From positions 372,001-436,000 of the forward strand of contig NZ_WKJH01000001.1 of NCBI RefSeq assembly GCF_009674825.1: a DNA stretch of 64,000 bases, read 5' to 3'. Shown here piece by piece: positions 1-64,000 of this stretch. The translations under genes were made by a program, and so were the position numbers. The first letter of the stretch is position 1. Every line of letters begins with the position of its first letter. Under the pieces are notes generated by a model. The model saw only the letters and a list, made by a program, of their open reading frames with translations. It did no database searches and was not told the DNA's origin. Source of the stretch: Maribacter luteus (GTDB lineage Bacteria; Bacteroidota; Bacteroidia; Flavobacteriales; Flavobacteriaceae).

Positions 1-36
1 CGATTTTAAAAGAGCCAGCGCTTTTTCTTGTTGCAT
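1..36 (-). CDS. 5' end of a gene running off the left edge
   Basis: Only the first 12 codons of a minus-strand frame are visible, reading MQQEKALALLKS and open to the window edge. An ATG-initiated helical N-terminus of this kind occurs at the start of some P-loop helicases, but the diagnostic part lies outside the window, so no function is assigned. The segment 37-209 is an intergenic region in which I see no gene or clear promoter. Confidence 0.35.
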   Translation of the reverse strand, partial: MQQEKALALLKS

Positions 37-209
37 TATAGTCAGATTTGAACTACTTCTTAATAAGCGATTTTTGACGTATTCATTTTTTGAAGATATC
101 CATTAAATCACTAAAAACAAACCACTTTATACATTTGTATTGTCTACGGTCGATTTCTATATTTCGTATCTAGCTGTATTCATAACAATTCCTTAGATAA
201 ATACGGTGA

Positions 210-2402
210 TTACCTCTTTTCACCTGGCTTATAAGTCTCTTTTGAGTTCTTCAATACATCAGCCTTATAAAAAGAAACCTCTTTGAACTGCATATCAGCA
301 TACCGTTGGGCCTGATCATTGAAATGAGGCGAATTGGGATCACCACTCTGCCCACCGGCCAAAATACTTTTGGCCTTTACCTTTTCACCAAATTCCACTA
401 CGGCAACAAAACTATTGCCCCGTGTACCATATATTTTCTTGGTATTATTGGTATACCTAGCCCCGTAAGCCGCCAATGCCCCCCAACGTCCGGAGGCGAA
501 CCCGATCGGAATACTGGGTTTAGCATCATCAAAAGGTTGGCGAATAGCTCCATTAATTCGTTGATAACGGTTCACTTCTCCCCATGGCATTTCCCAAGTA
601 CCAAAATCTTTTTCCAATCCAGATATCACAGAATCGAATAGGTTCAGAATTTCCTCTTTCGGAACGTACTTTTTTAATTGATCGAACAATTCCATTTGAG
701 TAGGTTTGTTTTCCATCATAACCGAACTTCTCCAATTCAAAACTTCAGTACCGAAATAATGGGCCAAAGTCATGGCTTTTGATTCTTTAGATGTTTTAAA
801 ATCCCACTTGCGAAAAACATCAATAGCTTCCCCTAGACCAGGATGTTTTTCTTGCTGTTCATCATAAGTCTTAATCAAGGCCGGAATCAATTTCTCAAAA
901 GCGGGTAAATAAGGATCATGGGCTAAATCGATCAAGCTGTCCAAAGTAAAGTCTTTTTTATCCTTTAAAAGGTTTATGGCGTGTACGCCTCGAAAGTTCT
1001 CCCGGTCAATTGACATATAATCGGGATAATTTTCTTTTTTAGGACTAAACTCCATCGCAGCCGTAAAAGGTGTTGAATTACAATTTTGAAGCCAACCGTT
1101 TTCAGGATTAAGCAATAGGATATTCTCATCTACGGTATGCAAACCTTGCCAATCGGTTTTAGGGTTACTACCATCAACAGGCCGTGAATAATTAAATCGC
1201 GTATCTCGTTTAGGCACGAAATTACCATGAAAATAAGCAATGTTACCTTCTGCATCGGCATAAACGGTATTGTTGGATGAGTTGGTTCTAATATCCATCA
1301 TTTCCCGAAAGCCTTTATAACCATCCTGTTTGGTTCTGATATAGGATTGCTCCAAGGCCTTGACCGGTTGCCACATCATGGCAGAGGCCGTCCATTGCCC
1401 AGCAACCATGTGGGTAATAGGGCCATGGTGCGTATGATATGCTGGAAAGGTTTTCTCCTTTATGGCATCGCCCTCTTTATATTTCAAGGTTATCCCGGAT
1501 TCCTTTACGGACCGCAATTCTTCCCCATATTGGTAAAGGAGGTTGTCATCGATTTTAACAATAGACTCCTTAAATTCGTCCATTACATCGGTATAGGTAG
1601 AGGTATGCATCCAACCAGTTTTTTCATTAAAGCCTTGATAAACGAAAAATTGTCCCCATGTAACCGCGCCGTAAGCATTGAGTCCTTCTTCACTGACCAC
1701 ATGTACTTCACCCCGAAAATAAAACGAGGTATGTGGATTAATAAGAAGCATTGCATTACCGGATTTTGTCAACTTCCCTGAAATGGCTATTCCGTTAGAA
1801 CCCTGTGGTTCGGCCATTTCCTTTTCCTTTTTTATTTGCAGTTCCTCTGATTCGGGAATCTGCATACCGCTTTCATAAAAGGCCTTTATTTTTGAAGTGG
1901 AAATACGTTCAATATCACCTCCGATAGAACCTTCACTGAAATACATAGGCATCCATGGTTCAAAATGGGTCAATAATCTAGGTTGCACTTCTGGGTGTGT
2001 ATGTAAATAATAATTTATTCCATCGGCAAAAGCATCACATAGTTTCTTTAACCATTCCGGACTATTCTCATAATTGGCCTTGGCCTCTTCTTCGGTCATG
2101 AACAATTTGGCACGAAGGTCACTATAAAGGGCATCTTTCCCCTCTATTTCGGCCAATCGGCCAGTGGCCCAAATATAATTTTGCTCCACACGGTTAAAAT
2201 CATCCTCGCATTGTGCATATAACAAACCGAAAACAGCATCGGCATCGGTCTTACCATAAATGTGGGGAACCCCAAAGTTATCGCGTATAATCTCAACATT
2301 AGTCGCTTGCGCCTCCCACCTTTCCAATTCGGTATCGTTTCGATTTTCTGTCTTACAAGCCACAATCAAGATACATGACAACAAGCAAATAATTCTTTTC
2401 AT
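210..2402 (-). CDS. Penicillin acylase family lipoprotein (Ntn hydrolase)
   Basis: This 730-residue protein belongs to the penicillin amidase/acyl-homoserine-lactone acylase family of self-processing N-terminal nucleophile hydrolases that cleave amide-linked acyl chains. The start is taken at the ATG giving MKRIICLLSC, because this produces a lipoprotein signal with lipobox IVAC; a longer frame begins with GTG at 2456. The predicted autoprocessing site is the Ser in EPQGSNGIAISG (about residue 202), which becomes the beta-chain nucleophile, and the upstream part forms the alpha chain and linker. The substrate cannot be read from the sequence; beta-lactams, N-acyl amino acids and acyl-homoserine lactones are all possible. 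It lies just downstream of the TPM-domain gene on the same strand, so the two may be co-transcribed. Confidence 0.88.
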   Translation of the reverse strand: MKRIICLLSCILIVACKTENRNDTELERWEAQATNVEIIRDNFGVPHIYGKTDADAVFGLLYAQCEDDFNRVEQNYIWATGRLAEIEGKDALYSDLRAKLFMTEEEAKANYENSPEWLKKLCDAFADGINYYLHTHPEVQPRLLTHFEPWMPMYFSEGSIGGDIERISTSKIKAFYESGMQIPESEELQIKKEKEMAEPQGSNGIAISGKLTKSGNAMLLINPHTSFYFRGEVHVVSEEGLNAYGAVTWGQFFVYQGFNEKTGWMHTSTYTDVMDEFKESIVKIDDNLLYQYGEELRSVKESGITLKYKEGDAIKEKTFPAYHTHHGPITHMVAGQWTASAMMWQPVKALEQSYIRTKQDGYKGFREMMDIRTNSSNNTVYADAEGNIAYFHGNFVPKRDTRFNYSRPVDGSNPKTDWQGLHTVDENILLLNPENGWLQNCNSTPFTAAMEFSPKKENYPDYMSIDRENFRGVHAINLLKDKKDFTLDSLIDLAHDPYLPAFEKLIPALIKTYDEQQEKHPGLGEAIDVFRKWDFKTSKESKAMTLAHYFGTEVLNWRSSVMMENKPTQMELFDQLKKYVPKEEILNLFDSVISGLEKDFGTWEMPWGEVNRYQRINGAIRQPFDDAKPSIPIGFASGRWGALAAYGARYTNNTKKIYGTRGNSFVAVVEFGEKVKAKSILAGGQSGDPNSPHFNDQAQRYADMQFKEVSFYKADVLKNSKETYKPGEKR

Positions 2403-2452
2403 AGATGTTCTTTTATTGAATATTCCTTTGGATTTATAAATGTAACCGATTT

Positions 2453-3493
2453 TCACCAGCTTCCACTAGCCCCGCCACCACCAGAACTGCCTCCGCCACC
2501 GGAGAACGAACCGGAACTACCACCAGATGAACCAGAACTAAATGAATGCGTTCCAGAAGAAGAGAATGTTTTCCTATAATATGTTTCATCATTTTTTAAC
2601 CAAGATATACTCAAGTCTTCTTTGCCGGAAATTTTAAGTTTTACAAAGGCTATGATCGCGGCTATGCCAAAGAAAGGCACTAGAAGCCAAAATAAAACAG
2701 AAGGTTCGTCAAATGGTTCTGCCAAAAGAACGCGGTCAGGCTCATAAATACTGGAAACAACAACTAGCGGAACGATTACAAAGACCAAACTAAACACGCT
2801 AGAAAAAGACCCTGCAATAAGCATGAACAATCCGGGGACTACCCCCAATTTACCCATAAAAATACCCCTGAAAACTTCTATGATATTTTTATAGGTTTTA
2901 AAGAAAAAAAATCCGCCTACAGAAATGAAAATCAATAGGAAGATACCCATAAATACATAGCTGATAAATTGGCCTTTCTTCCCGTCATCCTCTATTTCCT
3001 GTTTAAATTCGGCCAATGCATCGGGGTCATTCAAAAACTGGATCAGTTGGTTCGATGCTTCATTAACGCCTTTAAAATAATCCCCCTCTTTGAAATTGGG
3101 AATCATAGTATTTCTAATGATTCTTGAGGCCACGGCATCTGTGATATAAGGCTCCAACCCATATCCTACTTCTATTCTCACTTCCCTATCGCTTTCTGAA
3201 AACAATATAAGCAAACCATTGTCCTTACCTTTTTGACCGATTCCGTTTTGATTGAAAAGTCCATTGGCATAAGATTCAATAGTATCAAAACCCAATTCCT
3301 CAATAGTAACCACTACAAACTGATTTGTGGTTTTTTCTTCAAAATCCGACAAACGTTGATTTAAATCCAATACTTGATCGGGAGTAAATACATCGGCACT
3401 ATCGGTAACATAATCACGGAGTTCATAAAACTGCTGTTGGGCATTGGAATAAAATGACACCAATAGAAAAAGAAAAAATGTTTTTTTAAGCAT
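2453..3493 (-). CDS. TPM domain (TLP18.3/Psb32/MOLO-1, YgcG-like) membrane protein
   Basis: The 346-residue protein begins with a signal peptide (MLKKTFFLFLLVSFYSNAQQ), followed by a TPM domain of about 150 residues containing the typical LLILFSESDREVRIEVGYGLE stretch in slightly shortened family form. Two hydrophobic blocks around residues 180-285 are transmembrane segments. The C-terminus is a low-complexity tail of Gly and Ser ending in GASGSW. This order of TPM domain, membrane segments and Gly/Ser-rich tail is typical of YgcG-like proteins, whose biochemical role is not settled. The gene precedes the acylase gene on the same strand, with about 50 bp between its stop and the preferred acylase start. 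Confidence 0.85.
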   Translation of the reverse strand: MLKKTFFLFLLVSFYSNAQQQFYELRDYVTDSADVFTPDQVLDLNQRLSDFEEKTTNQFVVVTIEELGFDTIESYANGLFNQNGIGQKGKDNGLLILFSESDREVRIEVGYGLEPYITDAVASRIIRNTMIPNFKEGDYFKGVNEASNQLIQFLNDPDALAEFKQEIEDDGKKGQFISYVFMGIFLLIFISVGGFFFFKTYKNIIEVFRGIFMGKLGVVPGLFMLIAGSFSSVFSLVFVIVPLVVVSSIYEPDRVLLAEPFDEPSVLFWLLVPFFGIAAIIAFVKLKISGKEDLSISWLKNDETYYRKTFSSSGTHSFSSGSSGGSSGSFSGGGGSSGGGGASGSW

Positions 3494-3655
3494 ACGATAG
3501 AAATCCTGAACTCAAATATAAAAACCTTTATCGATACATCGCATCAATATCAAAACCTATTCTAGATTCTCTCAAATCTTAAGAATTGAAGTAACTTGCG
3601 AAAGTTTTGCAGGAAAAAAAAGATTGAAGTTGGCAAAATACCAAACAAAACACCT

Positions 3656-5392
3656 ATGCCCGAAAAAAAAGTAAGTATCCTAACTGCCTTTAAAACAATT
3701 ATTTGGCCAAGACGTAATCTCGTTTTCATTGGTCTTTTATTGATTGTCATAAGTAGGGCGGCAAGCTTTGTAACACCTGTTGCCTCTAAATATTTAATCG
3801 ATGACGTTATTGCCAACAATGATGTGGAAATGCTTAAAGTGTTGGTGATTGTTGTTATTCTGGCAATTCTTGTCCAGGCGGTCACCTCATTTTTATTGAC
3901 CAAGATCCTAAGCGTACAGGCTCAATATATGATTTCGGAATTGAGGGCACAAGTACAGAAAAAAGTGCTTTCGCTACCGATCAGTTACTTCGACAATGCC
4001 AAATCGGGGGCTTTGGTTTCCCGTATCATGTCTGATGTTGAAGGGGTTAGGAACCTCATCGGCACAGGTTTGGTTCAGCTCGTTGGTGGAATAATCACTG
4101 CTATCGTTTCTTTGGTCTTATTGCTTAGGATCAGTCCGAGCATGACACTATTTACTTTTGTCCCGTTGACCATTTTTGGAATAATAGCCCTAAAAGCATT
4201 TAAAATAATTCGCCCCATATTTCGAAATCGCGGTAAGATCAACGCAGAGGTAAAAGGACGATTGACCGAAACTTTGGGCGGCATACGTGTTATCAAAGGG
4301 TTTAATGCCGAAGAACAGGAGCATAAAGTATTTGAAGCCGGTGTGGAGGAATTATTCCAAAATGTGAAGAAAAGCCTGACCACTACAGCGTTTATGACCA
4401 GTTCATCAACCTTTTTGATCGGTTTAGCAACCACGGGTGTAATGGGTTTTGGTGGCTATAAGATCATGCAAGGCGAACTGAGTATTGGGGATTTATTAAT
4501 GTTCACCGTATTATTGGGAACTATGGTTGCCCCTATCGTTCAAATGAGCAATATAGGAAGTCAGCTGACCGAAGCCCTTGCCGGTCTAGACCGTACGGAA
4601 GAATTGATGAACATGGCTCCCGAGGCCGATGAAGAGCAACGAACAATTGTTCTGGACAAAGTAAAGGGTGACATGGCTTTTGAGAATGTTTCTTTCGCTT
4701 ATGAGGAAGACAAGGAAGTGTTGCATGGTATATCGTTTGAGGTAAAATCCGGATCGGTGGTGGCTTTGGTCGGGAGTTCGGGTTCCGGAAAAAGTACCAT
4801 TGCCGGTTTAGCCGCTAGTTTCCTAAATCCACAATCCGGTACTATTACGATTGACGGAAAAGATATGGCCCAAGTAGACCTCAATAGTTTTCGCCAAAAC
4901 CTAGGTGTGGTATTACAAGATGATTTCTTGTTCGAAGGTACTATTCGTGAGAATATTTTGTTCCCAAGGCCCAATGCAAGTGAAGAAGAACTACAGAGTG
5001 CGGTAAATGCTGCCTATGTAAATGAATTCACCGATCGTTTTGATGACGGACTCGATACGTTGATCGGAGAGCGTGGAATTAAACTTTCAGGTGGGCAACG
5101 CCAACGAATCGCAATTGCCAGGGCCGTACTTGCCGATCCGAGAATATTGATATTGGATGAAGCTACCTCTAATTTGGATACTGAAAGCGAGGCCCTGATC
5201 CAAAAAAGTTTAGCCAAACTAACCGAAGGGCGTACAACGTTTGTTATCGCTCACAGATTGAGCACGATTAGGAAGGCCAATCAAATCTTGGTTATAGAAA
5301 ACGGTGAGATTGCCGAACAGGGAACCCATGATGAACTTATAGCAAAAGAAGGCAGGTACTTTAACCTCTTCACCTATCAAGCGAGAATTTAG
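3656..5392 (+). CDS. ABC exporter, fused permease-ATPase (MsbA/MDR-like)
   Basis: A 578-residue half-transporter with an N-terminal six-helix exporter domain and a C-terminal ATPase domain. The ATPase is canonical: Walker A GSSGSGKST near residue 375, signature LSGGQRQR near 477, Walker B ILILDEATSNLD and switch-loop His in IAHR. It should work as a homodimer in the inner membrane, exporting a lipid or hydrophobic compound. The start is placed at ATG 3656 (MPEKKVSIL); the frame also opens at a TTG at 3596 that adds 20 basic residues unlike the family. It converges with the nfuA-like gene. MsbA-type lipid A transport and drug export cannot be told apart from sequence alone. Confidence 0.9.
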   Translation: MPEKKVSILTAFKTIIWPRRNLVFIGLLLIVISRAASFVTPVASKYLIDDVIANNDVEMLKVLVIVVILAILVQAVTSFLLTKILSVQAQYMISELRAQVQKKVLSLPISYFDNAKSGALVSRIMSDVEGVRNLIGTGLVQLVGGIITAIVSLVLLLRISPSMTLFTFVPLTIFGIIALKAFKIIRPIFRNRGKINAEVKGRLTETLGGIRVIKGFNAEEQEHKVFEAGVEELFQNVKKSLTTTAFMTSSSTFLIGLATTGVMGFGGYKIMQGELSIGDLLMFTVLLGTMVAPIVQMSNIGSQLTEALAGLDRTEELMNMAPEADEEQRTIVLDKVKGDMAFENVSFAYEEDKEVLHGISFEVKSGSVVALVGSSGSGKSTIAGLAASFLNPQSGTITIDGKDMAQVDLNSFRQNLGVVLQDDFLFEGTIRENILFPRPNASEEELQSAVNAAYVNEFTDRFDDGLDTLIGERGIKLSGGQRQRIAIARAVLADPRILILDEATSNLDTESEALIQKSLAKLTEGRTTFVIAHRLSTIRKANQILVIENGEIAEQGTHDELIAKEGRYFNLFTYQARI

Positions 5393-5412
5393 AAATTCAA
5401 TATAACGATGAA

Positions 5413-5658
5413 CTAATCTATATTAATGACCTCTTCAATTTGTGGGGCATATTTCTTTATGGTCATCTCTACCCCGCTTTTCAGGGTCATCTGATTAACA
5501 CTGCAGCCCACACAGGCCCCTTGTAACCTTACTTTTACAGAAGTGTCATTATCTATTGAAATCAACTCAATATCGCCCCCGTCACTTTGAAGAAACGGAC
5601 GGATTTCCTCTAAGGCTTTTTCAATATTGATTTTTAATTCATCCGAATTCATAGGCAT
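5413..5658 (-). CDS. NifU C-terminal-like Fe-S scaffold protein
   Basis: An 81-residue stand-alone Nfu domain that carries or transfers Fe-S clusters. The cluster ligands are the two cysteines in GACVGCSVNQMT, and the preceding SDGGDIELISID block is also diagnostic. An alternative start two codons downstream (MNSDEL) is equally plausible. It lies 2 bp downstream of the Mrp gene on the same strand, so the pair is almost certainly one transcript making two Fe-S carrier proteins. Confidence 0.93.
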   Translation of the reverse strand: MPMNSDELKINIEKALEEIRPFLQSDGGDIELISIDNDTSVKVRLQGACVGCSVNQMTLKSGVEMTIKKYAPQIEEVINID

Positions 5659-5660
5659 TT

Positions 5661-6794
5661 CTATTTAGCTGTAGAACAACCGGCCATGGTCGTTATCTTT
5701 ATAGCCTCGGTAGGAGGCATGTTTTCATTTCTATTTACCAATTCCTGAACAACGTTCTTGGTAATATCCTCAAATGCAGTTGCAATTGGGGTAGACTCCT
5801 GTAATGCTGCCGGGCGACCAACATCACCTGCTTCACGAATACTTTGTACCAAAGGAACTTCTCCCAAGAAAGGTACATTCAAATCCGTTGCCAAATTCTT
5901 GGCACCTTCCTTACCAAAGATATAATATTTATTGTCAGGTAATTCCGCGGGTGTAAAATAGGCCATATTTTCAACAACACCCAATACTGGTACATTAATG
6001 GTTTCTTGTTGGAACATCGCAACTCCCTTACGTGCATCGGCAAGAGCTACCTCTTGGGGCGTACTAACCACCACAGCACCGGTTACAGGCATGGCCTGCA
6101 TAATACTCAAGTGAATATCCCCGGTTCCCGGAGGTAAATCGATCAACAAGAAATCTAGATTGCCCCAGTGTGCATCGAAAATCATCTGGTTCAGTGCCTT
6201 AGCGGCCATTGGGCCCCTCCATATAACGGCCTGATTGGCATCTGTAAAGAATCCTATGGATAATAATTGCACCCCATAATTCTCTACCGGTTTCATTTTT
6301 GACTTGCCATCGATAGTAACCGCCAAAGGTTTCTCTTGGGCAACATCGAACATTATCGGCATAGAAGGCCCATAAATATCGGCATCTAACAAGCCTACTT
6401 TAAAGCCCATTTTTGATAGGGTAACGGCAAGATTGGCAGTTACGGTAGATTTACCTACCCCACCTTTACCTGAGGCTACGGCTATAATATTTTGGATGCC
6501 AGGAATTGGTTTCCCTTTTATTTCATTCACCTTCGGATTTGCAGGAGCATCAACCTTTAGGTTTACTTTTATTTTGGCCTTTTCATATACTTCTTGATGA
6601 ATTATCTTAAGAATTTCGACTTCGGTTTTTTTACGTGCTTGTAGACTTGGATTATTAATGGTAATGTCCACTTCAACCTCATCTCCGAAAATCTGTACAT
6701 TCTTTACTGCACCACTCTCTACCATGTTCTTACCTTCTCCCGGAACGGTAATCATTTCCAGAGCTTTTAAGATATCTTGCTTATTCAATTTCAT
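5661..6794 (-). CDS. mrp: Mrp/ApbC/NBP35 family Fe-S carrier ATPase
   Basis: This 377-residue protein has an N-terminal DUF59/MIP18-like domain (about residues 1-85), a linker, and a ParA/MinD-type P-loop ATPase domain starting with the deviant Walker A ASGKGGVGKST at about 108-118. It is expected to bind and hand over Fe-S clusters in the cytoplasm. The CxxC pair seen in the C-terminal part of many ApbC proteins is absent: the corresponding region reads VENMAYFTPAELPDN, and only a C-terminal Cys in TTMAGCSTAK is a potential ligand. It is co-transcribed with the downstream Nfu gene and preceded by a good -7 element. Confidence 0.92.
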   Translation of the reverse strand: MKLNKQDILKALEMITVPGEGKNMVESGAVKNVQIFGDEVEVDITINNPSLQARKKTEVEILKIIHQEVYEKAKIKVNLKVDAPANPKVNEIKGKPIPGIQNIIAVASGKGGVGKSTVTANLAVTLSKMGFKVGLLDADIYGPSMPIMFDVAQEKPLAVTIDGKSKMKPVENYGVQLLSIGFFTDANQAVIWRGPMAAKALNQMIFDAHWGNLDFLLIDLPPGTGDIHLSIMQAMPVTGAVVVSTPQEVALADARKGVAMFQQETINVPVLGVVENMAYFTPAELPDNKYYIFGKEGAKNLATDLNVPFLGEVPLVQSIREAGDVGRPAALQESTPIATAFEDITKNVVQELVNRNENMPPTEAIKITTMAGCSTAK

Positions 6795-6832
6795 AGCGAT
6801 TATTGTTCTTAAAATAAATTCATTCTAAACAA

Positions 6833-6840
6833 CAAAGATA
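6833..6840 (-). promoter_or_regulatory. -7 promoter element of mrp-nfu operon
   Basis: The minus strand reads TATCTTTG, a perfect match to the Bacteroidota TAnnTTTG element, 38 bp upstream of the mrp start codon. No unambiguous -33 TTTG is seen. Confidence 0.55.
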
Positions 6841-6911
6841 CGCCTTAAGGCCGAGAAGCTAAAGTTATTACATTGAAAAGTGGGGCGAAGCCGGGGATGA
6901 TTCATGTGGTA

Positions 6912-7247
6912 TTATCCCAACTCCTTATATGGATCCCAAAAATATTTTTCAAAATCAACGATTTGGTTGTCCACAACCTTTACACCCTCACTTTCGAGCA
7001 GTTGTTGCATAAGGTTTGTACCGTCAAAATGATGCTTTCCCGTAAGCAACCCAGTTTTATTCACAACACGGTGAGCCGGCACATCTGGCATATTATGCGA
7101 CCCGTTCATTGCCCAACCAACCATTCTCGCACTACGGGCGGCACCAAGGTATTTGGCAATGGCACCATATGAGGTAACCCTGCCATAAGGGATGAGTTTT
7201 GCAACTTCATATACCCTGTGAAAAAAATTGCTGTTATCGGTTTTCAT
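6912..7247 (-). CDS. Alkyltransferase-like protein (MGMT family, catalytic Cys replaced by Ala)
   Basis: A 111-residue protein matching the DNA-binding C-terminal domain of O6-alkylguanine-DNA alkyltransferases (IPYGRVTSYGAIAKYLG, ARSARMVGWAMN). The active-site motif PCHRV is PAHRV here, with Ala58 in place of the alkyl-accepting Cys. By established knowledge this defines alkyltransferase-like proteins, which bind O6-alkylguanine and direct it to nucleotide excision repair instead of removing the alkyl group. The helix-turn-helix arginine finger (R41) is kept. It overlaps the start of the LysE-family gene's 3' end by 4 bp and is probably in the trmB-lysE-ATL transcript. Confidence 0.88.
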   Translation of the reverse strand: MKTDNSNFFHRVYEVAKLIPYGRVTSYGAIAKYLGAARSARMVGWAMNGSHNMPDVPAHRVVNKTGLLTGKHHFDGTNLMQQLLESEGVKVVDNQIVDFEKYFWDPYKELG

Positions 7248-7873
7248 CGATTAAAGATCCTGTAGATGGTGATCAACAAAAGCACCACCATTAATATACT
7301 TAGAATATAATTGGAATTCCTTGAAAATCGGTCGGTTTTGTTCTCCAATTTATTGAAATACACCGTGTACATATAAAGGACTGAAAAAGTACCTCCGCCT
7401 GCGGCCAAAACAAAGACTACGATATCCCAGGCTTCGAATTTTATCCATCCGGAAGCATTCCACATGATATTGAGCCCACTATAATAAGGTATGGTCAACA
7501 AATTAATGGCCGCCAATAGCATACCTTTATAAAAGCTATTCCTTTTACTGATATTGACCTCTTTTACGACCTTCTTTTTATTGTTCTTCGCAGCCATAAA
7601 AAAATAAATGGCCAAAAAAGCGAATACGAGAACGGCGATTTTAAGCAAAACCTCAACTACGGTCGGGTTTCTATGTAAATATTTGGAAATATAAACCGCT
7701 ATTACCGCCTGTATCATGATCATGGTCGATACACCAAGACTAAAGATCACACCATTCAATTTTCCTTTTTCAACACTGGTTTTTGCAGCATTCATATTCA
7801 AAAGGCCCGGAGGAACCGTTGCCATGAAAGCAGCCGAAAATGTTGCGAAAAATAGAATGAGAAGGTGTTGCAT
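7244..7873 (-). CDS. LysE family transporter
   Basis: A 209-residue integral membrane protein with about six hydrophobic segments and the N-terminal family motif PPGLLNMNAAKTSVEKG. The LysE/RhtB superfamily exports amino acids or related small molecules; the substrate cannot be told here. It is 3 bp downstream of trmB and overlaps the alkyltransferase-like gene by 4 bp, indicating a three-gene transcript. There is no obvious functional link between the three products. Confidence 0.82.
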   Translation of the reverse strand: MQHLLILFFATFSAAFMATVPPGLLNMNAAKTSVEKGKLNGVIFSLGVSTMIMIQAVIAVYISKYLHRNPTVVEVLLKIAVLVFAFLAIYFFMAAKNNKKKVVKEVNISKRNSFYKGMLLAAINLLTIPYYSGLNIMWNASGWIKFEAWDIVVFVLAAGGGTFSVLYMYTVYFNKLENKTDRFSRNSNYILSILMVVLLLITIYRIFNR

Positions 7874-7876
7874 GGG

Positions 7877-8548
7877 TTAGTTTATCCTAAACTTGATATA
7901 GGTGATTGGTTTTCCCTGTTCAAGATACTGCTTTTCGTAGAAAGTCTGAATAGATAATACTTCTTTTGGGCTTCCTTCATTCTTATATACATCGTGGTTC
8001 GCATAGATTACTTCCCGACCGGTACCGTGCAAAAGACCTAATGTATACCCGTGCATAAACTCACTATCCGTTTTTAAATGCATGAGTCCATTATCCATTA
8101 ATACCTCCGCATATTTTTTTAGAAAAACCTCATTGGTCATTCTATGCTTAGTCCTTTTATATTTTATTTGGGGATCCGGGAAGGTAATCCATATTTCGGA
8201 AACCTCATTTTTACCGAATATCTGATCAATGAGTTCTATTTGCGTACGAACAAAGGCAACATTACCCATCTCTTCCTCAATAGCGGTCTTTGCCCCTCTC
8301 CACAAACGGGCTCCCTTGATATCGATACCGATAAAATTCTTATTCGGATACATACGGGCCAGACCAAGGGTGTATTCACCTTTACCGCAACCCAGCTCTA
8401 GCACTATCGGGTTGTTATTCCCAAAATGATCATTCCAATTATCTTTAAGGGTAAAGGTCCCTTCCTCAATTTCCTTACGATTGGGCTGTACCACATTTTT
8501 GAACGTCTCGTTCTCCCTAAATCTCTTTAACTTGTTCTTGCTCCCCAC
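7877..8548 (-). CDS. trmB: tRNA (guanine-N7)-methyltransferase
   Basis: A 223-residue SAM-dependent methyltransferase that makes m7G46 in the tRNA variable loop. The SAM site LELGCGKGEYTLGLARMYP and the catalytic/tRNA-binding block WITFPDPQIKYKRTKHR are diagnostic. The start is a GTG (MGSKNKLKRFRENETF), since the nearby ATG at 8553 is out of frame and the family N-terminus begins here. It heads the trmB-lysE-ATL transcript. Confidence 0.95.
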   Translation of the reverse strand: MGSKNKLKRFRENETFKNVVQPNRKEIEEGTFTLKDNWNDHFGNNNPIVLELGCGKGEYTLGLARMYPNKNFIGIDIKGARLWRGAKTAIEEEMGNVAFVRTQIELIDQIFGKNEVSEIWITFPDPQIKYKRTKHRMTNEVFLKKYAEVLMDNGLMHLKTDSEFMHGYTLGLLHGTGREVIYANHDVYKNEGSPKEVLSIQTFYEKQYLEQGKPITYIKFRIN

Positions 8549-8572
8549 GGCATATTGAATTTATTCCAGCGG

Positions 8573-8580
8573 CAAATCTA
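8573..8580 (-). promoter_or_regulatory. -7 promoter element of trmB
   Basis: The minus strand reads TAGATTTG, a perfect TAnnTTTG match, 24 bp upstream of the trmB GTG start. The implied leader is short. Confidence 0.55.
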
Positions 8581-8606
8581 GTAAAATAGTATTTGGGAAA
8601 ACCAAA

Positions 8607-9665
8607 TTAAGCCTCGTTTTCAGAATGGCTTTTTTCCAAAGTAAAGGAAAACTCCGAACCTACACCTTCTTCACTCTCTACATAAATCTTTTCTCCGTGT
8701 ACTTCGATAATGTGCTTAACAATGGAAAGTCCCAGACCAGAGCCTCCTTCTGCCCTGCTCCCGCTTTGGTCTACCCGATAAAACCGCTCGAACAATCTTG
8801 GAATATGATGTGGGGCAATACCTTCACCATTGTCGGTGACGCGTACAATGACCTTATTTTTTATCAAATTTTCGACACTAACTTCCGTGGTACCGTTTTC
8901 TTGTCCGTATTTTATGGAGTTCACCAATAAATTGGTCAACACCTGTTGGATCTTATCCCGATCGGCGTGTACCATTATCGGCTCTTTATAATCCATATCG
9001 AAGGTCAATACGATTTTCTTTTTGGCCGCCTTCATTTCAAACAGATCAAAGACGTTTTGGATAAGTTCAATGATATCGAAGTCGACAAATTCCAGATTTA
9101 ATTCCCCAACTTCGAGTTTGGTGATCATATCCAGGTCCTTTACAATATAAATAAGACGTTCTACCCCCTTATTGGCCCTTTGTAAATACTTTCGACGTAC
9201 ATTCTTATCATCCATCGCCCCGTCCAACAAAGTTAAAATGTATCCTTGAACAGTAAAAAGTGGTGTTTTTAATTCATGGGAGATATTACCGAGAAAATCC
9301 TTTCTATAAGCCTCTCTGATATTAAGGGTGTCTATTTCGATTTTTTTGTCTTTAGCGAACTTTTCAATTTCCGCTGTAAGCGTTTTCATATCGGTAGTTA
9401 TCGGACCCGAACCAAAATTGGTCGATTCTAAAAGGGCCACATCATCATATATTTTTTTTATCCTGCGATAAATGAATCTTTCTATCCGAAGTTGAAGTAT
9501 AATGAAAGTACATATAAACACGCATATCGAAAATAACCCTAACAGCAACAAATATTCGACTTTAAAAAGCCATAAAAGAAATGCTAGTAGCAAAGTAGTG
9601 CAAATGGTGATATAACACGCCGACCTTAACGCAAATCGGTAAGATTTTTTTAAATCGGCAGCCAT
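8607..9665 (-). CDS. Sensor histidine kinase (PhoR-like)
   Basis: A 352-residue kinase with two N-terminal transmembrane helices (about residues 15-60) and almost no periplasmic loop, so it probably senses within the membrane or through a partner. The HisKA domain carries the phospho-acceptor in LGNISHELKTPLF, and the ATPase domain shows NLLVNSIKYG, DNGEGIAPHH and GGSGLGLSIVKH. The start codon overlaps the stop of the response regulator by one base (TAATG), indicating translational coupling. PhoR of phosphate regulation is the nearest type by layout, but the signal cannot be read from sequence. Confidence 0.9.
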   Translation of the reverse strand: MAADLKKSYRFALRSACYITICTTLLLAFLLWLFKVEYLLLLGLFSICVFICTFIILQLRIERFIYRRIKKIYDDVALLESTNFGSGPITTDMKTLTAEIEKFAKDKKIEIDTLNIREAYRKDFLGNISHELKTPLFTVQGYILTLLDGAMDDKNVRRKYLQRANKGVERLIYIVKDLDMITKLEVGELNLEFVDFDIIELIQNVFDLFEMKAAKKKIVLTFDMDYKEPIMVHADRDKIQQVLTNLLVNSIKYGQENGTTEVSVENLIKNKVIVRVTDNGEGIAPHHIPRLFERFYRVDQSGSRAEGGSGLGLSIVKHIIEVHGEKIYVESEEGVGSEFSFTLEKSHSENEA

Positions 9666-10351
9666 TAGAGCACAAACTTATAGCCTACGCCTTTAACGGT
9701 CTTAAAGTGTTCATCCCCGATTTTTTCGCGCAATTTCCTAATATGTACGTCTATGGTTCGCCCACCTACGACAACTTCATTGCCCCAAACCTTATTCAAG
9801 ATAACCTCTCTTTTAAAAACCTTGTTCGGTTTTGAGGTTAGTAACGACAACAATTCGAACTCTTTTCTTGGTAAGATAATTTCGGTGCCATTGTTCACGA
9901 TCTTATATTCTTCACGATTGATCACAATATCGCCCACTTTAAAAATCTCCTCGGCTGTTGAAGTATCTTCTTTGAACCTTCTTAAAAGCGCCTTTACCTT
10001 ACTCACCAATACCTTTGGTTTTATAGGCTTTGTAATATAATCATCGGCACCTGCATCGAACCCAGCCAATTGGGAATAATCTTCCCCACGGGCAGTAAGG
10101 AACGTAATGATCGTATTTTCTAGACCTGGACTCTTTCGAATGATCCCACAAGCCTCAATACCGTCCATTTCCGGCATCATCACATCTAGGATAATCAAAT
10201 GTGGTAATTTTTTCTTTGCCAAGGCAACACCTTCTACCCCATTTTTGGCCGTAAACACCTGATAACCCTCTGCGCTTAGATTATACCCCACAATTTCCAG
10301 GATATCAGGTTCATCATCAATCAATAAGATTTTTAGATCTTTCTTTTTCAT
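9665..10351 (-). CDS. OmpR/PhoB-type response regulator
   Basis: A 228-residue protein with an N-terminal receiver domain (acidic pocket DDE, phospho-acceptor Asp in LIILDVMMPEMDG, and Lys in ITKPIKPK) and a C-terminal winged helix ending in the family motif VKGVGYKFVL. It is the first gene of a two-gene operon with the sensor kinase. The region upstream contains a perfect 8+1+8 palindrome (10432-10448). Confidence 0.93.
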   Translation of the reverse strand: MKKKDLKILLIDDEPDILEIVGYNLSAEGYQVFTAKNGVEGVALAKKKLPHLIILDVMMPEMDGIEACGIIRKSPGLENTIITFLTARGEDYSQLAGFDAGADDYITKPIKPKVLVSKVKALLRRFKEDTSTAEEIFKVGDIVINREEYKIVNNGTEIILPRKEFELLSLLTSKPNKVFKREVILNKVWGNEVVVGGRTIDVHIRKLREKIGDEHFKTVKGVGYKFVL

Positions 10352-10431
10352 TTGTTCGATAGATTCATTACATGCATAAAAGTAAAGATAATACTATTAC
10401 AATGAAAGGTTTAAAAAGGGTTCATATTGGT

Positions 10432-10448
10432 AACGTTATCATAACGTT
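10432..10448. promoter_or_regulatory. Perfect palindrome AACGTTAT-C-ATAACGTT
   Basis: Two 8-bp arms separated by one base lie in the 241-bp region between the divergent response regulator and T9SS genes. The symmetry suggests a binding site for a dimeric regulator acting on one or both genes. This is inference; the cognate protein is unknown. Confidence 0.45.
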
Positions 10449-10592
10449 TAACTTACCATTTGTCAATACTCCGTTCATCCAAGAAAAATATTGTGCATTT
10501 CATCGATCTTTTATAGGAATCATACTTCTACTCCAATCATGGGTTACATATATTATTATATTTGTGGCATACCGTTTGCGATAAGTATTTAT

Positions 10593-10901
10593 ATGAAGAA
10601 ACTTTACGTTGTATTCTTTTTTCTTTTTATTTCTTTAGGCTATGCACAGGATGCAAAGCCAAACGGGGATATTATGGGCTTTAAATTATACCCCAACCCC
10701 GTCACAAACGGCAAAGTCTACATTGTTACCAAAGAAAAAGCCCCGAAAAAAATACTGATTTTTGATGTTTTGGGAACGCAGGTTATGGAAACTACATTAC
10801 TTAGGGAAGAATTGAATGTTTCCGAATTGGATGCCGGAGTATATGTACTTCGTGTTTTTGAAAAAAACAAAATAGCCACCAGAAAGCTGATTATTAAATA
10901 G
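10593..10901 (+). CDS. Mini T9SS cargo: signal peptide plus type A sorting domain
   Basis: This 102-residue protein consists of a signal peptide (MKKLYVVFFFLFISLGYAQ) and, after a spacer of about ten residues, a complete type IX secretion type A sorting domain (FKLYPNPV, then ILIFDVLGTQV, then LDAGVYVLRV and the basic end TRKLIIK). There is no passenger domain. The start is at ATG 10593, since the longer frame from 10491 would bury the signal peptide. It is followed by a similar gene. The role is unknown; export to or attachment at the outer membrane via T9SS is inferred from the domain. Confidence 0.83.
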   Translation: MKKLYVVFFFLFISLGYAQDAKPNGDIMGFKLYPNPVTNGKVYIVTKEKAPKKILIFDVLGTQVMETTLLREELNVSELDAGVYVLRVFEKNKIATRKLIIK

Positions 10902-11021
10902 TTATTCGGAAAATACACCCTAACACCCCAAAAACCACATTCGATGAACTGCACAAATCATCGACGAAACACATAGTTTGATTCATTGACCTACATTTAA
11001 TCGAATTTCACAACATTTCTA

Positions 11022-11051
11022 TTTTGTAAGTATCCTCTTTCAGTATCTTTA
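11022..11051 (+). promoter_or_regulatory. Candidate promoter of second mini T9SS gene
   Basis: TTTTG at 11022-11026 is followed after 17 bp by TATCTTTA at 11044-11051, which differs from TAnnTTTG only at the last base. The start codon lies 25 bp further on. Confidence 0.45.
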
Positions 11052-11076
11052 TAGTGTTGATCCCAAATCAATACCA

Positions 11077-11400
11077 ATGAAAAAACTCTACCTACTCCTA
11101 TTTATGGTGTCCTCTATTGCACTTTTTGCACAAGAACCAGTGGATTATGCCTTTGTTCAAAATATGGAAATCCCAGGATTTAAACTTTATCCCAATCCTG
11201 CTTTCGAAGATGTCGTTTACATAAATACCAAAAAGAACGGAAGAAAAGAAATCATTGTATATGATGTTTTCGGGGAAGTGGTCCTCACCGAGAAAATCTT
11301 GAACACCCAATTGAACATATCTAGATTGATCCCCGGGGTTTATGTACTTCAGGTAACAGAGAACAACCATACCATTACCCGTAAATTAGTGGTAAAATAA
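11077..11400 (+). CDS. Mini T9SS cargo, paralogue of the preceding gene
   Basis: A 107-residue protein with signal peptide (MKKLYLLLFMVSSIALFAQ), a 17-residue spacer and a type A T9SS sorting domain (GFKLYPNPAFEDVVYINT, IIVYDVFGEVV, LIPGVYVLQV, TRKLVVK). It aligns with the preceding gene along the whole length and probably arose by tandem duplication. Like its neighbour it lacks a passenger domain. It has its own promoter candidate 25 bp upstream. Confidence 0.83.
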   Translation: MKKLYLLLFMVSSIALFAQEPVDYAFVQNMEIPGFKLYPNPAFEDVVYINTKKNGRKEIIVYDVFGEVVLTEKILNTQLNISRLIPGVYVLQVTENNHTITRKLVVK

Positions 11401-11435
11401 GCCCATTTTTAAAACAAATGATTTTGTCGTATCAT

Positions 11436-11443
11436 TACCTTTG
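11436..11443 (+). promoter_or_regulatory. -7 promoter element of luxE-like gene
   Basis: TACCTTTG, a perfect TAnnTTTG match, ends 14 bp before the ATG at 11458. Confidence 0.5.
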
Positions 11444-11457
11444 TTGTCAAGAGAACA

Positions 11458-12438
11458 ATGATCGATACTACACAAATTTTCAATATCAACTCCGAAGAAG
11501 AGTTTGAACATATTGCCCTTGATGTTTTTAGGCACCAGCTAAAGAACAATCCGGTATATGGGGAGTTTTGTCTTTATTTAGGCAAAAACCGAACTAATGT
11601 AATTGAACTGAAGCAGATACCCTTTTTACCGATAGACTTTTTCAAGACCAAAAAAGTGGTTTCTTCCCAAAATAAAGAACAAATTATATTCTCTAGTAGT
11701 GGAACTACAGGTCAGGTTACAAGTAAACACTATGTGACCGAATTAAAGCTCTATGAACAGAGTTTCCACAAAGGTTTTACCCATTTTTATGGTGATGTGT
11801 CAGATTATTGCATTTTAGCTTTACTACCTTCTTATTTGGAACGTAGTGGATCTTCCTTGATCTATATGGTCAATGATCTTATAGAAAAGAGCCAACATCC
11901 TGAAAGTGGGTTCTATTTGGATGAAATAGAAAAGCTGACAAAAACCCTAATACGATTAGATAAGGAAGGAAAAAAAATATTGCTCATAGGTGTTTCATTC
12001 GCATTACTTGATTTGGTCGAAAACCACTCCCTAAAACTAAACAACACCATAATCATGGAAACAGGAGGCATGAAAGGCCGTCGAAAAGAATTGATCAGGG
12101 AAGAACTGCACGATATCTTAAAAAGAGGGTTCGGTGTCGAAAAAATACATTCAGAATACGGAATGACCGAATTACTTTCACAAGCCTACTCAAAAGGAAA
12201 CGGTATTTTCAAAACACCTCCTTGGATGAAACTGTTGATTCGGGATACCGAAGACCCATTAAGCTATCTCAATGATGGAAAAACCGGAGGCATTAATGTA
12301 ATTGACCTGGCCAATATCAATTCGTGTTCGTTCATTGCCACACAAGATTTAGGGAAAAACCATGAGAACGGGCTTTTTGAAATCTTGGGTCGTTTTGACA
12401 ACTCCGATATTCGTGGTTGCAACCTTATGGTGGTGTAA
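11458..12438 (+). CDS. LuxE/PaaK-like acyl-protein synthetase family protein
   Basis: A 326-residue adenylate-forming enzyme of the LuxE acyl-protein synthetase/PaaK group. The phosphate-binding loop FSSSGTTGQVTSKHY lies near residue 80, and HSEYGMTELLSQAYS near residue 230 is the adenylate-binding motif. Such enzymes activate a carboxylate with ATP and pass the acyl group to a thiol. No luxCD, luxAB or other bioluminescence gene is nearby, so a role in light production is not supported; surface-glycan or lipid modification is possible. It converges with tyrS. Confidence 0.8.
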   Translation: MIDTTQIFNINSEEEFEHIALDVFRHQLKNNPVYGEFCLYLGKNRTNVIELKQIPFLPIDFFKTKKVVSSQNKEQIIFSSSGTTGQVTSKHYVTELKLYEQSFHKGFTHFYGDVSDYCILALLPSYLERSGSSLIYMVNDLIEKSQHPESGFYLDEIEKLTKTLIRLDKEGKKILLIGVSFALLDLVENHSLKLNNTIIMETGGMKGRRKELIREELHDILKRGFGVEKIHSEYGMTELLSQAYSKGNGIFKTPPWMKLLIRDTEDPLSYLNDGKTGGINVIDLANINSCSFIATQDLGKNHENGLFEILGRFDNSDIRGCNLMVV

Positions 12439-12457
12439 AAGAAACTGGGAAATCCCG

Positions 12458-13753
12458 TTAATCGGCGACCAAAACAAAATAGTTCTTTTTACCGCGCTGC
12501 AACAAGACATATTTATTGTTAATGAGGTCTTCGGCAGTAATAAGGTAATCTTCTTTTACTTTTTCCTTGTTCACCGAAATCGAATTCTGCTTCAATTCCC
12601 TTCTAGCTTCCCCATTAGAACCTAAAAACCCTGTTTTGGCAGCCAAAGCCCCTATCATATCCAATCCACCATCCAATTCGGACATTGCGATATTCGCTTG
12701 CGGAACTCCTTCAAAAACATCGAGAAAAGTCTTTTCATCCAATCCCTTAAGGTCTTTAGAGGTCGATTTTCCAAAAAGGATAGTACTGGCCTTTTTGGCA
12801 TTGTCCAAATCTTCTTGGGAATGCACCATGACCGTAATCTCATCGGCCAAACGCTTTTGCAGTACCCGTAGATGAGGAGCCTCGGCATGTTCGGTAATCA
12901 AACCTTCTATTTCATCCTTGGTCAAGAAGGTGAATATCTTTATATATTTTGCTGCATCATCATCAGAGGTGTTCAACCAATACTGATAAAATTTATAGGG
13001 CGATGTCCTGTTAGGATCCAACCAAACATTACCACCTTCCGTTTTACCAAACTTGGTGCCATCGGCCTTTGTAATCAAAGGACACGTTAAAGCATAGCCT
13101 TTACCACCACCTATACGCCTAATTAGCTCAGTACCCGTGGTTATATTGCCCCATTGGTCGCTACCCCCCATTTGAAGCGTGCAATTATTTTGCTGATATA
13201 GATGTAGAAAATCATAGCCCTGCACCAATTGATACGTAAATTCAGTGAAAGACATACCTTCTTTTGACTCGCTGGACAATCTTTTCTTCACGGAGTCTTT
13301 CGCCATCATATAATTTACAGTAATATGCTTACCAACGTCCCTGATGAATTCCAAGAAAGAGAAGTTCTTCATCCAATCATAATTGTTGACCAATATCGCT
13401 GCATTTTCAGCATCACTATCAAAATCCAAGAACTTGCTTAATTGCGCTTTTAAAGCCTCTTGATTCGTACGCAAGGTTTCCTCGTCCAAAAGATTACGTT
13501 CTTGCGATTTACCCGATGGATCCCCGATCATACCCGTTGCACCTCCTAATAAGGCATATGGCTTATGACCGGCCAATTGAAAATGGCGAAGCATCATTAC
13601 CCCTACCAAGTGTCCAATATGCAGTGAATCAGCAGTAGGATCAATACCTACATATGCGGATTGCATTCCCGTCATTAAGTGTTCTTCGGTGCCAGGCATG
13701 GCATCATGTAACATTCCCCTCCATCCTAATTCTTCAACGAAATTTGTGCGCAT
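12458..13753 (-). CDS. tyrS: Tyrosyl-tRNA synthetase
   Basis: A 431-residue class I aminoacyl-tRNA synthetase that charges tRNA-Tyr. The HIGH motif appears as HIGHLVGV near residue 42, the tyrosine-binding block as [12 protein letters not shown], and the KMSKS equivalent as [10 protein letters not shown]-terminal S4-like RNA-binding domain follows ([16 protein letters not shown]). The length is normal for the family. It has a perfect -7 element 28 bp upstream. Confidence 0.97.
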
Positions 13754-13780
13754 TTCAAAATTTATTATGATAACAGCTGC

Positions 13781-13788
13781 AAATATAA
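13781..13788 (-). promoter_or_regulatory. -7 promoter element of tyrS
   Basis: The minus strand reads TATATTTG, a perfect TAnnTTTG match, giving a leader of roughly 20 nt before the tyrS start. Confidence 0.55.
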
Positions 13789-13844
13789 AAGGAATTACAT
13801 TGCCTTTCCCTATTTGAAATTGGTTTTATTAGACTTCATTTACC

Positions 13845-13852
13845 TAAATTTG
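13845..13852 (+). promoter_or_regulatory. -7 element abutting the epimerase start codon
   Basis: TAAATTTG ends only 4 bp before the ATG at 13857, and a TTG lies 22 bp upstream of it. Transcription would begin at or next to the start codon, so the mRNA is probably leaderless. Confidence 0.55.
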
Positions 13853-13856
13853 GAAC

Positions 13857-14864
13857 ATGGTTTTGGTAACAGGTGGTACAGGATTGGTAGGGGCGCATCT
13901 TTTGTTGCATTTACTCCAAAACAATACAAAGGTACGTGCAATTTATAGGGATGGCAGCAATTTAAACCGAGTGGAAAAAGTCTTTTCCTACTATACCGAA
14001 AATGCTTCCGGACTTTTTGGGCAAATCGAATGGGTTTTGGCCGATATCAATGACATTCCGGCCTTGGATATTGCCTTTAAGAATATCGATTATGTGTACC
14101 ATGCTGCGGCCATGATCTCATTTGACCCAAAGGATTATTACAAACTGAAAAAAGCTAATGTCCAGGGTACGGCGAATATCGTAAACCTCTGTCTCTCGAA
14201 TTCCATTAATAAACTTTGTTATGTAAGCACTATCGGGGCCATCGGAAAAAGTTTAGAGGGGCAGAAAGCCAATGAAAAAAATGATTGGGCAGGCCAGGAT
14301 GCCAATGTGTACGCCCTTACAAAATACAGGGCCGAAATGGAAGTTTGGCGAGGGTCCCAAGAAGGGTTGGATGTTGTTATTGTAAATCCGGGGGTGATCA
14401 TAGGTCCGGGATTCTGGGAACAAGGCAGTGGCAATCTCTTTACAACCGCCTATCGGGCAAGGGATTATTATCCCCCCAGTGGTACGGGTTTTATCACCAT
14501 AAATGATGTTGTGAAAATAATGGTTGAATTGATGCAGTCGAAAATCATTAACCAACGATTCATTGCTGTCTCTGAAAACATGACTTACAAAGATATATTA
14601 ACACGACTTGCGAATGCCATTGATAAAAAGGCCCCATCAAAAATGTTGAGATTTTGGCAGTTACATCTACTCCGTTTCTTTGATTTCTTCAGCAGTTCAA
14701 TAACGGGTAATAAAAGACGAATAACGAAGAAAACAATAAATTCATTAAGAAATACCGAAATTTATGACAATGGTAAAATCATGGAAATGTTAGGTTTTGA
14801 ATTTGAAAACCTAGACGAATGCATTCTGTTCTGTTCTGAAAGATTCAGGGAAGAGTATCCTTAA
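13857..14864 (+). CDS. NAD-dependent epimerase/dehydratase family protein
   Basis: A 335-residue extended short-chain dehydrogenase. The N-terminus carries the Rossmann motif VTGGTGLVGAHLL and the catalytic Tyr and Lys lie in VYALTKYRAE. The substrate is unknown; dihydroflavonol-reductase-like and sugar or sterol dehydrogenases share this fold. Its 3' end overlaps that of the convergent DUF4296 gene by 20 bp. The predicted mRNA is leaderless. Confidence 0.87.
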   Translation: MVLVTGGTGLVGAHLLLHLLQNNTKVRAIYRDGSNLNRVEKVFSYYTENASGLFGQIEWVLADINDIPALDIAFKNIDYVYHAAAMISFDPKDYYKLKKANVQGTANIVNLCLSNSINKLCYVSTIGAIGKSLEGQKANEKNDWAGQDANVYALTKYRAEMEVWRGSQEGLDVVIVNPGVIIGPGFWEQGSGNLFTTAYRARDYYPPSGTGFITINDVVKIMVELMQSKIINQRFIAVSENMTYKDILTRLANAIDKKAPSKMLRFWQLHLLRFFDFFSSSITGNKRRITKKTINSLRNTEIYDNGKIMEMLGFEFENLDECILFCSERFREEYP

Positions 14865-15273
14865 CCTTGTTCAAAGTACGTTTTTTAATAGGACTGTTTT
14901 TCAACTTACTCTGTTGTAACAAACTATCCTTTGTTTCCTTTTCTGCAGCTACGCGTTCTTTCTCTTTATCGAGCAACTCCTCTACTTGCTTATATATTTC
15001 CTCGTACTCTCTGGGCAAGGAAGCATAATAGTTGTCGCTGTTTACGAATTGTAGGCTATCAATGCCATATTTTTCAAAAATATAGTTCGTAGGTTCTATA
15101 TTGTTTTCAATCAATTTACTTTCATTGGCATTCTTGGCCGCATTTAAAATGGCCATATCATTTAGAATATTGACCATTTGATCTTTGGGAATTAAATCAT
15201 CCGGTTTCTTGATCAATTTTTCACTACAGGAAAAAAAGAACAAAACAAATGTTATGGCAATAAGTTTTTTCAT
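14845..15273 (-). CDS. DUF4296 lipoprotein
   Basis: A 142-residue lipoprotein (MKKLIAITFVLFFFSC, lipobox ending in Cys16) followed by the DUF4296 domain (PKDQMVNILNDMAILNAAK and EKYGIDSLQFVNSDNYYASL). The C-terminal third is a charged coiled coil. The function is unknown; the family is typical of Bacteroidota. Its start overlaps the pyrC stop by one base (TAATG). Confidence 0.85.
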   Translation of the reverse strand: MKKLIAITFVLFFFSCSEKLIKKPDDLIPKDQMVNILNDMAILNAAKNANESKLIENNIEPTNYIFEKYGIDSLQFVNSDNYYASLPREYEEIYKQVEELLDKEKERVAAEKETKDSLLQQSKLKNSPIKKRTLNKVKDTLP

Positions 15274-16613
15274 TACGGCCTATTGAATGTTAAGCGTTTT
15301 GCATTCCGTTCCCCGGAGAACTTCCCTTCTTCGTAGGCCAAATGACCGTTTACGAAAGTGTGGGTAACCTTTGATTTAAAAATAGTTTCATCAAATGGAG
15401 ACCAACCACATTTGTAGGCAATATTATTTTTCGATACCTGCCAGGAGTCATTCAAATCAACAAGTACCAAATCGGCAAAATACCCTTCCCTGATAAAACC
15501 CCTTTTTTCGATTTCAAATAATTTTGCGGGATTATGACACATCTTTTCGACAAGTTTTTCCAAAGAAATAACACCTTCATGATACTTTTGCAACATAGCA
15601 GGCAAGGCATGCTGAACCAATGGCCCGCCTGAAGGGGCTTGGGTATACACATTACTCTTTTCCTCTAAAGTATGTGGGGCATGATCTGTAGCTATTACAT
15701 CTATTCTATCGTCCAGAAGCGCATCCCAAAGCTTAGAGCGGTCCTCTGCCGTTTTCACGGCTGGGTTCCATTTGATCAAAGTTCCCTTAGTGTCATAATC
15801 AGCATCAGAAAACCAAAGATGGTGAATACAGACTTCCGCCGTTATCTTCTTTTCCTCTAACGGAATGTCATTCCGGAACAAATCGGTCTCAATTCCCGTT
15901 GACAAATGGAAAACATGAAACCTTGCACCGGTTTTCTTTGCAAGGGCAATCGCTTTCGAAGAAGAAAGATAACATGCCTCGGCACTACGGATCAACGGAT
16001 GGTATTTTACCGGAATATCGTCTCCGTATTTTTCTTTGTATAAGGCCAGATTTTGTTTAATGGTAGATTCGTCCTCACAATGTGCGGAGATTACCATTTC
16101 CGTATTCCTGAAGATTTTTTCAATGACTTCCTCGTCATCGACCAACATGTTCCCTGTAGAAGATCCCAGAAACAGTTTTATTCCCGAACAGGCATTCCGG
16201 TCAAGTTTTTTTATTTCTTCTAGGTTATCATTGGTTCCACCGAACAAAAATGAATAATTGGCAAAGGAAGTTTCCGCTGCAAGTGCGAACTTCTCCTCCA
16301 ACTTTTCTATGGTCGTTGTTTGGGGTATGGTATTGGGTTGCTCCATAAAAGTTGTGATTCCTCCCGCTACTGCAGCCCTACTTTCAGAGGCTATATTACC
16401 TTTATGGGTTAAACCGGGTTCACGAAAATGCACTTGATCGTCTATAACCCCCGGAAGTAAAATACGGCCGGAAGCATCTATGACCTTCGCAGTTGAATCA
16501 CTAATAGAGCCGTCTATTTTTACAATCAGATCATCCTCAATAAGAACATCGGACTCATATATCCTGTTCTCATTGACAATTTTTGCATTTTTTATCAGCA
16601 CCCTAGTAGCCAT
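15273..16613 (-). CDS. pyrC: Dihydroorotase
   Basis: A 446-residue amidohydrolase that cyclises carbamoyl-aspartate to dihydroorotate in pyrimidine synthesis. The metal ligands are visible: the HxR motif in DQVHFREPG, the carbamylated Lys in GIKLFLGSSTGN, His in SAHCEDE and in FHVFHLSTG, and Asp in ATDHAPHTLEEK. It is the middle gene of a three-gene operon (glycosyltransferase, pyrC, DUF4296) with gaps of 2 bp and 1-bp overlap. Class I dihydroorotase is the best fit; dihydropyrimidinase is less likely because of the DHAPHT context. Confidence 0.92.
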   Translation of the reverse strand: MATRVLIKNAKIVNENRIYESDVLIEDDLIVKIDGSISDSTAKVIDASGRILLPGVIDDQVHFREPGLTHKGNIASESRAAVAGGITTFMEQPNTIPQTTTIEKLEEKFALAAETSFANYSFLFGGTNDNLEEIKKLDRNACSGIKLFLGSSTGNMLVDDEEVIEKIFRNTEMVISAHCEDESTIKQNLALYKEKYGDDIPVKYHPLIRSAEACYLSSSKAIALAKKTGARFHVFHLSTGIETDLFRNDIPLEEKKITAEVCIHHLWFSDADYDTKGTLIKWNPAVKTAEDRSKLWDALLDDRIDVIATDHAPHTLEEKSNVYTQAPSGGPLVQHALPAMLQKYHEGVISLEKLVEKMCHNPAKLFEIEKRGFIREGYFADLVLVDLNDSWQVSKNNIAYKCGWSPFDETIFKSKVTHTFVNGHLAYEEGKFSGERNAKRLTFNRP

Positions 16614-16615
16614 AA

Positions 16616-17344
16616 TCAGAATTTATTTTTTTGGAAAATACTTTTTAACTTCATTTTCATGACCCCGAAAACGGCCTCACTTATAATAGAAGAACTCATT
16701 TTCGATTTCCCCTTTTCCCTATCCTTGAAAATAATCGAGACTTCCTCGATTTTATACTTTTTCAAATGGGCCCTAAACTTCATTTCAATCTGAAAAGCAT
16801 AACCCACGAACCGCACCGAATCAAGATTGATATTTTCGAGAACATGCCTTCTGTAACATACAAATCCGGCTGTGGGATCGTGCACACGCATACCGGTAAT
16901 TAATTTTACGTAAAACGATGCCCCATAAGACAATAGAATACGGTGTAGCGGCCAGTCAACGACATTGACCCCTTTTTTATACCGAGACCCTACGGCCACG
17001 TCTGCCCCATTTTCACACGCCTTAAGAAGTCGAAGAAGATCCGTCGGATTATGGGAAAAATCCGCATCCATCTCAAAAATATAATCATACTTGCGGGCAA
17101 TTGCCCATTTAAACCCGTGAATGTAAGCGGTACCCAATCCGGATTTTTCATGCCGAACCTCAACGAACAATCTATTTGGGAATTCTTCCTGCATCCCCTT
17201 CACGTGATCAGCAGTGCCATCAGGTGAATTATCATCTACGATAAGTACATGAAAATCTTTCTTTAACGCGAAAACGGCCCTAATTATGGCATCTATATTC
17301 TCAATCTCGTTATAGGTGGGGATAATGACCAAACTACCTGCCAT
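16616..17344 (-). CDS. Polyprenol-phosphate mannosyltransferase-like GT2
   Basis: A 242-residue family 2 glycosyltransferase resembling polyprenol monophosphomannose synthase, which transfers a sugar from a nucleotide to a lipid carrier at the cytoplasmic face. It shows the nucleotide-binding start IIPTYNEIENIDAII, the DDNSPDGTAD block and the metal-binding DADFSHNP. It lacks C-terminal transmembrane helices. The divergent neighbour is a GT39-like enzyme that uses polyprenol-linked sugars, so the two are likely to act in sequence. Confidence 0.88.
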   Translation of the reverse strand: MAGSLVIIPTYNEIENIDAIIRAVFALKKDFHVLIVDDNSPDGTADHVKGMQEEFPNRLFVEVRHEKSGLGTAYIHGFKWAIARKYDYIFEMDADFSHNPTDLLRLLKACENGADVAVGSRYKKGVNVVDWPLHRILLSYGASFYVKLITGMRVHDPTAGFVCYRRHVLENINLDSVRFVGYAFQIEMKFRAHLKKYKIEEVSIIFKDREKGKSKMSSSIISEAVFGVMKMKLKSIFQKNKF

Positions 17345-17448
17345 AATCTTATTTCAATTTTCACAAAAATAGTATTTTAAAACCTCTCGAAGAATTTGAA
17401 CCAGCTATTTATCATTTTTTTTAACCTTTGGATACCACCTATAATTTG

Positions 17449-17456
17449 TAATTTTG
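17449..17456 (+). promoter_or_regulatory. -7 promoter element of GT39-like operon
   Basis: TAATTTTG matches TAnnTTTG and ends 21 bp before the ATG at 17478. It covers the in-frame TTG at 17454 and therefore argues against that TTG as the start codon. Confidence 0.55.
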
Positions 17457-17477
17457 CGGCTAAACCAACAATTCTTG

Positions 17478-19145
17478 ATGTCATTTAAATTACCCAAACT
17501 TTTTCTTTATGTATTAGGTGCCATATTGGTACTGAACCTATTGCAGGCCTTTTTTACGCCACTGATTTTTGATGAGGCATACTATTGGCATTATGCCAAA
17601 GAATTGGCATGGGGGTATTTTGACCACCCGCCCATGGTGGCTTTAATGATCAAGATCGGTAATGTATTTTTCAATGGTGAATTGGGGGTTCGTTTCGTTA
17701 GTTGCCTTTTATCGATTGGTACGTTCATTCTATTATGGTTGGCCATTGACAACCCGGCAAAGAAAAAGTACATACCACATTTTTTTGCGTTGGTTTTTTC
17801 CATGACCTTGCTTAATGCCTATGGTTTTTTCACCCTCCCAGATACACCTCTACTCTTTTTTACGGCCTTGTTTTTATTGGTATACAAACGTTTTATAGCA
17901 AAACCATCATTTATTCTTGCAATTTTCATGGGCATTGTCATGGCCGCACTAATGTACAGCAAATACCATGCGGTCCTGGTAATATTCTTTGTATTGCTAT
18001 CGAATATTAAATTGATTCTCAATAAATATGCATGGCTTGCTGTAATTACGTCATTAATCTGCTATACCCCACATTTTATATGGCTGTACGAACATGATTT
18101 CGTATCGATAAAATACCATCTTTTTGAGCGACCCAATGCCCCATATAACTTTAACAAATACACTTTAGGGTTCTTAGTGAACTTAGTTGCGATTTTCGGA
18201 TTGACATTCCCATTTGTCTATTATGCACTGTTTAAAAGCAAATCAAAAGACCTTTTTACAAAGGCCCTTCTATATTTGACCTATGGTGTCCTGATTTTCT
18301 TTTTCATTTCTAGTTTTAACAGAAGGGTACAGACCCAATGGATAATCGTAGTATCGATACCAATGGCTATTTTAGTGTACAATTATATGCTAGAGAATGG
18401 TAAAATTCGTAAATGGATCTATAGACTTGGCATTATAAACATTGTCATTATCCTATTCCTTAGGGTAGGTTTGATCTACGAGCCTTTATTTCCCGTGAAT
18501 TACGAGACACATGGCAATAAAGCTTGGATGAAAAAAATACAATCGGAGGCTGGTGATAATCCCGTTGTATTTGAGAATTCTTACCGAAACGCCCCCATGT
18601 ATGCCTTTTATACCGGGAAAACCTCATTTTCGCTAAACAACATCCATTACCGCCAAAACCAGTATTCGATAGATGATTCTGAAAAAGCGGTTCAACACAA
18701 GAAAATACTCTATATTTCAAAATACCTGAAAAAAAACAAACTAGCGTTCCCTAAGAAAAGTGGAAGCATTTATTATGGTGTTTTCATAGATGATTTTGAG
18801 TCCTTCAGAAAACTACGATGCATCGTTAACGATGAAAAATTCGAATTGAACGATACGGAACATTCCGTGACCGTATATAATCCTTATAAAGAGGATATCG
18901 GGTTGAGCAAACTAAAGTTCGCCATTGCTTATTTGAACGGTTCAAAACAATTCCAAGAATTGATTCCCATCGATTTAGTTCCCGAGAATGATAAAATAAC
19001 CCAGCTATCAGCCAATGATTCAACCCTTTTTACGTTTAAACTACCAAAACCCAAAACAACCAATTTGCCAAAGTATTTTAAAATGGTGATTTCAGAGAAT
19101 GATTTGCAATACGGGTTGAACAGCAATACAATTGAATTGGATTGA
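17478..19145 (+). CDS. GT39/ArnT-like membrane glycosyltransferase
   Basis: A 555-residue protein with about ten transmembrane helices in the first 350 residues and a C-terminal soluble domain. The first periplasmic loop contains IFDEAYYWHYAKELAWGYFDHPP, whose acidic DE pair is the catalytic feature of the PMT/ArnT family (quoted motif: DEAYYWHYAKEL). It should transfer a sugar from a polyprenyl-phosphate donor to a lipid or protein outside the inner membrane. Start at ATG 17478 as argued from the promoter. The stop overlaps the DUF4271 start (TGATG). Confidence 0.84.
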   Translation: MSFKLPKLFLYVLGAILVLNLLQAFFTPLIFDEAYYWHYAKELAWGYFDHPPMVALMIKIGNVFFNGELGVRFVSCLLSIGTFILLWLAIDNPAKKKYIPHFFALVFSMTLLNAYGFFTLPDTPLLFFTALFLLVYKRFIAKPSFILAIFMGIVMAALMYSKYHAVLVIFFVLLSNIKLILNKYAWLAVITSLICYTPHFIWLYEHDFVSIKYHLFERPNAPYNFNKYTLGFLVNLVAIFGLTFPFVYYALFKSKSKDLFTKALLYLTYGVLIFFFISSFNRRVQTQWIIVVSIPMAILVYNYMLENGKIRKWIYRLGIINIVIILFLRVGLIYEPLFPVNYETHGNKAWMKKIQSEAGDNPVVFENSYRNAPMYAFYTGKTSFSLNNIHYRQNQYSIDDSEKAVQHKKILYISKYLKKNKLAFPKKSGSIYYGVFIDDFESFRKLRCIVNDEKFELNDTEHSVTVYNPYKEDIGLSKLKFAIAYLNGSKQFQELIPIDLVPENDKITQLSANDSTLFTFKLPKPKTTNLPKYFKMVISENDLQYGLNSNTIELD

Positions 19146-19801
19146 TGGAGGCCGTCCTAAGAAACATAACACCCAACGATTGGATAACCGTATTGGTCAC
19201 TCTTAGCCTTGTGTTCCTTGTAGTGGCGAAAAGCGCCTTCTATTCCAGATTCTTGAATTTCATCATTTTACCATTTAACAATAAGTACATTTTCATGTAC
19301 AACAAAAAGGAAAAACTTGTTAATTGGTTCAATCTGTTCTGGGGACTGTTCCTCATCATTAACTTTTCTATTTTTGTATACTTTGCCAAGGATGTTTTTA
19401 TCGAATCTACAAACACCCCAGATGCCAAGGCCTTTCCTTGGATTATCGGGCCCTTGGTACTCTTTCTTTTCGTTAAGTTGGGATTGCAGTTGGGCAATGC
19501 CTATATTTTTGGCATTCAAAAAACGATTACCGAGGTCGTATTTAAGAAGTTGTCGTATTTTAATTATAGTGGCATGATTATGTTCTTCGCCAATATCATC
19601 CTTTCCTATATTCTTATAGACTCCCAAATTGTAGTTTACACGGCTATTCTATTGATTCTTTTATTGAATATAATTGGCTGGATAACAATTCTAAGGAATT
19701 ATCAAAATTTGATCACAAGCTATTTTTTCTATTTTATTTTGTACCTTTGCGCTCTTGAAATTGCTCCCCTCATCCTCATAGGGAGCTACCTAAAAAATTA
19801 G
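19145..19801 (+). CDS. DUF4271 membrane protein
   Basis: A 218-residue protein with about six transmembrane segments, matching the DUF4271 family, which is common in Flavobacteriia and usually sits beside hemD as it does here. The start ATG overlaps the stop of the glycosyltransferase by one base. The function is unknown; its constant neighbourhood with uroporphyrinogen-III synthase suggests a membrane role linked to tetrapyrroles or the envelope, which is inference only. Confidence 0.82.
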   Translation: MEAVLRNITPNDWITVLVTLSLVFLVVAKSAFYSRFLNFIILPFNNKYIFMYNKKEKLVNWFNLFWGLFLIINFSIFVYFAKDVFIESTNTPDAKAFPWIIGPLVLFLFVKLGLQLGNAYIFGIQKTITEVVFKKLSYFNYSGMIMFFANIILSYILIDSQIVVYTAILLILLLNIIGWITILRNYQNLITSYFFYFILYLCALEIAPLILIGSYLKN

Positions 19802-19806
19802 GATTT

Positions 19807-20553
19807 ATGAAAATAAAGACGATTTTGGTTTCGCAGCCTGAACCTAAAATGGAAAACTCCCCTTATTCCAGATTAATTGATAAAGAAAAAGTTAAAGTAG
19901 ATTTTAGACCATTTATCCATGTTGAAGGGGTTGATGCCAAAGGTGTTCGTCAACAAAAAATAGATCTGAACAATTTCACTGCCATTATCTTGACCAGTAG
20001 AAATGCCGTAGATCATTTCTTTAGGATCGCCGATGAAATGCGTTTTAAAGTACCTGATTCAATGAAGTACTTTTGTCAATCAGAGGCCGTTGCCTATTAT
20101 TTGCAAAAATACGTAGTATACCGTAAACGCAAGATCTATGTAGGCAAAATGAATTTCAACGACCTTGTACCGTTAATCAAAAAATACAAGGATGAAAAAT
20201 TCCTTTTACCCTCTTCAGATGTTTTAAAACCAACAGTACCTGAAACATTGGACGAGTTGGGTATCAATTGGACACGGGGTATATTCTACAAAACCGTCAT
20301 TAGCGATCTTTCCGATTTAAGGAATGTATATTATGATGTTTTGGTATTCTTTAGTCCGTCGGGCATAGAATCCTTACTTAAGAATTTTCCCGATTTTGAA
20401 CAAAATGATACGCGTATAGCGGTATTTGGAAATTCAACGGTCAAGGCAGCGACTGGAGCCGGACTTAGAATAGACATAAAAGCACCTACACCCGATACAC
20501 CGTCAATGACCATGGCATTGCAAAAATATATTACTTCGGTAAATAAAAAATAA
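19807..20553 (+). CDS. hemD: Uroporphyrinogen-III synthase
   Basis: A 248-residue HemD-like protein that would cyclise hydroxymethylbilane to uroporphyrinogen III in haem synthesis. Support is the two-lobed pattern with AIILTSRNAVDHFF in the first lobe and LVFFSPSGIESLL and RIAVFGNSTVKAA in the second, all typical of the family. HemD is poorly conserved, but this combination is characteristic. It is 5 bp downstream of DUF4271 and followed by a terminator. Confidence 0.9.
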   Translation: MKIKTILVSQPEPKMENSPYSRLIDKEKVKVDFRPFIHVEGVDAKGVRQQKIDLNNFTAIILTSRNAVDHFFRIADEMRFKVPDSMKYFCQSEAVAYYLQKYVVYRKRKIYVGKMNFNDLVPLIKKYKDEKFLLPSSDVLKPTVPETLDELGINWTRGIFYKTVISDLSDLRNVYYDVLVFFSPSGIESLLKNFPDFEQNDTRIAVFGNSTVKAATGAGLRIDIKAPTPDTPSMTMALQKYITSVNKK

Positions 20554-20558
20554 ACTTG

Positions 20559-20582
20559 AGGCCTCTTAAATGAGGCCTTTTA
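20559..20582. terminator. Bidirectional terminator between hemD and DUF423 gene
   Basis: AGGCCTC and GAGGCCT form a 7-bp stem with a 6-nt loop, followed by T-rich sequence on the plus strand. It lies between two convergent genes. Confidence 0.75.
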
Positions 20583-20614
20583 TTTGTGATTATATTATAT
20601 ACAGGAAGTGAATA

Positions 20615-21013
20615 CTAATTTTCACCGCCCTTCTTTCCTTTTACTACCCGATACCCCAAAACCAACCAACCTAAAATCAATAAACTACCTCCCAACGGAG
20701 TCAACAAAGCAATTTTCTTAAAATCGAAGGAGGTCAAAGAATTAATGGCCAAAAGATAAATGGAAAACGAGAACAGCACAACACCCAAGACCGTCAAATA
20801 AAAAACTGTTTTCTTTTTCTGAACCTCCAAAAACTTGGTATTCGCCAAAACGAGCAGGAACAAAGCGTGGTACATTTGATAACGAACACCGGTTTCATAA
20901 GTCACCAAGGCATCAGCATCAATCAGTTTTGCCAAACCGTGTGCACCAAAAGCGCCAAAAACAACAGCGAGAACACCAAAAACAACCCCAGCAGAAAATA
21001 TTGTTTTGTTCAT
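20615..21013 (-). CDS. DUF423 family membrane protein
   Basis: A 132-residue protein with four hydrophobic helices and the family pattern GVLAVVFGAFGAHGLAKLI near the N-terminus, followed by YQMYHALFLLVLA. DUF423 (YgdD-like) proteins are small inner-membrane proteins without a firm biochemical role. It is a single-gene unit convergent with hemD. Confidence 0.88.
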   Translation of the reverse strand: MNKTIFSAGVVFGVLAVVFGAFGAHGLAKLIDADALVTYETGVRYQMYHALFLLVLANTKFLEVQKKKTVFYLTVLGVVLFSFSIYLLAINSLTSFDFKKIALLTPLGGSLLILGWLVLGYRVVKGKKGGEN

Positions 21014-21095
21014 AACTTAACTAGCCTTTATTTTTATAAATGTAACAATTTGATATCTTAGTAAACCGTTATAACCGTAAAAGTAATCAAAGTTA

Positions 21096-22469
21096 ATGTT
21101 GCGAAAAATACTCATTCTTGGGGCCGGCAAGTCAACCTCCTATCTGTTGGATTATATTTTGGAAAAGTCCAGCATAGAAAAACTACATCTAACCATTGGT
21201 GACATTAACCCGGAAGGAATTCCTTCTTCAATAAAAGAACATCCAAGTTGCACGGTAATCAAATTAGACATTCATCAAGACAAAGATCGAAAAAAGGCCA
21301 TTGGCGATAGTGACATCGTTATCTCTATGCTTCCTGCGCGTTTTCATATTAAAGTAGCCCAGGATTGTTTAGAGCTAAGTAAAAACCTTGTCACTGCTTC
21401 TTATATCAGTGAAGAAATCCAAGCCTTGGATAAAGCTGTAAAAAAGAAAGGGCTCATTTTTATGAACGAGATTGGCCTAGACCCGGGTATTGATCATATG
21501 AGTGCCATGCAGATTATAGACTCCATTAGATCAAAAGGAGGTAAAATGATATTGTTCGAATCCTTTACAGGCGGGTTGGTAGCCCCAGAAAGCGATGATA
21601 ATCTCTGGAACTACAAATTTACATGGAACCCCAGGAACGTGGTACTTGCCGGTCAAGGCGGTGCGGCTAAGTTCATTCAAGAAGGAACCTACAAATACAT
21701 ACCTTATCACAAACTTTTTAGAAGAACCGAATTTTTCGAAATAGCGGGATATGGTAAATTCGAGGGTTACGCCAATAGGGATTCTTTAAAATACAGAGAA
21801 GCATATGGCTTACAAGACGCCCTCACCCTATATAGGGGAACCATGCGCAGGGTAGGTTTTTCAAAAGCATGGAACATGCTCGTTCAGTTGGGAATGACCG
21901 ATGACAGTTACACCATTGAAAATTCAAAAGGAATGTCATATCGTGAATTCACCAATTTATTCCTTCCCTATTCCCCCACAGATTCGGTAGAACTGAAACT
22001 TAGGCACTACCTGAAAATCGATCAAGATGACAGTAAGTGGGAAATGCTCTCAGAATTACAACTTTTCGATGCAGAAAAGAAGATAACCTTGGACCATGCA
22101 ACGCCTGCACAAATATTACAATTGATCCTTGAAGATAGTTGGACACTGGATGAGGATGATAAGGACATGATCGTTATGTACCATAAATTCGGTTATGAGC
22201 TTAATGGCAAAAAATCTCAAATAGATGCCAATATGGTTGTCATCGGCGAAAATCGAACCCATACGGCAATGGCTAAAACGGTAGGGCTCCCCGTAGCCAT
22301 AGCAACACTCCTGATTCTTAATAATAAAATAAAGACGCCAGGCGTGCAAATACCAATAGCAAAGGAGGCTTATGACCCGATTCTAAAGGAGCTGAAAAAT
22401 TATGGGATTGATTTTAAGGAATACGATGTTCCCTATTTGGGTTATAACCCCGATAGCGTTGGCAATTAA
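21096..22469 (+). CDS. Saccharopine dehydrogenase family protein
   Basis: A 457-residue oxidoreductase with an N-terminal Rossmann motif (ILGAGKSTSYLLDYIL) and the family marker NEIGLDPGIDHMSAM at about residue 130. In known members this enzyme splits saccharopine during lysine degradation, or works in the reverse direction. The length fits the glutamate-forming saccharopine dehydrogenase/reductase group. The Lrp-type regulator follows 47 bp downstream on the same strand, which agrees with an amino-acid-metabolism role. Confidence 0.88.
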   Translation: MLRKILILGAGKSTSYLLDYILEKSSIEKLHLTIGDINPEGIPSSIKEHPSCTVIKLDIHQDKDRKKAIGDSDIVISMLPARFHIKVAQDCLELSKNLVTASYISEEIQALDKAVKKKGLIFMNEIGLDPGIDHMSAMQIIDSIRSKGGKMILFESFTGGLVAPESDDNLWNYKFTWNPRNVVLAGQGGAAKFIQEGTYKYIPYHKLFRRTEFFEIAGYGKFEGYANRDSLKYREAYGLQDALTLYRGTMRRVGFSKAWNMLVQLGMTDDSYTIENSKGMSYREFTNLFLPYSPTDSVELKLRHYLKIDQDDSKWEMLSELQLFDAEKKITLDHATPAQILQLILEDSWTLDEDDKDMIVMYHKFGYELNGKKSQIDANMVVIGENRTHTAMAKTVGLPVAIATLLILNNKIKTPGVQIPIAKEAYDPILKELKNYGIDFKEYDVPYLGYNPDSVGN

Positions 22470-22516
22470 GATTTAATTCAAATTTCGTATTTTAACTTTC
22501 AATTTGAAACCCACTT

Positions 22517-22987
22517 ATGAAGTCTGATGATAAAAATGTTAAGATTGACGGGATCGACAAGAAAATCCTAAGATTTTTGATGGAAGATGCCCGTAAACCG
22601 GTTCTTGAAATAGCACGAAGCATAGGTATATCCGGTGCGGCGATCCACCAACGTTTACGAAAGCTGGAAGCTTCAGGTCTTTTGGCGGGTTCCAAGTTCA
22701 TAATCAACCCCAAGGTTTTAGGCTACACCACAATGGCCTATATCGGTATTTATTTGGATAAGGCCATGAGCAATCCCATAGCCGTAAAACAATTGGAAAA
22801 GATTCCAGAAGTGTTGGAATGTCATTACACGACGGGAAATTGGTCCATCTTAATAAAAGTACTCTGTAAGGACAATGAACATTTAATGCATGTATTGAAT
22901 AAAGAAATACAACAAATCGAAGGTGTCTCAAGAACGGAAACCTTCATTTCCCTGAATCAACAGATAGACAGGCAAATTACCATATAA
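22517..22987 (+). CDS. Lrp/AsnC family transcriptional regulator
   Basis: A 156-residue protein with an N-terminal helix-turn-helix (ILRFLMEDARKPVLEIAR, then GAAIHQRLRKLEASGLL) and a C-terminal RAM domain that binds amino acids and forms octamers. It lies between saccharopine dehydrogenase and, beyond a metallopeptidase, alanine dehydrogenase. Lrp-type regulators commonly control alanine and lysine metabolism, so both neighbours are reasonable targets. The gene ends at a strong bidirectional terminator. Confidence 0.92.
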   Translation: MKSDDKNVKIDGIDKKILRFLMEDARKPVLEIARSIGISGAAIHQRLRKLEASGLLAGSKFIINPKVLGYTTMAYIGIYLDKAMSNPIAVKQLEKIPEVLECHYTTGNWSILIKVLCKDNEHLMHVLNKEIQQIEGVSRTETFISLNQQIDRQITI

Positions 22988-23014
22988 AAAAAGGACGCTC
23001 ATGGCGTCCTTTTT
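22988..23014. terminator. Bidirectional terminator between lrp and metallopeptidase gene
   Basis: GGACGC and GCGTCC pair over a 5-nt loop, with five A before and five T after, so it works on both strands. Confidence 0.8.
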
Positions 23015-23033
23015 AAATTCATAAAGCGAGAAA

Positions 23034-23729
23034 TTAATCCCTGCCTCCCAACACTTGTAAGCCCCAATAGACCAAAGTCGCCAAAGAGCCAATTGCAGCA
23101 ACCAAATAGGTTCTTGCCGCCCATTTCAAGGCATCTTCAGAGCCTTTGTATTCTTGTTGTGTTACGATATTCTTTGCCTTTAGCCATGCCAACGCCCTAT
23201 TACTGGCATCATACTCGACAGGCAAGGTTATAAAACTGAACAAAGTGGCCATGGCCATCATGGCCAATCCTGCAACGGCAACCCAATAGCCCAATCCTAC
23301 ACCTGCTGCGGCACCAAGCATTAATCCACCGAAAACAACCCACATAGACATTCCCGAGGTAACACTTACCACAGGCACCAACTTAGATCTTAACGTTAAC
23401 CACTCATAAGCTTGTGCATGCTGTACGGCATGGCCACATTCATGTGCGGCCACGGCAGCGGCAGCGGCATTTCTTTGACTATAAACACCCTCACTCAAAT
23501 TAACGGTCTTGTTTTTTGGATTGTAGTGGTCTGACAGCATTCCTGGGGTAGAAACCACTTTTACATCCCTGATTCCATGATCGGCCAACATTTTTTCTGC
23601 AATCTCAGCCCCACTCATTCCATTTTGCAAATGCACTTTGGAGTAATGCTTGAATTTGCTTTTTAACCTACTACTTACCAACCAACTCACAAGAGCTATG
23701 GCACCGATCAATATATAATATCCCATCAT
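23034..23729 (-). CDS. YugP-like neutral zinc metallopeptidase
   Basis: A 231-residue membrane-bound member of the Zn_peptidase_2 family. The zinc-binding HExxH motif reads AAHECGHAVQHA, and four to five hydrophobic segments flank it, one at the N-terminus. The sequence VYSQRNAAAAAVAAHECGHA is typical of the family. Substrates are not known. A second Met follows the first directly, so the start is uncertain by one codon. Confidence 0.9.
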   Translation of the reverse strand: MMGYYILIGAIALVSWLVSSRLKSKFKHYSKVHLQNGMSGAEIAEKMLADHGIRDVKVVSTPGMLSDHYNPKNKTVNLSEGVYSQRNAAAAAVAAHECGHAVQHAQAYEWLTLRSKLVPVVSVTSGMSMWVVFGGLMLGAAAGVGLGYWVAVAGLAMMAMATLFSFITLPVEYDASNRALAWLKAKNIVTQQEYKGSEDALKWAARTYLVAAIGSLATLVYWGLQVLGGRD

Positions 23730-23808
23730 AATTTTTCTGTTTTAACTATTATCTACTAAAATACTAAAGTTTCCCATCTTTCTGTGATGGATGATAATTA
23801 AAACAAAA

Positions 23809-23830
23809 ACCCCGCCAAAATTGACGGGGT
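23809..23830 (-). terminator. Intrinsic terminator of ald
   Basis: On the minus strand ACCCCG and CGGGGT form a stem that continues after one mismatch, followed by a run of T. It lies 26 bp after the ald stop. Confidence 0.75.
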
Positions 23831-23855
23831 ATATTTTACTGACAAAATGTACTGT

Positions 23856-24956
23856 TTATGCCATTGCAGCATCCCAACCGAACGCCTCGATTATTTCTTT
23901 ATAAATAACTTCCCCTTCTACGATGTTCAGCCCCTTTCTCAAGGACTCATCTTCGGCACATGCTTTTCTCCACCCTTTATTGGCCAAGGCCAAAACATAA
24001 GGTAAGGTAACATTGGTAAGGGCTACGGTAGAGGTGTATGGCACGGCACCGGGCATATTGGCCACTGAATAATGAACCACATCATCAATAATATAAATAG
24101 GATCCTCATGGGTCGTTGGCCTTGTAGTTTCAACACAGCCTCCTTGATCTACGGCAACATCAACGATCACTGCTCCCGGGTGCATCGTCTTCAGCATATC
24201 CTTTGTAATCAAATTTGGGGCTTTGGCACCTTTGACCAATACCCCACCAACTATCAAATCATGGGTTTTCACATGTTTTCTTATGTTGTATTCATTGGAA
24301 AACTCGGTCACCACATGGCTTGGCATTACATCATTAACATAACGCAATCGCTTCATGTTTATATCTAGAATAGTTACATGGGCACCTAAACCGGCCGCCA
24401 TTTTAGCAGCTTGTATACCAACGATACCAGCCCCTAAGACCAATACCCTTCCCGGAGGAACACCTGGAACACCACCAAGCAGAACCCCTCGCCCTTTTTT
24501 GGGCTTTTCGAGATATTTAGCCCCTTGCTGAATGGCCATTCTACCGGCCACTTCTGACATTGGGGTCAATAAAGGCAATGTACCCTCTTCATCTTCTACC
24601 GTTTCATATGCTATACATATGGCTTCCCTTTCAATCATTGCTTTGGTCAAAGGCTCACTGGATGCAAAATGAAAATAAGTGAATATCACTTGCCCTTTTT
24701 GAATAAGGCCGTACTCTTCCTTTATAGGTTCCTTGACCTTTACGATCATCTCACTTATGCTATACACCTGACCAATCGTATCCAATATTATGGCACCCAC
24801 CTGTTTATAATCATCATCGGAAAAGCCACTGCCTTCCCCAGCTCCGGATTGTACATACACCTTATGGTTCTTATGTACCAATTCAAAAACACCGGCAGGT
24901 GTCATGCCCACCCGACTTTCATTGTTCTTAATTTCTTTTGGAATACCTACTTTCAT
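23856..24956 (-). CDS. ald: Alanine dehydrogenase
   Basis: A 366-residue enzyme that interconverts alanine and pyruvate with NAD and ammonia. Diagnostic blocks are the start MKVGIPKEIKNNESRVGMTP, the NAD-binding GGVPGVPPGRVLVLGAGIVG and the VDVAVDQGGCVETTRPTTH segment. The length is normal. The preceding 273 bp hold a candidate -7 element and a strong hairpin, and an Lrp-family regulator lies about 1 kb downstream, a frequent regulator of ald genes. Confidence 0.95.
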   Translation of the reverse strand: MKVGIPKEIKNNESRVGMTPAGVFELVHKNHKVYVQSGAGEGSGFSDDDYKQVGAIILDTIGQVYSISEMIVKVKEPIKEEYGLIQKGQVIFTYFHFASSEPLTKAMIEREAICIAYETVEDEEGTLPLLTPMSEVAGRMAIQQGAKYLEKPKKGRGVLLGGVPGVPPGRVLVLGAGIVGIQAAKMAAGLGAHVTILDINMKRLRYVNDVMPSHVVTEFSNEYNIRKHVKTHDLIVGGVLVKGAKAPNLITKDMLKTMHPGAVIVDVAVDQGGCVETTRPTTHEDPIYIIDDVVHYSVANMPGAVPYTSTVALTNVTLPYVLALANKGWRKACAEDESLRKGLNIVEGEVIYKEIIEAFGWDAAMA

Positions 24957-25023
24957 TGGATATGATTTTTAGAATATGCAGGTAAATTTGTGACAATTGT
25001 TTGGATTAAAAAAATTATATTTT

Positions 25024-25031
25024 CAAAAATA
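25024..25031 (-). promoter_or_regulatory. Candidate -7 element of ald
   Basis: The minus strand reads TATTTTTG, a TAnnTTTG match, about 67 bp upstream of the ald start. No clear -33 element accompanies it. Confidence 0.4.
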
Positions 25032-25069
25032 GGGGGTCTATTCGTTATAATACTTACTTTTTTCGTTTT

Positions 25070-25092
25070 ATACCCCTTTTTTTTAGGGGTAT
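25070..25092. repeat. Perfect 8-bp hairpin with T7/A7 loop upstream of ald
   Basis: ATACCCCT and AGGGGTAT enclose seven T. It lies in the AT-rich interval between ald and leuS. On the minus strand it is upstream of the candidate ald promoter, so it could be an operator; it is poorly placed for a leuS terminator because a better one is present at 25180-25208. Confidence 0.5.
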
Positions 25093-25179
25093 GCGTTAAT
25101 ATTTAACCTTTTTAGTATACTAATTTTATTTTTTAAGGGGGTTAATCGTTTTATTTGTAAAAATAAAGATTTAATAAAA

Positions 25180-25208
25180 AAGCCGCTTTCCTAAATGAAA
25201 AGCGGCTT
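25180..25208 (-). terminator. Intrinsic terminator of leuS
   Basis: AAGCCGCTTT pairs with AAAGCGGCTT in a 10-bp stem. On the minus strand a T-rich run follows directly. It is 22 bp after the leuS stop codon. Confidence 0.85.
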
Positions 25209-25229
25209 AAAATATTTAAAAGCAGGGTA

Positions 25230-28200
25230 TTACCCCACGATATTCACGATTTTACCTGGCACCACAATAACCTTTTTAGGGGTTCTACCCTCTAATTGTT
25301 TTTGTGTCTTTTCATGGGCCATTACAGCCGCCTCTATCCCTTCTTTATCTAAATCCAAAGGCAACTCCAGCATAAAGCGCATTTTACCATTGAAAGATAT
25401 GGGATATTGCTTACTGCTCTCTACCAAATGGCTTTCATCATAAATTGGGAAAGGTGCCGTTGCAATAGATTCGCTATGCCCCAACTGCTCCCAAAGCTCT
25501 TCAGCAATATGCGGTGCATAAGGCGAGACCAATATAGCCAAAGGTTCCAAAATCTTCTTACTTGTACATTTCTGGGACGAAAGTTCGTTTACACAGATCA
25601 TGAATGTAGATACGGAAGTATTGAAAGAGAAATTCTCAATATCTTCCTCTACCTTTTTTATGGTCTTATGTAAGGTCTTTAGATTGTCTTTGGTGGGCTC
25701 AACATCATTGAACTTGGCACCTTTTTCATCAAAATACAAACGCCACAATTTTTTCAAGAAACCATGAGTTCCTGAAATACCTGCCGTATTCCATGGTTTG
25801 GACTGCTCCAAAGGCCCTAGGAACATTTCGTACAAACGCAAACTATCCGCCCCATATTCCTCGCAAATCTCATCCGGACTTACCACATTGTATTTGGACT
25901 TGGACATTTTTTCGACCTCGCGAGAAACCTTAAACTCCCCATTATAGACATATTTCGCATCTTTGAAATCAGAACGAAAATTTTGAACCTTCTCTACATC
26001 TAATTCATCAGAATTATTTACATATGTTACATCAACGTGAGTTTTAAGATAACTAAAACGACATTCCTTTAGAAATGGATTGTTAATATCTAATTTTTCA
26101 TCTTCTAAAATATTATAAATAATTGACGACAAATCTTCTTCATCCCTCATATCCTCGGAAACAAATACCTTTCCATTGATTATAGGAATTATTTTCTCAA
26201 GAAAATACTTTTGATCTTCAATACTATACTTTCCGGACCCGACTGTATCCAACATTACATGATCCCAATTAATTACAACTTTATTTATAAAAGCACTCGT
26301 CCCCGTAATCATCCCTTGGTTAATGAGTTTTTTTGCAAACTCATCCTTAGGCACATAACCTTTATCGAACATGAACTTTTGCCAAAAACGGGAATACAAC
26401 AAATGCCCCGTAGCATGCTCACTACCTCCGATGTACAAATCCACATCTTGCCAATAATTGATCGCGTCCTGTGAAAATATCGCCGCATCGTTACCAGGAT
26501 CCATATACCGGTTAAAGTACTGGGAACTACCGGCCCAACCGGGCATGGTATTCAATTCCAACGGAAATACATTGACATTATCAATCAATTCATTTTTAAC
26601 CACTTCCGCCTTGAGGCGGTCCCAGGCCCAGACCGTGGCATTGCCCAAAGGCGGCTCCCCGGTTTCGGTAGGCAAGTATTTTTCAACTTCCGGCAAGGTA
26701 ATCGGCAAATACTCTGCATCGATCATTTGTGGAAGTCCGTCTACATAGTACACAGGGAAAGGTTCTCCCCAATACCGTTGACGACTGAATACCGCATCCC
26801 GTAGTCGGTAGTTTATCTTTCCTTCACCCTGACCCATTTTCTCCAACTCGAAAATGATTCTTTTTACGGCTTTTTTATAAGGCAATCCGTTTAGAAAATC
26901 CGAATTGGCGATTATCGTAGAACCCTTATCCGAAAAGGCTTCTTCTGAAATATCTACTCCTTCGAAAATATTGGGAATGGGAATATTGAAATGCTTCGCG
27001 AAATCATAATCCCGCTGATCCCCACATGGAACCGACATTACCGCTCCTGTACCATAACCCGCCAACACATAATCCCCGATCCAAACAGGAATCGGTTCTT
27101 TCGTAAACGGATGCTCTGCATAGGCTCCGGTAAATGCCCCCGAAATGGTCTTTACGTCGGCCATACGATCACGCTCTGAGCGTTTGGCCGTAGCTTCAAT
27201 ATATGCATTAACCTCAGCTTTTTGTTCCGGGGTGGTTATTTTGGGCACCAAATCATGTTCTGGTGCCAAAGTCATAAAACTAACCCCGAAAATGGTATCG
27301 GGCCGGGTGGTGAACACCTCTATCGGATATGACTTCCCGACAGTATCGGAAACCATTGTTTTAAAAGTGACCAATGCCCCTTCAGATCGCCCGATCCAAT
27401 TGGTCTGGGAATCTTTTAAGGGTTGTGGCCAATCAATCTTATCCAAACCATCTAACAAACGCTGTGCATAAGCCGTGATCCGCATACTCCACTGCGTCAT
27501 TTTTTTACGCACTACAGGGTGGCCACCACGTTCAGAAACCCCGTTTACAATTTCATCATTCGCCAAAACAGTACCCAATGCAGGACACCAATTCACTTCG
27601 GTTTCCGCTAAATATGTCAAACGGTATTGCAATAAAATCCCTTGTTGTTCGGAATTTGAAAACCCTTTCCAATCCGCTGCCGAGAATTCCACGATATCAT
27701 CATCACAGACAGCATTCACCTTAGCATTACCTTCCTTCTCGAAAAGTGCGATCAAAGTTTCAATATCCTCAGCCTTATCCGTATCCTTATTGTACCAAGA
27801 ATTGAACAACTGAATGAAGACCCATTGGGTCCATTTATAATATTTAGGGTTAGAAGTACGCACCTCGCGGCTCCAATCAAAAGAGAAACCGATTTTATCC
27901 AATTGTTCCCTATACCTTTTAATGTTGGTCTCTGTGGTAATGGCGGGGTGCTGTCCTGTTTGAATGGCATATTGCTCCGCAGGAAGTCCGAAAGAATCAT
28001 ATCCCATGGGATGTAACACATTAAACCCTTTGTGGCGTTTGTAGCGTGCATAAATATCACTGGCAATATACCCTAACGGATGCCCAACATGTAATCCGGC
28101 CCCTGAGGGGTACGGAAACATATCCAACACATAAAATTTTTCCTTATCAGAATTATTCCCTGCTTTAAAAGTTTGGTTTTTAGCCCAATATTTCTGCCAT

Positions 28201-28232
28201 TTGGCCTCAATTTCGTTGAAATTGTACTGCAT
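25230..28232 (-). CDS. leuS: Leucyl-tRNA synthetase
   Basis: A 1000-residue class I synthetase. The HIGH motif appears as PYPSGAGLHVGHPLGY near residue 38, the editing domain includes TTRPDTIFGVSFM, and KMSKS lies in EKMSKSKYNVVSPDE. A leucine-specific insertion of about 120 residues sits just before KMSKS, which explains the length above the E. coli enzyme (860). The ORF is intact. A terminator follows and a perfect -7 element precedes it. Confidence 0.97.
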   Translation of the reverse strand: MQYNFNEIEAKWQKYWAKNQTFKAGNNSDKEKFYVLDMFPYPSGAGLHVGHPLGYIASDIYARYKRHKGFNVLHPMGYDSFGLPAEQYAIQTGQHPAITTETNIKRYREQLDKIGFSFDWSREVRTSNPKYYKWTQWVFIQLFNSWYNKDTDKAEDIETLIALFEKEGNAKVNAVCDDDIVEFSAADWKGFSNSEQQGILLQYRLTYLAETEVNWCPALGTVLANDEIVNGVSERGGHPVVRKKMTQWSMRITAYAQRLLDGLDKIDWPQPLKDSQTNWIGRSEGALVTFKTMVSDTVGKSYPIEVFTTRPDTIFGVSFMTLAPEHDLVPKITTPEQKAEVNAYIEATAKRSERDRMADVKTISGAFTGAYAEHPFTKEPIPVWIGDYVLAGYGTGAVMSVPCGDQRDYDFAKHFNIPIPNIFEGVDISEEAFSDKGSTIIANSDFLNGLPYKKAVKRIIFELEKMGQGEGKINYRLRDAVFSRQRYWGEPFPVYYVDGLPQMIDAEYLPITLPEVEKYLPTETGEPPLGNATVWAWDRLKAEVVKNELIDNVNVFPLELNTMPGWAGSSQYFNRYMDPGNDAAIFSQDAINYWQDVDLYIGGSEHATGHLLYSRFWQKFMFDKGYVPKDEFAKKLINQGMITGTSAFINKVVINWDHVMLDTVGSGKYSIEDQKYFLEKIIPIINGKVFVSEDMRDEEDLSSIIYNILEDEKLDINNPFLKECRFSYLKTHVDVTYVNNSDELDVEKVQNFRSDFKDAKYVYNGEFKVSREVEKMSKSKYNVVSPDEICEEYGADSLRLYEMFLGPLEQSKPWNTAGISGTHGFLKKLWRLYFDEKGAKFNDVEPTKDNLKTLHKTIKKVEEDIENFSFNTSVSTFMICVNELSSQKCTSKKILEPLAILVSPYAPHIAEELWEQLGHSESIATAPFPIYDESHLVESSKQYPISFNGKMRFMLELPLDLDKEGIEAAVMAHEKTQKQLEGRTPKKVIVVPGKIVNIVG

Positions 28233-28257
28233 GTCTTATCTTTCTTAACTATACCGG

Positions 28258-28265
28258 CAAAAATA
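28258..28265 (-). promoter_or_regulatory. -7 promoter element of leuS
   Basis: The minus strand reads TATTTTTG, matching TAnnTTTG, 25 bp upstream of the leuS start. Confidence 0.55.
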
Positions 28266-28345
28266 AGTTTAATCCTTGAAAGGGAAAAGATTATATGTAC
28301 TAACAATCTGAGAATATCGGTTATGGTTTTCTGGATCATGAACCT

Positions 28346-28353
28346 TATCTTTG
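28346..28353 (+). promoter_or_regulatory. Candidate -7 element of T9SS type B gene
   Basis: TATCTTTG, a perfect match, lies 60 bp upstream of the ATG at 28414. A weaker TACCTTTT lies only a few bases before the start codon. Confidence 0.4.
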
Positions 28354-28413
28354 ATAGCTATCATATGACGGCTGGATAAAACATATTACCATAAACCGTC
28401 ATTACCTTTTTAC

Positions 28414-30297
28414 ATGAAAAACCCAATTCGGCATTTAGTAGGCATAACCCTCCTTTTTTGGATGCTATGCCCTATTGAAGGCCACGCTCAATTGGGATTT
28501 TGCGAAGGTAATTCCGGAGATCCCATTTTTACCGAGGATTTTGGGGCTGGTACGACCAACGGACCTCCTTTACCCGCCGGAACCACTTCGTATACGTATA
28601 TCGACGGTGAACCCATTGATGGCAAATACACCATATCTAGCTATACCGCATATTACGATTGGTTCAACACCACCGACCACACCCCTAACGATAGTAACGG
28701 AAAAGCGTTCATTGTGAATGCCAGTTATACCCCTGGGGAGTTTTATCAAAGAACAGTAACAGGTTTGTGTGAAAACACCTCCTATGAATTTTCTTCATGG
28801 CTGATAAACCTCCACCCAAGTAGTGGCGGCTGTAATGGTAATGGTATCCCCATAAACGTTAGGTTTCAAATTTGGGACAACACGGGAACCGACTTGTTGG
28901 CATCAGGTGACACGGGAGACATTTATGATAAATCCTCCCCGGTTTGGGAACAATATGCCCTTGTGTTCCAAACCTTACCCGGACAGACATCGGTTATATT
29001 GAAGATGTTGAACAATGGTGCCGGTGGATGTGGCAACGACCTGGCCATAGATGATATCGTCTTTAAAACTTGTGGGGATTTTGTAGACATCACCAATGAC
29101 CAAAACGAATCGAACATATTGGTCTGCGAAGATTACAGTCCTGTAACCACACATCTAACCGCCCATCCCGATTACTCCATATACAGTACCCATGTATATC
29201 AATGGCAAGAAAGCACGGACGGCGAAAACTGGAATGATATTGTCGGGGAAACGAATCAAGACTATACTCCACCCACCATAACCTCATCTATTTTCTATAG
29301 GGTCAAGATGGCCGAGGACCTCGTAAACCTTAACAACTCATTATGCAATACGCAATCTGAGGTTTTCGATATCATCATTGTGCCCAAACCCGACCCACCA
29401 TTAAGTGATTATGGTACAATTTCATTGTGTCCTGACCAAGGTGAGGTAATTTTGGTAACCGTACCATCGAATACCACAGTGAATTGGTACGATGTGCCTT
29501 CAGGAGGCACACCCCTGCTTGAAAACAATAGTACTTACTCCCCTAAAACCGCAGGCACCTATTATGCAGAAGCTATTTCTACTATGGTAGAATGTACGTC
29601 CAATACCCGCACAGCTATTACGGTCGACTTTTATACCCCCCCAATGCCAATAGATGAGGACCTGACTTTCTGTGAAGGAAGCTCCATTGTTCTTTCTGCT
29701 GGTATAAACAATATGCAATATGCATGGAACACCGGAGCAACTACTTCGGAAATCGAAGTCGATACACCAGGACAATACACAGTGAATATAACCGATGCGA
29801 ATGGCTGTTCGGCCATAAAGACCATAAACTTGGTACAATTGGACTCCCCGGTCATCGACTACATATCTTCGGATGATTACACCCTCGAGATACATATGGC
29901 AAATTCTGGGAATTTCGCATATTCCATAGATGGGATTTCTTATCAGAATGAAACCGTATTCGAGAATACCCCAGGCGGCCAGTATACCATTTATGTTAGC
30001 GAAAGAAATGGGTGTGGCACTACCCCTATGGAATATATACATCTAGTTATCCCAAAATTCTTTACACCCAATGGTGATTTTGCCAATGATGTTTTTATTC
30101 CCGAAGGGGTCGAGACGTTCTCAAATTATGAGGTAAGGATATTCAATAGATACGGCATGCTTATAAAACACACAAAAAACACACCATTTGAATGGGATGG
30201 ACGTTTTAACAATATTGCCCTTCCTTCTGATGACTACTGGTATTCGATAACAATCGACGGCAAGACCCTTAAAGGTCATTTTAGTTTAAAAAGATAA
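28414..30297 (+). CDS. Large secreted protein with T9SS type B (gliding-motility-associated) C-terminus
   Basis: A 627-residue secreted protein. It has a signal peptide (ending near GHAQ), an N-terminal domain of about 180 residues resembling carbohydrate-binding or jelly-roll modules (FTEDFGAGT, then TGLCENTSYEFSSWL, then AIDDIVFKTC), and two or three immunoglobulin-like repeats (YQWQESTDGENWNDI, TYYAEAIS, YAWNTGATTSEIEV). The end is the type B sorting domain (FFTPNGDFANDVFIPEG, VRIFNRYGMLI, WDGRFNN, PSDDYWYSI). It is exported by the type IX system. Adhesion or polymer binding is inferred. Confidence 0.88.
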   Translation: MKNPIRHLVGITLLFWMLCPIEGHAQLGFCEGNSGDPIFTEDFGAGTTNGPPLPAGTTSYTYIDGEPIDGKYTISSYTAYYDWFNTTDHTPNDSNGKAFIVNASYTPGEFYQRTVTGLCENTSYEFSSWLINLHPSSGGCNGNGIPINVRFQIWDNTGTDLLASGDTGDIYDKSSPVWEQYALVFQTLPGQTSVILKMLNNGAGGCGNDLAIDDIVFKTCGDFVDITNDQNESNILVCEDYSPVTTHLTAHPDYSIYSTHVYQWQESTDGENWNDIVGETNQDYTPPTITSSIFYRVKMAEDLVNLNNSLCNTQSEVFDIIIVPKPDPPLSDYGTISLCPDQGEVILVTVPSNTTVNWYDVPSGGTPLLENNSTYSPKTAGTYYAEAISTMVECTSNTRTAITVDFYTPPMPIDEDLTFCEGSSIVLSAGINNMQYAWNTGATTSEIEVDTPGQYTVNITDANGCSAIKTINLVQLDSPVIDYISSDDYTLEIHMANSGNFAYSIDGISYQNETVFENTPGGQYTIYVSERNGCGTTPMEYIHLVIPKFFTPNGDFANDVFIPEGVETFSNYEVRIFNRYGMLIKHTKNTPFEWDGRFNNIALPSDDYWYSITIDGKTLKGHFSLKR

Positions 30298-30306
30298 GCG
30301 CTGTCT

Positions 30307-30314
30307 TATCTTTG
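30307..30314 (+). promoter_or_regulatory. -7 promoter element of ftsX
   Basis: TATCTTTG, a perfect TAnnTTTG match, lies 54 bp before the ftsX start. Confidence 0.5.
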
Positions 30315-30368
30315 TTGTCCCAATTCTCAATTTACTTTCCTATTTTTACATATTGAAGTATTCTAGGC

Positions 30369-31247
30369 ATGAGCAAATCTTTTGAACGGTACCAAAAACG
30401 AAAGTTGATTTCTTCTTATTTTTCAGTGGTCCTGAGCATAGGACTAGTTCTTTTCCTTTTGGGCATCTTGGGATTATTGGTCCTTAATACCAAAAAAATG
30501 GCCAATCATTTTAAGGAACAAATCACAATTTCGGTCTTTTTAAAAGAAAACGCCAAAGAGGTCGAGGTGGATCAACTTCAAAAAAGTTTGGCCATGGCCG
30601 AATATACCAAAACGGCCACTTATGTTTCCAAAGAAGAGGCCGCTGAACAACATAGTGCGGAAATCGGGGAGAATTTTATCGATTTCCTAGGTTACAATCC
30701 ATTAAAAAATTCAATTGACGTACAATTGAATGCCGATTTCGTTTCTCCCGAACAAATTGAGGAAATCGCCACCGAAATATCCAAAAAGAATTATGTAGAC
30801 GAAGTTAGCTACGACAAACCTTTGGTCGGACTCTTAAGTGATAATGTAAAGAAAATCAGTTTTTGGATTCTTGTCGCAAGTGCCATTTTCACGTTTATAG
30901 CCGTTTTACTCATCAATAGTTCCATAAGACTATCCATCTATTCCAAACGCTTTATCATAAAAACCATGCAAATGGTAGGTGCAACCAAAATTTTTATACG
31001 TAGGCCATTTATTTGGACGAACATAAAACTAGGTATGCTAGGTGCCCTAATTGCATTAATTGGTTTGGGCGCCGTAGTGTTCTATTTAGACCGTAATTTT
31101 ACGGAATTCAACCTGCTTCAGGACAGCACAATGCTCATCTTGTTATTTGCCGGTGTCTTCGTTTTAGGGGTTTTGATCTCCCTGATAAGTACTTATTTTG
31201 CCACACAACGTTTCTTGAACCTGAGAACTGACGAGCTCTATTATTAA
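30369..31247 (+). CDS. ftsX: Cell division ABC-type membrane protein FtsX
   Basis: A 292-residue protein with one N-terminal transmembrane helix (SVVLSIGLVLFLLGILGLLVL), an extracytoplasmic domain of about 120 residues (EQITISVFLKENAKEVEV) and three C-terminal helices. This is the FtsX layout; it pairs with the ATPase FtsE to control peptidoglycan hydrolases during division. ftsE is not in the window. In many Flavobacteriia ftsX precedes DUF3098, uppP and truB, as here. Confidence 0.92.
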   Translation: MSKSFERYQKRKLISSYFSVVLSIGLVLFLLGILGLLVLNTKKMANHFKEQITISVFLKENAKEVEVDQLQKSLAMAEYTKTATYVSKEEAAEQHSAEIGENFIDFLGYNPLKNSIDVQLNADFVSPEQIEEIATEISKKNYVDEVSYDKPLVGLLSDNVKKISFWILVASAIFTFIAVLLINSSIRLSIYSKRFIIKTMQMVGATKIFIRRPFIWTNIKLGMLGALIALIGLGAVVFYLDRNFTEFNLLQDSTMLILLFAGVFVLGVLISLISTYFATQRFLNLRTDELYY

Positions 31248-31374
31248 CGCGTTAGGTATCCTTACTTTCATTTGGAAAGCCTAATCCCGTGGGCTCAAAC
31301 GGCCCCAATAGTGACGTAAAATGTAATAAAAGCATAAATTTTCGGTTAATTAAAAATAATAGGACGGACTTCAT

Positions 31375-31382
31375 TAAATTTG
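31375..31382 (+). promoter_or_regulatory. -7 element abutting the DUF3098 start codon
   Basis: TAAATTTG ends 4 bp before ATG 31387, the same sequence and spacing as at the epimerase gene (13845). A leaderless mRNA is likely. Confidence 0.55.
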
Positions 31383-31386
31383 CGAC

Positions 31387-31656
31387 ATGGCTAAAAAGCA
31401 AAACAATCCTAACGGACAAGCTGTAAAGCATGAATTTATCTTCCATAAAAAGAATTATATATTCATGTTTTTGGGTATTGCCTTTATCGCCCTAGGTTTT
31501 ATACTTATGGCCGGAGGCGGTAGCAGCGACCCGAATGTCTTTAATGCGGACATCTTTAATTTTCGTAGAATCCGATTGGCCCCGACCTTGGTTCTGATCG
31601 GTCTCGGCATAGAGATTTATGCCATTTTGTTGAATCCCCATAAGAAGAATAAATAA
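31387..31656 (+). CDS. DUF3098 small membrane protein
   Basis: An 89-residue protein with a short basic N-terminus and two transmembrane helices (YIFMFLGIAFIALGFILMAGG and LVLIGLGIEIYAILL) separated by DPNVFNADIFNFRRIRLAP, the family signature. Its role is unknown, but it is regularly placed between ftsX and uppP. Its stop codon directly abuts the uppP start. Confidence 0.88.
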   Translation: MAKKQNNPNGQAVKHEFIFHKKNYIFMFLGIAFIALGFILMAGGGSSDPNVFNADIFNFRRIRLAPTLVLIGLGIEIYAILLNPHKKNK

Positions 31657-32451
31657 TTGGAAACCTTTGACGCCATTCTCCTTGGAATCATTCAAGGACT
31701 TACCGAATTTCTACCCGTTTCATCAAGTGGACATCTAGAACTCGGAAAAGCCATATTAGGGGACCATTCGGTTCCGGAAGAAAGTCTTTTGTTCACCGTT
31801 GTACTTCATTTTGCGACGGCCCTGAGTACCATAGTCGTTTTCAGGAAAGATGTCTGGGAAATCATTTCGGGCCTTTTTCAATTTAAATGGAACGAGGAAA
31901 CCCGTTTTTCCCTAAAAATTATAATTTCGATGTTACCCGCCGTATTTATCGGTTTGTTTTTTGAAGAACAGCTAGAAGCTTTTTTTGGTGGTGATATCCG
32001 TTTTGTGGGCTTTATGCTATTGATCACCGCGGTATTGCTTTATTTCGCAGACAAGGCCAAGGACACCGACAAAAAAGTATCTTATAAAAATGCATTTATC
32101 GTTGGGGTCTCACAAGCGATTGCCATGCTCCCGGGAATCTCAAGATCAGGAGCTACGATCTCAACTTCAGTTTTATTGGGGGTTGACAAAACCAAAGCGG
32201 CCCGCTTTTCTTTCTTAATGGTGGTTCCTTTGATTTTCGGTAAAATGGCAAAGGATATGATGAGCGGGGAACTGAATTTCGCCAGTGAAAATACATTTGC
32301 CATGGGAGCAGGTTTCATTGCGGCCTTTGTCGCAGGATTGGCAGCCTGTACTTGGATGATCCAATTGGTAAAGAAAAGTAAGTTGAGTTATTTTGCGATT
32401 TATTGTTTGATCGTAGGACTCATCGCTATCGCATATAGTTATTGGGGTTAA
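31657..32451 (+). CDS. uppP: Undecaprenyl-diphosphatase
   Basis: A 264-residue BacA-type membrane phosphatase that recycles undecaprenyl pyrophosphate for peptidoglycan synthesis; overproduction in other bacteria gives bacitracin resistance. The two family motifs are QGLTEFLPVSSSGHLEL near the start and PGISRSGATISTSVLLG in the second half. It begins with TTG directly after the preceding stop codon, and no in-frame ATG lies before the first motif, so TTG is the real start. Confidence 0.95.
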   Translation: METFDAILLGIIQGLTEFLPVSSSGHLELGKAILGDHSVPEESLLFTVVLHFATALSTIVVFRKDVWEIISGLFQFKWNEETRFSLKIIISMLPAVFIGLFFEEQLEAFFGGDIRFVGFMLLITAVLLYFADKAKDTDKKVSYKNAFIVGVSQAIAMLPGISRSGATISTSVLLGVDKTKAARFSFLMVVPLIFGKMAKDMMSGELNFASENTFAMGAGFIAAFVAGLAACTWMIQLVKKSKLSYFAIYCLIVGLIAIAYSYWG

Positions 32452-32493
32452 TCATCTACAACGACCACGGAAGAGACCCAAAAAAAACCTTTA

Positions 32494-33216
32494 ATGAAAT
32501 CATTATCAAAAGAAGATTTTTTGGAAGGACAATTGCTTTTGATCGATAAGCCCATGGGCTGGTCATCGTTTCAGGCAGTGAACAAACTCAAATGGGCCAT
32601 TCGCAAGAAATTCCAACTAAAGAAAATAAAAATAGGACATGCCGGCACATTGGATCCGTTGGCTACGGGACTACTTCTAATATGCACGGGCAAGTTCACC
32701 AAGAAAATAAACGACCTTCAAGGGCAGGTAAAGGAATATACGGGAACCATTACCTTAGGGGCCACGACACCTTCTTTTGACCTTGAGACCGAAGTGGACC
32801 AAACCTTCCCCATCGACCATATCTCAGATACCTTGATACAGGAGACCACAACAGGTTTTATCGGGGAGATCGAGCAGGTACCCCCTGTATTCTCCGCTTT
32901 AAAAAAAGACGGAAAAAGATTGTACGAATATGCACGGGAAGGAAAGGAAGTTGAAATAAAAAAACGACAGGTAACCATCTCAGAATTTGAAATCACCCAA
33001 ATAAACTTACCTGAAATCGAGTTCAGGGTCGTCTGCAGTAAAGGCACATATATTCGTTCATTGGCCCATGATTTCGGCAAGGCATTGCAATCCGGCGGGC
33101 ATTTATCTACATTGAGAAGAACCAAAATAGGTGATTATAACGTAGATATTGCAACTGACCCCAATGATTTTGCAGATATGTTGCTCGATCAAGGGGATAG
33201 TTCGGATTTGAATTAA
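32494..33216 (+). CDS. truB: tRNA pseudouridine-55 synthase
   Basis: A 240-residue TruB enzyme that makes pseudouridine 55 in the T-loop of tRNA. The catalytic Asp lies in GHAGTLDPLATGLLL, and KGTYIRSLAHDFG and VPPVFSALKKDGKRLYEYAR are further family blocks. It is shorter than the E. coli protein because the C-terminal PUA domain is missing, which is usual in this phylum. It follows uppP by 42 bp. Confidence 0.95.
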   Translation: MKSLSKEDFLEGQLLLIDKPMGWSSFQAVNKLKWAIRKKFQLKKIKIGHAGTLDPLATGLLLICTGKFTKKINDLQGQVKEYTGTITLGATTPSFDLETEVDQTFPIDHISDTLIQETTTGFIGEIEQVPPVFSALKKDGKRLYEYAREGKEVEIKKRQVTISEFEITQINLPEIEFRVVCSKGTYIRSLAHDFGKALQSGGHLSTLRRTKIGDYNVDIATDPNDFADMLLDQGDSSDLN

Positions 33217-33274
33217 AAAGAACCCATTTCAACGAAAAATTAAAATATTTTACCAAAATCTTGGTTATAGCCTT

Positions 33275-34003
33275 ATGCAACTTAACCGTCAACAGTTATC
33301 GTTATTGATCACCATCTTCTCTATGGCCATTGTGGTCCTGGGGTTGTATAATATTCATCTGGGCGGGCAACAAGAAGAAGATGAATACGTGGTAGAATTG
33401 GTCATGAGCGAGGAAATGCTGGAAGAATTGATCAAGGAAGAGGAGCAAAAGCTAGAGGAACTTCTGAACCAAGACCCCATTAAAAGCCATATGGCCCTTA
33501 ATGAAACAGCAAAACCCAGTTATGGTAATCCCGAACCCTTGAAAACCTTGGAAGAGATTTTAGAGGAAAAAGCCATGAATACTTCCGATGATCCTTCGGA
33601 ATATACTGATGTAGACTCCGATTACGTGGCTAAAGTAAAGGAATTGGCCAAACAAAGGGAGGAGAAAAAACAATTGCTGGGAGAAAGGGAAGCCCAAAAA
33701 GAAGAGCGAACCAATTTTCTCGCTGCCAGAAGAACATCTGTCTCCTATTCACTTGTTGATAGGAACAATTATAAATTACCACCACCGATATATACCTGTA
33801 TCGAAGGTGGAAAAGTGGTCATCAATATTGAGGTAGATGCGGTCGGTAATGTAATCGATGCCAGTTTCAATGAAAAAAGTTCAGGAACTTCCAATGGGTG
33901 CCTCGTTGACAATGCAATTACCTATGCATTAAAAGCCAAGTTCGACACCTCTTCAAAAGCCATGCAAAAAGGAACGATCACTTACCTATTTCAAGGCAAG
34001 TAG
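33275..34003 (+). CDS. TonB-like C-terminal domain protein
   Basis: A 242-residue protein with an N-terminal membrane anchor (LLITIFSMAIVVLGLY), a long acidic/basic helical segment (about residues 35-155) and a C-terminal domain resembling the TonB C-terminus (GGKVVINIEVDAVGNVIDAS, then ITYALKAKFDT). TonB would couple inner-membrane energy to outer-membrane receptors, but the periplasmic linker is coiled coil, not proline-rich, and no exbBD is adjacent. It overlaps the convergent thioredoxin-like gene by 18 bp. Confidence 0.7.
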   Translation: MQLNRQQLSLLITIFSMAIVVLGLYNIHLGGQQEEDEYVVELVMSEEMLEELIKEEEQKLEELLNQDPIKSHMALNETAKPSYGNPEPLKTLEEILEEKAMNTSDDPSEYTDVDSDYVAKVKELAKQREEKKQLLGEREAQKEERTNFLAARRTSVSYSLVDRNNYKLPPPIYTCIEGGKVVINIEVDAVGNVIDASFNEKSSGTSNGCLVDNAITYALKAKFDTSSKAMQKGTITYLFQGK

Positions 34004-34624
34004 TTCCAACAGGTCATTAAGCATACTCTGACCTTTATCCTTATTGTACCAAACTTGCAGTTCTTCCTTAAATTCAGGAGTTAACGTTCCGTGTTCGTTT
34101 TTATAATCTACAACCATTTGTTGGGCTATTTTAGGTCTAGAACCCCATTCACCCACAACCTTTCCGGAAGCATCATCGACCATGACCAATTTAGGTATGC
34201 TCATTGCTCCATTTGTCAAAAAGCGGTTCATGACATCTATATTTTCATCCCGTAATATTAATTTCAATGAAATGTTTTCGGTCAACGAAGCTACCTTGTT
34301 GATCATGGGCAAGGCTTGGGCTGCATCGCCACACCAACTTTCGGTCAAAACCAACCAAGTCACCTTTTTACCGGTATAACCTTTAATCATATCAGTGGTT
34401 TCTTGATCTATTTTCAAGGTCTTGTCCAATCGCTTCATTCTTCGTTGGTTCAGAAGCGTATAATTGACCATATCTTCGGATACATTTTGTCCAGTGGCTT
34501 CCCCTTCTGCTGCCAGATTATCCATTAACACTCTGTAATCCTGATAGGATGTACCTTTTGCTATTCCTTGTTGCAACAACTCTTCCGTACTAAGCTCCAA
34601 ATTCTCCAAAACGTCTGTATTCAT
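33986..34624 (-). CDS. Thioredoxin-fold protein with CGDA in place of CxxC
   Basis: A 212-residue cytoplasmic protein whose central part fits the thioredoxin-like family (VTWLVLTESWCGDAAQALPMI, then SIPKLVMVDDASGKVVGEWG). The second cysteine of the CxxC motif is replaced by Ala, leaving a single active-site Cys. This form is a recognised family in Bacteroidota with no assigned role. The start is ATG 34624; an upstream TTG at 34648 overlaps the -7 element and is rejected. Confidence 0.82.
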   Translation of the reverse strand: MNTDVLENLELSTEELLQQGIAKGTSYQDYRVLMDNLAAEGEATGQNVSEDMVNYTLLNQRRMKRLDKTLKIDQETTDMIKGYTGKKVTWLVLTESWCGDAAQALPMINKVASLTENISLKLILRDENIDVMNRFLTNGAMSIPKLVMVDDASGKVVGEWGSRPKIAQQMVVDYKNEHGTLTPEFKEELQVWYNKDKGQSMLNDLLELLALK

Positions 34625-34645
34625 AAGTATTGTTTTTAAAAACGG

Positions 34646-34653
34646 CAAAGTTA
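34646..34653 (-). promoter_or_regulatory. -7 promoter element of thioredoxin-like gene
   Basis: The minus strand reads TAACTTTG, a perfect TAnnTTTG match, 21 bp upstream of the ATG. Confidence 0.55.
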
Positions 34654-34675
34654 CCCATGAATCTCAATTCTAAAG

Positions 34676-34702
34676 GTAACATTGGTAACATTGGTCACAT
34701 TA
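34676..34702. repeat. Three tandem 9-bp repeats
   Basis: GTAACATTG occurs twice in tandem, followed by the variant GTCACATTA. They lie in the 142-bp interval between the thioredoxin-like gene and the tolC-like gene, upstream of the thioredoxin-like promoter. Confidence 0.55.
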
Positions 34703-34766
34703 GTAGTGATTTTTAGCACACCCTTACAGTATGTGGCATATAGTATGGCCCACTAGGTGGAACGGA

Positions 34767-36170
34767 TTATAAATTCTCGGGGACTACCGCAAGACTTTTA
34801 AAAAGTTTGGCCTTGGCAATGAAGTATTTATTACGCACTTCGATCTTCTTCAATTCGGCATCGATAAGTTTGCTTTCACGGGAATTGACCAAGAACAGGG
34901 AACTTTCCCCAAAATTGAATTTACGTTCCTCTGCACTCAAAAGCGTATTATAATTATACACTATATCATTGATCAGAAGATTTTGTGATTCAAATGACTC
35001 CAATTCGTTATAAACCGCCAGAATCTGGTTCTTTACTTGAACTTGGGTATTATCCATCTCATATTGGGCTTCCTGCAATTTGAATTTTGCCAATTTTAAT
35101 TCTCCCCGTTCCTTTCTCAAAAACAAGGGCAATTGAAAACTGACCCCACCTTTGTATTGATTGGTTTCAAAGGAATTCATTAACTCTGGGGTTTCGGTTA
35201 AAAAATTATACTCTACTTGTATTTTTGGTAATAATCGGTTCGCCTTTAGACGTTTTTCTATCCGTAGACCATCGATCTTATAACCCAACGATTTTAATTT
35301 AGGATGATTGTCAACGGTAAAATCATTCAACGGTTTTCCCAAAATCTCGAACGTAATATCGATTTCACCTTCCAAGTCCGTATCAGGTATGACATTGGAT
35401 TGCAACTCTAGCGGAATACCATCGTTCAACCATAAAAAACCGGAAAGTTCCAACGATTTTTTCATGAGCCTCACATTGGCCTGCTCCCGTCCCAAAGCCC
35501 TGGTCTGGACCGTAATTTTCGCTTCGACAGTATCGATTGCAGCAATCTCCCCGGCCTGGGCACTACTTTTTACCCCTTTGAACCTTGACTTTGCGTTCTT
35601 TAAAAAGCTGTCATATACCAAGGCCTCTTTATAGGCTTTTAACCAATCGAAATAAGCTAGAGAGGCATCATAGAGTATTTGATTTACCAATAGATCCCTA
35701 TCAGCTTTAGATTGACTTCTGAAATATTTGGCCTTTTTCAGGGTTGCCATACGATCATTGATCCACATACCTTGTCCTACGGCTACTGAAACCCCTGCAC
35801 TATATAGTCCGTCTAAGGGAACCGTATTCTCAGGATTCAGGTATTCGCCTTCATTCTGTTCAAAACTACCTTTTAGCTCAACCCCGTACCAAGTCGGAAT
35901 CTTGAATGTGGCATTGAGACGATCATAATACTCCGTACCCTTGAATTTCTTCTGGTCATAATCAACCTCTATCTTAGGGTCAAAGCCACCACGTGCCTTC
36001 ATTAAGTTCGCCTGTCCCATACCCAACCTTAATTCGGCCTGTTTGGCAATCGGATGGTACTTTTTAACGTACCCCAAATATTCGTTGAACCTCAATACCA
36101 CGGTGTCTTTTGTCTGACCTTGGAGTGCCAACCAACCTATTAAGCAAATAAAAAGAATAAAATTGCGCAT
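34767..36170 (-). CDS. TolC family outer membrane efflux protein
   Basis: A 467-residue protein with signal peptide (MRNFILFICLIGWLALQGQ) and two repeats of long alpha-helical TolC-type coiled coil. It should form the outer-membrane channel for the ABC/HlyD pair encoded upstream in the same operon (gap of 1 bp). Substrate unknown. Confidence 0.88.
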   Translation of the reverse strand: MRNFILFICLIGWLALQGQTKDTVVLRFNEYLGYVKKYHPIAKQAELRLGMGQANLMKARGGFDPKIEVDYDQKKFKGTEYYDRLNATFKIPTWYGVELKGSFEQNEGEYLNPENTVPLDGLYSAGVSVAVGQGMWINDRMATLKKAKYFRSQSKADRDLLVNQILYDASLAYFDWLKAYKEALVYDSFLKNAKSRFKGVKSSAQAGEIAAIDTVEAKITVQTRALGREQANVRLMKKSLELSGFLWLNDGIPLELQSNVIPDTDLEGEIDITFEILGKPLNDFTVDNHPKLKSLGYKIDGLRIEKRLKANRLLPKIQVEYNFLTETPELMNSFETNQYKGGVSFQLPLFLRKERGELKLAKFKLQEAQYEMDNTQVQVKNQILAVYNELESFESQNLLINDIVYNYNTLLSAEERKFNFGESSLFLVNSRESKLIDAELKKIEVRNKYFIAKAKLFKSLAVVPENL

Positions 36171-36171
36171 G

Positions 36172-37524
36172 TTATTTCTTTTTAACGTCCGATTTCACAT
36201 TATCGGGTTGATAATAATTGGGAGGAAAACCGTTCAGTTGTCGCCATAACTCGTACCATATCGGCACGTCTTCCAAAAGGGCTATCGTACTTGCACCCGA
36301 ACCTACGCGAATAGCGCTGGGCCATGGGTGGTCATCGGGATCCGGAGCCAGTAAAACCCTATACATGCCATTATCACTGATAAAGGTTTCAATGGCAACA
36401 ACTTTGCCGCCATAAGTACCATAAGAGACATTGGGCCAACCACTGAAGACAATTGCCGGCCAACCATCGAATTGAATGCGCACCTTTTCGCCAAGATGTA
36501 ACAACGGTAAATCTAACGGAGCCACAAAGGTTTCTACGGCCATATCAATATCCGCAGGCATAATACCGACCAACCTATCACCTTCCTTAAACGTTTCACC
36601 GATACCTGCCTGCAAGGCCTTATTGATATATCCGTTTTGGGGCGCACGAATATAATAAAGGTCGTTCCGCATTTGATAGTTGGTATATTGGTTCTCTAAC
36701 TTGGTCACCTGTGCCTTAGAGTCGAATTGATTCGACTGAGCCGTGAACATGGCACTTTCCGCCTTCGAAATCTTATCGGTGTACTCTGCCGTGACCCGAC
36801 TAATTTCTACCTGTGCATTTAGAATTTCGTTCTGGGCAGCCAATAGTTTATTTTCTTGGGAAATCAGTTTTGCTTGGGTTTCCTGAAGTTTCAATCGTTT
36901 TTCTTCTACATCGGTCATGGCCTTTAGCCCTTCGGACTGTAACTGTACAATACGATCATATTGCCTTTGGGCGATTTCAATATTCGTCCTTGCTGCCTCA
37001 AGGTCTATACTATCGCTCTTTACCTTAAGCTTTGCTTGTAGTAACTTGTTCTTGGATTGTTCCAACTTTAAACCACGTTCCCTCACAAGGGCACCAATTT
37101 GATTGTTCAGGGCCTTTACCTTACCCTCGTAGGAAGTCACCGAACCTTCTTTAGCCTTGATCTGAAGCTGTGTACGCTCTACCAACCTAGGGTCAAAATA
37201 TTCATTTTTTATCTCGGAAATATGAAGTATCGTATCCCCTTTCTTTACATAGTCACCTTCTTGCACGTACCATTTTTCAATTCTACCCGGAATAGGTGAT
37301 TGTATGGTCTGTGGGCGCTGATCGGGTTTTAAAGTAGTTAAATACCCCTTACCGTTGATGTTCTGCGTCCATGGTAAAAAAAGAATAATGAAACCAGCAA
37401 TCGCGAAGGCCAACAAAAAGCGATTAAAATGCTTGTAATGCCTTTTATGAAAAACCCTTTGTGCAGAAGAAAACCGATCCAAAGAAACCTTTTGGTTTAA
37501 TTTGTTATGAGAAATATTCAACAT
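36172..37524 (-). CDS. HlyD family periplasmic adaptor
   Basis: A 450-residue membrane-fusion protein with one N-terminal transmembrane helix (FLLAFAIAGFIILFLPWTQ), a split lipoyl domain (GRIEKWYVQEGDYVKKGDTI and YIRAPQNGYINKALQAGIGE), a long coiled-coil hairpin of about 190 residues between them and a C-terminal beta-barrel region. It connects the ABC protein to TolC. It is 1 bp from each neighbour, which suggests tightly coupled expression. Confidence 0.9.
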   Translation of the reverse strand: MLNISHNKLNQKVSLDRFSSAQRVFHKRHYKHFNRFLLAFAIAGFIILFLPWTQNINGKGYLTTLKPDQRPQTIQSPIPGRIEKWYVQEGDYVKKGDTILHISEIKNEYFDPRLVERTQLQIKAKEGSVTSYEGKVKALNNQIGALVRERGLKLEQSKNKLLQAKLKVKSDSIDLEAARTNIEIAQRQYDRIVQLQSEGLKAMTDVEEKRLKLQETQAKLISQENKLLAAQNEILNAQVEISRVTAEYTDKISKAESAMFTAQSNQFDSKAQVTKLENQYTNYQMRNDLYYIRAPQNGYINKALQAGIGETFKEGDRLVGIMPADIDMAVETFVAPLDLPLLHLGEKVRIQFDGWPAIVFSGWPNVSYGTYGGKVVAIETFISDNGMYRVLLAPDPDDHPWPSAIRVGSGASTIALLEDVPIWYELWRQLNGFPPNYYQPDNVKSDVKKK

Positions 37525-37525
37525 G

Positions 37526-39199
37526 CTATATTACTTTTTCATTGATAATTTTCCCTTTTTCCATAGTAATGATATGGGTGCAACGATCCAACCAACGTTC
37601 ATTGTCACTCACCACGACCAAGGCCCAACCATTCTCACTATCGCTTAAGAAGTTTATAAGTTCTAGCGACTCTTCTTGATCGAATTGATCCAAAGGATCC
37701 TTCAACAGAAGTATTTTCGGTTTTCTTACAATGCTACGCGCCAGCACTATTTTTTTAGATACCGTAAAGGGTATCTGTTGCCCTTCGGGATATAGGATTG
37801 TTTGTAAACCTTGGGGTTGTTCCTTGACAAATTGGCCAAGGCCCACCTTATTGATCGCCCAATTGACCCGCTCTTGGGAAATAGATGTATCGCCAAAAGT
37901 TATATTGTTAAGAATAGAGCCCTCAAAAGGGGATTCTCCGGGTAGCGTCTGCCCAATTTGGGCACGATAGTGATTAAGGTTCAAAGCTTTCAAGGAGTTT
38001 CCGTTCACATAAACCCCTCCGGAATCCGGTTCTAGAATACCGGAAATGATTCGCAGTAAAGTAGTTTTCAAAGACCCACTTTTTCCTTTGATGAGTATCC
38101 TAGAGTTTGGCGGTATCTTTAAACTTACATTATCTATGACCGTCTTTTGAATACCCGGAACTTTATAGGATACTTTCTCCAATTCCACGGACAGGGCCTC
38201 GTTTTCCCCAAATGATATCTGACCCTCCTGTGATTCCAATTCCTTATCAACTACCTGTCCCAATTTTTCTAATGATGTAAGCAGATCATAGAAAGTCTCC
38301 AGCCCCAAAATCAGTTTTTCCACAGAACTTATTACCAAAAGTATAATGATTTCTGCCGCCACGAACTGCCCAATATTCATTTCTTGGTTCAAGACCAAAA
38401 GACCTCCGATCAATAACAGACCTGCCGTTACCAGGACTTTAAAACCTATCATTTGTATATACTGAAGCACAAGAATGTTGAAGTGACCTTCCCGAGCTTT
38501 CAGATACCCCGTCACCAGTTCATCGTTCTTGTCCAACGCATGTGATGTTTTGCCCGATAGTTTAAAACTTACAATAGATCGGGCAACTTCTTGCAACCAA
38601 TGGGCCACCTTATATTTACTCTTTGATTCGTTTAAACTGGTATCCAAACCCTTTTGAGCAGTAAATTTAAACACCACATAAATCAATAGTAACAGCAGGA
38701 TACCATAAATGATGAAGAAAGGATGGTAAAATGAAAGCAATAAAAGCCCCAATATGATCTGCAGCAAAGCCGCAGGAAAATCGACCAAAATCTTGGAAAC
38801 TCCTTTTTGTACGGTAATCGTGTCAAAAAAGCGGTTCGCCAATTCGGGTGGATAATAATTGGTTAGTTCACTCATTCTTATTTTCGGGAACCTATAGGCA
38901 AATTCGAAAGAGGAACGTGTGAATATCTTCTGTTGTACGTTTTCAATGATACGAATCTGCATCAATTGCAATACGCCTACAAATGCCACACCGATCGTAA
39001 CCAAAACAACAAGAACGATCCATGAAGTGCTTATTTGGGCCCCCTGTATTAAATTGATTATGGCCTGTATACCCAAAGGCAAAGAAAGGTTAACAACCCC
39101 GGCAAAAATGGCATAATAAAAAACTTGAAAAATATCCCTCTTATCCAATTTGAGCAACCCTATCAAGCGTTGCCAAGAGGTCATAATGGTTTTGGTCAT
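37526..39199 (-). CDS. ABC exporter with degenerate ATPase domain
   Basis: A 557-residue fused permease and ATPase domain; helices occupy roughly residues 20-300. The ATPase shows multiple losses. Walker A is GKSGSLKT at 372-379, with Leu in place of the last Gly. The LSGGQ signature is replaced by IPFTV at about 476-480. The Walker B region is ILLLKDP instead of ILLLDE, so the catalytic Glu is missing. The switch-loop His is Asp (VVVSDNE). Efficient ATP hydrolysis is therefore doubtful. The operon context (TetR, ABC, HlyD, TolC) indicates type I-like export. Confidence 0.86.
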   Translation of the reverse strand: MTKTIMTSWQRLIGLLKLDKRDIFQVFYYAIFAGVVNLSLPLGIQAIINLIQGAQISTSWIVLVVLVTIGVAFVGVLQLMQIRIIENVQQKIFTRSSFEFAYRFPKIRMSELTNYYPPELANRFFDTITVQKGVSKILVDFPAALLQIILGLLLLSFYHPFFIIYGILLLLLIYVVFKFTAQKGLDTSLNESKSKYKVAHWLQEVARSIVSFKLSGKTSHALDKNDELVTGYLKAREGHFNILVLQYIQMIGFKVLVTAGLLLIGGLLVLNQEMNIGQFVAAEIIILLVISSVEKLILGLETFYDLLTSLEKLGQVVDKELESQEGQISFGENEALSVELEKVSYKVPGIQKTVIDNVSLKIPPNSRILIKGKSGSLKTTLLRIISGILEPDSGGVYVNGNSLKALNLNHYRAQIGQTLPGESPFEGSILNNITFGDTSISQERVNWAINKVGLGQFVKEQPQGLQTILYPEGQQIPFTVSKKIVLARSIVRKPKILLLKDPLDQFDQEESLELINFLSDSENGWALVVVSDNERWLDRCTHIITMEKGKIINEKVI

Positions 39200-39204
39200 A
39201 TTAT

Positions 39205-39879
39205 TTATGGTTTAATCGTGCTGAAAACAAGGTTTTGAAAGTAAGTACTGGTATCATTCCCTTCTTTACAGTCGGTCAACGAAGGAAAATGATCTTTTAG
39301 GAAATATTGGTGCAACGACCCTTCCAGAATAGTACTACTAAGACTGGATGGGTGTTTATAATCCGGGTTTATTGCTTTGATCATATCACTGATCCTAGTC
39401 ACCAATCTTTTATAAATTATAAAATAACCCTCTTTGTTCTCGGCATCGACCTCCTTGGTCAAATACGACTTGGAGTATTCATTAATGACGATTTTGTTCA
39501 ACAAGACCTCATTAATATGTGAAAATGAAGAATCTTCCTCAGTAACTTTCGTAACGATTTCAATTGCTTTTTTCAACTTTTCCTTTGGATTACCTATGCC
39601 ATTGGTCGCAAAAACCAATTGATACTCCAACCACCCCCAATACCACGAAGCTAAGTACAAGAGTAATTTATGCTTGTTTTCAAAATATCGATAAATGGAA
39701 CTCTCGTTAGATCCGATCTTTACACCTAACTTTTTAAATGTAAAGCTTTCAAAACCCATTTCGTTTACCATAAGTATACTCTCTTGGATGATTCTCTTAC
39801 CCAAATCTGACGATTCCGGGTCCTTAACATAGATATTTTCGTTGATATTGATCTTAACAGATTGTAAAAGCCGGTCCAT
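39205..39879 (-). CDS. TetR family regulator of the ABC export operon
   Basis: A 224-residue regulator. The helix-turn-helix lies near residues 28-75 (IIQESILMVNEMGFESFTFKKLG, quoted in part: MVNEMGFESFTFKKLG, then SIYRYFENKHKLLLYL) and is preceded by an N-terminal extension of about 27 residues unusual for TetR proteins. The rest is a helical ligand-binding domain. It is the first gene of the four-gene export operon, and overlapping palindromes lie just upstream, consistent with autoregulation. Confidence 0.87.
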   Translation of the reverse strand: MDRLLQSVKININENIYVKDPESSDLGKRIIQESILMVNEMGFESFTFKKLGVKIGSNESSIYRYFENKHKLLLYLASWYWGWLEYQLVFATNGIGNPKEKLKKAIEIVTKVTEEDSSFSHINEVLLNKIVINEYSKSYLTKEVDAENKEGYFIIYKRLVTRISDMIKAINPDYKHPSSLSSTILEGSLHQYFLKDHFPSLTDCKEGNDTSTYFQNLVFSTIKP

Positions 39880-39910
39880 ACCTCAATTTTATTGTGATTA
39901 TCCAAATATA

Positions 39911-39937
39911 ATAGTATTACTATCATATAGTGATAGT
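39911..39937. promoter_or_regulatory. Overlapping palindromes, candidate TetR operator
   Basis: ATAGTA-T-TACTAT (39911-39923) overlaps ACTATCA-TATAG-TGATAGT (39919-39937). They lie between the divergent TetR gene and the secreted-protein gene at 40034, 32-58 bp from the TetR start. Repeated ACTAT/ATAGT half-sites suit a TetR dimer. Confidence 0.55.
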
Positions 39938-40033
39938 TTAACTGTTTTTTAACAGGTGTTATACTATCTTTTTTATTATTTTCGATTTCAACTTAATTTA
40001 TAATCAAATCATTAATATTTAAACAGGTTTTTT

Positions 40034-40393
40034 ATGAAAAAGTTAGTTTTTGTATTGACTGCATTTTTTTGCTTTGGATGGGCAAACGGCCAAAACAATG
40101 AATCTTCCATAGAAAAAGGGAGTATTTTGGTTTTGGGAACACCTTCTGCCGGATTAGACTTTAAACACATCCATTTCCCCAAGAGGAATTTTATCATCAA
40201 AAGAGGTGGGATAGCCGATTACAAAGCACTCATCGGAAGAAAAGTTCAAGTTTCCCATGTAGAATCATCCCAAAATGGTGAAACTGAAATCGTACTTAAA
40301 CCTTTGGACGGTCAACGCTTCTTTAGGTTTCTCCCCAAGGTTAAAGCAAATTATGAAAAGGCTTTGGACCGAGGTGAATTAAAACCCATTTAA
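40034..40393 (+). CDS. Small secreted protein of unknown function
   Basis: A 119-residue protein with a clear signal peptide (MKKLVFVLTAFFCFGWANGQ) and a mature domain of about 100 residues containing the pattern HIHFPKRNFIIKRGGIADY. I do not recognise the family. It is divergent from the TetR-ABC operon and shares its intergenic operator region, so it may belong to the same regulon. Confidence 0.65.
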   Translation: MKKLVFVLTAFFCFGWANGQNNESSIEKGSILVLGTPSAGLDFKHIHFPKRNFIIKRGGIADYKALIGRKVQVSHVESSQNGETEIVLKPLDGQRFFRFLPKVKANYEKALDRGELKPI

Positions 40394-40406
40394 ATCAAGT
40401 TATACC

Positions 40407-40485
40407 ACATGTTCTTTCCGCTATTTCCCAAAATATGCATCAACTCTCCAAGTATTGAGAACTGATGCAAGCGGGAAGAACTTGT
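40407..40485. other. Compact three-way-junction fold (structured element)
   Basis: An outer stem of 11 bp (40411-40421 with 40471-40481, one G-U pair as RNA) extends by 3 bp after one mismatch. It encloses a 5-bp hairpin (TATTT-CCCA-AAATA, 40422-40435) and a second hairpin of 7 + 4 bp (TGCATCA with TGATGCA, then TCTC with GAGA; 40436-40469). Only one base (40470) is left unpaired at the junction. It lies 13 bp after one gene and 90 bp before tag, and a T-rich run follows. It may be a structured RNA, an elaborate terminator or a small mobile repeat. Confidence 0.6.
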
Positions 40486-40575
40486 TTACCCCTTTTTGAT
40501 ACTACTTAACTTTGCCATGGGTCTTAAAAAATTGTACCATATAAATACATATCTTTAATCATAAGATATGATGTT

Positions 40576-41139
40576 ATGACAAAACATAAATGTGGATGGT
40601 GCCTTGGCGATGACCTGTATGAGGCATACCATGACAAGGAATGGGGTTCCCCCGTAAAAGATGATACACTACTTTTTGAGTTTCTGGTACTGGAAACCTT
40701 TCAGGCCGGACTAAGTTGGATCACCATTCTTAAAAAACGCGAAAATTTCAGAAATGCCCTTGATCAGTTCGATTATAGAAAAATAGCCGAATATGATGAA
40801 AACAAAATCCAGTCCCTATTACAAGATGCAGGGATAATCAGAAACAAATTAAAGGTACGCGCAACAGTTTCAAATGCTTTGGCATTTATGAAAGTGCAAG
40901 ACGAATTTGAAAGTTTTAGTGCCTATGTGTGGGAATTCGTAAATCATACCCCGATAAAAAATAGCATTGAAAATTATAAAAACGGCCCGGCAACCACCAA
41001 AATTTCAGATGCCCTAAGCAAGGACCTTAAAAAAAGAGGGTTTAAATTTGTGGGCAGCACGGTTGTCTATGCATTTATGCAGGCAGTAGGTATGGTCAAC
41101 GACCATGAGACCAACTGTTTTAGATACAACGAAGTTTAA
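40576..41139 (+). CDS. tag: DNA-3-methyladenine glycosylase I
   Basis: A 187-residue base-excision glycosylase that removes 3-methyladenine. The zinc-binding N-terminus (KCGWCLGDDLYEAYHDKEWG) and the ETFQAGLSWITILKKRE block are diagnostic, as is the C-terminal zinc ligand region (MVNDHETNCFRY). With the following unknown gene and the alkD-like gene it forms a DNA alkylation-repair group on the same strand. Confidence 0.95.
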   Translation: MTKHKCGWCLGDDLYEAYHDKEWGSPVKDDTLLFEFLVLETFQAGLSWITILKKRENFRNALDQFDYRKIAEYDENKIQSLLQDAGIIRNKLKVRATVSNALAFMKVQDEFESFSAYVWEFVNHTPIKNSIENYKNGPATTKISDALSKDLKKRGFKFVGSTVVYAFMQAVGMVNDHETNCFRYNEV

Positions 41140-41215
41140 CCCTTATTTAAATTTCATGATTTTACCCTCTTTTCCAAATAACACACCAAACAACAAGGTA
41201 CAATATAGTTCGGTC

Positions 41216-41797
41216 ATGCCCCTCTTTTTCAAAGTTATGATGATGCTCTTCCTTGGGACATTAATATGCAATGGCCAAGAGAAGTATGAAAGGGAATTCC
41301 GTATTAAAAAATCCCAGTTCCCTGAATTAAAATCAGATTCGATCCTTGCCGATGGGAACATTAAAAGAAAACGCTATTATAAAGAGGTCGACAGTCTTGG
41401 CGCCACCTATATTTTAAAATTCAAAAAGAATCGTTTGTATTACCATTTAACCTTCAATGATTCTGGCGAACTACTGAATTCGGGATTCCGTATAAATGAA
41501 ATCGATTTTCCCGATGAAACCATTCATGAAATAAAAAGATATTTATCCGGCACATTTGAGAAATTCAAGATAAGACGAATGTACCAGCAATATGCTTTCG
41601 ATAAAAAAGTGGGTGAAAAATCCCAATTGAAAAACACTTTTCAAAATCTATTGCTCCCAGACAATTTATACAGACTGAGCGTTAAGGGACGAAAAGGAAA
41701 AACCCGTACCGATTATGATTTTTGGTTCAACGCCGAAGGTCATTTGATAAAAAAACGAACGGCATTGCCCATGAACCATGACCGTATCTTGTATTAA
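41216..41797 (+). CDS. Secreted protein of unknown function between tag and alkD
   Basis: A 193-residue protein. I place the start at ATG 41216, which gives a signal peptide (MPLFFKVMMMLFLGTLICNGQ); the frame opens further upstream at 41105 inside tag. The mature part has a motif DFPDETIHEIKRYLSGTF and two beta-rich halves with some likeness to PepSY-like folds, but I cannot assign a family. A secreted product between two cytoplasmic DNA repair genes suggests the arrangement is positional, not functional. Confidence 0.65.
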   Translation: MPLFFKVMMMLFLGTLICNGQEKYEREFRIKKSQFPELKSDSILADGNIKRKRYYKEVDSLGATYILKFKKNRLYYHLTFNDSGELLNSGFRINEIDFPDETIHEIKRYLSGTFEKFKIRRMYQQYAFDKKVGEKSQLKNTFQNLLLPDNLYRLSVKGRKGKTRTDYDFWFNAEGHLIKKRTALPMNHDRILY

Positions 41798-41814
41798 CCG
41801 TTTCAAAATCGAAA

Positions 41815-42486
41815 ATGACCGATTATATCGCAACTTTGGAACAGGAATTTGAAGCCAATTCAAATCCCCAAATTGCAGAAGGGCAAAAAGCCTATATGCG
41901 CAATCAGTTTGAATTTTATGGGATAACATCCCCTAAACGGAGGGAAATCCAGAGACCTTTTTTGGTAAAATCGTTTTTACCCTCAAAAGAAAAGTTACAG
42001 GAATTGGTCAAAGCCCTATGGCAAAAACCACAACGGGAATATCAGTTCTTTGCACAAGAATTGGTTTCTAAATACACCAAACAATTCAGTATAAGCGATA
42101 TTTCAATATTAGAGTATATGGTGACCCACAAATCCTGGTGGGATACGGTGGATTATATTGCGGTTAAATTGATCGGCCCCTACTTTGAACGTTATCCTGA
42201 GCAATTGGACACCCACCTTGAAAAATGGCTGGCCTCTGACAATATATGGCTGCAACGTTGCTGTTTACTCTATCAACTGAAAAGAAAGGAAGAAATCGAC
42301 ACCTTAAGGTTAAGCCAAATCATCCAAAGACTTTTGGGCTCCAAGGAGTTTTTCATCAATAAAGCTATTGGGTGGGTATTACGGGAATACAGCAAAACCA
42401 ACCCTAATTGGGTCAAAGAATTTGTTTCAAGGAACGAACTTGCCAATTTAAGCCGTCGTGAGGCACTTCGCCTTATGGATAGATAA
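41815..42486 (+). CDS. DNA alkylation repair protein (AlkD-like HEAT glycosylase)
   Basis: A 223-residue all-helical HEAT-repeat protein of the DNA_alkylation family. Such enzymes remove N3- and N7-alkylated purines without flipping the base. Characteristic stretches are KSWWDTVDYIAVKLIGPYF and DNIWLQRCCLLYQL, which supply the Trp and Asp residues that line the active site. It is 17 bp downstream of the preceding gene. Confidence 0.92.
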   Translation: MTDYIATLEQEFEANSNPQIAEGQKAYMRNQFEFYGITSPKRREIQRPFLVKSFLPSKEKLQELVKALWQKPQREYQFFAQELVSKYTKQFSISDISILEYMVTHKSWWDTVDYIAVKLIGPYFERYPEQLDTHLEKWLASDNIWLQRCCLLYQLKRKEEIDTLRLSQIIQRLLGSKEFFINKAIGWVLREYSKTNPNWVKEFVSRNELANLSRREALRLMDR

Positions 42487-42648
42487 TAAGATGGAACAGG
42501 ATGGCAGCTCAGGGAAACACTGGGATGAAAAAATTAAGATTATAGACGGAAAATCGATTAAATAAGAGGTGTTTTCGAAATAGAAATAGCAAGACCGGTT
42601 ACTATATTCCTTAAATTTGATTTATATAATTGTTGCCCCCATTTAGAT

Positions 42649-42900
42649 ATGACAACTACCAACACTGAAACTAGAAATGAATATGGTCCGCTTTAAGAGC
42701 TCTATTTTAAAGACAAATCATTCACGGGTACAATCGTAGATGGTTTAGATACCATCAACTATAAAGATGGTATTGTCCATGGTCCGCTCACCTCCCGCTA
42801 TAAATCAGGTCAATTGAGTAGTATTGAAACCTATGAGAATGGTGATATAAAATACTGCGCAACATATTACATGAATGGTCAAAAAGAAACTGAATTTTGA
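42649..42900 (+). pseudogene. MORN-repeat (YwqK-like) gene remnant with in-frame stop
   Basis: From ATG 42649 the frame reads 15 codons, hits TAA at 42694, then continues in the same frame to a TGA at 42898. The conceptual protein contains repeated motifs of the MORN/YwqK type (DGIVHGPLTSRYKSGQLSSI, then YENGDIKYCATYYMNGQKET). A single premature stop separates start and body; the missing N-terminus suggests it is also truncated. The segment 42487-42648 before it holds no recognisable gene. Confidence 0.7.
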
Positions 42901-42939
42901 AATGGCCCATATTATAATTTGAGATTAAAAAAACCGAAA

Positions 42940-43329
42940 ATGATGAATAAAACCCTTGTAGCAAATAAATATTTAGAACATCTGGAAAATGGAGATATTA
43001 AAAAGGTTATTGACTTATTCCATGAAAATGGAATCGTTGATTCACCAATTTATGGAATCAAAAAAGCCGACTTCTTTTATCGCGAATTGAATAATGACAC
43101 CTCTAATTCCAAACTTCATCTTCAAGGGATTTTCGAACAAAACAATTCGAATAATATTGCGCTTTACTTTACCTATGAATGGACTTTAAAGAGTAATAAG
43201 ATTGTTGAATTTGATGTGGTGGACATTATAGAACTTGATCCTGACAATAAAATAAAGAAACTGAAAATAATATACGATACAGTTGTTGCCAGAAAGTTGG
43301 TGAATGAATTAAATGAACAAAACGAATAA
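42940..43329 (+). CDS. SnoaL/NTF2-like protein
   Basis: A 129-residue protein with the SnoaL/NTF2 fold pattern: an N-terminal helix (ANKYLEHLENGDIKKVIDLF), a short helix-turn around YGIKKADFFYREL, and a four-strand sheet. Members are small hydrolases, isomerases or carriers, so no substrate is assigned. Two adjacent ATG codons (42940 and 42943) are possible starts. The base composition is AT-rich compared with the core genes. Confidence 0.72.
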   Translation: MMNKTLVANKYLEHLENGDIKKVIDLFHENGIVDSPIYGIKKADFFYRELNNDTSNSKLHLQGIFEQNNSNNIALYFTYEWTLKSNKIVEFDVVDIIELDPDNKIKKLKIIYDTVVARKLVNELNEQNE

Positions 43330-43520
43330 AGAACATGGTACAACCGCAACTATAGGTTTTGCCCGTTCTATGGTAAAAACCAAATATTTTTTCGTTTAAA
43401 TGGCCAGGTTCCCCAATACCACAAAGGGTGTACCTTAATTATCAAAAAAAATATAATTTCCCTATTTAGGTTCTTTGAAAAAACTTAACCCTAAATTAAA
43501 AGTTAAATATTTTTTTGTAT

Positions 43521-43536
43521 CTAACCGTTTGTTTAG
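43521..43536. promoter_or_regulatory. TetR operator candidate, copy 1
   Basis: CTAACCGTTTGTTTAG, 25 bp upstream of the TetR start, resembles copy 2 (44144-44159) at 14 of 16 positions. It overlaps the -7 element TAGTTTTG (43534-43541), a position suited to repression. Confidence 0.65.
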
Positions 43537-43541
43537 TTTTG
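43534..43541 (+). promoter_or_regulatory. -7 promoter element of tetR
   Basis: TAGTTTTG matches TAnnTTTG and is preceded 16 bp upstream by TTTTTTTG. It overlaps the operator candidate by three bases. Confidence 0.55.
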
Positions 43542-43560
43542 TCCTATATTTAAATAGTAA

Positions 43561-44124
43561 ATGCCAAGAGCAAAGAAATATAACGAAGAAGAAGTAATCG
43601 AAAAAGCCATGAATTTATTCTGGCGAAATGGTTATGAAACAACTTCGATGCAAATGCTTGAAAAAGAGATGGGAATAAATAAATTCTCTATCTATTCGAG
43701 TTTTGGCAGTAAAAATGGCGTATTTCTTGAGAGTTTGAAGTGTTATAAGCAAAAACTGAACAAACTCTTGAACAAATTAAAGGAGTCTGAAAATGGTATT
43801 TTAGGTATCAAGCAATATTTCTATGACTTTATTGACTTTACAAAAGAAACCGAATTCGGTAAAGGTTGTTTAGTGACCAACACAGCGAATGAAATTGGTG
43901 AAGACGCAGATGAACAAATAAAGGATTCTTTAAGGTCGTTCACAGAAGAAGTAAAACAAGTGTTTTCGAAAATCTTAAAGCAAGACAGAACCAAAGATGC
44001 TTCAACCATTGAGCAACAAGCGGACTTTTTGATTATATCCATGTTCGGTTTATCTTCCGCTACACGAATATTCACTAAAGAACAACTTCACAATTATATA
44101 GAAAACATTTTTAAAAACAAGTAA
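43561..44124 (+). CDS. TetR family regulator
   Basis: A 187-residue TetR protein with the helix-turn-helix in the first 50 residues (FWRNGYETTSMQMLEKEMG, then FSIYSSFGSKNGVFLESL) and a C-terminal ligand-binding domain. This N-terminus resembles the group that controls reductases and AhpD-like enzymes. Palindromes before its own gene and before the next gene indicate autoregulation and control of the carboxymuconolactone decarboxylase-like gene. Confidence 0.9.
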   Translation: MPRAKKYNEEEVIEKAMNLFWRNGYETTSMQMLEKEMGINKFSIYSSFGSKNGVFLESLKCYKQKLNKLLNKLKESENGILGIKQYFYDFIDFTKETEFGKGCLVTNTANEIGEDADEQIKDSLRSFTEEVKQVFSKILKQDRTKDASTIEQQADFLIISMFGLSSATRIFTKEQLHNYIENIFKNK

Positions 44125-44143
44125 CATTTTTTTTACTCTATAA

Positions 44144-44159
44144 CTAAACGATTGTTTAG
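44144..44159. promoter_or_regulatory. TetR operator candidate, copy 2
   Basis: CTAAACGATTGTTTAG, embedded in an 8+4+8 palindrome from AACTAAAC to GTTTAGTT, lies 36 bp before the start of the CMD-family gene. Confidence 0.7.
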
Positions 44160-44195
44160 TTATGAAATGATCAATAACAATTAAAATTCAAAATT

Positions 44196-44753
44196 ATGAC
44201 AACATTAAAAATTCACGACATTGAATCAGCGCCAGAAGACAGCAAAGCCCTATTGGAGCAATCCCTAAAACAAAACGGAATGATTCCCGGTTTACACGGA
44301 GTTTTAGCCGGAGCACCAGAAATTTTGGAAGCCTACCAAACCTTACACAAACTGTTCACACAATCTTCATTCAATAAAGAAGAACTAACAGTGGTATGGC
44401 AAACCATTAATGTAGAGCACGAATGTCATTATTGCGTGCCTGCACATACAGGTATCGCGAATATGATGAAGGTTGATTCGTCTTTAAGTGAGGCATTAAG
44501 AAATAGAACAGCAATGCCCACTGAAAAATTACAAGTCTTACACGATTTTACCTTAAAGATCGTGCGCAATCGCGGACATGTAACACAAGAGGATTTAAAT
44601 ACATTTTACGCCGCAGGTTATGAAGAAAGGCAAGTTTTGGAAATCATTTTAGGTTTGTCCCAAAAAGTGATAAGTAATTACACCAATCATATTGCCAATA
44701 CACCTGTAGATGCACCTTTTCAAAAATTTGCCTGGAAAGCAGAAACGGTTTAA
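44196..44753 (+). CDS. Carboxymuconolactone decarboxylase family (AhpD-like) protein
   Basis: A 185-residue helical protein with the redox motif EHECHYCVPAHTG, the CxxC plus His arrangement of AhpD-like peroxidases and carboxymuconolactone decarboxylases. It probably reduces peroxides or takes part in degradation of an aromatic or halogenated compound. It is the first gene after the second TetR operator and is followed by the DoxX-like gene and a dehalogenase remnant. Confidence 0.88.
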   Translation: MTTLKIHDIESAPEDSKALLEQSLKQNGMIPGLHGVLAGAPEILEAYQTLHKLFTQSSFNKEELTVVWQTINVEHECHYCVPAHTGIANMMKVDSSLSEALRNRTAMPTEKLQVLHDFTLKIVRNRGHVTQEDLNTFYAAGYEERQVLEIILGLSQKVISNYTNHIANTPVDAPFQKFAWKAETV

Positions 44754-44815
44754 TGCCCACATTTCACGATAAGTTCGGACCAATGGTTTGAACTTATCCG
44801 ATTTATACTTCGATT

Positions 44816-45244
44816 ATGAAAAAATCCGTAAAAACGGTCACGGGAATTTTAGGTTTCTTTATGCTCATTCCCGGATTGGCAAAATTCACAGAACCATTTA
44901 AAACTTACATTTATTACCATCTAACTGGTATTGGTTTTCCATTCGCGGACCAAATGCAACACGTTGTAAAATTTAGCGAAGTTGGTATTGGAATACTAAT
45001 GTTGTATTTAGCTTTTAAAGGAAATAAATTAAGTACTTCATTAAGAAACAAACTATTCAATTTTGGAAACCAAACTATTGTAATTATGATGATAGTTGCT
45101 GTATACACACATCTTCATCCAAACGTTCCTGCTGAAGTATTACCAATGGAATTTAAACCACCGATAATGCCAACTGGATATATTCTATTAGTGGTTTATA
45201 ATTTCTATTTATTCAGAAGTAACAATGAAAAACAATGGAAATAA
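44816..45244 (+). CDS. DoxX-like membrane protein
   Basis: A 142-residue protein with four hydrophobic helices, starting with the DoxX-like pattern TGILGFFMLIPGLAKFTEPF. DoxX-type proteins are associated with thiosulfate or thiol redox metabolism, but many are uncharacterised. It is probably co-transcribed with the CMD-family gene, and the broken dehalogenase gene overlaps its 3' end. Confidence 0.7.
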   Translation: MKKSVKTVTGILGFFMLIPGLAKFTEPFKTYIYYHLTGIGFPFADQMQHVVKFSEVGIGILMLYLAFKGNKLSTSLRNKLFNFGNQTIVIMMIVAVYTHLHPNVPAEVLPMEFKPPIMPTGYILLVVYNFYLFRSNNEKQWK

Positions 45245-45329
45245 CTTGGAAGTCATCAATAAAAAAAGACCTAAAATCTTCTTTTTGGATGTTAATGAAA
45301 CCTTATCGGGTTTAACTCAACACCAATAG
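45225..45329 (+). pseudogene. Truncated haloacid dehalogenase (HAD type II) 5' end
   Basis: The frame from ATG 45225, overlapping the DoxX-like gene by 20 bp, encodes 34 residues including KIFFLDVNETLSGL. This is motif I of type II haloacid dehalogenases, whose nucleophile is the Asp in DVNETL. It stops at TAG 45327, and no continuation is recognisable in any frame downstream. The full-length family is about 220 residues, so nearly the whole gene has been lost. Confidence 0.72.
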
Positions 45330-45580
45330 CCCATTCCATTACTTATAAGGCCGTTTCAAATTCTACTCCAGACAAAATTTTCTAATGGTATTCGACCGTT
45401 CAAAACAGCACGCAAATAGTATGTTCTTAAATTTTGATGGTCTTTCATATCTCTAAATTTATAAATAATAGTGCCCTATAAATGTCTACTAGAGGAATAT
45501 TTAACTATCTTTCGCGTTTTTATTTCTTTGAAATTACACTATTATTATTAATCAACTATTTGTTAATCAATTCTTTAAGC
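45330..45580. other. Non-coding AT-rich interval after dehalogenase remnant
   Basis: I see no gene, terminator or known repeat. It probably contains the break that removed the dehalogenase gene, and the promoter of the beta-barrel gene. Confidence 0.4.
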
Positions 45581-46090
45581 ATGAAAAAAATCACCTTATT
45601 ATTAGCTTTCTGTTCTTTCGGGCTTACTTTTGCCCAAGCACCTTTAGAAGAGGGGAATTTACAATTAAATGCAGGCTTCGGTGTTTCGGGATGGGGAACA
45701 CCTATTTACGCAGGATTGGAATTCGGAGTTGCTCCTAATATATCTGTTGGAGGAGAATTATCCTATCAATCCTATAATCACAATAGTGGTTTTGGCAGTG
45801 ATTACAAGAGTTCTATCGTAGGGATTCAAGCCAATGGTAATTATCATTTCAATGAGGTTTTTAATATTCCCAGTGAATGGGATTTTTATGCTGGTGCCAA
45901 TTTGAATTATTTTAGTTGGAGTACCAAGCTCGATGGAGAGACTTATGATTACGGTGGTGCAGATAATTTCGGCATAGGATTACAAGTAGGTGGCCGATAT
46001 TTCTTTGATGATAGATTTGGGGTAAATCTTCAAATCGGTGGAGGAAATGTAGTGAGTGGAGGCCGAATTGGAATCACTTATAAATTATAA
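45581..46090 (+). CDS. Small outer membrane beta-barrel protein
   Basis: A 169-residue protein with a signal peptide (MKKITLLLAFCSFGLTFAQ) and repeated amphipathic strands ending in an aromatic/hydrophobic residue (LQLNAGFGVSGW, IYAGLEFGV, YDYGGADNFGIGLQVGGRYFF in shortened form). It fits an OmpA/OmpW-like porin-fold barrel with eight strands; function unknown. The start is at 45581, since the upstream extension from 45482 would disrupt the signal peptide. A strong terminator follows. Confidence 0.8.
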   Translation: MKKITLLLAFCSFGLTFAQAPLEEGNLQLNAGFGVSGWGTPIYAGLEFGVAPNISVGGELSYQSYNHNSGFGSDYKSSIVGIQANGNYHFNEVFNIPSEWDFYAGANLNYFSWSTKLDGETYDYGGADNFGIGLQVGGRYFFDDRFGVNLQIGGGNVVSGGRIGITYKL

Positions 46091-46106
46091 ATACCCTTTT
46101 CATATA

Positions 46107-46144
46107 AACAGGGATGGTTTTCTTATCTGAAAACCATCCCTGTT
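46107..46144 (+). terminator. Strong intrinsic terminator of beta-barrel gene
   Basis: A perfect 16-bp stem with a 6-nt loop; the core arms are CAGGGATGGTTTTC and GAAAACCATCCCTG, followed by GTTTTA. It begins 16 bp after the stop codon. Confidence 0.85.
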
Positions 46145-46212
46145 GTTTTATCGTTGCATAAAGTAACTTACTTTGTTGAATTTGTCCCATATAGTACTGA
46201 AAATGACACTTT

Positions 46213-46231
46213 GTTCATAACGTATATGAAC
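46213..46231. repeat. Inverted repeat GTTCATA-N5-TATGAAC
   Basis: Two 7-bp arms with a 5-bp spacer lie in the gap after the beta-barrel terminator. The function is unknown. Apart from this and a short candidate ORF, the 566 bp from 46145 to 46711 hold no recognisable gene. Confidence 0.4.
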
Positions 46232-46339
46232 TTAAATCGTAAACACGGGAAAACCTTTCCAGATTCGGTTTTTAAGCTATTCCGGTAAAACAAATACCCT
46301 TCAGCCCTTAATAGACCCAAAAAAGAAGACATAAACGGG

Positions 46340-46480
46340 TTATAATTGCTTCCTCGCTTTTTTATTTCTACTACTTCTAAAACTTCTTCCGCTTTTTGTC
46401 CAGTAGTTAACTAAAGTCATCGCTACACTGACAACAATAATGAGAATTATGATTTGATAAAATTCATCTGGTAAATCCAT
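46340..46480 (-). CDS. Possible small single-pass membrane protein
   Basis: A 46-residue ORF (MDLPDEFYQIIILIIVVSVA, then a basic C-terminus with SGRSFRSSRNKK) would make one transmembrane helix followed by a positively charged tail. The frame extends upstream to 46585 without a convincing start. There is no homology I recognise and no clear promoter, so it may be chance. Confidence 0.3.
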   Translation of the reverse strand: MDLPDEFYQIIILIIVVSVAMTLVNYWTKSGRSFRSSRNKKARKQL

Positions 46481-46660
46481 ATACTCAATATACGAAAAAT
46501 AATCAAGATTTTTTATAGCCCAAATCAGTTGAGCCTTGCATTCCCGATTCACTGAAGCCACAACTAATGGCCAAGGACCGATCAAATGCCTTAAAAAACG
46601 ATAAGACTTCCCATTTTTAGAAGAATTGGCTTTTATTTCCCGTATCTTTTACTAACACAA

Positions 46661-46691
46661 CAAACTATTGGTTAATAACAGGGTCTAATAA
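46661..46691 (+). promoter_or_regulatory. ECF-type promoter 1 (sigma factor gene)
   Basis: CAAACT at 46661-46666, a 17-bp spacer and TCTAATAA at 46684-46691, 20 bp before the sigma gene. The same hexamer, spacer and octamer recur before the next two transcription units. Confidence 0.7.
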
Positions 46692-46711
46692 GCAAAGGAT
46701 GCCTCATAGCA

Positions 46712-47278
46712 ATGAAACCCGAAAAAGGAGAAACCGAACTCATAAGAAGATTAAAGAATCCTAAGCTAAAAAATAAGGCTTTCAAGGATTTACTTGATGT
46801 TCATCAAGAACGCCTCTATTGGTATATCCGCAAAATTGTACTTACCCACGATAACGCCAATGATGTGCTCCAAAACACCTTCATTAGGGTTTATAAAGGC
46901 ATTCAGGATTTTAAGGGTAATAGCGCACTACACACGTGGATGTTCAGGATTGCGTATAACGAATGCATCCGGTTTTTGGATAAGAACAAAATAAAACCTG
47001 CTTTTAACCAAAATGACAACAATAATGATTACCTCAACAAACTAACCCAGGACTCCTATTTTGATGGGGAAGAAGTACAGTTAAAACTTCATGCCATCAT
47101 TTCCAACCTATCCGAAAAACAACAACGGGTATTTCAAATGAAATACTTTGATGATTTAAGTTTTCGTGAAATATCAGAAATATTGGATGTGAGCGAGAAC
47201 ACCTTAAAATCGTCATATTATAGCGCAGTAAAAACAATCGAAAAGGAAATTGTTTGCGATACGATACAAACTAATTGA
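46712..47278 (+). CDS. ECF family RNA polymerase sigma factor
   Basis: A 188-residue sigma-70 family protein. Region 2 is LLDVHQERLYWYIRKIV, DNANDVLQNTFIRVYKGI and HTWMFRIAYNECIRFLDK; region 4 is LSEKQQRVFQMKYFDDLSFREI, shortened here, ending in SENTLKSSYYSAVKTIEKE. It has no region 3, as expected for ECF factors. The following gene encodes a single-pass membrane protein that is the likely anti-sigma factor. A CAAACT-N17-TCTAATAA element precedes it, which suggests it directs its own transcription. Confidence 0.92.
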   Translation: MKPEKGETELIRRLKNPKLKNKAFKDLLDVHQERLYWYIRKIVLTHDNANDVLQNTFIRVYKGIQDFKGNSALHTWMFRIAYNECIRFLDKNKIKPAFNQNDNNNDYLNKLTQDSYFDGEEVQLKLHAIISNLSEKQQRVFQMKYFDDLSFREISEILDVSENTLKSSYYSAVKTIEKEIVCDTIQTN

Positions 47279-47297
47279 AAATAAAAAGGTCTAATAT
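47267..47297 (+). promoter_or_regulatory. ECF-type promoter 2 (anti-sigma-like gene)
   Basis: CAAACT at 47267-47272, 17 bp and TCTAATAT at 47290-47297, 5 bp before the ATG. It begins inside the last codons of the sigma gene. A leaderless transcript is possible. Confidence 0.62.
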
Positions 47298-47302
47298 ATA
47301 CC

Positions 47303-47854
47303 ATGGCAAAGAAGAATAAAAACAGTAAGAACCCTATTGGGCAATCCGGAAAAGGCTTTTTAAATGATGATATCGATAAAAAAGGACTTGCCCAAGAGCA
47401 TAAAGAGTATCTGGGGATGCATGTCCCGGATAACTATTTCTCCATATCCAAAGACAATATTTTAAAAAGTTTACCCATGGAAAAAGAACAAAAAAGAACC
47501 GTGTTTGGGCTAAGACCAATGATAGCCTATCCGATTGCAGCTTCAATTGTTTTACTGATAGGTTTTACTATTTGGCTGCAAAATGACCCAACAACCATTG
47601 AACAACAAAATGCAAATGTTGAGCAAATGAGTTCAATGGATGTAAATTCCGATGATTTTCTGGTTTCCTCACTCCTTATAGATGATGCGGACATGGATGG
47701 TTTTATGGATGATTATATCCTAAACGAAATAATCGTTGATGCAGAACTATCAGAACAACAACTGGAAAACATATTCATTAATTCCCTTTTTGTAGAAGAC
47801 TCAATGATAAATGGATACATTGACCAAAGCCTGATTGAAAATGTCGTTTTATAA
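47303..47854 (+). CDS. Anti-sigma-like membrane protein with C-terminal 27-residue repeat
   Basis: A 183-residue protein placed like an anti-sigma factor directly after an ECF gene. It has a basic cytoplasmic N-terminus of about 70 residues, one transmembrane helix (about 73-92) and a very acidic outer part. The latter holds two copies of a 27-residue unit (119-145 and 157-183), aligned as FLVSSLLIDDADMDGFMDDY with IFINSLFVEDSMINGYIDQS. No known anti-sigma domain is recognised, so the role is inferred from position and topology. Confidence 0.7.
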   Translation: MAKKNKNSKNPIGQSGKGFLNDDIDKKGLAQEHKEYLGMHVPDNYFSISKDNILKSLPMEKEQKRTVFGLRPMIAYPIAASIVLLIGFTIWLQNDPTTIEQQNANVEQMSSMDVNSDDFLVSSLLIDDADMDGFMDDYILNEIIVDAELSEQQLENIFINSLFVEDSMINGYIDQSLIENVVL

Positions 47855-47863
47855 AGTTTAAAA

Positions 47864-47894
47864 CAAACTTTTTTAATCTTTCAGGTTCTAATAA
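47864..47894 (+). promoter_or_regulatory. ECF-type promoter 3 (Spy-like gene)
   Basis: CAAACT at 47864-47869, 17 bp and TCTAATAA at 47887-47894, 31 bp before the ATG at 47926. Confidence 0.68.
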
Positions 47895-47925
47895 ACAAAA
47901 GCACCTAACAGTAAAAAATATAATC

Positions 47926-48447
47926 ATGAAAACAACAGTAAAAACATTAATCGCACTTTTTGGTTTTGTAATGCTTTTAACTTCAAGTGGTTTTCTTTTT
48001 GCACAGGAAACCGATTTAGGTCCACTTATGAACCAGCTGTCGACCGAACAACAAGAAATGCTACAAACACAACGTAAGTTGATGTTACAGAATCGAGAAC
48101 AACTAAGAGCCACGTTGACAGATGAACAATTGGCTATTTTACAGGATAAAACCCAAACGAAGGAACAGATTAGATTACGTTTAAGGGAATCTTTCTCAGA
48201 TGAGCAGAACCAATTATGTGAAAACCAAGAAGGTCAGTTACGTCAGGTAAGAAACCAATTCAGGCAATCCTTGACCCAAGAACAACGCCAAATGTTACGT
48301 GAACGCGTACAACAAAACAGACAATCTAGCGGTCAAGGTGAAATTAGAAATCAAAATGGTTTTGGTGGTGATGGTGAACGAGGCAGAAACGGACAAGGTA
48401 ACGGCAGTGGAAACGGGAACGGGAACGGAAATGGAGGAGGAAATTAA
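47926..48447 (+). CDS. Secreted Gln/Arg-rich Spy/CpxP-like protein with Gly-Asn tail
   Basis: A 173-residue exported protein (signal peptide through FLFAQ) composed mainly of charged, Gln-rich helices with LTxxQ-like motifs (LSTEQQEMLQTQ, LTDEQLAILQD, LTQEQRQMLRERV), a pattern seen in Spy/CpxP periplasmic chaperones. The last 30 residues are a Gly-Asn repeat (GNGSGNGNGNGNGGGN). It is preceded by an ECF-type promoter and is the likely stress-induced target. The gene at 48461 follows after 13 bp. Confidence 0.7.
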   Translation: MKTTVKTLIALFGFVMLLTSSGFLFAQETDLGPLMNQLSTEQQEMLQTQRKLMLQNREQLRATLTDEQLAILQDKTQTKEQIRLRLRESFSDEQNQLCENQEGQLRQVRNQFRQSLTQEQRQMLRERVQQNRQSSGQGEIRNQNGFGGDGERGRNGQGNGSGNGNGNGNGGGN

Positions 48448-48460
48448 TATCCGTTAAAAG

Positions 48461-49375
48461 ATGAAATCCCATCGTTCCATATACAACAAAAGATTACTAG
48501 CAGTTTGGTTGCTACTGTTTACAGTGGCGACCACTGCTGATTTATATGCCCAAGAACCGGAAGAAGATGAAATAGATTTACTTTTAGATGAACTTTTCTT
48601 TAACGAACAACAGTTTATAGATGATATTTTAAACTCATTCAACACCTTTAATTTCATTTACGTAAACACATCGTTTTATGATAATACGTTTTTCTCGGGT
48701 CGAGATTCCGGCATTGACCAATTCAGTATCGTTCCTCAAGTATCCTATTATAGTTCTTCGGGGTTCAATGTAAGTGTTTCCGGTATATTATACGAAACCT
48801 TTGAACCCAATTGGGATTATACCAATGTGTCGGTGGGTTATTTCAACACCGTGGGAAAAGATAAACTGGTGACCTATAATGCGGAATATACCCGATTCAT
48901 TTATTCCGACGGTTGGGACACTTTTACGAACTCATTGAGTTTAGGTGTCGGGTTACGAACCAAGGAACGAAACCTAGGGACCAAACTCGGGGTTTCATAT
49001 TTGTTCGGTACCGATGGGGCTTTCCAAATAACATCCCGAACATATGCCAACATAACCATTGCAAGGCAAAAAAAGTCAGTAGTCAAATTTAGGCCCAAAA
49101 TCAACTTTCTTATCGCACAACAAACCATTGCATTGGAGCAATTGAACACTCAATTGACCGAACCCCAAACCGAGATTTTTTATGACGATATCTTCGATTT
49201 ACTGAACACCCAAATTAACTTACCTCTTTCATTATCTACCAAATCATGGGATTTTGAGGCTGGGTACAACATTAACCTTCCTTCTCCCGTAAAATCGGAA
49301 ACTGATTTAAAAACAACCGGTTTTTTTAATCTGTCCGTCGGTTATATAATTGATTTGGACAAGAAAACCCTTTAA
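48461..49375 (+). CDS. Predicted outer membrane beta-barrel protein
   Basis: A 304-residue protein with a signal peptide ending near DLYAQ, an acidic segment (EPEEDEIDLLLDELFF) and a C-terminal series of beta-strands (INFIYVNTSFYDNTFF in part, GFNVSVSGILYETF, VTYNAEYTRFIYSDGW, LGVSYLFGTDGAF). It has the look of an outer membrane barrel of about ten strands. Family not recognised. It is 13 bp after the Spy-like gene and probably part of the same ECF-dependent transcript. Confidence 0.72.
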   Translation: MKSHRSIYNKRLLAVWLLLFTVATTADLYAQEPEEDEIDLLLDELFFNEQQFIDDILNSFNTFNFIYVNTSFYDNTFFSGRDSGIDQFSIVPQVSYYSSSGFNVSVSGILYETFEPNWDYTNVSVGYFNTVGKDKLVTYNAEYTRFIYSDGWDTFTNSLSLGVGLRTKERNLGTKLGVSYLFGTDGAFQITSRTYANITIARQKKSVVKFRPKINFLIAQQTIALEQLNTQLTEPQTEIFYDDIFDLLNTQINLPLSLSTKSWDFEAGYNINLPSPVKSETDLKTTGFFNLSVGYIIDLDKKTL

Positions 49376-49507
49376 TGTGGTTCGCATGGATTAATAGAGT
49401 AACTGAACTATTGGGTTGCCCCATTTTCAGACCAGATACTTTTACCAATCCTTTGTTGCCTTGCGGATTTGCTTTTAATTCATCATTTAAAATTATTCTA
49501 AACCTTT

Positions 49508-49563
49508 TTAAGCAAATCTTAAGAAAAGTCTAATGCCGCTTTAATTTAAATACGTAACTTTTG
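49508..49563 (+). promoter_or_regulatory. Four 11-bp-phased TTAAG boxes and -7 element, copy A (response regulator)
   Basis: Boxes start at 49508 (TTAAG), 49519 (TTAAG), 49530 (CTAAT) and 49541 (TTAAT), each 11 bp apart. The -7 element AACTTTTG starts at 49556, 15 bp after the start of box 4, and ends 4 bp before the ATG. Architecture identical to copies B and C. Confidence 0.75.
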
Positions 49564-49567
49564 TAGT

Positions 49568-50236
49568 ATGAGAATCTTGATCGTAGAAGATGAGCCAGGT
49601 ATATCCAACTTCTTAAAGCAAGGACTGGAAGAAGAATCCTATGCGGTGGATATTGCCGAGGAAGGCACTAAAGGCCTTCAACTGGCCCTTTCCGGGGAAT
49701 ATGATCTGTTGCTGTTGGATTGGATGTTGCCGGGTGTCAGTGGTATTGAAATCTGTCGTCTATTCAGAAAGGAATATAAAGACACGCCGGTTATTATTTT
49801 AACAGCAAAAGATACTGTTGATGAAACCGTTTTCGGGCTTCAATCCGGCGCTAACGATTATATCAAAAAACCTTTTCATTTTGAAGAACTTTTAGAACGG
49901 ATCAAGGTGCAATTACGACCTAAATCCGGGGAACATTCCATATTTATACTTGGAGACATTACTTTGAACACCGCAACCCATCAAGTCTTTAAATCGGAGG
50001 AAGAAATTAGTCTTACCCAAAAAGAATTTGCGTTGTTGGAATATCTAATGCGTAACAAGGGTATAGTTTGCCGAAGAACCCGAATTATTGAAAGTGTCTG
50101 GGATATCCATTTTGAATACAATACAGGAGTGATTGACGTATATATTAATGCCCTACGAAAAAAATTAAAGCTAGGCGAAGATGAAAACTACATTCAAACC
50201 GTTCGTGGGGTTGGCTATATAGCAAAAGAAGTATGA
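49568..50236 (+). CDS. CopR/CusR-like response regulator
   Basis: A 222-residue OmpR-family regulator. The receiver has the acidic pair VEDE, the phospho-acceptor Asp in LLLDWMLPGVSG and the Lys in IKKPFHFEE; the winged helix ends in RGVGYIAKEV. It resembles CopR/CusR-type regulators of metal efflux, and downstream genes include a CzcA-like efflux operon. Its start is 4 bp from the -7 element, so it is probably leaderless. The kinase overlaps its stop by 4 bp. Confidence 0.92.
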   Translation: MRILIVEDEPGISNFLKQGLEEESYAVDIAEEGTKGLQLALSGEYDLLLLDWMLPGVSGIEICRLFRKEYKDTPVIILTAKDTVDETVFGLQSGANDYIKKPFHFEELLERIKVQLRPKSGEHSIFILGDITLNTATHQVFKSEEEISLTQKEFALLEYLMRNKGIVCRRTRIIESVWDIHFEYNTGVIDVYINALRKKLKLGEDENYIQTVRGVGYIAKEV

Positions 50237-51606
50237 GATTAAGTTTTAAAAACAGAATTGTATTACATTATATGATCGCCACTGCCGTAATCATGGCCGT
50301 GGCTTTTATGGTTGTTTATTTTGTAGTACAAGGAACGGTATATCAAAACCTTGATGACGACCTGTCTTTCGAAGCAGAAAAACATACCGATGAAATAAGG
50401 ATTATCGGGGATAGTATCAAGATAAAGAACAAAAAGGAATGGGAGGAAAGAGAGCATCGTGAGGTTCAGGTAAACCCTGTTTTTATTCAAATCTTGGGTA
50501 AAGATGGAAACTATATGGATAAGTCGCCAAACCTTAAGGAAAATGTTCTCTCATTTAACCCAAAGCAAAACTATGGTGGCCATTTTAACGAAATCTTAAA
50601 CAATAGGTCAATTCGGCAAGTACAGTTACCTATTGAGGAAAATGGTAAAATAAAAGGGTTTATACTTGCAGCAATGTCATTGGAATCATCAAAAATGGTA
50701 TTGCTTAACCTGAGAAATGTTTTGATTATTTCCTATTTGTTTTTATTGGCGGGACTATATTTCATGTCTAGGTACTTGGCAGGACGTGGCATAATACCCG
50801 TGAAGGTCATCACCGAAACAACAAAAAGAATCACACAGAATAATTTGAATGAAAGGGTTATTCTTCCATATAACAAAGATGAGCTTTACGATTTATCGTT
50901 TAATATTAACGAGCTATTACAGCGTATTGAAAATGCTATCGAACGAAAACGGCAATTTACTTCTGATGCTTCCCACGAATTACGCACACCTTTATCAACT
51001 TTAAAAGGTACGCTTGAGGTATTGATTCGAAAGCCTAGGGAACAATCGGAATATGAGGAAAAAATCAAATACAGTCTTTCGGAAATTGACCGAATGACCG
51101 ACACTATTGAACAACTTTTACTGTTGGCGAGATTAGATGTCAATTCAAGAACAGTGGACAGGTCTCCCGTTCCTTTACCGAACATCATAGACGAAATCCT
51201 TTCAGGGCAAAAAAAACAGATCTTACAAAAGAAACTTACCATAGCCTTCCAAAAAGGGGTGCTTTTAGAAGAAATGGTTCCTCAGTACTACACCCAATTG
51301 ATAATGGAAAATATTATTGGTAATGCGGTAAAATATTCTAAAGTAGCTTCCACATTACATATCGAAATCACACGTTCGGGTCCGAATGTAATTTGCAATA
51401 TCCAAGATGAAGGTGTCGGGATTAAAAAAGAGGATCTGGATAACGTGTTCAAACGCTTTTTCAGATCCGATGCACTCCACCATAAAAATATCCCGGGAAA
51501 CGGTTTGGGCCTATCCATAGCGAAAAAGGCCGCCGATGCCATAAATGCCGAAATTCATGTAGAAAGTGAATTTGGTGAAGGAACCACTTTCACCATTTTA
51601 TTTTAA
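50233..51606 (+). CDS. Sensor histidine kinase (CusS-like)
   Basis: A 457-residue kinase with a first transmembrane helix (ATAVIMAVAFMVVYFVV), a periplasmic sensor domain of about 130 residues, a second helix (VLIISYLFLLAGLYFM), a HAMP domain, a HisKA domain (TSDASHELRTPLSTLKGTL) and an ATPase domain (ENIIGNAVKYS, DEGVGIKKED, GNGLGLSIAKKAA). It overlaps the regulator by 4 bp. The periplasmic sensor and the regulon content suggest that it detects metal ions outside the inner membrane. Confidence 0.92.
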   Translation: MRLSFKNRIVLHYMIATAVIMAVAFMVVYFVVQGTVYQNLDDDLSFEAEKHTDEIRIIGDSIKIKNKKEWEEREHREVQVNPVFIQILGKDGNYMDKSPNLKENVLSFNPKQNYGGHFNEILNNRSIRQVQLPIEENGKIKGFILAAMSLESSKMVLLNLRNVLIISYLFLLAGLYFMSRYLAGRGIIPVKVITETTKRITQNNLNERVILPYNKDELYDLSFNINELLQRIENAIERKRQFTSDASHELRTPLSTLKGTLEVLIRKPREQSEYEEKIKYSLSEIDRMTDTIEQLLLLARLDVNSRTVDRSPVPLPNIIDEILSGQKKQILQKKLTIAFQKGVLLEEMVPQYYTQLIMENIIGNAVKYSKVASTLHIEITRSGPNVICNIQDEGVGIKKEDLDNVFKRFFRSDALHHKNIPGNGLGLSIAKKAADAINAEIHVESEFGEGTTFTILF

Positions 51607-51658
51607 GCCAAACTTAAGTTTCACTTAATCCAGTTTTAAGTTGGTGCCTATACATTTG
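51603..51658 (+). promoter_or_regulatory. Four 11-bp-phased TTAAG boxes and -7 element, copy B (DUF2231-rubrerythrin)
   Basis: Boxes start at 51603 (TTAAG, overlapping the kinase stop codon), 51614 (TTAAG), 51625 (TTAAT) and 51636 (TTAAG). The -7 element TACATTTG starts at 51651, 15 bp after the start of box 4. Confidence 0.8.
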
Positions 51659-51683
51659 ATGTGTAATTGAAAATCACATTAAA

Positions 51684-52151
51684 ATGTTGACAGCACCACA
51701 CATTCACGCAATGGTTATCCACTTTCCGATAGCCTTGATATTAATAGGATTCCTATCGGAAATAATAGCGCTTATCAGTAAAAAGCATTTTTTTAAAAAT
51801 GTCGCATTTTATCTCTTGCTATTAGGTGCTTTGGGAGCAATAGTAGCTTACGTAAGTGGAAGTTATGCCGGAGACGGTATGATAGATGGAATTCTGCAAA
51901 AGCCCATGGAACTGCATGAAGAAGCAGCGAACCTAACGTTATGGCTTGCCATTATTACGGCCTTATTTCGCGTATTGTTGTATTACTTCAAATATGAAAG
52001 TACGTGGTCTAAATGGGTCGGGATCGTACTATTTGCAGCTCTAGTCGGTTCCGTGGTCCGAACAGGTTATTTAGGTGGGCAATTGGTTTTTCAGCATGGG
52101 GCCGGAATAGAATTGGCACTACCGGATTTTGGAAATCAACCTACGGATTAA
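51684..52151 (+). CDS. DUF2231 membrane protein
   Basis: A 155-residue protein with four transmembrane helices and the DUF2231 pattern: PHIHAMVIHFPIALILIGF at the start, a conserved His in MELHEEAANLTLW, and TGYLGGQLVFQHG near the end. These histidines could bind haem or metal. It is directly downstream of the phased TTAAG boxes, so it belongs to the regulon of the two-component system. A related protein is encoded at 58662. Confidence 0.82.
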   Translation: MLTAPHIHAMVIHFPIALILIGFLSEIIALISKKHFFKNVAFYLLLLGALGAIVAYVSGSYAGDGMIDGILQKPMELHEEAANLTLWLAIITALFRVLLYYFKYESTWSKWVGIVLFAALVGSVVRTGYLGGQLVFQHGAGIELALPDFGNQPTD

Positions 52152-52250
52152 AGTCGATTTTTAATCAGTTCCCTTGAAGGGATATGGAAAATGCACGATT
52201 ATCCTTGTATACACACACCCAAAAAAAGTAACTATTTAAAAATAAATAAA

Positions 52251-52958
52251 ATGAAAAAATCAGTAGTAGCATTAGTGATCGGAATGGTATTATCAAGTAT
52301 GCTTTTTCAATCTTGCAAGGACAAATCAGTACATAAAATTGAAGTCGGTACAGCAAATAAACAGAAGGAAATAGCGATGGGGGCCGATAAGGAACAGGAA
52401 AATCCCCAAAAAGCAACCATCCAAAACATGAAGGAAGCCTTTAAAGGAGAAACAACGGCACATGCCAAGTATGCTGCGTTTAGTAAAAAAGCGGCCGAAG
52501 AAGGTTACCCTGAAATAGCGATGCTTTTCAAGGCTGCATCCGGGGCGGAATTGATACACGCCAATAACCATAAAGTGGTATTGCAAAGAATGGGGGAGGG
52601 GCTCCCAACCGTGACCCCTGAATTTAACGTGGGCACGACCCTTGAAAATTTAAAGAATGCCATTGAAGGTGAAAGCTATGAGTTTAACACGATGTATCCA
52701 AACTTCATCAAGGTTGCCAATGCGGCAGAAAATTATATGGCACAGATAAGTTTGACTTATGCTTACAAAGTGGAGCAAAAGCACAGGGATTTTTATAAAG
52801 ATGCCTTAAAAGCCCTTGAAGATGGAAATGTAAAATCTTTGCCTTCAGTGTATTATCTATGTCCAACTTGCGGAAACACCTATGCGACCACAGCACCATC
52901 GCGCTGTGAAATTTCCATGACCGATGCAAAATTATTCATTAAAATAGATGCACTTTAA
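52251..52958 (+). CDS. Lipoprotein-anchored rubrerythrin-like protein
   Basis: A 235-residue protein with a lipoprotein signal (lipobox FQSC), then a ferritin-like diiron domain (EAFKGETTAHAKYAAFSKKA, then AELIHANNHKVVL, then EGESYEFNTMYP and KVEQKHRDFYKDAL) and a short rubredoxin-like C-terminus (YYLCPTCGNTY, PSRCEIS). The diiron Glu and His ligands appear intact. The rubredoxin site has only three of the usual four Cys. Rubrerythrins reduce peroxides and are usually cytoplasmic, so an anchored, exported form is uncommon. Start at ATG 52251. Confidence 0.85.
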   Translation: MKKSVVALVIGMVLSSMLFQSCKDKSVHKIEVGTANKQKEIAMGADKEQENPQKATIQNMKEAFKGETTAHAKYAAFSKKAAEEGYPEIAMLFKAASGAELIHANNHKVVLQRMGEGLPTVTPEFNVGTTLENLKNAIEGESYEFNTMYPNFIKVANAAENYMAQISLTYAYKVEQKHRDFYKDALKALEDGNVKSLPSVYYLCPTCGNTYATTAPSRCEISMTDAKLFIKIDAL

Positions 52959-52997
52959 AACTTTTTGATTGATGGTTAGTGTTTAGTTGTGATTGGC

Positions 52998-53030
52998 AAA
53001 GGCCCTGGATATTTTTCAGGGCTTTTGTTT
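52998..53030 (+). terminator. Terminator after the rubrerythrin gene
   Basis: GCCCTG and CAGGGC pair over a 9-nt loop, with flanking A before and T-rich sequence after. Confidence 0.7.
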
Positions 53031-53058
53031 TTTGGCCAATTGCCAAAGGGAACCTTTC

Positions 53059-53114
53059 TTAAGCGAATCTTAAGAAACCGTTTAGATGGCTCTTAGATAC
53101 ACCAAATACTTTTG
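53059..53114 (+). promoter_or_regulatory. Four 11-bp-phased TTAAG boxes and -7 element, copy C (czc operon)
   Basis: Boxes start at 53059 (TTAAG), 53070 (TTAAG), 53081 (TTTAG) and 53092 (CTTAG). The -7 element TACTTTTG starts at 53107, again 15 bp after the start of box 4. The ATG is 25 bp after its end. Confidence 0.8.
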
Positions 53115-53138
53115 GGATATAAATTAATAATCCATTAA

Positions 53139-56100
53139 ATGTTAGAACGAATTATCCAATACAGCATCCATCACAAACTCATCGTTCTCTTGTTTACCGC
53201 GGGTATTATTGGCTTTGGCTTATATTCCTTATCCAATATTCCCATTGGTGCAGTCCCCGATGTAACCAACAATCAGGTACAGGTCATCACAACTTCGAGA
53301 AATTTGGCTACTGAAGATGTAGAAAAGTTTTTGACCTATCCTGTGGAATTGGAAATGGCAAACTTACCAGGGGTCAAGGAAATCAGGTCGGTGTCGAAGT
53401 TTGGATTATCCGTGGTTACGGTGGTCTTCGATGATGATTTGGGTACATATCTTCCCCGTCAACTCATTGCGGAAAAAATAAAAAGTGCAGAAGAAAAAAT
53501 CCCTGCAGGTTTTGGAAAGCCTTTTATGGGACCCGTTTCAACCGGTCTTGGTGAAATCTACCAATATGTGATCGATGTAGATGCGAACCATAGAGACCAA
53601 TACTCCTTATCCGATGTACGTACCATTCAAGATTGGTTGGTAAAACGTCAACTTTCTGGTATTCCGGGTGTTGTGGAAGTAAATACTTGGGGAGGCTACC
53701 TAAAAACTTATGAAGTCGCCATAAACCCAGAACGACTTCGCGCGATGGACGTTTCCATCTTTGATGTGTTCCGTGCTTTGGAAAAAAATAATAGTGTCGC
53801 TGGGGGCGGGTATATAGAAAAAGTAAATGAAAGCTATTTCATTAGGGGCGAAGGCCTTGTGGGCTCTGTTCAGGATATTGAAGATATCGTCGTATCCAGT
53901 AAAGAAAATGTGCCGGTCTATGTACGGGATATTGCTGAAGTAGGCTTTGGTCATGCCAACCGTTTTGGTGCCATTACAGGAAATGGCGAAGGGGAAAAGG
54001 TGTTGGGCCAGGTAATGATGCTTAAAGATGCCAACTCCAATGCCGTTATCGAAGCTGTTAAACAACGTGTGGCCGAAATACAATCCTCATTACCTCCGGG
54101 CATTTCCATTAATCCTTTTCTAGAACGGAGCGAACTTATCGCCAAAACCACTTTTACCATAGCCGAAAACCTGATTTTGGGATGCTTGATCGTGATTTTC
54201 GTAGTAGTATTGCTTTTGGGCAACCTACGTTCCGGATTGGTGGTCGCGTCGGTTATTCCAATGAGTTTGCTTTTTGCCCTGTCCCTAATGTATATTTTCG
54301 GGGTAGATGCCAACTTAATGAGCTTAGGGGCGATCGACTTTGGGATAATCATTGATGGAGCTGTGATCATTGTTGAATTCATTGCCTATAGAATCACAAG
54401 TCAACGAGCGAAATTATTGGCACTTCCCAAAAGCAAAAGGCAAGGTTTAATAGATCAAATCACATATCAGGGTGCCTCCAAAATGATGAACTCAGCTGTA
54501 TTTGGGCAGTTGATCATCATCATCGTATTTATCCCGATCCTTTCCCTGGTAAACGTAGAAGGTAAAATGTTCCGCCCTATGGCTTTGGTATTCAGTTTCG
54601 CACTCACCGGAGCTATGGTATTGTGTTTTACCTACATTCCTGTAATGGCTTCGTTGTTCATAAAACCTTCAAATATCGAAAAACGAACGATTTCATCCAA
54701 ACTCATCGCTTTTCTTGAAGAAAAATACCAACCCACTATTTCATGGGCATTACGTAAAAAGAAATTGGTTTTAGGTATAGCCATAGGTTTATTGGCAATT
54801 ACTGCATTTCTATATACTAGGATGGGAGGCGAATTCGTGCCGACTTTGGACGAGGGTGATTTTGTGATTCAACCAGTATTGAAAACAGGAACATCATTAA
54901 GTAAAACTATTGAGGCTACTACTCGAATGGAAATAATATTGAAGAAATTCCCTGAGGTGGAGCAAGTTGTGAGTCGAATAGGTGCTGCTGAAGTTCCAAC
55001 GGACCCTATGTCAATGGAAGAAAGTGATGTTATCATCAAATTGAAGCCAAAAGGGGAATGGGTTTCCGCAGCAACGAAGGACGAATTGGCTGATAAATTC
55101 AAGGAAGCCTTATCAGAAATTGCGGGTGTTGATTTTGAGTTTACCCAACCTATCGAAATGCGATTTAACGAATTGATTACAGGTGTGCGTGCCGATTTGG
55201 CCATTAAGGTTTTCGGCGAAGATCTTGATGTCCTTTATAATAAGGCCTTGGAAATAGAAAAAGCAATCCAAAACGTGGATGGGGCTGCCGATATTTCCGT
55301 TGAAAAAACTGCAGGGCTTCCCCAAATGTCCGTGAAATATAACAGACGAAAAATCGCAAAGTACAACTTGAATATCGAAGACTTGAATAAAGTCGTCACC
55401 ATGGGATTTGCAGGTATACCTGCAGGTACTGTTTTCGAAGGGGAAAAGCAATTTGATATGGTACTTCGTTATGATGATGCCCACAGAAGGGATATTGAAA
55501 ATATAGAAACGGCTTCGGTATCATTACCCAATGGCATGAAATTACCATTAAGTGAATTCGCTAAGATAAGCTATACCAAAGGCCCTGCTAAAATCTCGCG
55601 TGATAATACCAAACGGCGCATCGTAGTAGGTGTGAATGTGCGAAACCGTGATTTAGAATCCGTGGTTAAGGATGTACAGTCGATCATAGAAAAGGATGTT
55701 AAACTACCTACCGGCTATTCCATAAGCTATGGAGGGCAATTTGAAAACCTACGTACTGCAACGGCAAGATTGAAAATTGCAGTCCCGATCGCTCTAGTTC
55801 TGATTTTTGTATTACTCTATTTCGCTTTCGATTCCGTAAAGGAAGCCTTAATGATATATAGTGCTATTCCGTTGTCTGCCATTGGCGGTGTTATGTTACT
55901 TTATTTAAGGGGATTACCATTTAGTATTTCAGCGGGTGTTGGTTTTATCGCTCTTTTTGGGATAGCCGTGTTAAACGGTATTGTATTGATCGAAGAATTT
56001 AAGGAGCTCAAGGCACACGGTGTCAGCAATATAAATAAGCGAATATTAATGGGAACCAAAAACAGATTGCGTCCCGTATTGTTGACCGCCGCGGCCGCCG

Positions 56101-57473
56101 CTTTAGGTTTTTTACCGATGGCAATTTCAACCTCTGCAGGTGCGGAAGTACAAAGACCCTTGGCAACAGTTGTTGTAGGGGGGTTGATCACGGCAACAGC
56201 CTTGACCTTGATCGTACTTCCCATTCTTTATGCGATGTTCGATAGGAAAGGACATCATCCAAAGGTCAAAAACAAAGTGAATCTAAAAGCTCTTGGTATT
56301 TTTACCCTACTATTCTTGCCCATTTTAGCGAGTGCCCAAGAAAACCCTATAACAGCAGAACAAGCAGTAAAGATAGCCCATGAGAACAATAAAGGACTAA
56401 AGGCCTACGCCAAAAAGGTAGACCAGTCCAAGCAGCTCGTTGGCAGTGCAATCAACGTGGATAAAACACAGGTGTATTATGGTTATGACGAAAATAACAT
56501 TGCCGAAAACGGTATTGCACTGAAAGTTTATGGGGTTAGTCAATCCTTACAATTTCCTACGATATATGGTGCCCTACGAAAAGTGGAAAAACAAAAAGTC
56601 GAGTTATCTACCCAACAATTCCGATTAAACGAGAGGGCCTTGACCAAAGCGGTTTATAAAGCCTATTACAATGTGGTGTACACTAACAGTCTTGTGGAAC
56701 AATACATTTTTTTGGATAGTCTCTATAGTCAATTTTCCAGAGCAGCTAATAAGCGCTATGATGTGGGTGAAACCAATTTGTTGGAAAAACTTGCGGCAGA
56801 GGCCAAACAAAAAGAAATATCCATATTGCTCGCGCAAACAAAAGAAGGGGTGGCAAAAGCATATACCGAGCTCTATCAGTGGATGCAGACTGATTCGTTG
56901 ATTACCCCGGAAGAGAAAAGTTTGCCCAAATTGGAATTACAGCAACCGAACTTTGGTAACCATCCGGGAATACTGTATTACGATTTCGCCCAGAAGTTGA
57001 GTAAATCGACCCTTTCTTTGGAAAGGCAAAGATTGCTTCCTGATTTACATATATCAGTCTTCCAAGGAAGGAATAACGGTTCAAATACAAAGCGATATAA
57101 TGGTTTTCAGGCGGGCATATCGATTCCTTTATGGTTCGGGGCGAACAAGGCAAAAATCAATGCGGCTAAAACAGAGACCATGATACTGGCCGATGAGTCT
57201 GAAAATTATAAAATACAACTGGAATCAAAACACAAAGGCTTGCTTTCCGATTTAAACAAATTTCAAGAAGCCATTGATTATTATGAAAACACGGGGGGCA
57301 AACTTGCAAAAGAATTAACTACCAATGCTTCGAAATCATTTAAAAACGGGGAGATAGACTTCTTACAATATGTACAGTTGTTGGAAAGTGCCAAAAACAT
57401 TCAAATCACCTATCTACAGAACCTAAACCAGTATAACGCCACGGTCTTAGAATTAAATTATTTAATCAATTGA
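53139..57473 (+). CDS. czcA: CzcA-type RND metal efflux pump fused to a TolC-like domain
   Basis: A 1444-residue fusion. Residues 1-1035 form a heavy-metal RND pump with twelve transmembrane helices and two large periplasmic loops. Helix 4 carries DFGIIIDGAVIIVEF (Asp400, Asp406), the form linked to divalent cations (Co, Zn, Cd) rather than the Cu/Ag CusA motif. Residues about 1068-1444 are an outer-membrane TolC/CusC-like coiled-coil domain (ITAEQAVKIAHENNKGLKAY). The two parts are joined by a signal-peptide-like segment (LKALGIFTLLFLPILASAQ). The start follows the phased TTAAG promoter. It is probably cleaved into pump and channel. Confidence 0.93.
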   Translation: MLERIIQYSIHHKLIVLLFTAGIIGFGLYSLSNIPIGAVPDVTNNQVQVITTSRNLATEDVEKFLTYPVELEMANLPGVKEIRSVSKFGLSVVTVVFDDDLGTYLPRQLIAEKIKSAEEKIPAGFGKPFMGPVSTGLGEIYQYVIDVDANHRDQYSLSDVRTIQDWLVKRQLSGIPGVVEVNTWGGYLKTYEVAINPERLRAMDVSIFDVFRALEKNNSVAGGGYIEKVNESYFIRGEGLVGSVQDIEDIVVSSKENVPVYVRDIAEVGFGHANRFGAITGNGEGEKVLGQVMMLKDANSNAVIEAVKQRVAEIQSSLPPGISINPFLERSELIAKTTFTIAENLILGCLIVIFVVVLLLGNLRSGLVVASVIPMSLLFALSLMYIFGVDANLMSLGAIDFGIIIDGAVIIVEFIAYRITSQRAKLLALPKSKRQGLIDQITYQGASKMMNSAVFGQLIIIIVFIPILSLVNVEGKMFRPMALVFSFALTGAMVLCFTYIPVMASLFIKPSNIEKRTISSKLIAFLEEKYQPTISWALRKKKLVLGIAIGLLAITAFLYTRMGGEFVPTLDEGDFVIQPVLKTGTSLSKTIEATTRMEIILKKFPEVEQVVSRIGAAEVPTDPMSMEESDVIIKLKPKGEWVSAATKDELADKFKEALSEIAGVDFEFTQPIEMRFNELITGVRADLAIKVFGEDLDVLYNKALEIEKAIQNVDGAADISVEKTAGLPQMSVKYNRRKIAKYNLNIEDLNKVVTMGFAGIPAGTVFEGEKQFDMVLRYDDAHRRDIENIETASVSLPNGMKLPLSEFAKISYTKGPAKISRDNTKRRIVVGVNVRNRDLESVVKDVQSIIEKDVKLPTGYSISYGGQFENLRTATARLKIAVPIALVLIFVLLYFAFDSVKEALMIYSAIPLSAIGGVMLLYLRGLPFSISAGVGFIALFGIAVLNGIVLIEEFKELKAHGVSNINKRILMGTKNRLRPVLLTAAAAALGFLPMAISTSAGAEVQRPLATVVVGGLITATALTLIVLPILYAMFDRKGHHPKVKNKVNLKALGIFTLLFLPILASAQENPITAEQAVKIAHENNKGLKAYAKKVDQSKQLVGSAINVDKTQVYYGYDENNIAENGIALKVYGVSQSLQFPTIYGALRKVEKQKVELSTQQFRLNERALTKAVYKAYYNVVYTNSLVEQYIFLDSLYSQFSRAANKRYDVGETNLLEKLAAEAKQKEISILLAQTKEGVAKAYTELYQWMQTDSLITPEEKSLPKLELQQPNFGNHPGILYYDFAQKLSKSTLSLERQRLLPDLHISVFQGRNNGSNTKRYNGFQAGISIPLWFGANKAKINAAKTETMILADESENYKIQLESKHKGLLSDLNKFQEAIDYYENTGGKLAKELTTNASKSFKNGEIDFLQYVQLLESAKNIQITYLQNLNQYNATVLELNYLIN

Positions 57474-57475
57474 TA

Positions 57476-58636
57476 ATGAAAAATAGAGTCAACAATTTTA
57501 CCAATGCCGTAAGTCTGATAAGTATTCTTTTTGTGTTAACCATGGTTTCCTGTAACCCAAAAGAAAAAACGGAAACGACAAACGCAGATGCAACGATAGG
57601 GATTAAAGGGCAAGAAATCATTTCCATTACCGAAAATCAATTCAAATCGGGTGGAATGAAAGTGGGGAATATGTCGATGCAAGAGTTCAATACCGTTGTA
57701 AAAGCAAACGGAATGTTCGCAGTGCCTCCACAAAACCAAGCTGATGTTAGTGCCTACTTTGCCGGTTATGTTAAAGACATCGGTTTATTGCCAGGGGATA
57801 GGGTCAAAAAAGGACAGGTGTTGTTTACTATTGAGAATCCGGATTATGTTCAGGTGCAACAAGATTTCTTGGAAGCCAAAGGACGCTTGAGCTATTTGGA
57901 ATCCGATTATGAACGCCAGAAAGAGCTGATGGCCGATAATGTGACTTCAAAAAAGAATTTCTTAAAAGCTAAATCGGAATATACCGTGACCTTGGTACAA
58001 TATCAATCCCTTAGGAAGAGGTTGAGCCTTATGAACATCGATCCGAATACCCTAACAGGCGAAACGATAAGATCTATTATTACTGTAACCTCACCTTTAT
58101 CGGGATATGCAACTTCCGTCAATGCAGGTAAAGGAATGTACCTAAATCCTTCCGATGTTGCAATGACCGTTACGAATACGGACGACCTACATATAGAATT
58201 GAAGATTTTCGAAAAAGACCTGCCAATGGTCAAAGTGGGTCAGCCAATCAACGTGAGGTTACAAAATGATATGGACAAGGTATATCAAGGTGTAGTCCAT
58301 TTAGTGAACAAGTCTATAAATGCCCAAAGTAGGACCATAGATATACATGGAGATTTTGTTAATGATGAGGAAGTACAATTATTTGCCCCTGGAATGTACA
58401 TTGAGGCTGAAATCCTGACCACTTCTGCAGAACATCCTGCATTACCTTCCAAAGCGGTTGCGAATATTGATAATGACTTTTTTGTACTTGTTAAAGAAGA
58501 TGATTCGAATTTCAAAAGGGTATTGGTCAAAATAGGTGCTACGAACAATGGATTTACCCAAATCCTTAATACAGCTGATTTTAAACCAGATACTGAATTT
58601 CTGATCAAAGGGGCATTCAACTTGATAACTGAGTAA
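57476..58636 (+). CDS. czcB: CzcB/CusB-like periplasmic adaptor lipoprotein
   Basis: A 386-residue RND adaptor with a lipoprotein signal (lipobox MVSC), a barrel-sandwich lipoyl domain (YFAGYVKDIGLLPGDRVKKG and SPLSGYATSVNAGKGMYL), a coiled-coil hairpin and a beta-barrel domain. It couples the pump and outer-membrane channel. A CzcB-type N-terminal metal-binding His stretch is not seen. The start follows the czcA stop by 2 bp; the frame also opens at a TTG just before. It lacks its own promoter. Confidence 0.92.
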   Translation: MKNRVNNFTNAVSLISILFVLTMVSCNPKEKTETTNADATIGIKGQEIISITENQFKSGGMKVGNMSMQEFNTVVKANGMFAVPPQNQADVSAYFAGYVKDIGLLPGDRVKKGQVLFTIENPDYVQVQQDFLEAKGRLSYLESDYERQKELMADNVTSKKNFLKAKSEYTVTLVQYQSLRKRLSLMNIDPNTLTGETIRSIITVTSPLSGYATSVNAGKGMYLNPSDVAMTVTNTDDLHIELKIFEKDLPMVKVGQPINVRLQNDMDKVYQGVVHLVNKSINAQSRTIDIHGDFVNDEEVQLFAPGMYIEAEILTTSAEHPALPSKAVANIDNDFFVLVKEDDSNFKRVLVKIGATNNGFTQILNTADFKPDTEFLIKGAFNLITE

Positions 58637-58661
58637 GCTAGGAACGTAAATTAATAACAAT

Positions 58662-59156
58662 ATGATGAACGACGCACAATTACATTTAGTAGTAAACCAT
58701 CTTCCCATTGTGGGTGTATTGATCGGTTTTTTGGTTTTTCTGTCGGGTTGCGTAATCAAGAATCCCCAAGTAAAGAATACGGCACTAAGTATTTTCATTT
58801 TTAGTGCATTGACCAGTATTGCCGCTTTTTATACCGGCGACGGCGCAGAAGAAATCGTCGAAAATTCACCTGGAATCAGCGAAACCTTGATCCATGAACA
58901 TGAAGAGTATGCGGAGCTTTTTTTTACAATGATGCTGATTTTAGGAGGCACATCGCTAATAACCCTGATTCTCCAATACAAAAAATACGCGTTAGCTACT
59001 AGATACGGTTTTGTTTTTGTTCTACTCATTTCGATAGGTTCCATGGTCATTTCAAAATATGTAGGGTCGAGTGGAGGCGAGATTCGCCATACTGAAATTA
59101 GACATGATAAAGATATGATTCAATTAAATGTGGACTATGACAGCGATGACGATTAA
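58662..59156 (+). CDS. Second DUF2231-like membrane protein
   Basis: A 164-residue protein with four hydrophobic helices that parallels the protein at 51684 in order: LHLVVNHLPIVGVLIGF, a central histidine-rich loop (LIHEHEEYAELFF) and GSSGGEIRHTEIRHD near the C-terminus. Sequence identity between the two is low but the motif order is the same. It ends in an acidic tail (DYDSDDD). It is part of the efflux operon, and the next gene starts inside it. Confidence 0.72.
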   Translation: MMNDAQLHLVVNHLPIVGVLIGFLVFLSGCVIKNPQVKNTALSIFIFSALTSIAAFYTGDGAEEIVENSPGISETLIHEHEEYAELFFTMMLILGGTSLITLILQYKKYALATRYGFVFVLLISIGSMVISKYVGSSGGEIRHTEIRHDKDMIQLNVDYDSDDD

Positions 59157-59733
59157 AAGTATTACGAAGTATTGTTCCGACATACTTCATAGTGACAAAT
59201 GCAAGAATCTCCCTTTCCACAACTTTGCACATACGCAAGAGGTTGTTGATAATGTTTTCTTGATTTCCAATGCTATAGGTATACGCCCAAAAGAAGCGGA
59301 CTTAATAGCTATTGCGGCTTGTTTCCATGATACTGGTTTTTCAGAAACCTATGAAGGCCACGAAGAAGTAAGCAAACGATTGGCCGCACAATATCTTTCT
59401 AAAACCAATTGTTCACAAAATAAAATTGAAAGGGTGCTTTCTTGTATCGATGCCACAAAGATGCCCCAAAATCCCACGGATATATATGCAAAAATATTAT
59501 GCGATGCCGATTTGTTCCATTTGGGAACAACAAATTATATGTATAGGAATATGCTCTTGCGAAAGGAATGGGAACTGTTTTGTGACAACGTGATGACCGA
59601 TGGGGAATGGCAACTGCTCAACATTAAGTTTTTGGAAGAACATCGATTCAAGACAACTTACGGAAAGGAGGTTTTGGAAAAAGGGAAACAAGAAAATTTA
59701 ATCAAACTAAAACAATTAATACGAATAAAATGA
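59128..59733 (+). CDS. HD domain phosphohydrolase
   Basis: A 201-residue HD-domain protein. Metal ligands are His in FHNFAHTQEVVDN, the HD pair in IAACFHDTGFSE and Asp in LCDADLFHLG. Such enzymes hydrolyse nucleotides or phosphomonoesters, and the substrate is unknown. The longest start at 59128 overlaps the preceding gene by 29 bp; ATG at 59137 and 59146 are alternatives. The end overlaps the LtaS-like gene start by 4 bp (ATGA). Confidence 0.82.
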   Translation: MWTMTAMTIKSITKYCSDILHSDKCKNLPFHNFAHTQEVVDNVFLISNAIGIRPKEADLIAIAACFHDTGFSETYEGHEEVSKRLAAQYLSKTNCSQNKIERVLSCIDATKMPQNPTDIYAKILCDADLFHLGTTNYMYRNMLLRKEWELFCDNVMTDGEWQLLNIKFLEEHRFKTTYGKEVLEKGKQENLIKLKQLIRIK

Positions 59734-61697
59734 AGATACTATTTCCAAAAAGATTCACATTGTTAATCGGTTTTATCCTTTTGTTCCTAGGAATTTCCTT
59801 CTTATTGAGAGTTGTTTTTCTTTTTTGGAATTTTTCAGAAATCGACCATGGGGTTATTTCTTTGTTTACCACATTCATTATTGGGTTCCTTTACGATATC
59901 GGTACTGTTTCATTTATTGCCCTAATCCCTTCTTTGTATTTTTTGATACTGCCCAAAGGCCTTATGGGTACTTTAGCGGACAGGGTTATTTGTTTTACCG
60001 GCTTTACTATTGGGGTGCTGATCATCTTCTTTTCATTCTTTGCGGAAATCACTTTTTGGGACGAATTCCATAGAAGGTTCAATTTTATTGCAGTTGACTA
60101 TTTGATATACACCTACGAGGTAGTAAAGAATATAAATGAATCATATCCTATACCGATTTTGATCGGGGGTATAGGGATACTTGTAATGTTTACGGTTTTA
60201 CTTTTTATAAGATCACGAATATTCAGGAGAACTTTTGAAAGCAAAGATCCTTTTAAAATTCGCTTGCTTCCCAGTCTATTCATTTTTGGAGTTACCTTGG
60301 TTTTTACTTTTTTCATTAAAAATGAAAATGCGGAATTTTCGGAGAACCGTTACAATAATGAACTTTCCAAGACCGGGATTTATTCTTTTTTTGCGGCCTT
60401 TCGGAATAATGAACTTAGCTATTCGGAGTTTTTTAAGACCGAGCCAATCGAAAAAGCGTTCTTAAAGGTAAATGAAAACATAAAGACTAAACAAGACAGT
60501 GTCTATACAAAAACATTCGATATTAGAAGATATGTCACCAATGAAGGTGAGGAAAAAAGGCCTAACGTTATTTTCATTTGCATCGAGAGTTTAAGTGCAA
60601 AATATTTAGGAGCCTTTGGGAACGATAAAAAGCTGACCCCTACCTTGGATTCTTTAGAACAACAAGGGCTATCGTTCGACAATTTATTTGCAACCGGTAC
60701 CAGGACAGTTCGTGGCATGGAGGCCATTACACTTTCTATTCCCCCAACACCGGGCCGAAGTATAGTTAAACGAGCTAAAAACAATGATCTTTTTACCATT
60801 GGGGAGGTATTTAAGGAAAAAGGATATACACGGACTTTCTTTTACGGGGGGGATGGGTATTTTGATAACATGGATAAGTATTTCAGCGGTAATGGGTTTG
60901 ATATCGTTGATCGTGGAAGGGGATTTTTACCTTCTGGGGATATCGTGACCAAGCGAAAGAATATTGAGGATGAAGAAGTGACTTTTGAGAATGCTTGGGG
61001 TGCCTGTGATGAGGATATTTATAAGAAAGTCCTAAAAGAAGCTGACATATCCGTAGTTGAAGGGAAACCTTTTTTCAACTTTATCATGACCACCTCCAAC
61101 CATAAACCGTATACTTATCCCGATCGAAAAATAGATGTTCCTTCTGGGTCCGGAAGAAGCGGCGCAATAAAATATACGGATTTCGCACTTCATGGATTTA
61201 TTGAAGAAGCGAAGAAAAAACCCTGGTTTAAAAACACCGTATTTATAATCATGGCCGATCATTGTGCAAGTAGTGCTGGTCGTTGGGAACTCGATGTTGC
61301 CAATTACCATATTCCGGCAATGATAGTAAATCTTGATGGCGGTGAAAGAGGGCATATTAAGAAACTTTGTTCCCAAATCGATATTTTCCCCACATTGTTC
61401 GCACAGTTGGGATGGGATTACGAAAGCAACCTTTTCGGATTGGACATCCTTAGAATGGAAAAGAAAGATGAACGTGCCTTTATTGGTAATTACAGAAAAT
61501 TGGGCCTTTTAAAAGGAAATGAACTTATGGTCCTAGGAGATCAAAAATCAACGAATTTCTACAAATGGGATGATAAGGATAATAGCCTGCAACCATTGCC
61601 CCTAGAGGAGGGGTTCCTAAAGGAAACCATATCCTATTTCCAAGTAGCCGACTATCTGTACAATAATAATGGACTTTCCTTAAAAGTGAATGAATGA
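59730..61697 (+). CDS. LtaS-like phosphoglycerol transferase (sulfatase fold)
   Basis: A 655-residue protein with five N-terminal transmembrane helices and an extracytoplasmic alkaline-phosphatase/sulfatase domain. The start of this domain (PNVIFICIESLSAKYLGAFG) and the likely Thr nucleophile (ATGTRTVRGMEAIT) match lipoteichoic acid synthase/MdoB enzymes, which move glycerol phosphate from phosphatidylglycerol and release diacylglycerol. The metal-binding His is in IIMADHCASS. It overlaps its neighbours by 4 bp on both sides. In a Gram-negative cell the acceptor is unknown, perhaps a periplasmic glycan. Confidence 0.88.
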   Translation: MKILFPKRFTLLIGFILLFLGISFLLRVVFLFWNFSEIDHGVISLFTTFIIGFLYDIGTVSFIALIPSLYFLILPKGLMGTLADRVICFTGFTIGVLIIFFSFFAEITFWDEFHRRFNFIAVDYLIYTYEVVKNINESYPIPILIGGIGILVMFTVLLFIRSRIFRRTFESKDPFKIRLLPSLFIFGVTLVFTFFIKNENAEFSENRYNNELSKTGIYSFFAAFRNNELSYSEFFKTEPIEKAFLKVNENIKTKQDSVYTKTFDIRRYVTNEGEEKRPNVIFICIESLSAKYLGAFGNDKKLTPTLDSLEQQGLSFDNLFATGTRTVRGMEAITLSIPPTPGRSIVKRAKNNDLFTIGEVFKEKGYTRTFFYGGDGYFDNMDKYFSGNGFDIVDRGRGFLPSGDIVTKRKNIEDEEVTFENAWGACDEDIYKKVLKEADISVVEGKPFFNFIMTTSNHKPYTYPDRKIDVPSGSGRSGAIKYTDFALHGFIEEAKKKPWFKNTVFIIMADHCASSAGRWELDVANYHIPAMIVNLDGGERGHIKKLCSQIDIFPTLFAQLGWDYESNLFGLDILRMEKKDERAFIGNYRKLGLLKGNELMVLGDQKSTNFYKWDDKDNSLQPLPLEEGFLKETISYFQVADYLYNNNGLSLKVNE

Positions 61698-62578
61698 GAA
61701 TTGTCCACTTCATCGTAAATCCAATTGCCGGTAAAGGAAAGTCCCGCATTACCGAGCATTACCTATCCACATACTTTGAAAAGGACCATTTTTCAATTGT
61801 TGTAAAATATTCCTCCTATAAAGGACATGCGACACTTTTAGTACAACAGTCCATAAATGAAAAAGCTGAAATCATCGTTGCCTGTGGGGGTGATGGCACG
61901 ATCAACGAGGTGGCGTCCTGTTTGGTGAATTCTGAGATATTGCTGGGGATTATCCCAATAGGTTCCGGTAATGGGTTGGCAAGAAACCTTAAGATTCCGA
62001 AAAACTTAAAAAAAGCCATTCAGCTCCTCAAAGTGCAAAAAGTCATCCCTATTGATGTAGGTAAAATCAATGGCGATTATTTTTTCAGCAACCTTGGTTT
62101 TGGATTTGCTGCCAATACGATTTTAAATTTTGAAAGCACTTCCCAAAGAAGATTGCTTACTTATCTAAGAGCAACCCTACAATCAATCAAGACATTTAAA
62201 AATGATACGAAATACACCATTGAAATTAATGGGAAAGAAGCGGTCTTAAACCCTTTTTTGGTTTTTATATCGAACACCAATATCATGGGTTATAATTTCT
62301 CCATTACAAGAAAGGCAATTTTAAATGATGGTTTTCTGGATGTTGTGATGATCGATCGATTGAATAAATTTAAAATCCTTTATCTCGCATTTTTGGTTCT
62401 ACTAAGATGCGAGCATAAGATCAAGGAATATTCTTATCATAGGGTTGACAATGCTACGATTAAAATAGAAAATCAGGACATGGAAATCATTTTTGAGCTG
62501 GATGGTGAATTGAAGAGAACAAACCCTGTAATATTGCATTTAGAGGTTTTAAAAGAAAGTCTAAAGGTGATAGTTTAA
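61694..62578 (+). CDS. Diacylglycerol/lipid kinase (DgkB/YegS-like)
   Basis: A 294-residue lipid kinase of the DAGK-catalytic family. ATP-binding and catalytic motifs are NPIAGKGKSR near the start, VACGGDGTINEVASCL and PIGSGNGLARNLKIP. It should phosphorylate diacylglycerol or a related lipid to return it to phospholipid synthesis. It directly follows the LtaS-like gene with a 4-bp overlap, an arrangement in which it would recycle the diacylglycerol released by that enzyme. It is the last gene of the efflux operon. Confidence 0.9.
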   Translation: MRIVHFIVNPIAGKGKSRITEHYLSTYFEKDHFSIVVKYSSYKGHATLLVQQSINEKAEIIVACGGDGTINEVASCLVNSEILLGIIPIGSGNGLARNLKIPKNLKKAIQLLKVQKVIPIDVGKINGDYFFSNLGFGFAANTILNFESTSQRRLLTYLRATLQSIKTFKNDTKYTIEINGKEAVLNPFLVFISNTNIMGYNFSITRKAILNDGFLDVVMIDRLNKFKILYLAFLVLLRCEHKIKEYSYHRVDNATIKIENQDMEIIFELDGELKRTNPVILHLEVLKESLKVIV

Positions 62579-62737
62579 GTAATGTATAATCCATTGCTAG
62601 TTAGAGACTTCTTACAAACCCCGAAGCTTCAGGGCACTCGGTCTTTCAATCTGTGATTTATTTACTAAATTTAGAGCTAACCCACGTAACTACACTTAGG
62701 CCAACCATTTTGCTTCATTATGACCAACCAATAACCT

Positions 62738-63475
62738 ATGATAAAATTCTTTAGACGAATAAGATAACAAGTTTTAATTGAAAACAAGTTAAGCAATATT
62801 AACTTTACGCAATCGTAGAAACTGTTCTTGTTGTTATTGGAATTTTAATTGAATTACAAATAAACAATTGGAATGAGATAAGATAACGCTGAAACAAATA
62901 AAATCAATAACGAAATAAACGCTAAATTTTTAAATAATAGAATAATATTAAAGATTTAGAGGCTACTAACAATTATGTTCGTTCTGTATTGAGTTTAATA
63001 AATAAAAGTGAAACTGAATACAAGTTAATTAGCGTTGACAGTATAATCAACGATTCATTGAAATATAGAAATTACACCCCATCAAATAGCACAATACGGG
63101 AGTTAACAAGTTCAGGAAAACTCGATCTAGTCCTAGACAGTTCACTGAAAGAAAATCTATTTAATTGATTGTAATTAATTGAAGACGCTGATGATGATTT
63201 CAAGAATCAAGATTTGCAAACTTCCACTCAGTTAATTCCATATTTGGACAGAATCATATCGATGAAAAACGAACATTTATGAGAATGTTGGAATTGATAA
63301 AAAATCGGAACTTTTTAATACTGCCGCTTATTATAAAGTGTTCCACGACTTGAAATTTAAGAATTTATATCAAGGAAAATTACAATGGAATATTGTTATG
63401 ATAAATTATTATAAAGAAATGGACTCGTTGGCTTTAGAAATAATAAATCAAACAGAAAATAAAAGTAAAGGACTA
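62738..63475 (+). pseudogene. Decayed DUF6090 family gene
   Basis: From ATG 62738 the frame reads MIKFFRRIR and then a stop. After a frameshift, about 80 bp on, another frame gives ETVLVVIGILIELQINNWNE, the transmembrane signature of DUF6090 proteins. Further stops and frame changes follow, with helical fragments such as SVDSIINDSLKYRNYTPS (approximate) and a C-terminal part near 63380-63475. At least three disabling changes make it non-functional. The stretch 62579-62737 before it holds nothing recognisable. Confidence 0.75.
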
Positions 63476-63502
63476 CAGGTAACAAGTCCCCAATATAAAC
63501 CC

Positions 63503-64000
63503 TTATTCATTCTTTAAAATCCCGATAAAATCTTTTCTTGGTATTTCTTTGGCCCCAAGACTTTCCAAATGTTTGGTGTACGATTGGCAATCGATCAAAC
63601 GGTATTTTTTTTCTTGTAACTCATTGGCCAAATGTATAAGGGCGAACTTAGAGGCATTGCTCACCGCACTGAACATACTTTCCCCGCAAAAAACATGACC
63701 AAGATCAATCCCATATAATCCCCCGACCAATTCACCTTTTTCCCAAACCTCATAGGAGTGGGCATGACCCAATTTGTGCAATTTTATATAGGCCTCTTTC
63801 ATATCCTGGGTTATCCAAGTGCCATCTTGCCCCTCTCGCCTTATTTTGGCACAACGAGCGATCACCTTTTCAAAGCACGTGTTCTTGGTAAAAGTAAACT
63901 GATCGCTTTTCAAGACCTTACGCATGCTTTTGGATATCTTTATCTGATCGGGAAACAATACCATTCTAGGATCGGGACTCCACCATAAGATCATGGATCC
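63503..64000 (-). CDS. aat: Leucyl/phenylalanyl-tRNA-protein transferase, N-terminus cut by window edge
   Basis: The visible 165 codons include [41 protein letters not shown] and [22 protein letters not shown], all diagnostic of Aat, which adds Leu or Phe to proteins with N-terminal basic residues for degradation by ClpAP. The frame stays open at the right edge (upstream codons GS), so the Met at 63994 is internal and about 45-55 residues lie outside the window. Confidence 0.95.

Follow-up and report, generated by a model that had tools for sequence, protein, structure and literature searches.

Four-box TTAAG arrays as predicted operators of an OmpR/PhoB-family response regulator in a metal-efflux locus of Maribacter luteus

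The pstS promoter of Escherichia coli is an activated promoter, and the PhoP promoters of Bacillus subtilis contain four repeats between about −20 and −60. In enterobacteria, the PmrA box of BasR/PmrA has the form CTTAAG-N5-nTTAAT (PMC3973317, available in part). The regulator AgrR, which has been proposed to be a Type II activator, protects its own promoter from about −63 to −32 (PMC7380067, available in part). Promoters of Flavobacterium johnsoniae have A/T-rich motifs at −18 and −28, and transcription starts 4–5 nt past a −7 element whose G is at −5; in Bacteroidota, the divergent sigma factor has a faint −33 motif (accessible text of PMC6847099). Among the open-licence papers listed by searches on the subject, none was found to describe a metal-responsive two-component operator or a TTAAG operator in Bacteroidota. 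The available parts of PMC10434189, PMC11253607, PMC6232261 and PMC12404567 contain nothing on the operators described here, and that of PMC3547664 mentions a Pho box of Bacteroides fragilis by name only. Because no earlier description was found in this literature, a metal-responsive two-component operator in Bacteroidota may tentatively be considered new.

The window, a 64-kb stretch of DNA, has three arrays of four TTAAG-related boxes at offsets 0/11/22/33, all on the + strand. Operator 1 (49508–49545), which lies at about −60 to −23 of the response regulator (RR) promoter, consists of TTAAG at 49508 and 49519, CTAAT at 49530 and TTAAT at 49541. Operator 2 (51603–51640) of the DUF2231 promoter has TTAAG at 51603, 51614 and 51636 and TTAAT at 51625, and its first box overlaps the stop codon of the kinase gene (51604–51606). 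Operator 3 (53059–53096) of the czcA promoter has TTAAG at 53059 and 53070, TTTAG at 53081 and CTTAG at 53092. All 12 boxes are located where the preliminary description had placed them, and at 3/3 promoters, again as stated there, the distance from the first base of box 4 to that of the −7 element is 15 bp. These elements, likewise on the + strand, are AACTTTTG (49556–49563) in the RR promoter, which is one base off TAnnTTTG, TACATTTG (51651–51658) in the DUF2231 promoter and TACTTTTG (53107–53114) in the czcA promoter. No fifth box was found 5′ or 3′ of the four-box array. The transcription start site (TSS) of the RR mRNA is predicted at 49568 ± 1, where the ATG begins, which would make this mRNA leaderless, and those of DUF2231 and czcA are predicted at about 51663 and 53119, respectively. 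The last box had been assigned to the −33 region. Because of the spacing between the −7 element and the TSS reported for F. johnsoniae, the literal form of this assignment was given up; in the numbering of PMC6847099 (accessible text), box 4 spans roughly −27 to −23, and position −33 is immediately 3′ of box 3.

The RR (49568–50236, + strand; Response_reg and Trans_reg_C) belongs to the OmpR/PhoB family, with matches to PF00072 (1e-29) and PF00486 (3e-26) that are both above the cut-off. Its top NCBIfam family, the heavy-metal RR family TIGR01387, gave 223.7 bits, below the membership cut-off of 279.2. The top family of the sensor histidine kinase (50233–51606, +; identified by profile matches), heavy-metal TIGR01386, gave 198.4 bits, also below its membership cut-off (292.55). 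Residues N185, D190, V191, N194 and R197 of the RR recognition helix are conserved at 0.99–1.00 across the loci compared (best 80 of 426). In the kinase, H51, E74 and H75, which by eye are sited between the membrane segments, are invariant in 48/48 nonredundant kinases, and E54 and E72 are found in 44/48 and 46/48, respectively.

The predicted target DUF2231 membrane protein (51684–52151, +; PF09990, 2.1e-19) is followed by a rubrerythrin-like protein (52251–52958, +; domain match). The scan of the window found no array belonging to the rubrerythrin-like gene itself, and its homologue is preceded by an array in 7/80 loci (best 80 of 426); Aequorivita is one relative whose rubrerythrin gene has such an array. 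The third operator precedes a CzcA-type RND efflux pump (53139–57473, +; TIGR00914, PF02321) that carries a fused outer-membrane factor (OEP) domain and belongs to the CusA/CzcA heavy-metal RND family (TIGR00914, 1142.3 bits; cut-off, 701.45). Its best-scoring solved structure is ZneA (4k0e), and the DFGII(I/V)DGA motif is common to CzcA and this zinc pump. The methionine relay of Cu/Ag-type CusA, which we take to be M573, M623 and M672, has no counterpart in CzcA, where the three positions aligned by eye are not Met. Downstream are a CzcB-type periplasmic adaptor (57470–58636, +; TIGR01730, 131.7 bits; cut-off, 94.9) and a second DUF2231-like membrane protein (58662–59156, +; match below the Pfam cut-off), whose homologue is preceded by an array in three loci of Aequorivita (L013, L016 and L018). 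The ZneA-type CzcA and the invariant His/Glu residues of the kinase lend indirect support to a putative metal-stress regulon.

The pattern given in the preliminary description matches the window three times, with 1, 0 and 0 mismatches. A search of the 4.65-Mb genome returned the same three matches and no others at ≤3 mismatches, as against one match at ≤3 mismatches for the pattern read backwards. A chance frequency, which would have spoken against the proposal, was not found, as 100 shuffles of the window gave no match at ≤3 mismatches. With a looser pattern (boxes 1–2 and −7, 2 mismatches), the three arrays rank first over the genome, with 16 further matches at 2 mismatches compared with 11 for the reversed control. 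The original pattern was built from these very sites, and therefore an independent test counts more. For this, RR promoters from other genomes served to train a weight matrix, which in the window gave scores of 29.3 and 33.2 to the DUF2231 and czcA arrays, respectively, and 9.2 to the next-best position. Of 30 64-kb sequences generated by a first-order Markov model, 29 had top scores of ≤14.0 and one reached 22.3, the score of the weakest training site.

Loci of RR orthologues were compared using the best 80 of 426 confirmed ones. Among these, the array is located 59–61 nt ahead of the RR ATG in 68/79 loci with upstream sequence and 5′ of czcA in 62/64 loci with a czcA 5′ end, and the array-bearing RR loci range from Maribacter to Saprospiraceae and Cyclobacterium. 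The boxes are thus kept in relatives at both promoters. Because the loci are related by descent, p-values overstate their independence. Of the 11/79 loci with no array at the standard place (best 80 of 426), six have one at 101–160 nt, and five have none at ≤2 mismatches within 160 bp. A different spacing considered for family f32 (locus L152, first taken as a TATAAT promoter) was discarded, as further loci show a −7-like element at the same place. Near and far relatives have retained not only the site but also its spacing and distance to the gene start; the array is therefore very likely the true switch that controls a set of metal-defence genes.

Boxes 1–2 (TTAAG-N6-TTAAG) are almost invariant, and boxes 3–4 are looser. 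When the half-site core was scored as T.A at offsets 0/11/22/33, its frequencies were 1.0/1.0/0.63/0.80 in 46 nonredundant RR promoters and 1.0/1.0/0.88/0.95 in 43 nonredundant czcA promoters, with a composition expectation of 0.13 and 0.11. The frame of box 4 is sharp in czcA promoters (T.A 0.02 at offset 32 vs 0.95 at 33) and less so in RR promoters (0.63 vs 0.80). Boxes 3/4 are YTAAT/TTAAn in the RR's own promoter, followed by an A/T-rich stretch ahead of −7, and YTnAG/YTTAG in the czcA promoter. This systematic difference suggests that the promoter-proximal dimer may set the strength of each promoter. The RR gene would then be partly on without this dimer, and the efflux pump would depend on it.

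We consider it probable, with good confidence, that the arrays are operators of the adjacent OmpR/PhoB-family metal RR, which would bind as two tandem dimers, regulate its own gene and activate czcA and its neighbours. A divalent metal would be sensed by the kinase via outer-loop His/Glu residues, and the phosphorylated RR would bind in head-to-tail fashion to half-sites spaced by one helical turn. One dimer would occupy boxes 1–2 with high affinity. The second, on boxes 3–4, would lie between the −33 region and the −7 element, adjoining the former, and help RNA polymerase with the divergent sigma factor to initiate. The targets would be the RR's own two-component operon, DUF2231 (with rubrerythrin) and the CzcA/CzcB efflux genes.

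Position and logic point to activation rather than repression. Full occupancy might nevertheless repress, with the second dimer blocking RNA polymerase so that the RR limits itself while boxes 1–2 activate. The systematic difference in boxes 3–4 between own and czcA promoters would fit such a scheme, as would E. coli PhoB, which at high level represses its own promoter by way of a weak additional site close to −10 (PMC6194859, available in part). We regard it as unlikely, because an efflux pump needs induction by its signal, and czcA has the better boxes 3–4. Moreover, the four half-sites of E. coli pstS are in nearly the same position in an activated promoter.

It is quite unlikely that the RR binds only boxes 1–2 and that boxes 3–4 are an ordinary A/T-rich core promoter, although box 4, at −27, is near the −28 A/T-rich motif (accessible text of PMC6847099) and boxes 3–4 of the RR promoters are loose. 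The czcA boxes 3–4 retain the G in the same frame as TTAAG (35/43 and 39/43), whereas in 79 generic promoters aligned on −7, a control that omitted promoters with TTAAG in the position of boxes 1–2, T.A reaches only 0.11 at offset 22 and 0.08 at offset 33. A mere A/T-rich core promoter was rejected on this lack of enrichment, and boxes 3 and 4 are, as judged from the aligned promoters, half-sites.

Within the genus, arrays (≤1 mismatch) are found in 4/4 genomes with the RR and 0/8 without it; genome G028 has a 44% RR homologue and lacks arrays. Across 392 genomes of the phylum, there are 41 full arrays with a −7 element (reversed control, 2), of which 31 have an RR homologue no more than 5 kb away and 10 are away from any. 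With a looser pattern, 37/91 matches are near an RR homologue (about 0.25 expected), against a background of about 56 for the reversed control (counted by eye, with 15 of them in a single genome). The arrays could be bound by a different member of the OmpR family in the cell, as might be suggested by genus g30, where related arrays are far from the RR homologue and ahead of a receptor gene, and by a second half-site family (TTAAC) with the same register. This is very improbable, because, within the genus, array and RR occur together or not at all, and the array precedes the RR itself in 68/79 loci (best 80 of 426). Chance or low-complexity likeness among A/T-rich promoters is negligibly probable despite the A/T-rich motif and the background of looser patterns, given the shuffles, genome scan, weight matrix, generic promoters, genus co-occurrence and conservation. 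The proposal that the arrays are operators of one regulon under the adjacent RR looks supported, as they are conserved, lie far above chance and co-occur with the RR.

Across the phylum, TTAAG and TTAAC pairs tend towards one common register to −7. Four-fold GTTAAG arrays were rejected as members of the metal regulon, as on the opposite strand they read as direct repeats of TTAACA; these repeats were set aside as a second half-site family. There is about an even chance that OmpR/PhoB-family activators of Bacteroidota share one promoter grammar together with a promoter-proximal-pair code that sets the response order. The grammar would comprise an 11-bp pitch and a last half-site starting 15–16 bp before −7, whatever the half-site sequence and with 4, 5 or 6 boxes, TTAAG denoting metal and TTAACA perhaps phosphate. 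In the code, which would be conserved within one regulon, YTAAT/TTAAn would denote the own, leaderless gene and YTnAG/YTTAG the efflux genes. A conserved operator makes regulon members predictable from sequence, and those predicted in relatives include rubrerythrin, a VIT1-domain protein, DUF2231, and thioredoxin-like and haem-binding proteins. With its fixed register to −7, the array offers a direct route to studying the interplay of activators and the phylum's divergent sigma factor.

Four half-sites had been thought unusual for the OmpR family, but the PhoB operator of E. coli pstS also has four direct half-sites at an exact 11-bp pitch (1201/1212/1223/1234 in L154). Its last half-site starts 17 bp ahead of TATTTT (1251 in L154), presumably the −10 element, compared with 15 bp between the last box and −7 here (16 when counted from CTTAAG). 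The arrays appear to have the layout of a PhoB-type class II operator, in which tandem half-sites end just 5′ of the −10/−7 element. PhoB/pstS differs in its half-site (CTGTCAT), phosphate signal and sigma-70 promoter, and the RR scores 198.5 bits against the PhoB profile (cut-off, 296.2). The 11-bp pitch agrees with the direct-repeat half-sites of the OmpR/PhoB family, and the RR presumably binds the boxes. The B. subtilis PhoP boxes are similar in being direct repeats, TT(A/T/C)ACA with 5 ± 2 bp spacers (PMC3036859, available in part), but they belong to a Gram-positive phosphate system with another half-site. AgrR, CopR and PcoR share metal-resistance targets and autoregulation with the present system, whereas their sites are inverted repeats within 16 bp (PMC7380067, available in part). 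The conserved columns of the four boxes are direct repeats and do not form the 6-4-6 inverted repeat defined in that text. The PmrA box is similar in its half-sites CTTAAG and nTTAAT, 11-bp pitch and head-to-tail arrangement, but it has two half-sites instead of four (PMC3973317, available in part). Boxes 1–2, (T/C)TTAAG-N5-CTTAAG, follow its pattern except that box 1 differs in its first base and box 2 in its last. The RR is outside the PmrA family (163.4 bits; NF007928 cut-off, 330), and the array would work like a PmrA box without being a member. The plan of this control switch is already known from phosphate regulators.

The response regulator gene (49568-50236; OmpR/PhoB family) is adjoined by a sensor kinase gene starting at 50233, and further genes start at 51684 (DUF2231 membrane protein), 52251 (rubrerythrin), 53139 (CzcA fused to an outer-membrane-factor domain), 57470 (adaptor), and 58662 (a second DUF2231-like protein). 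The preliminary description placed arrays of four TTAAG-like boxes, each with a -7 element, upstream of the response regulator (box 1 at 49508), DUF2231 (51603) and czcA (53059) genes, and all three were found at these positions. Besides these arrays, a pattern search of the whole genome gave no match at up to three mismatches. With a looser pattern (boxes 1 and 2 plus the -7 element), the three arrays ranked first in the genome with 0, 0, and 1 mismatches, and 16 further matches appeared at two mismatches versus 11 in a reversed control, in which the pattern is read backwards. The kinase stop codon (51604-51606) falls within box 1 of the DUF2231 operator (51603-51607). Because many relatives share with the window an array 2035 bp past the regulator start (locus position 8036 when the regulator is at 6001), the coding end of the kinase and the DUF2231-side operator seem to be locked together. 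CzcA and the outer-membrane efflux (OEP) domain form a single 1444-residue protein (53139-57473). The czcA frame has 1425-1452 residues in many relatives but 1038 in Maribacter polysiphoniae and M. aquimaris, the two species whose regulator loci are closest to that of the window (95% identity).

Regulator loci were gathered by a protein search that took no account of upstream DNA, and the best 80 of 426 confirmed homologue stretches (77-95% identity) were compared. Conservation of the boxes in relatives, proposed earlier as a check, was borne out at both genes: an array lies 59-61 nt 5' of the regulator ATG in 68 of the 79 loci with upstream sequence, and 40-260 bp 5' of czcA in 62 of the 64 loci with the czcA 5' end present on the same strand. 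The two czcA loci without an array are from Dyadobacter. The TTAAG-N6-TTAAG pair alone (up to two mismatches, within 160 bp of the regulator) occurs in 74 of the 79 loci. In the 68 regulator promoters with standard spacing, the information content per column is 1.9-2.0 bits in boxes 1 and 2, 1.2-1.4 bits in the AA core of box 3, and 1.05-1.7 bits in the TTAA of box 4. The spacer between boxes 1 and 2 is also conserved (CnAATC), as are three As directly 3' of box 2 (0.8-1.3 bits); the remaining nine columns between boxes 2, 3, and 4 carry 0.04-0.5 bits. A fifth box was absent from these 68 aligned promoters.

A weight matrix built from 44 nonredundant regulator promoters recovers the window's DUF2231 and czcA promoters and, in most loci, arrays beyond the regulator's own. 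Rubrerythrin is the first reading frame behind an array in seven loci. In single loci chosen for a domain scan, the frames behind other arrays encode Thioredoxin_7 (two), Haem_bd, VIT1, Rieske, DUF302, and DUF2231, with one DUF2490 match below the cut-off. Two loci titled Melioribacteraceae and Calditrichota carry a 78% identical regulator and a similar array, which may reflect recent transfer or wrong binning. Within family f32, 11 of 14 loci have a TTAAG pair plus additional boxes 636-698 bp before the regulator, where it apparently fronts an extra upstream gene; the other three (L125, L126, and L132) have no such array at up to one mismatch.

Array and regulator also occur together across genomes. 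Among 40 relatives, a regulator match at E 1e-40 or better was found in five, namely G028, whose match is a 44% homologue, and four of the 12 genus members. Arrays at up to one mismatch are confined to the four genus members with the regulator (3, 3, 2, and 3 arrays); the other 36 relatives, among them three genus members that are 68-83% complete, have none. Each of two relatives (G007 and G025) gave a single weak match, and the reversed control gave four at up to three mismatches in the 40 relatives. In a phylum set of 392 genomes, 123 have a regulator homologue (E 1e-60 or better), and 74 have the looser array, at 91 places versus about 56 in the reversed control (counted by eye; 15 in one genome). 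Both occur together in 55 genomes (odds ratio 10.6, Fisher 1.7e-17). A regulator homologue lies within 5 kb of 37 of the 91 looser arrays, against about 0.25 expected. The full pattern with the -7 element gave 41 arrays in 32 of these genomes versus two in the reversed control; 31 lie within 5 kb of a regulator homologue, and the ten others include one before a receptor gene (G356) and TTAACA-type arrays in G185 and G402.

Boxes 3 and 4 divide the promoters into two classes. The core T.A was counted at every offset in 43 nonredundant of 61 czcA promoters and 46 of 69 regulator promoters. Its frequencies at offsets 0/11/22/33 are 1.0/1.0/0.88/0.95 in the former (0.11 expected) and 1.0/1.0/0.63/0.80 in the latter (0.13 expected), and 0.11 at 22 and 0.08 at 33 in 79 nonredundant generic promoters aligned on the -7 element. 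Box 4 is less sharply framed in regulator promoters because offset 32 also reaches 0.63, versus 0.02 at czcA. Both sets were chosen by a score of at least 14 with a matrix containing regulator-type boxes 3 and 4, a mild bias, yet the czcA boxes are unlike that type. A final G is present in box 3 of 11/46 regulator and 35/43 czcA promoters (Fisher 5.5e-8) and in box 4 of 4/46 and 39/43 (Fisher 4e-16), relatedness being ignored in both tests. The A/T content from box 4 to the -7 element is 0.77 and 0.55, respectively. Boxes 3/4 in the window fit the two classes (CTAAT/TTAAT at the regulator, TTTAG/CTTAG at czcA), with TTAAT/TTAAG at DUF2231 being intermediate. We infer from these sequences that the promoter-proximal dimer may be most important at czcA, with the regulator gene probably retaining a basal promoter.

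The F. johnsoniae -7 element is described as T-12 A-11 ... T-8 T-7 T-6 G-5, and transcription begins 4-5 nt beyond it (PMC6847099). Applying this spacing would place the boxes at about -60, -49, -38, and -27 and the regulator ATG at about the transcription start; in the window, the start codon begins 5 nt past the last -7 base (49563-49568). Because of the near-constant distance between array and ATG, the start codon is predicted to be the transcription start to within one base and the mRNA to be leaderless. A different start codon does not seem likely, since the protein alignment begins at residue 1 in all of the best 80 loci. The leaderless class is reported as uncommon (5.5% for 890 genes in F. 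psychrophilum; PMC9723704), and leaders exceed 10 nt in 87% of predicted F. johnsoniae transcripts (PMC6847099). For the czcA and DUF2231 mRNAs, the predicted leader length is about 20 nt.

The kinase comparison covered the window and 75 of the 80 loci (48 nonredundant sequences). His51, Glu74, and His75, between two membrane segments as judged by eye, are invariant; Glu54 is kept in 44, Glu72 in 46, and His117 in 34. The zinc pump ZneA gives the best alignment to CzcA and shares DFGII(I/V)DGA with it (alignment read by eye). Methionine was absent, by eye, from the relay positions of CusA, which we placed in the CzcA alignment by what we take to be the CusA numbering. A divalent metal (such as zinc, cobalt, cadmium, nickel, or iron) appears to fit better than copper(I).

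In seven genomes of genus g30, presumably Flavobacterium (L134-L140), near-metal-type arrays with TTAAG boxes 1 and 2 and looser boxes 3 and 4 lie far from the regulator homologue. They stand 124-128 bp 5' of a large receptor gene, whose product is putatively a siderophore-type TonB receptor as judged by eye. Other arrays, which the TTAAG pattern had matched in the opposite orientation, are direct repeats of TTAACA at an 11-bp pitch (L141-L149). Ten were inspected, partly by eye: seven have four boxes, one has five, and two have six. A -7-like element stands 15 bp after the last box start in L141a, L147, L148, L145, L146, and, by eye, L149; in L142, L143, and L144, less well-matching elements were seen by eye at 15-16 bp, and L141b is ambiguous. 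The genes behind these arrays encode seven CarbopepD_reg-containing TonB receptors and two proteins that match Porin_O_P, once above and once just below the cut-off, which leaves a phosphate regulon as a guess.

In an open-gap search for pairs followed by TAnnTTTG, with near-identical copies removed, 47 of the 91 TTAAC matches listed stand at distances of 15/16, 26/27, or 37/38 (five at 15/16 alone) versus 17.6 expected from a flat distribution. For TTAAG, 47 of the 89 matches listed stand at 26/27, 37/38, or 48/49 versus 17.2 expected, and each register displaced by 2 to 9 bp holds 6-14. The reversed control also matches often, so the distances alone are informative, and the promoters are related by descent. 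One off-register promoter at 28-29, recurrent in many g30 genomes, has little weight once copies are removed. We give a phylum-wide promoter grammar an even chance.

The half-site and pitch are the same as in the PmrA box. The four-box layout has a known precedent, since the four half-sites of E. coli pstS repeat exactly every 11 bp, and the last begins 17 bp upstream of TATTTT, presumably its -10 element. The pho box is described as two direct repeats of 11 nt (PMC4415409). The putative metal regulator here differs from AgrR, CopR, and PcoR, since those are reported to bind inverted repeats (PMC7380067). PhoB at a high level is reported also to repress its own promoter through a weak site (PMC6194859), a precedent for own and target promoters under different rules. 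The arrays appear to be operators of a metal-type two-component system and form a strongly conserved set. Its plan is known from PhoB; the regulator, the half-site code, the difference between own and target promoters, and the predicted leaderless regulator gene are new.
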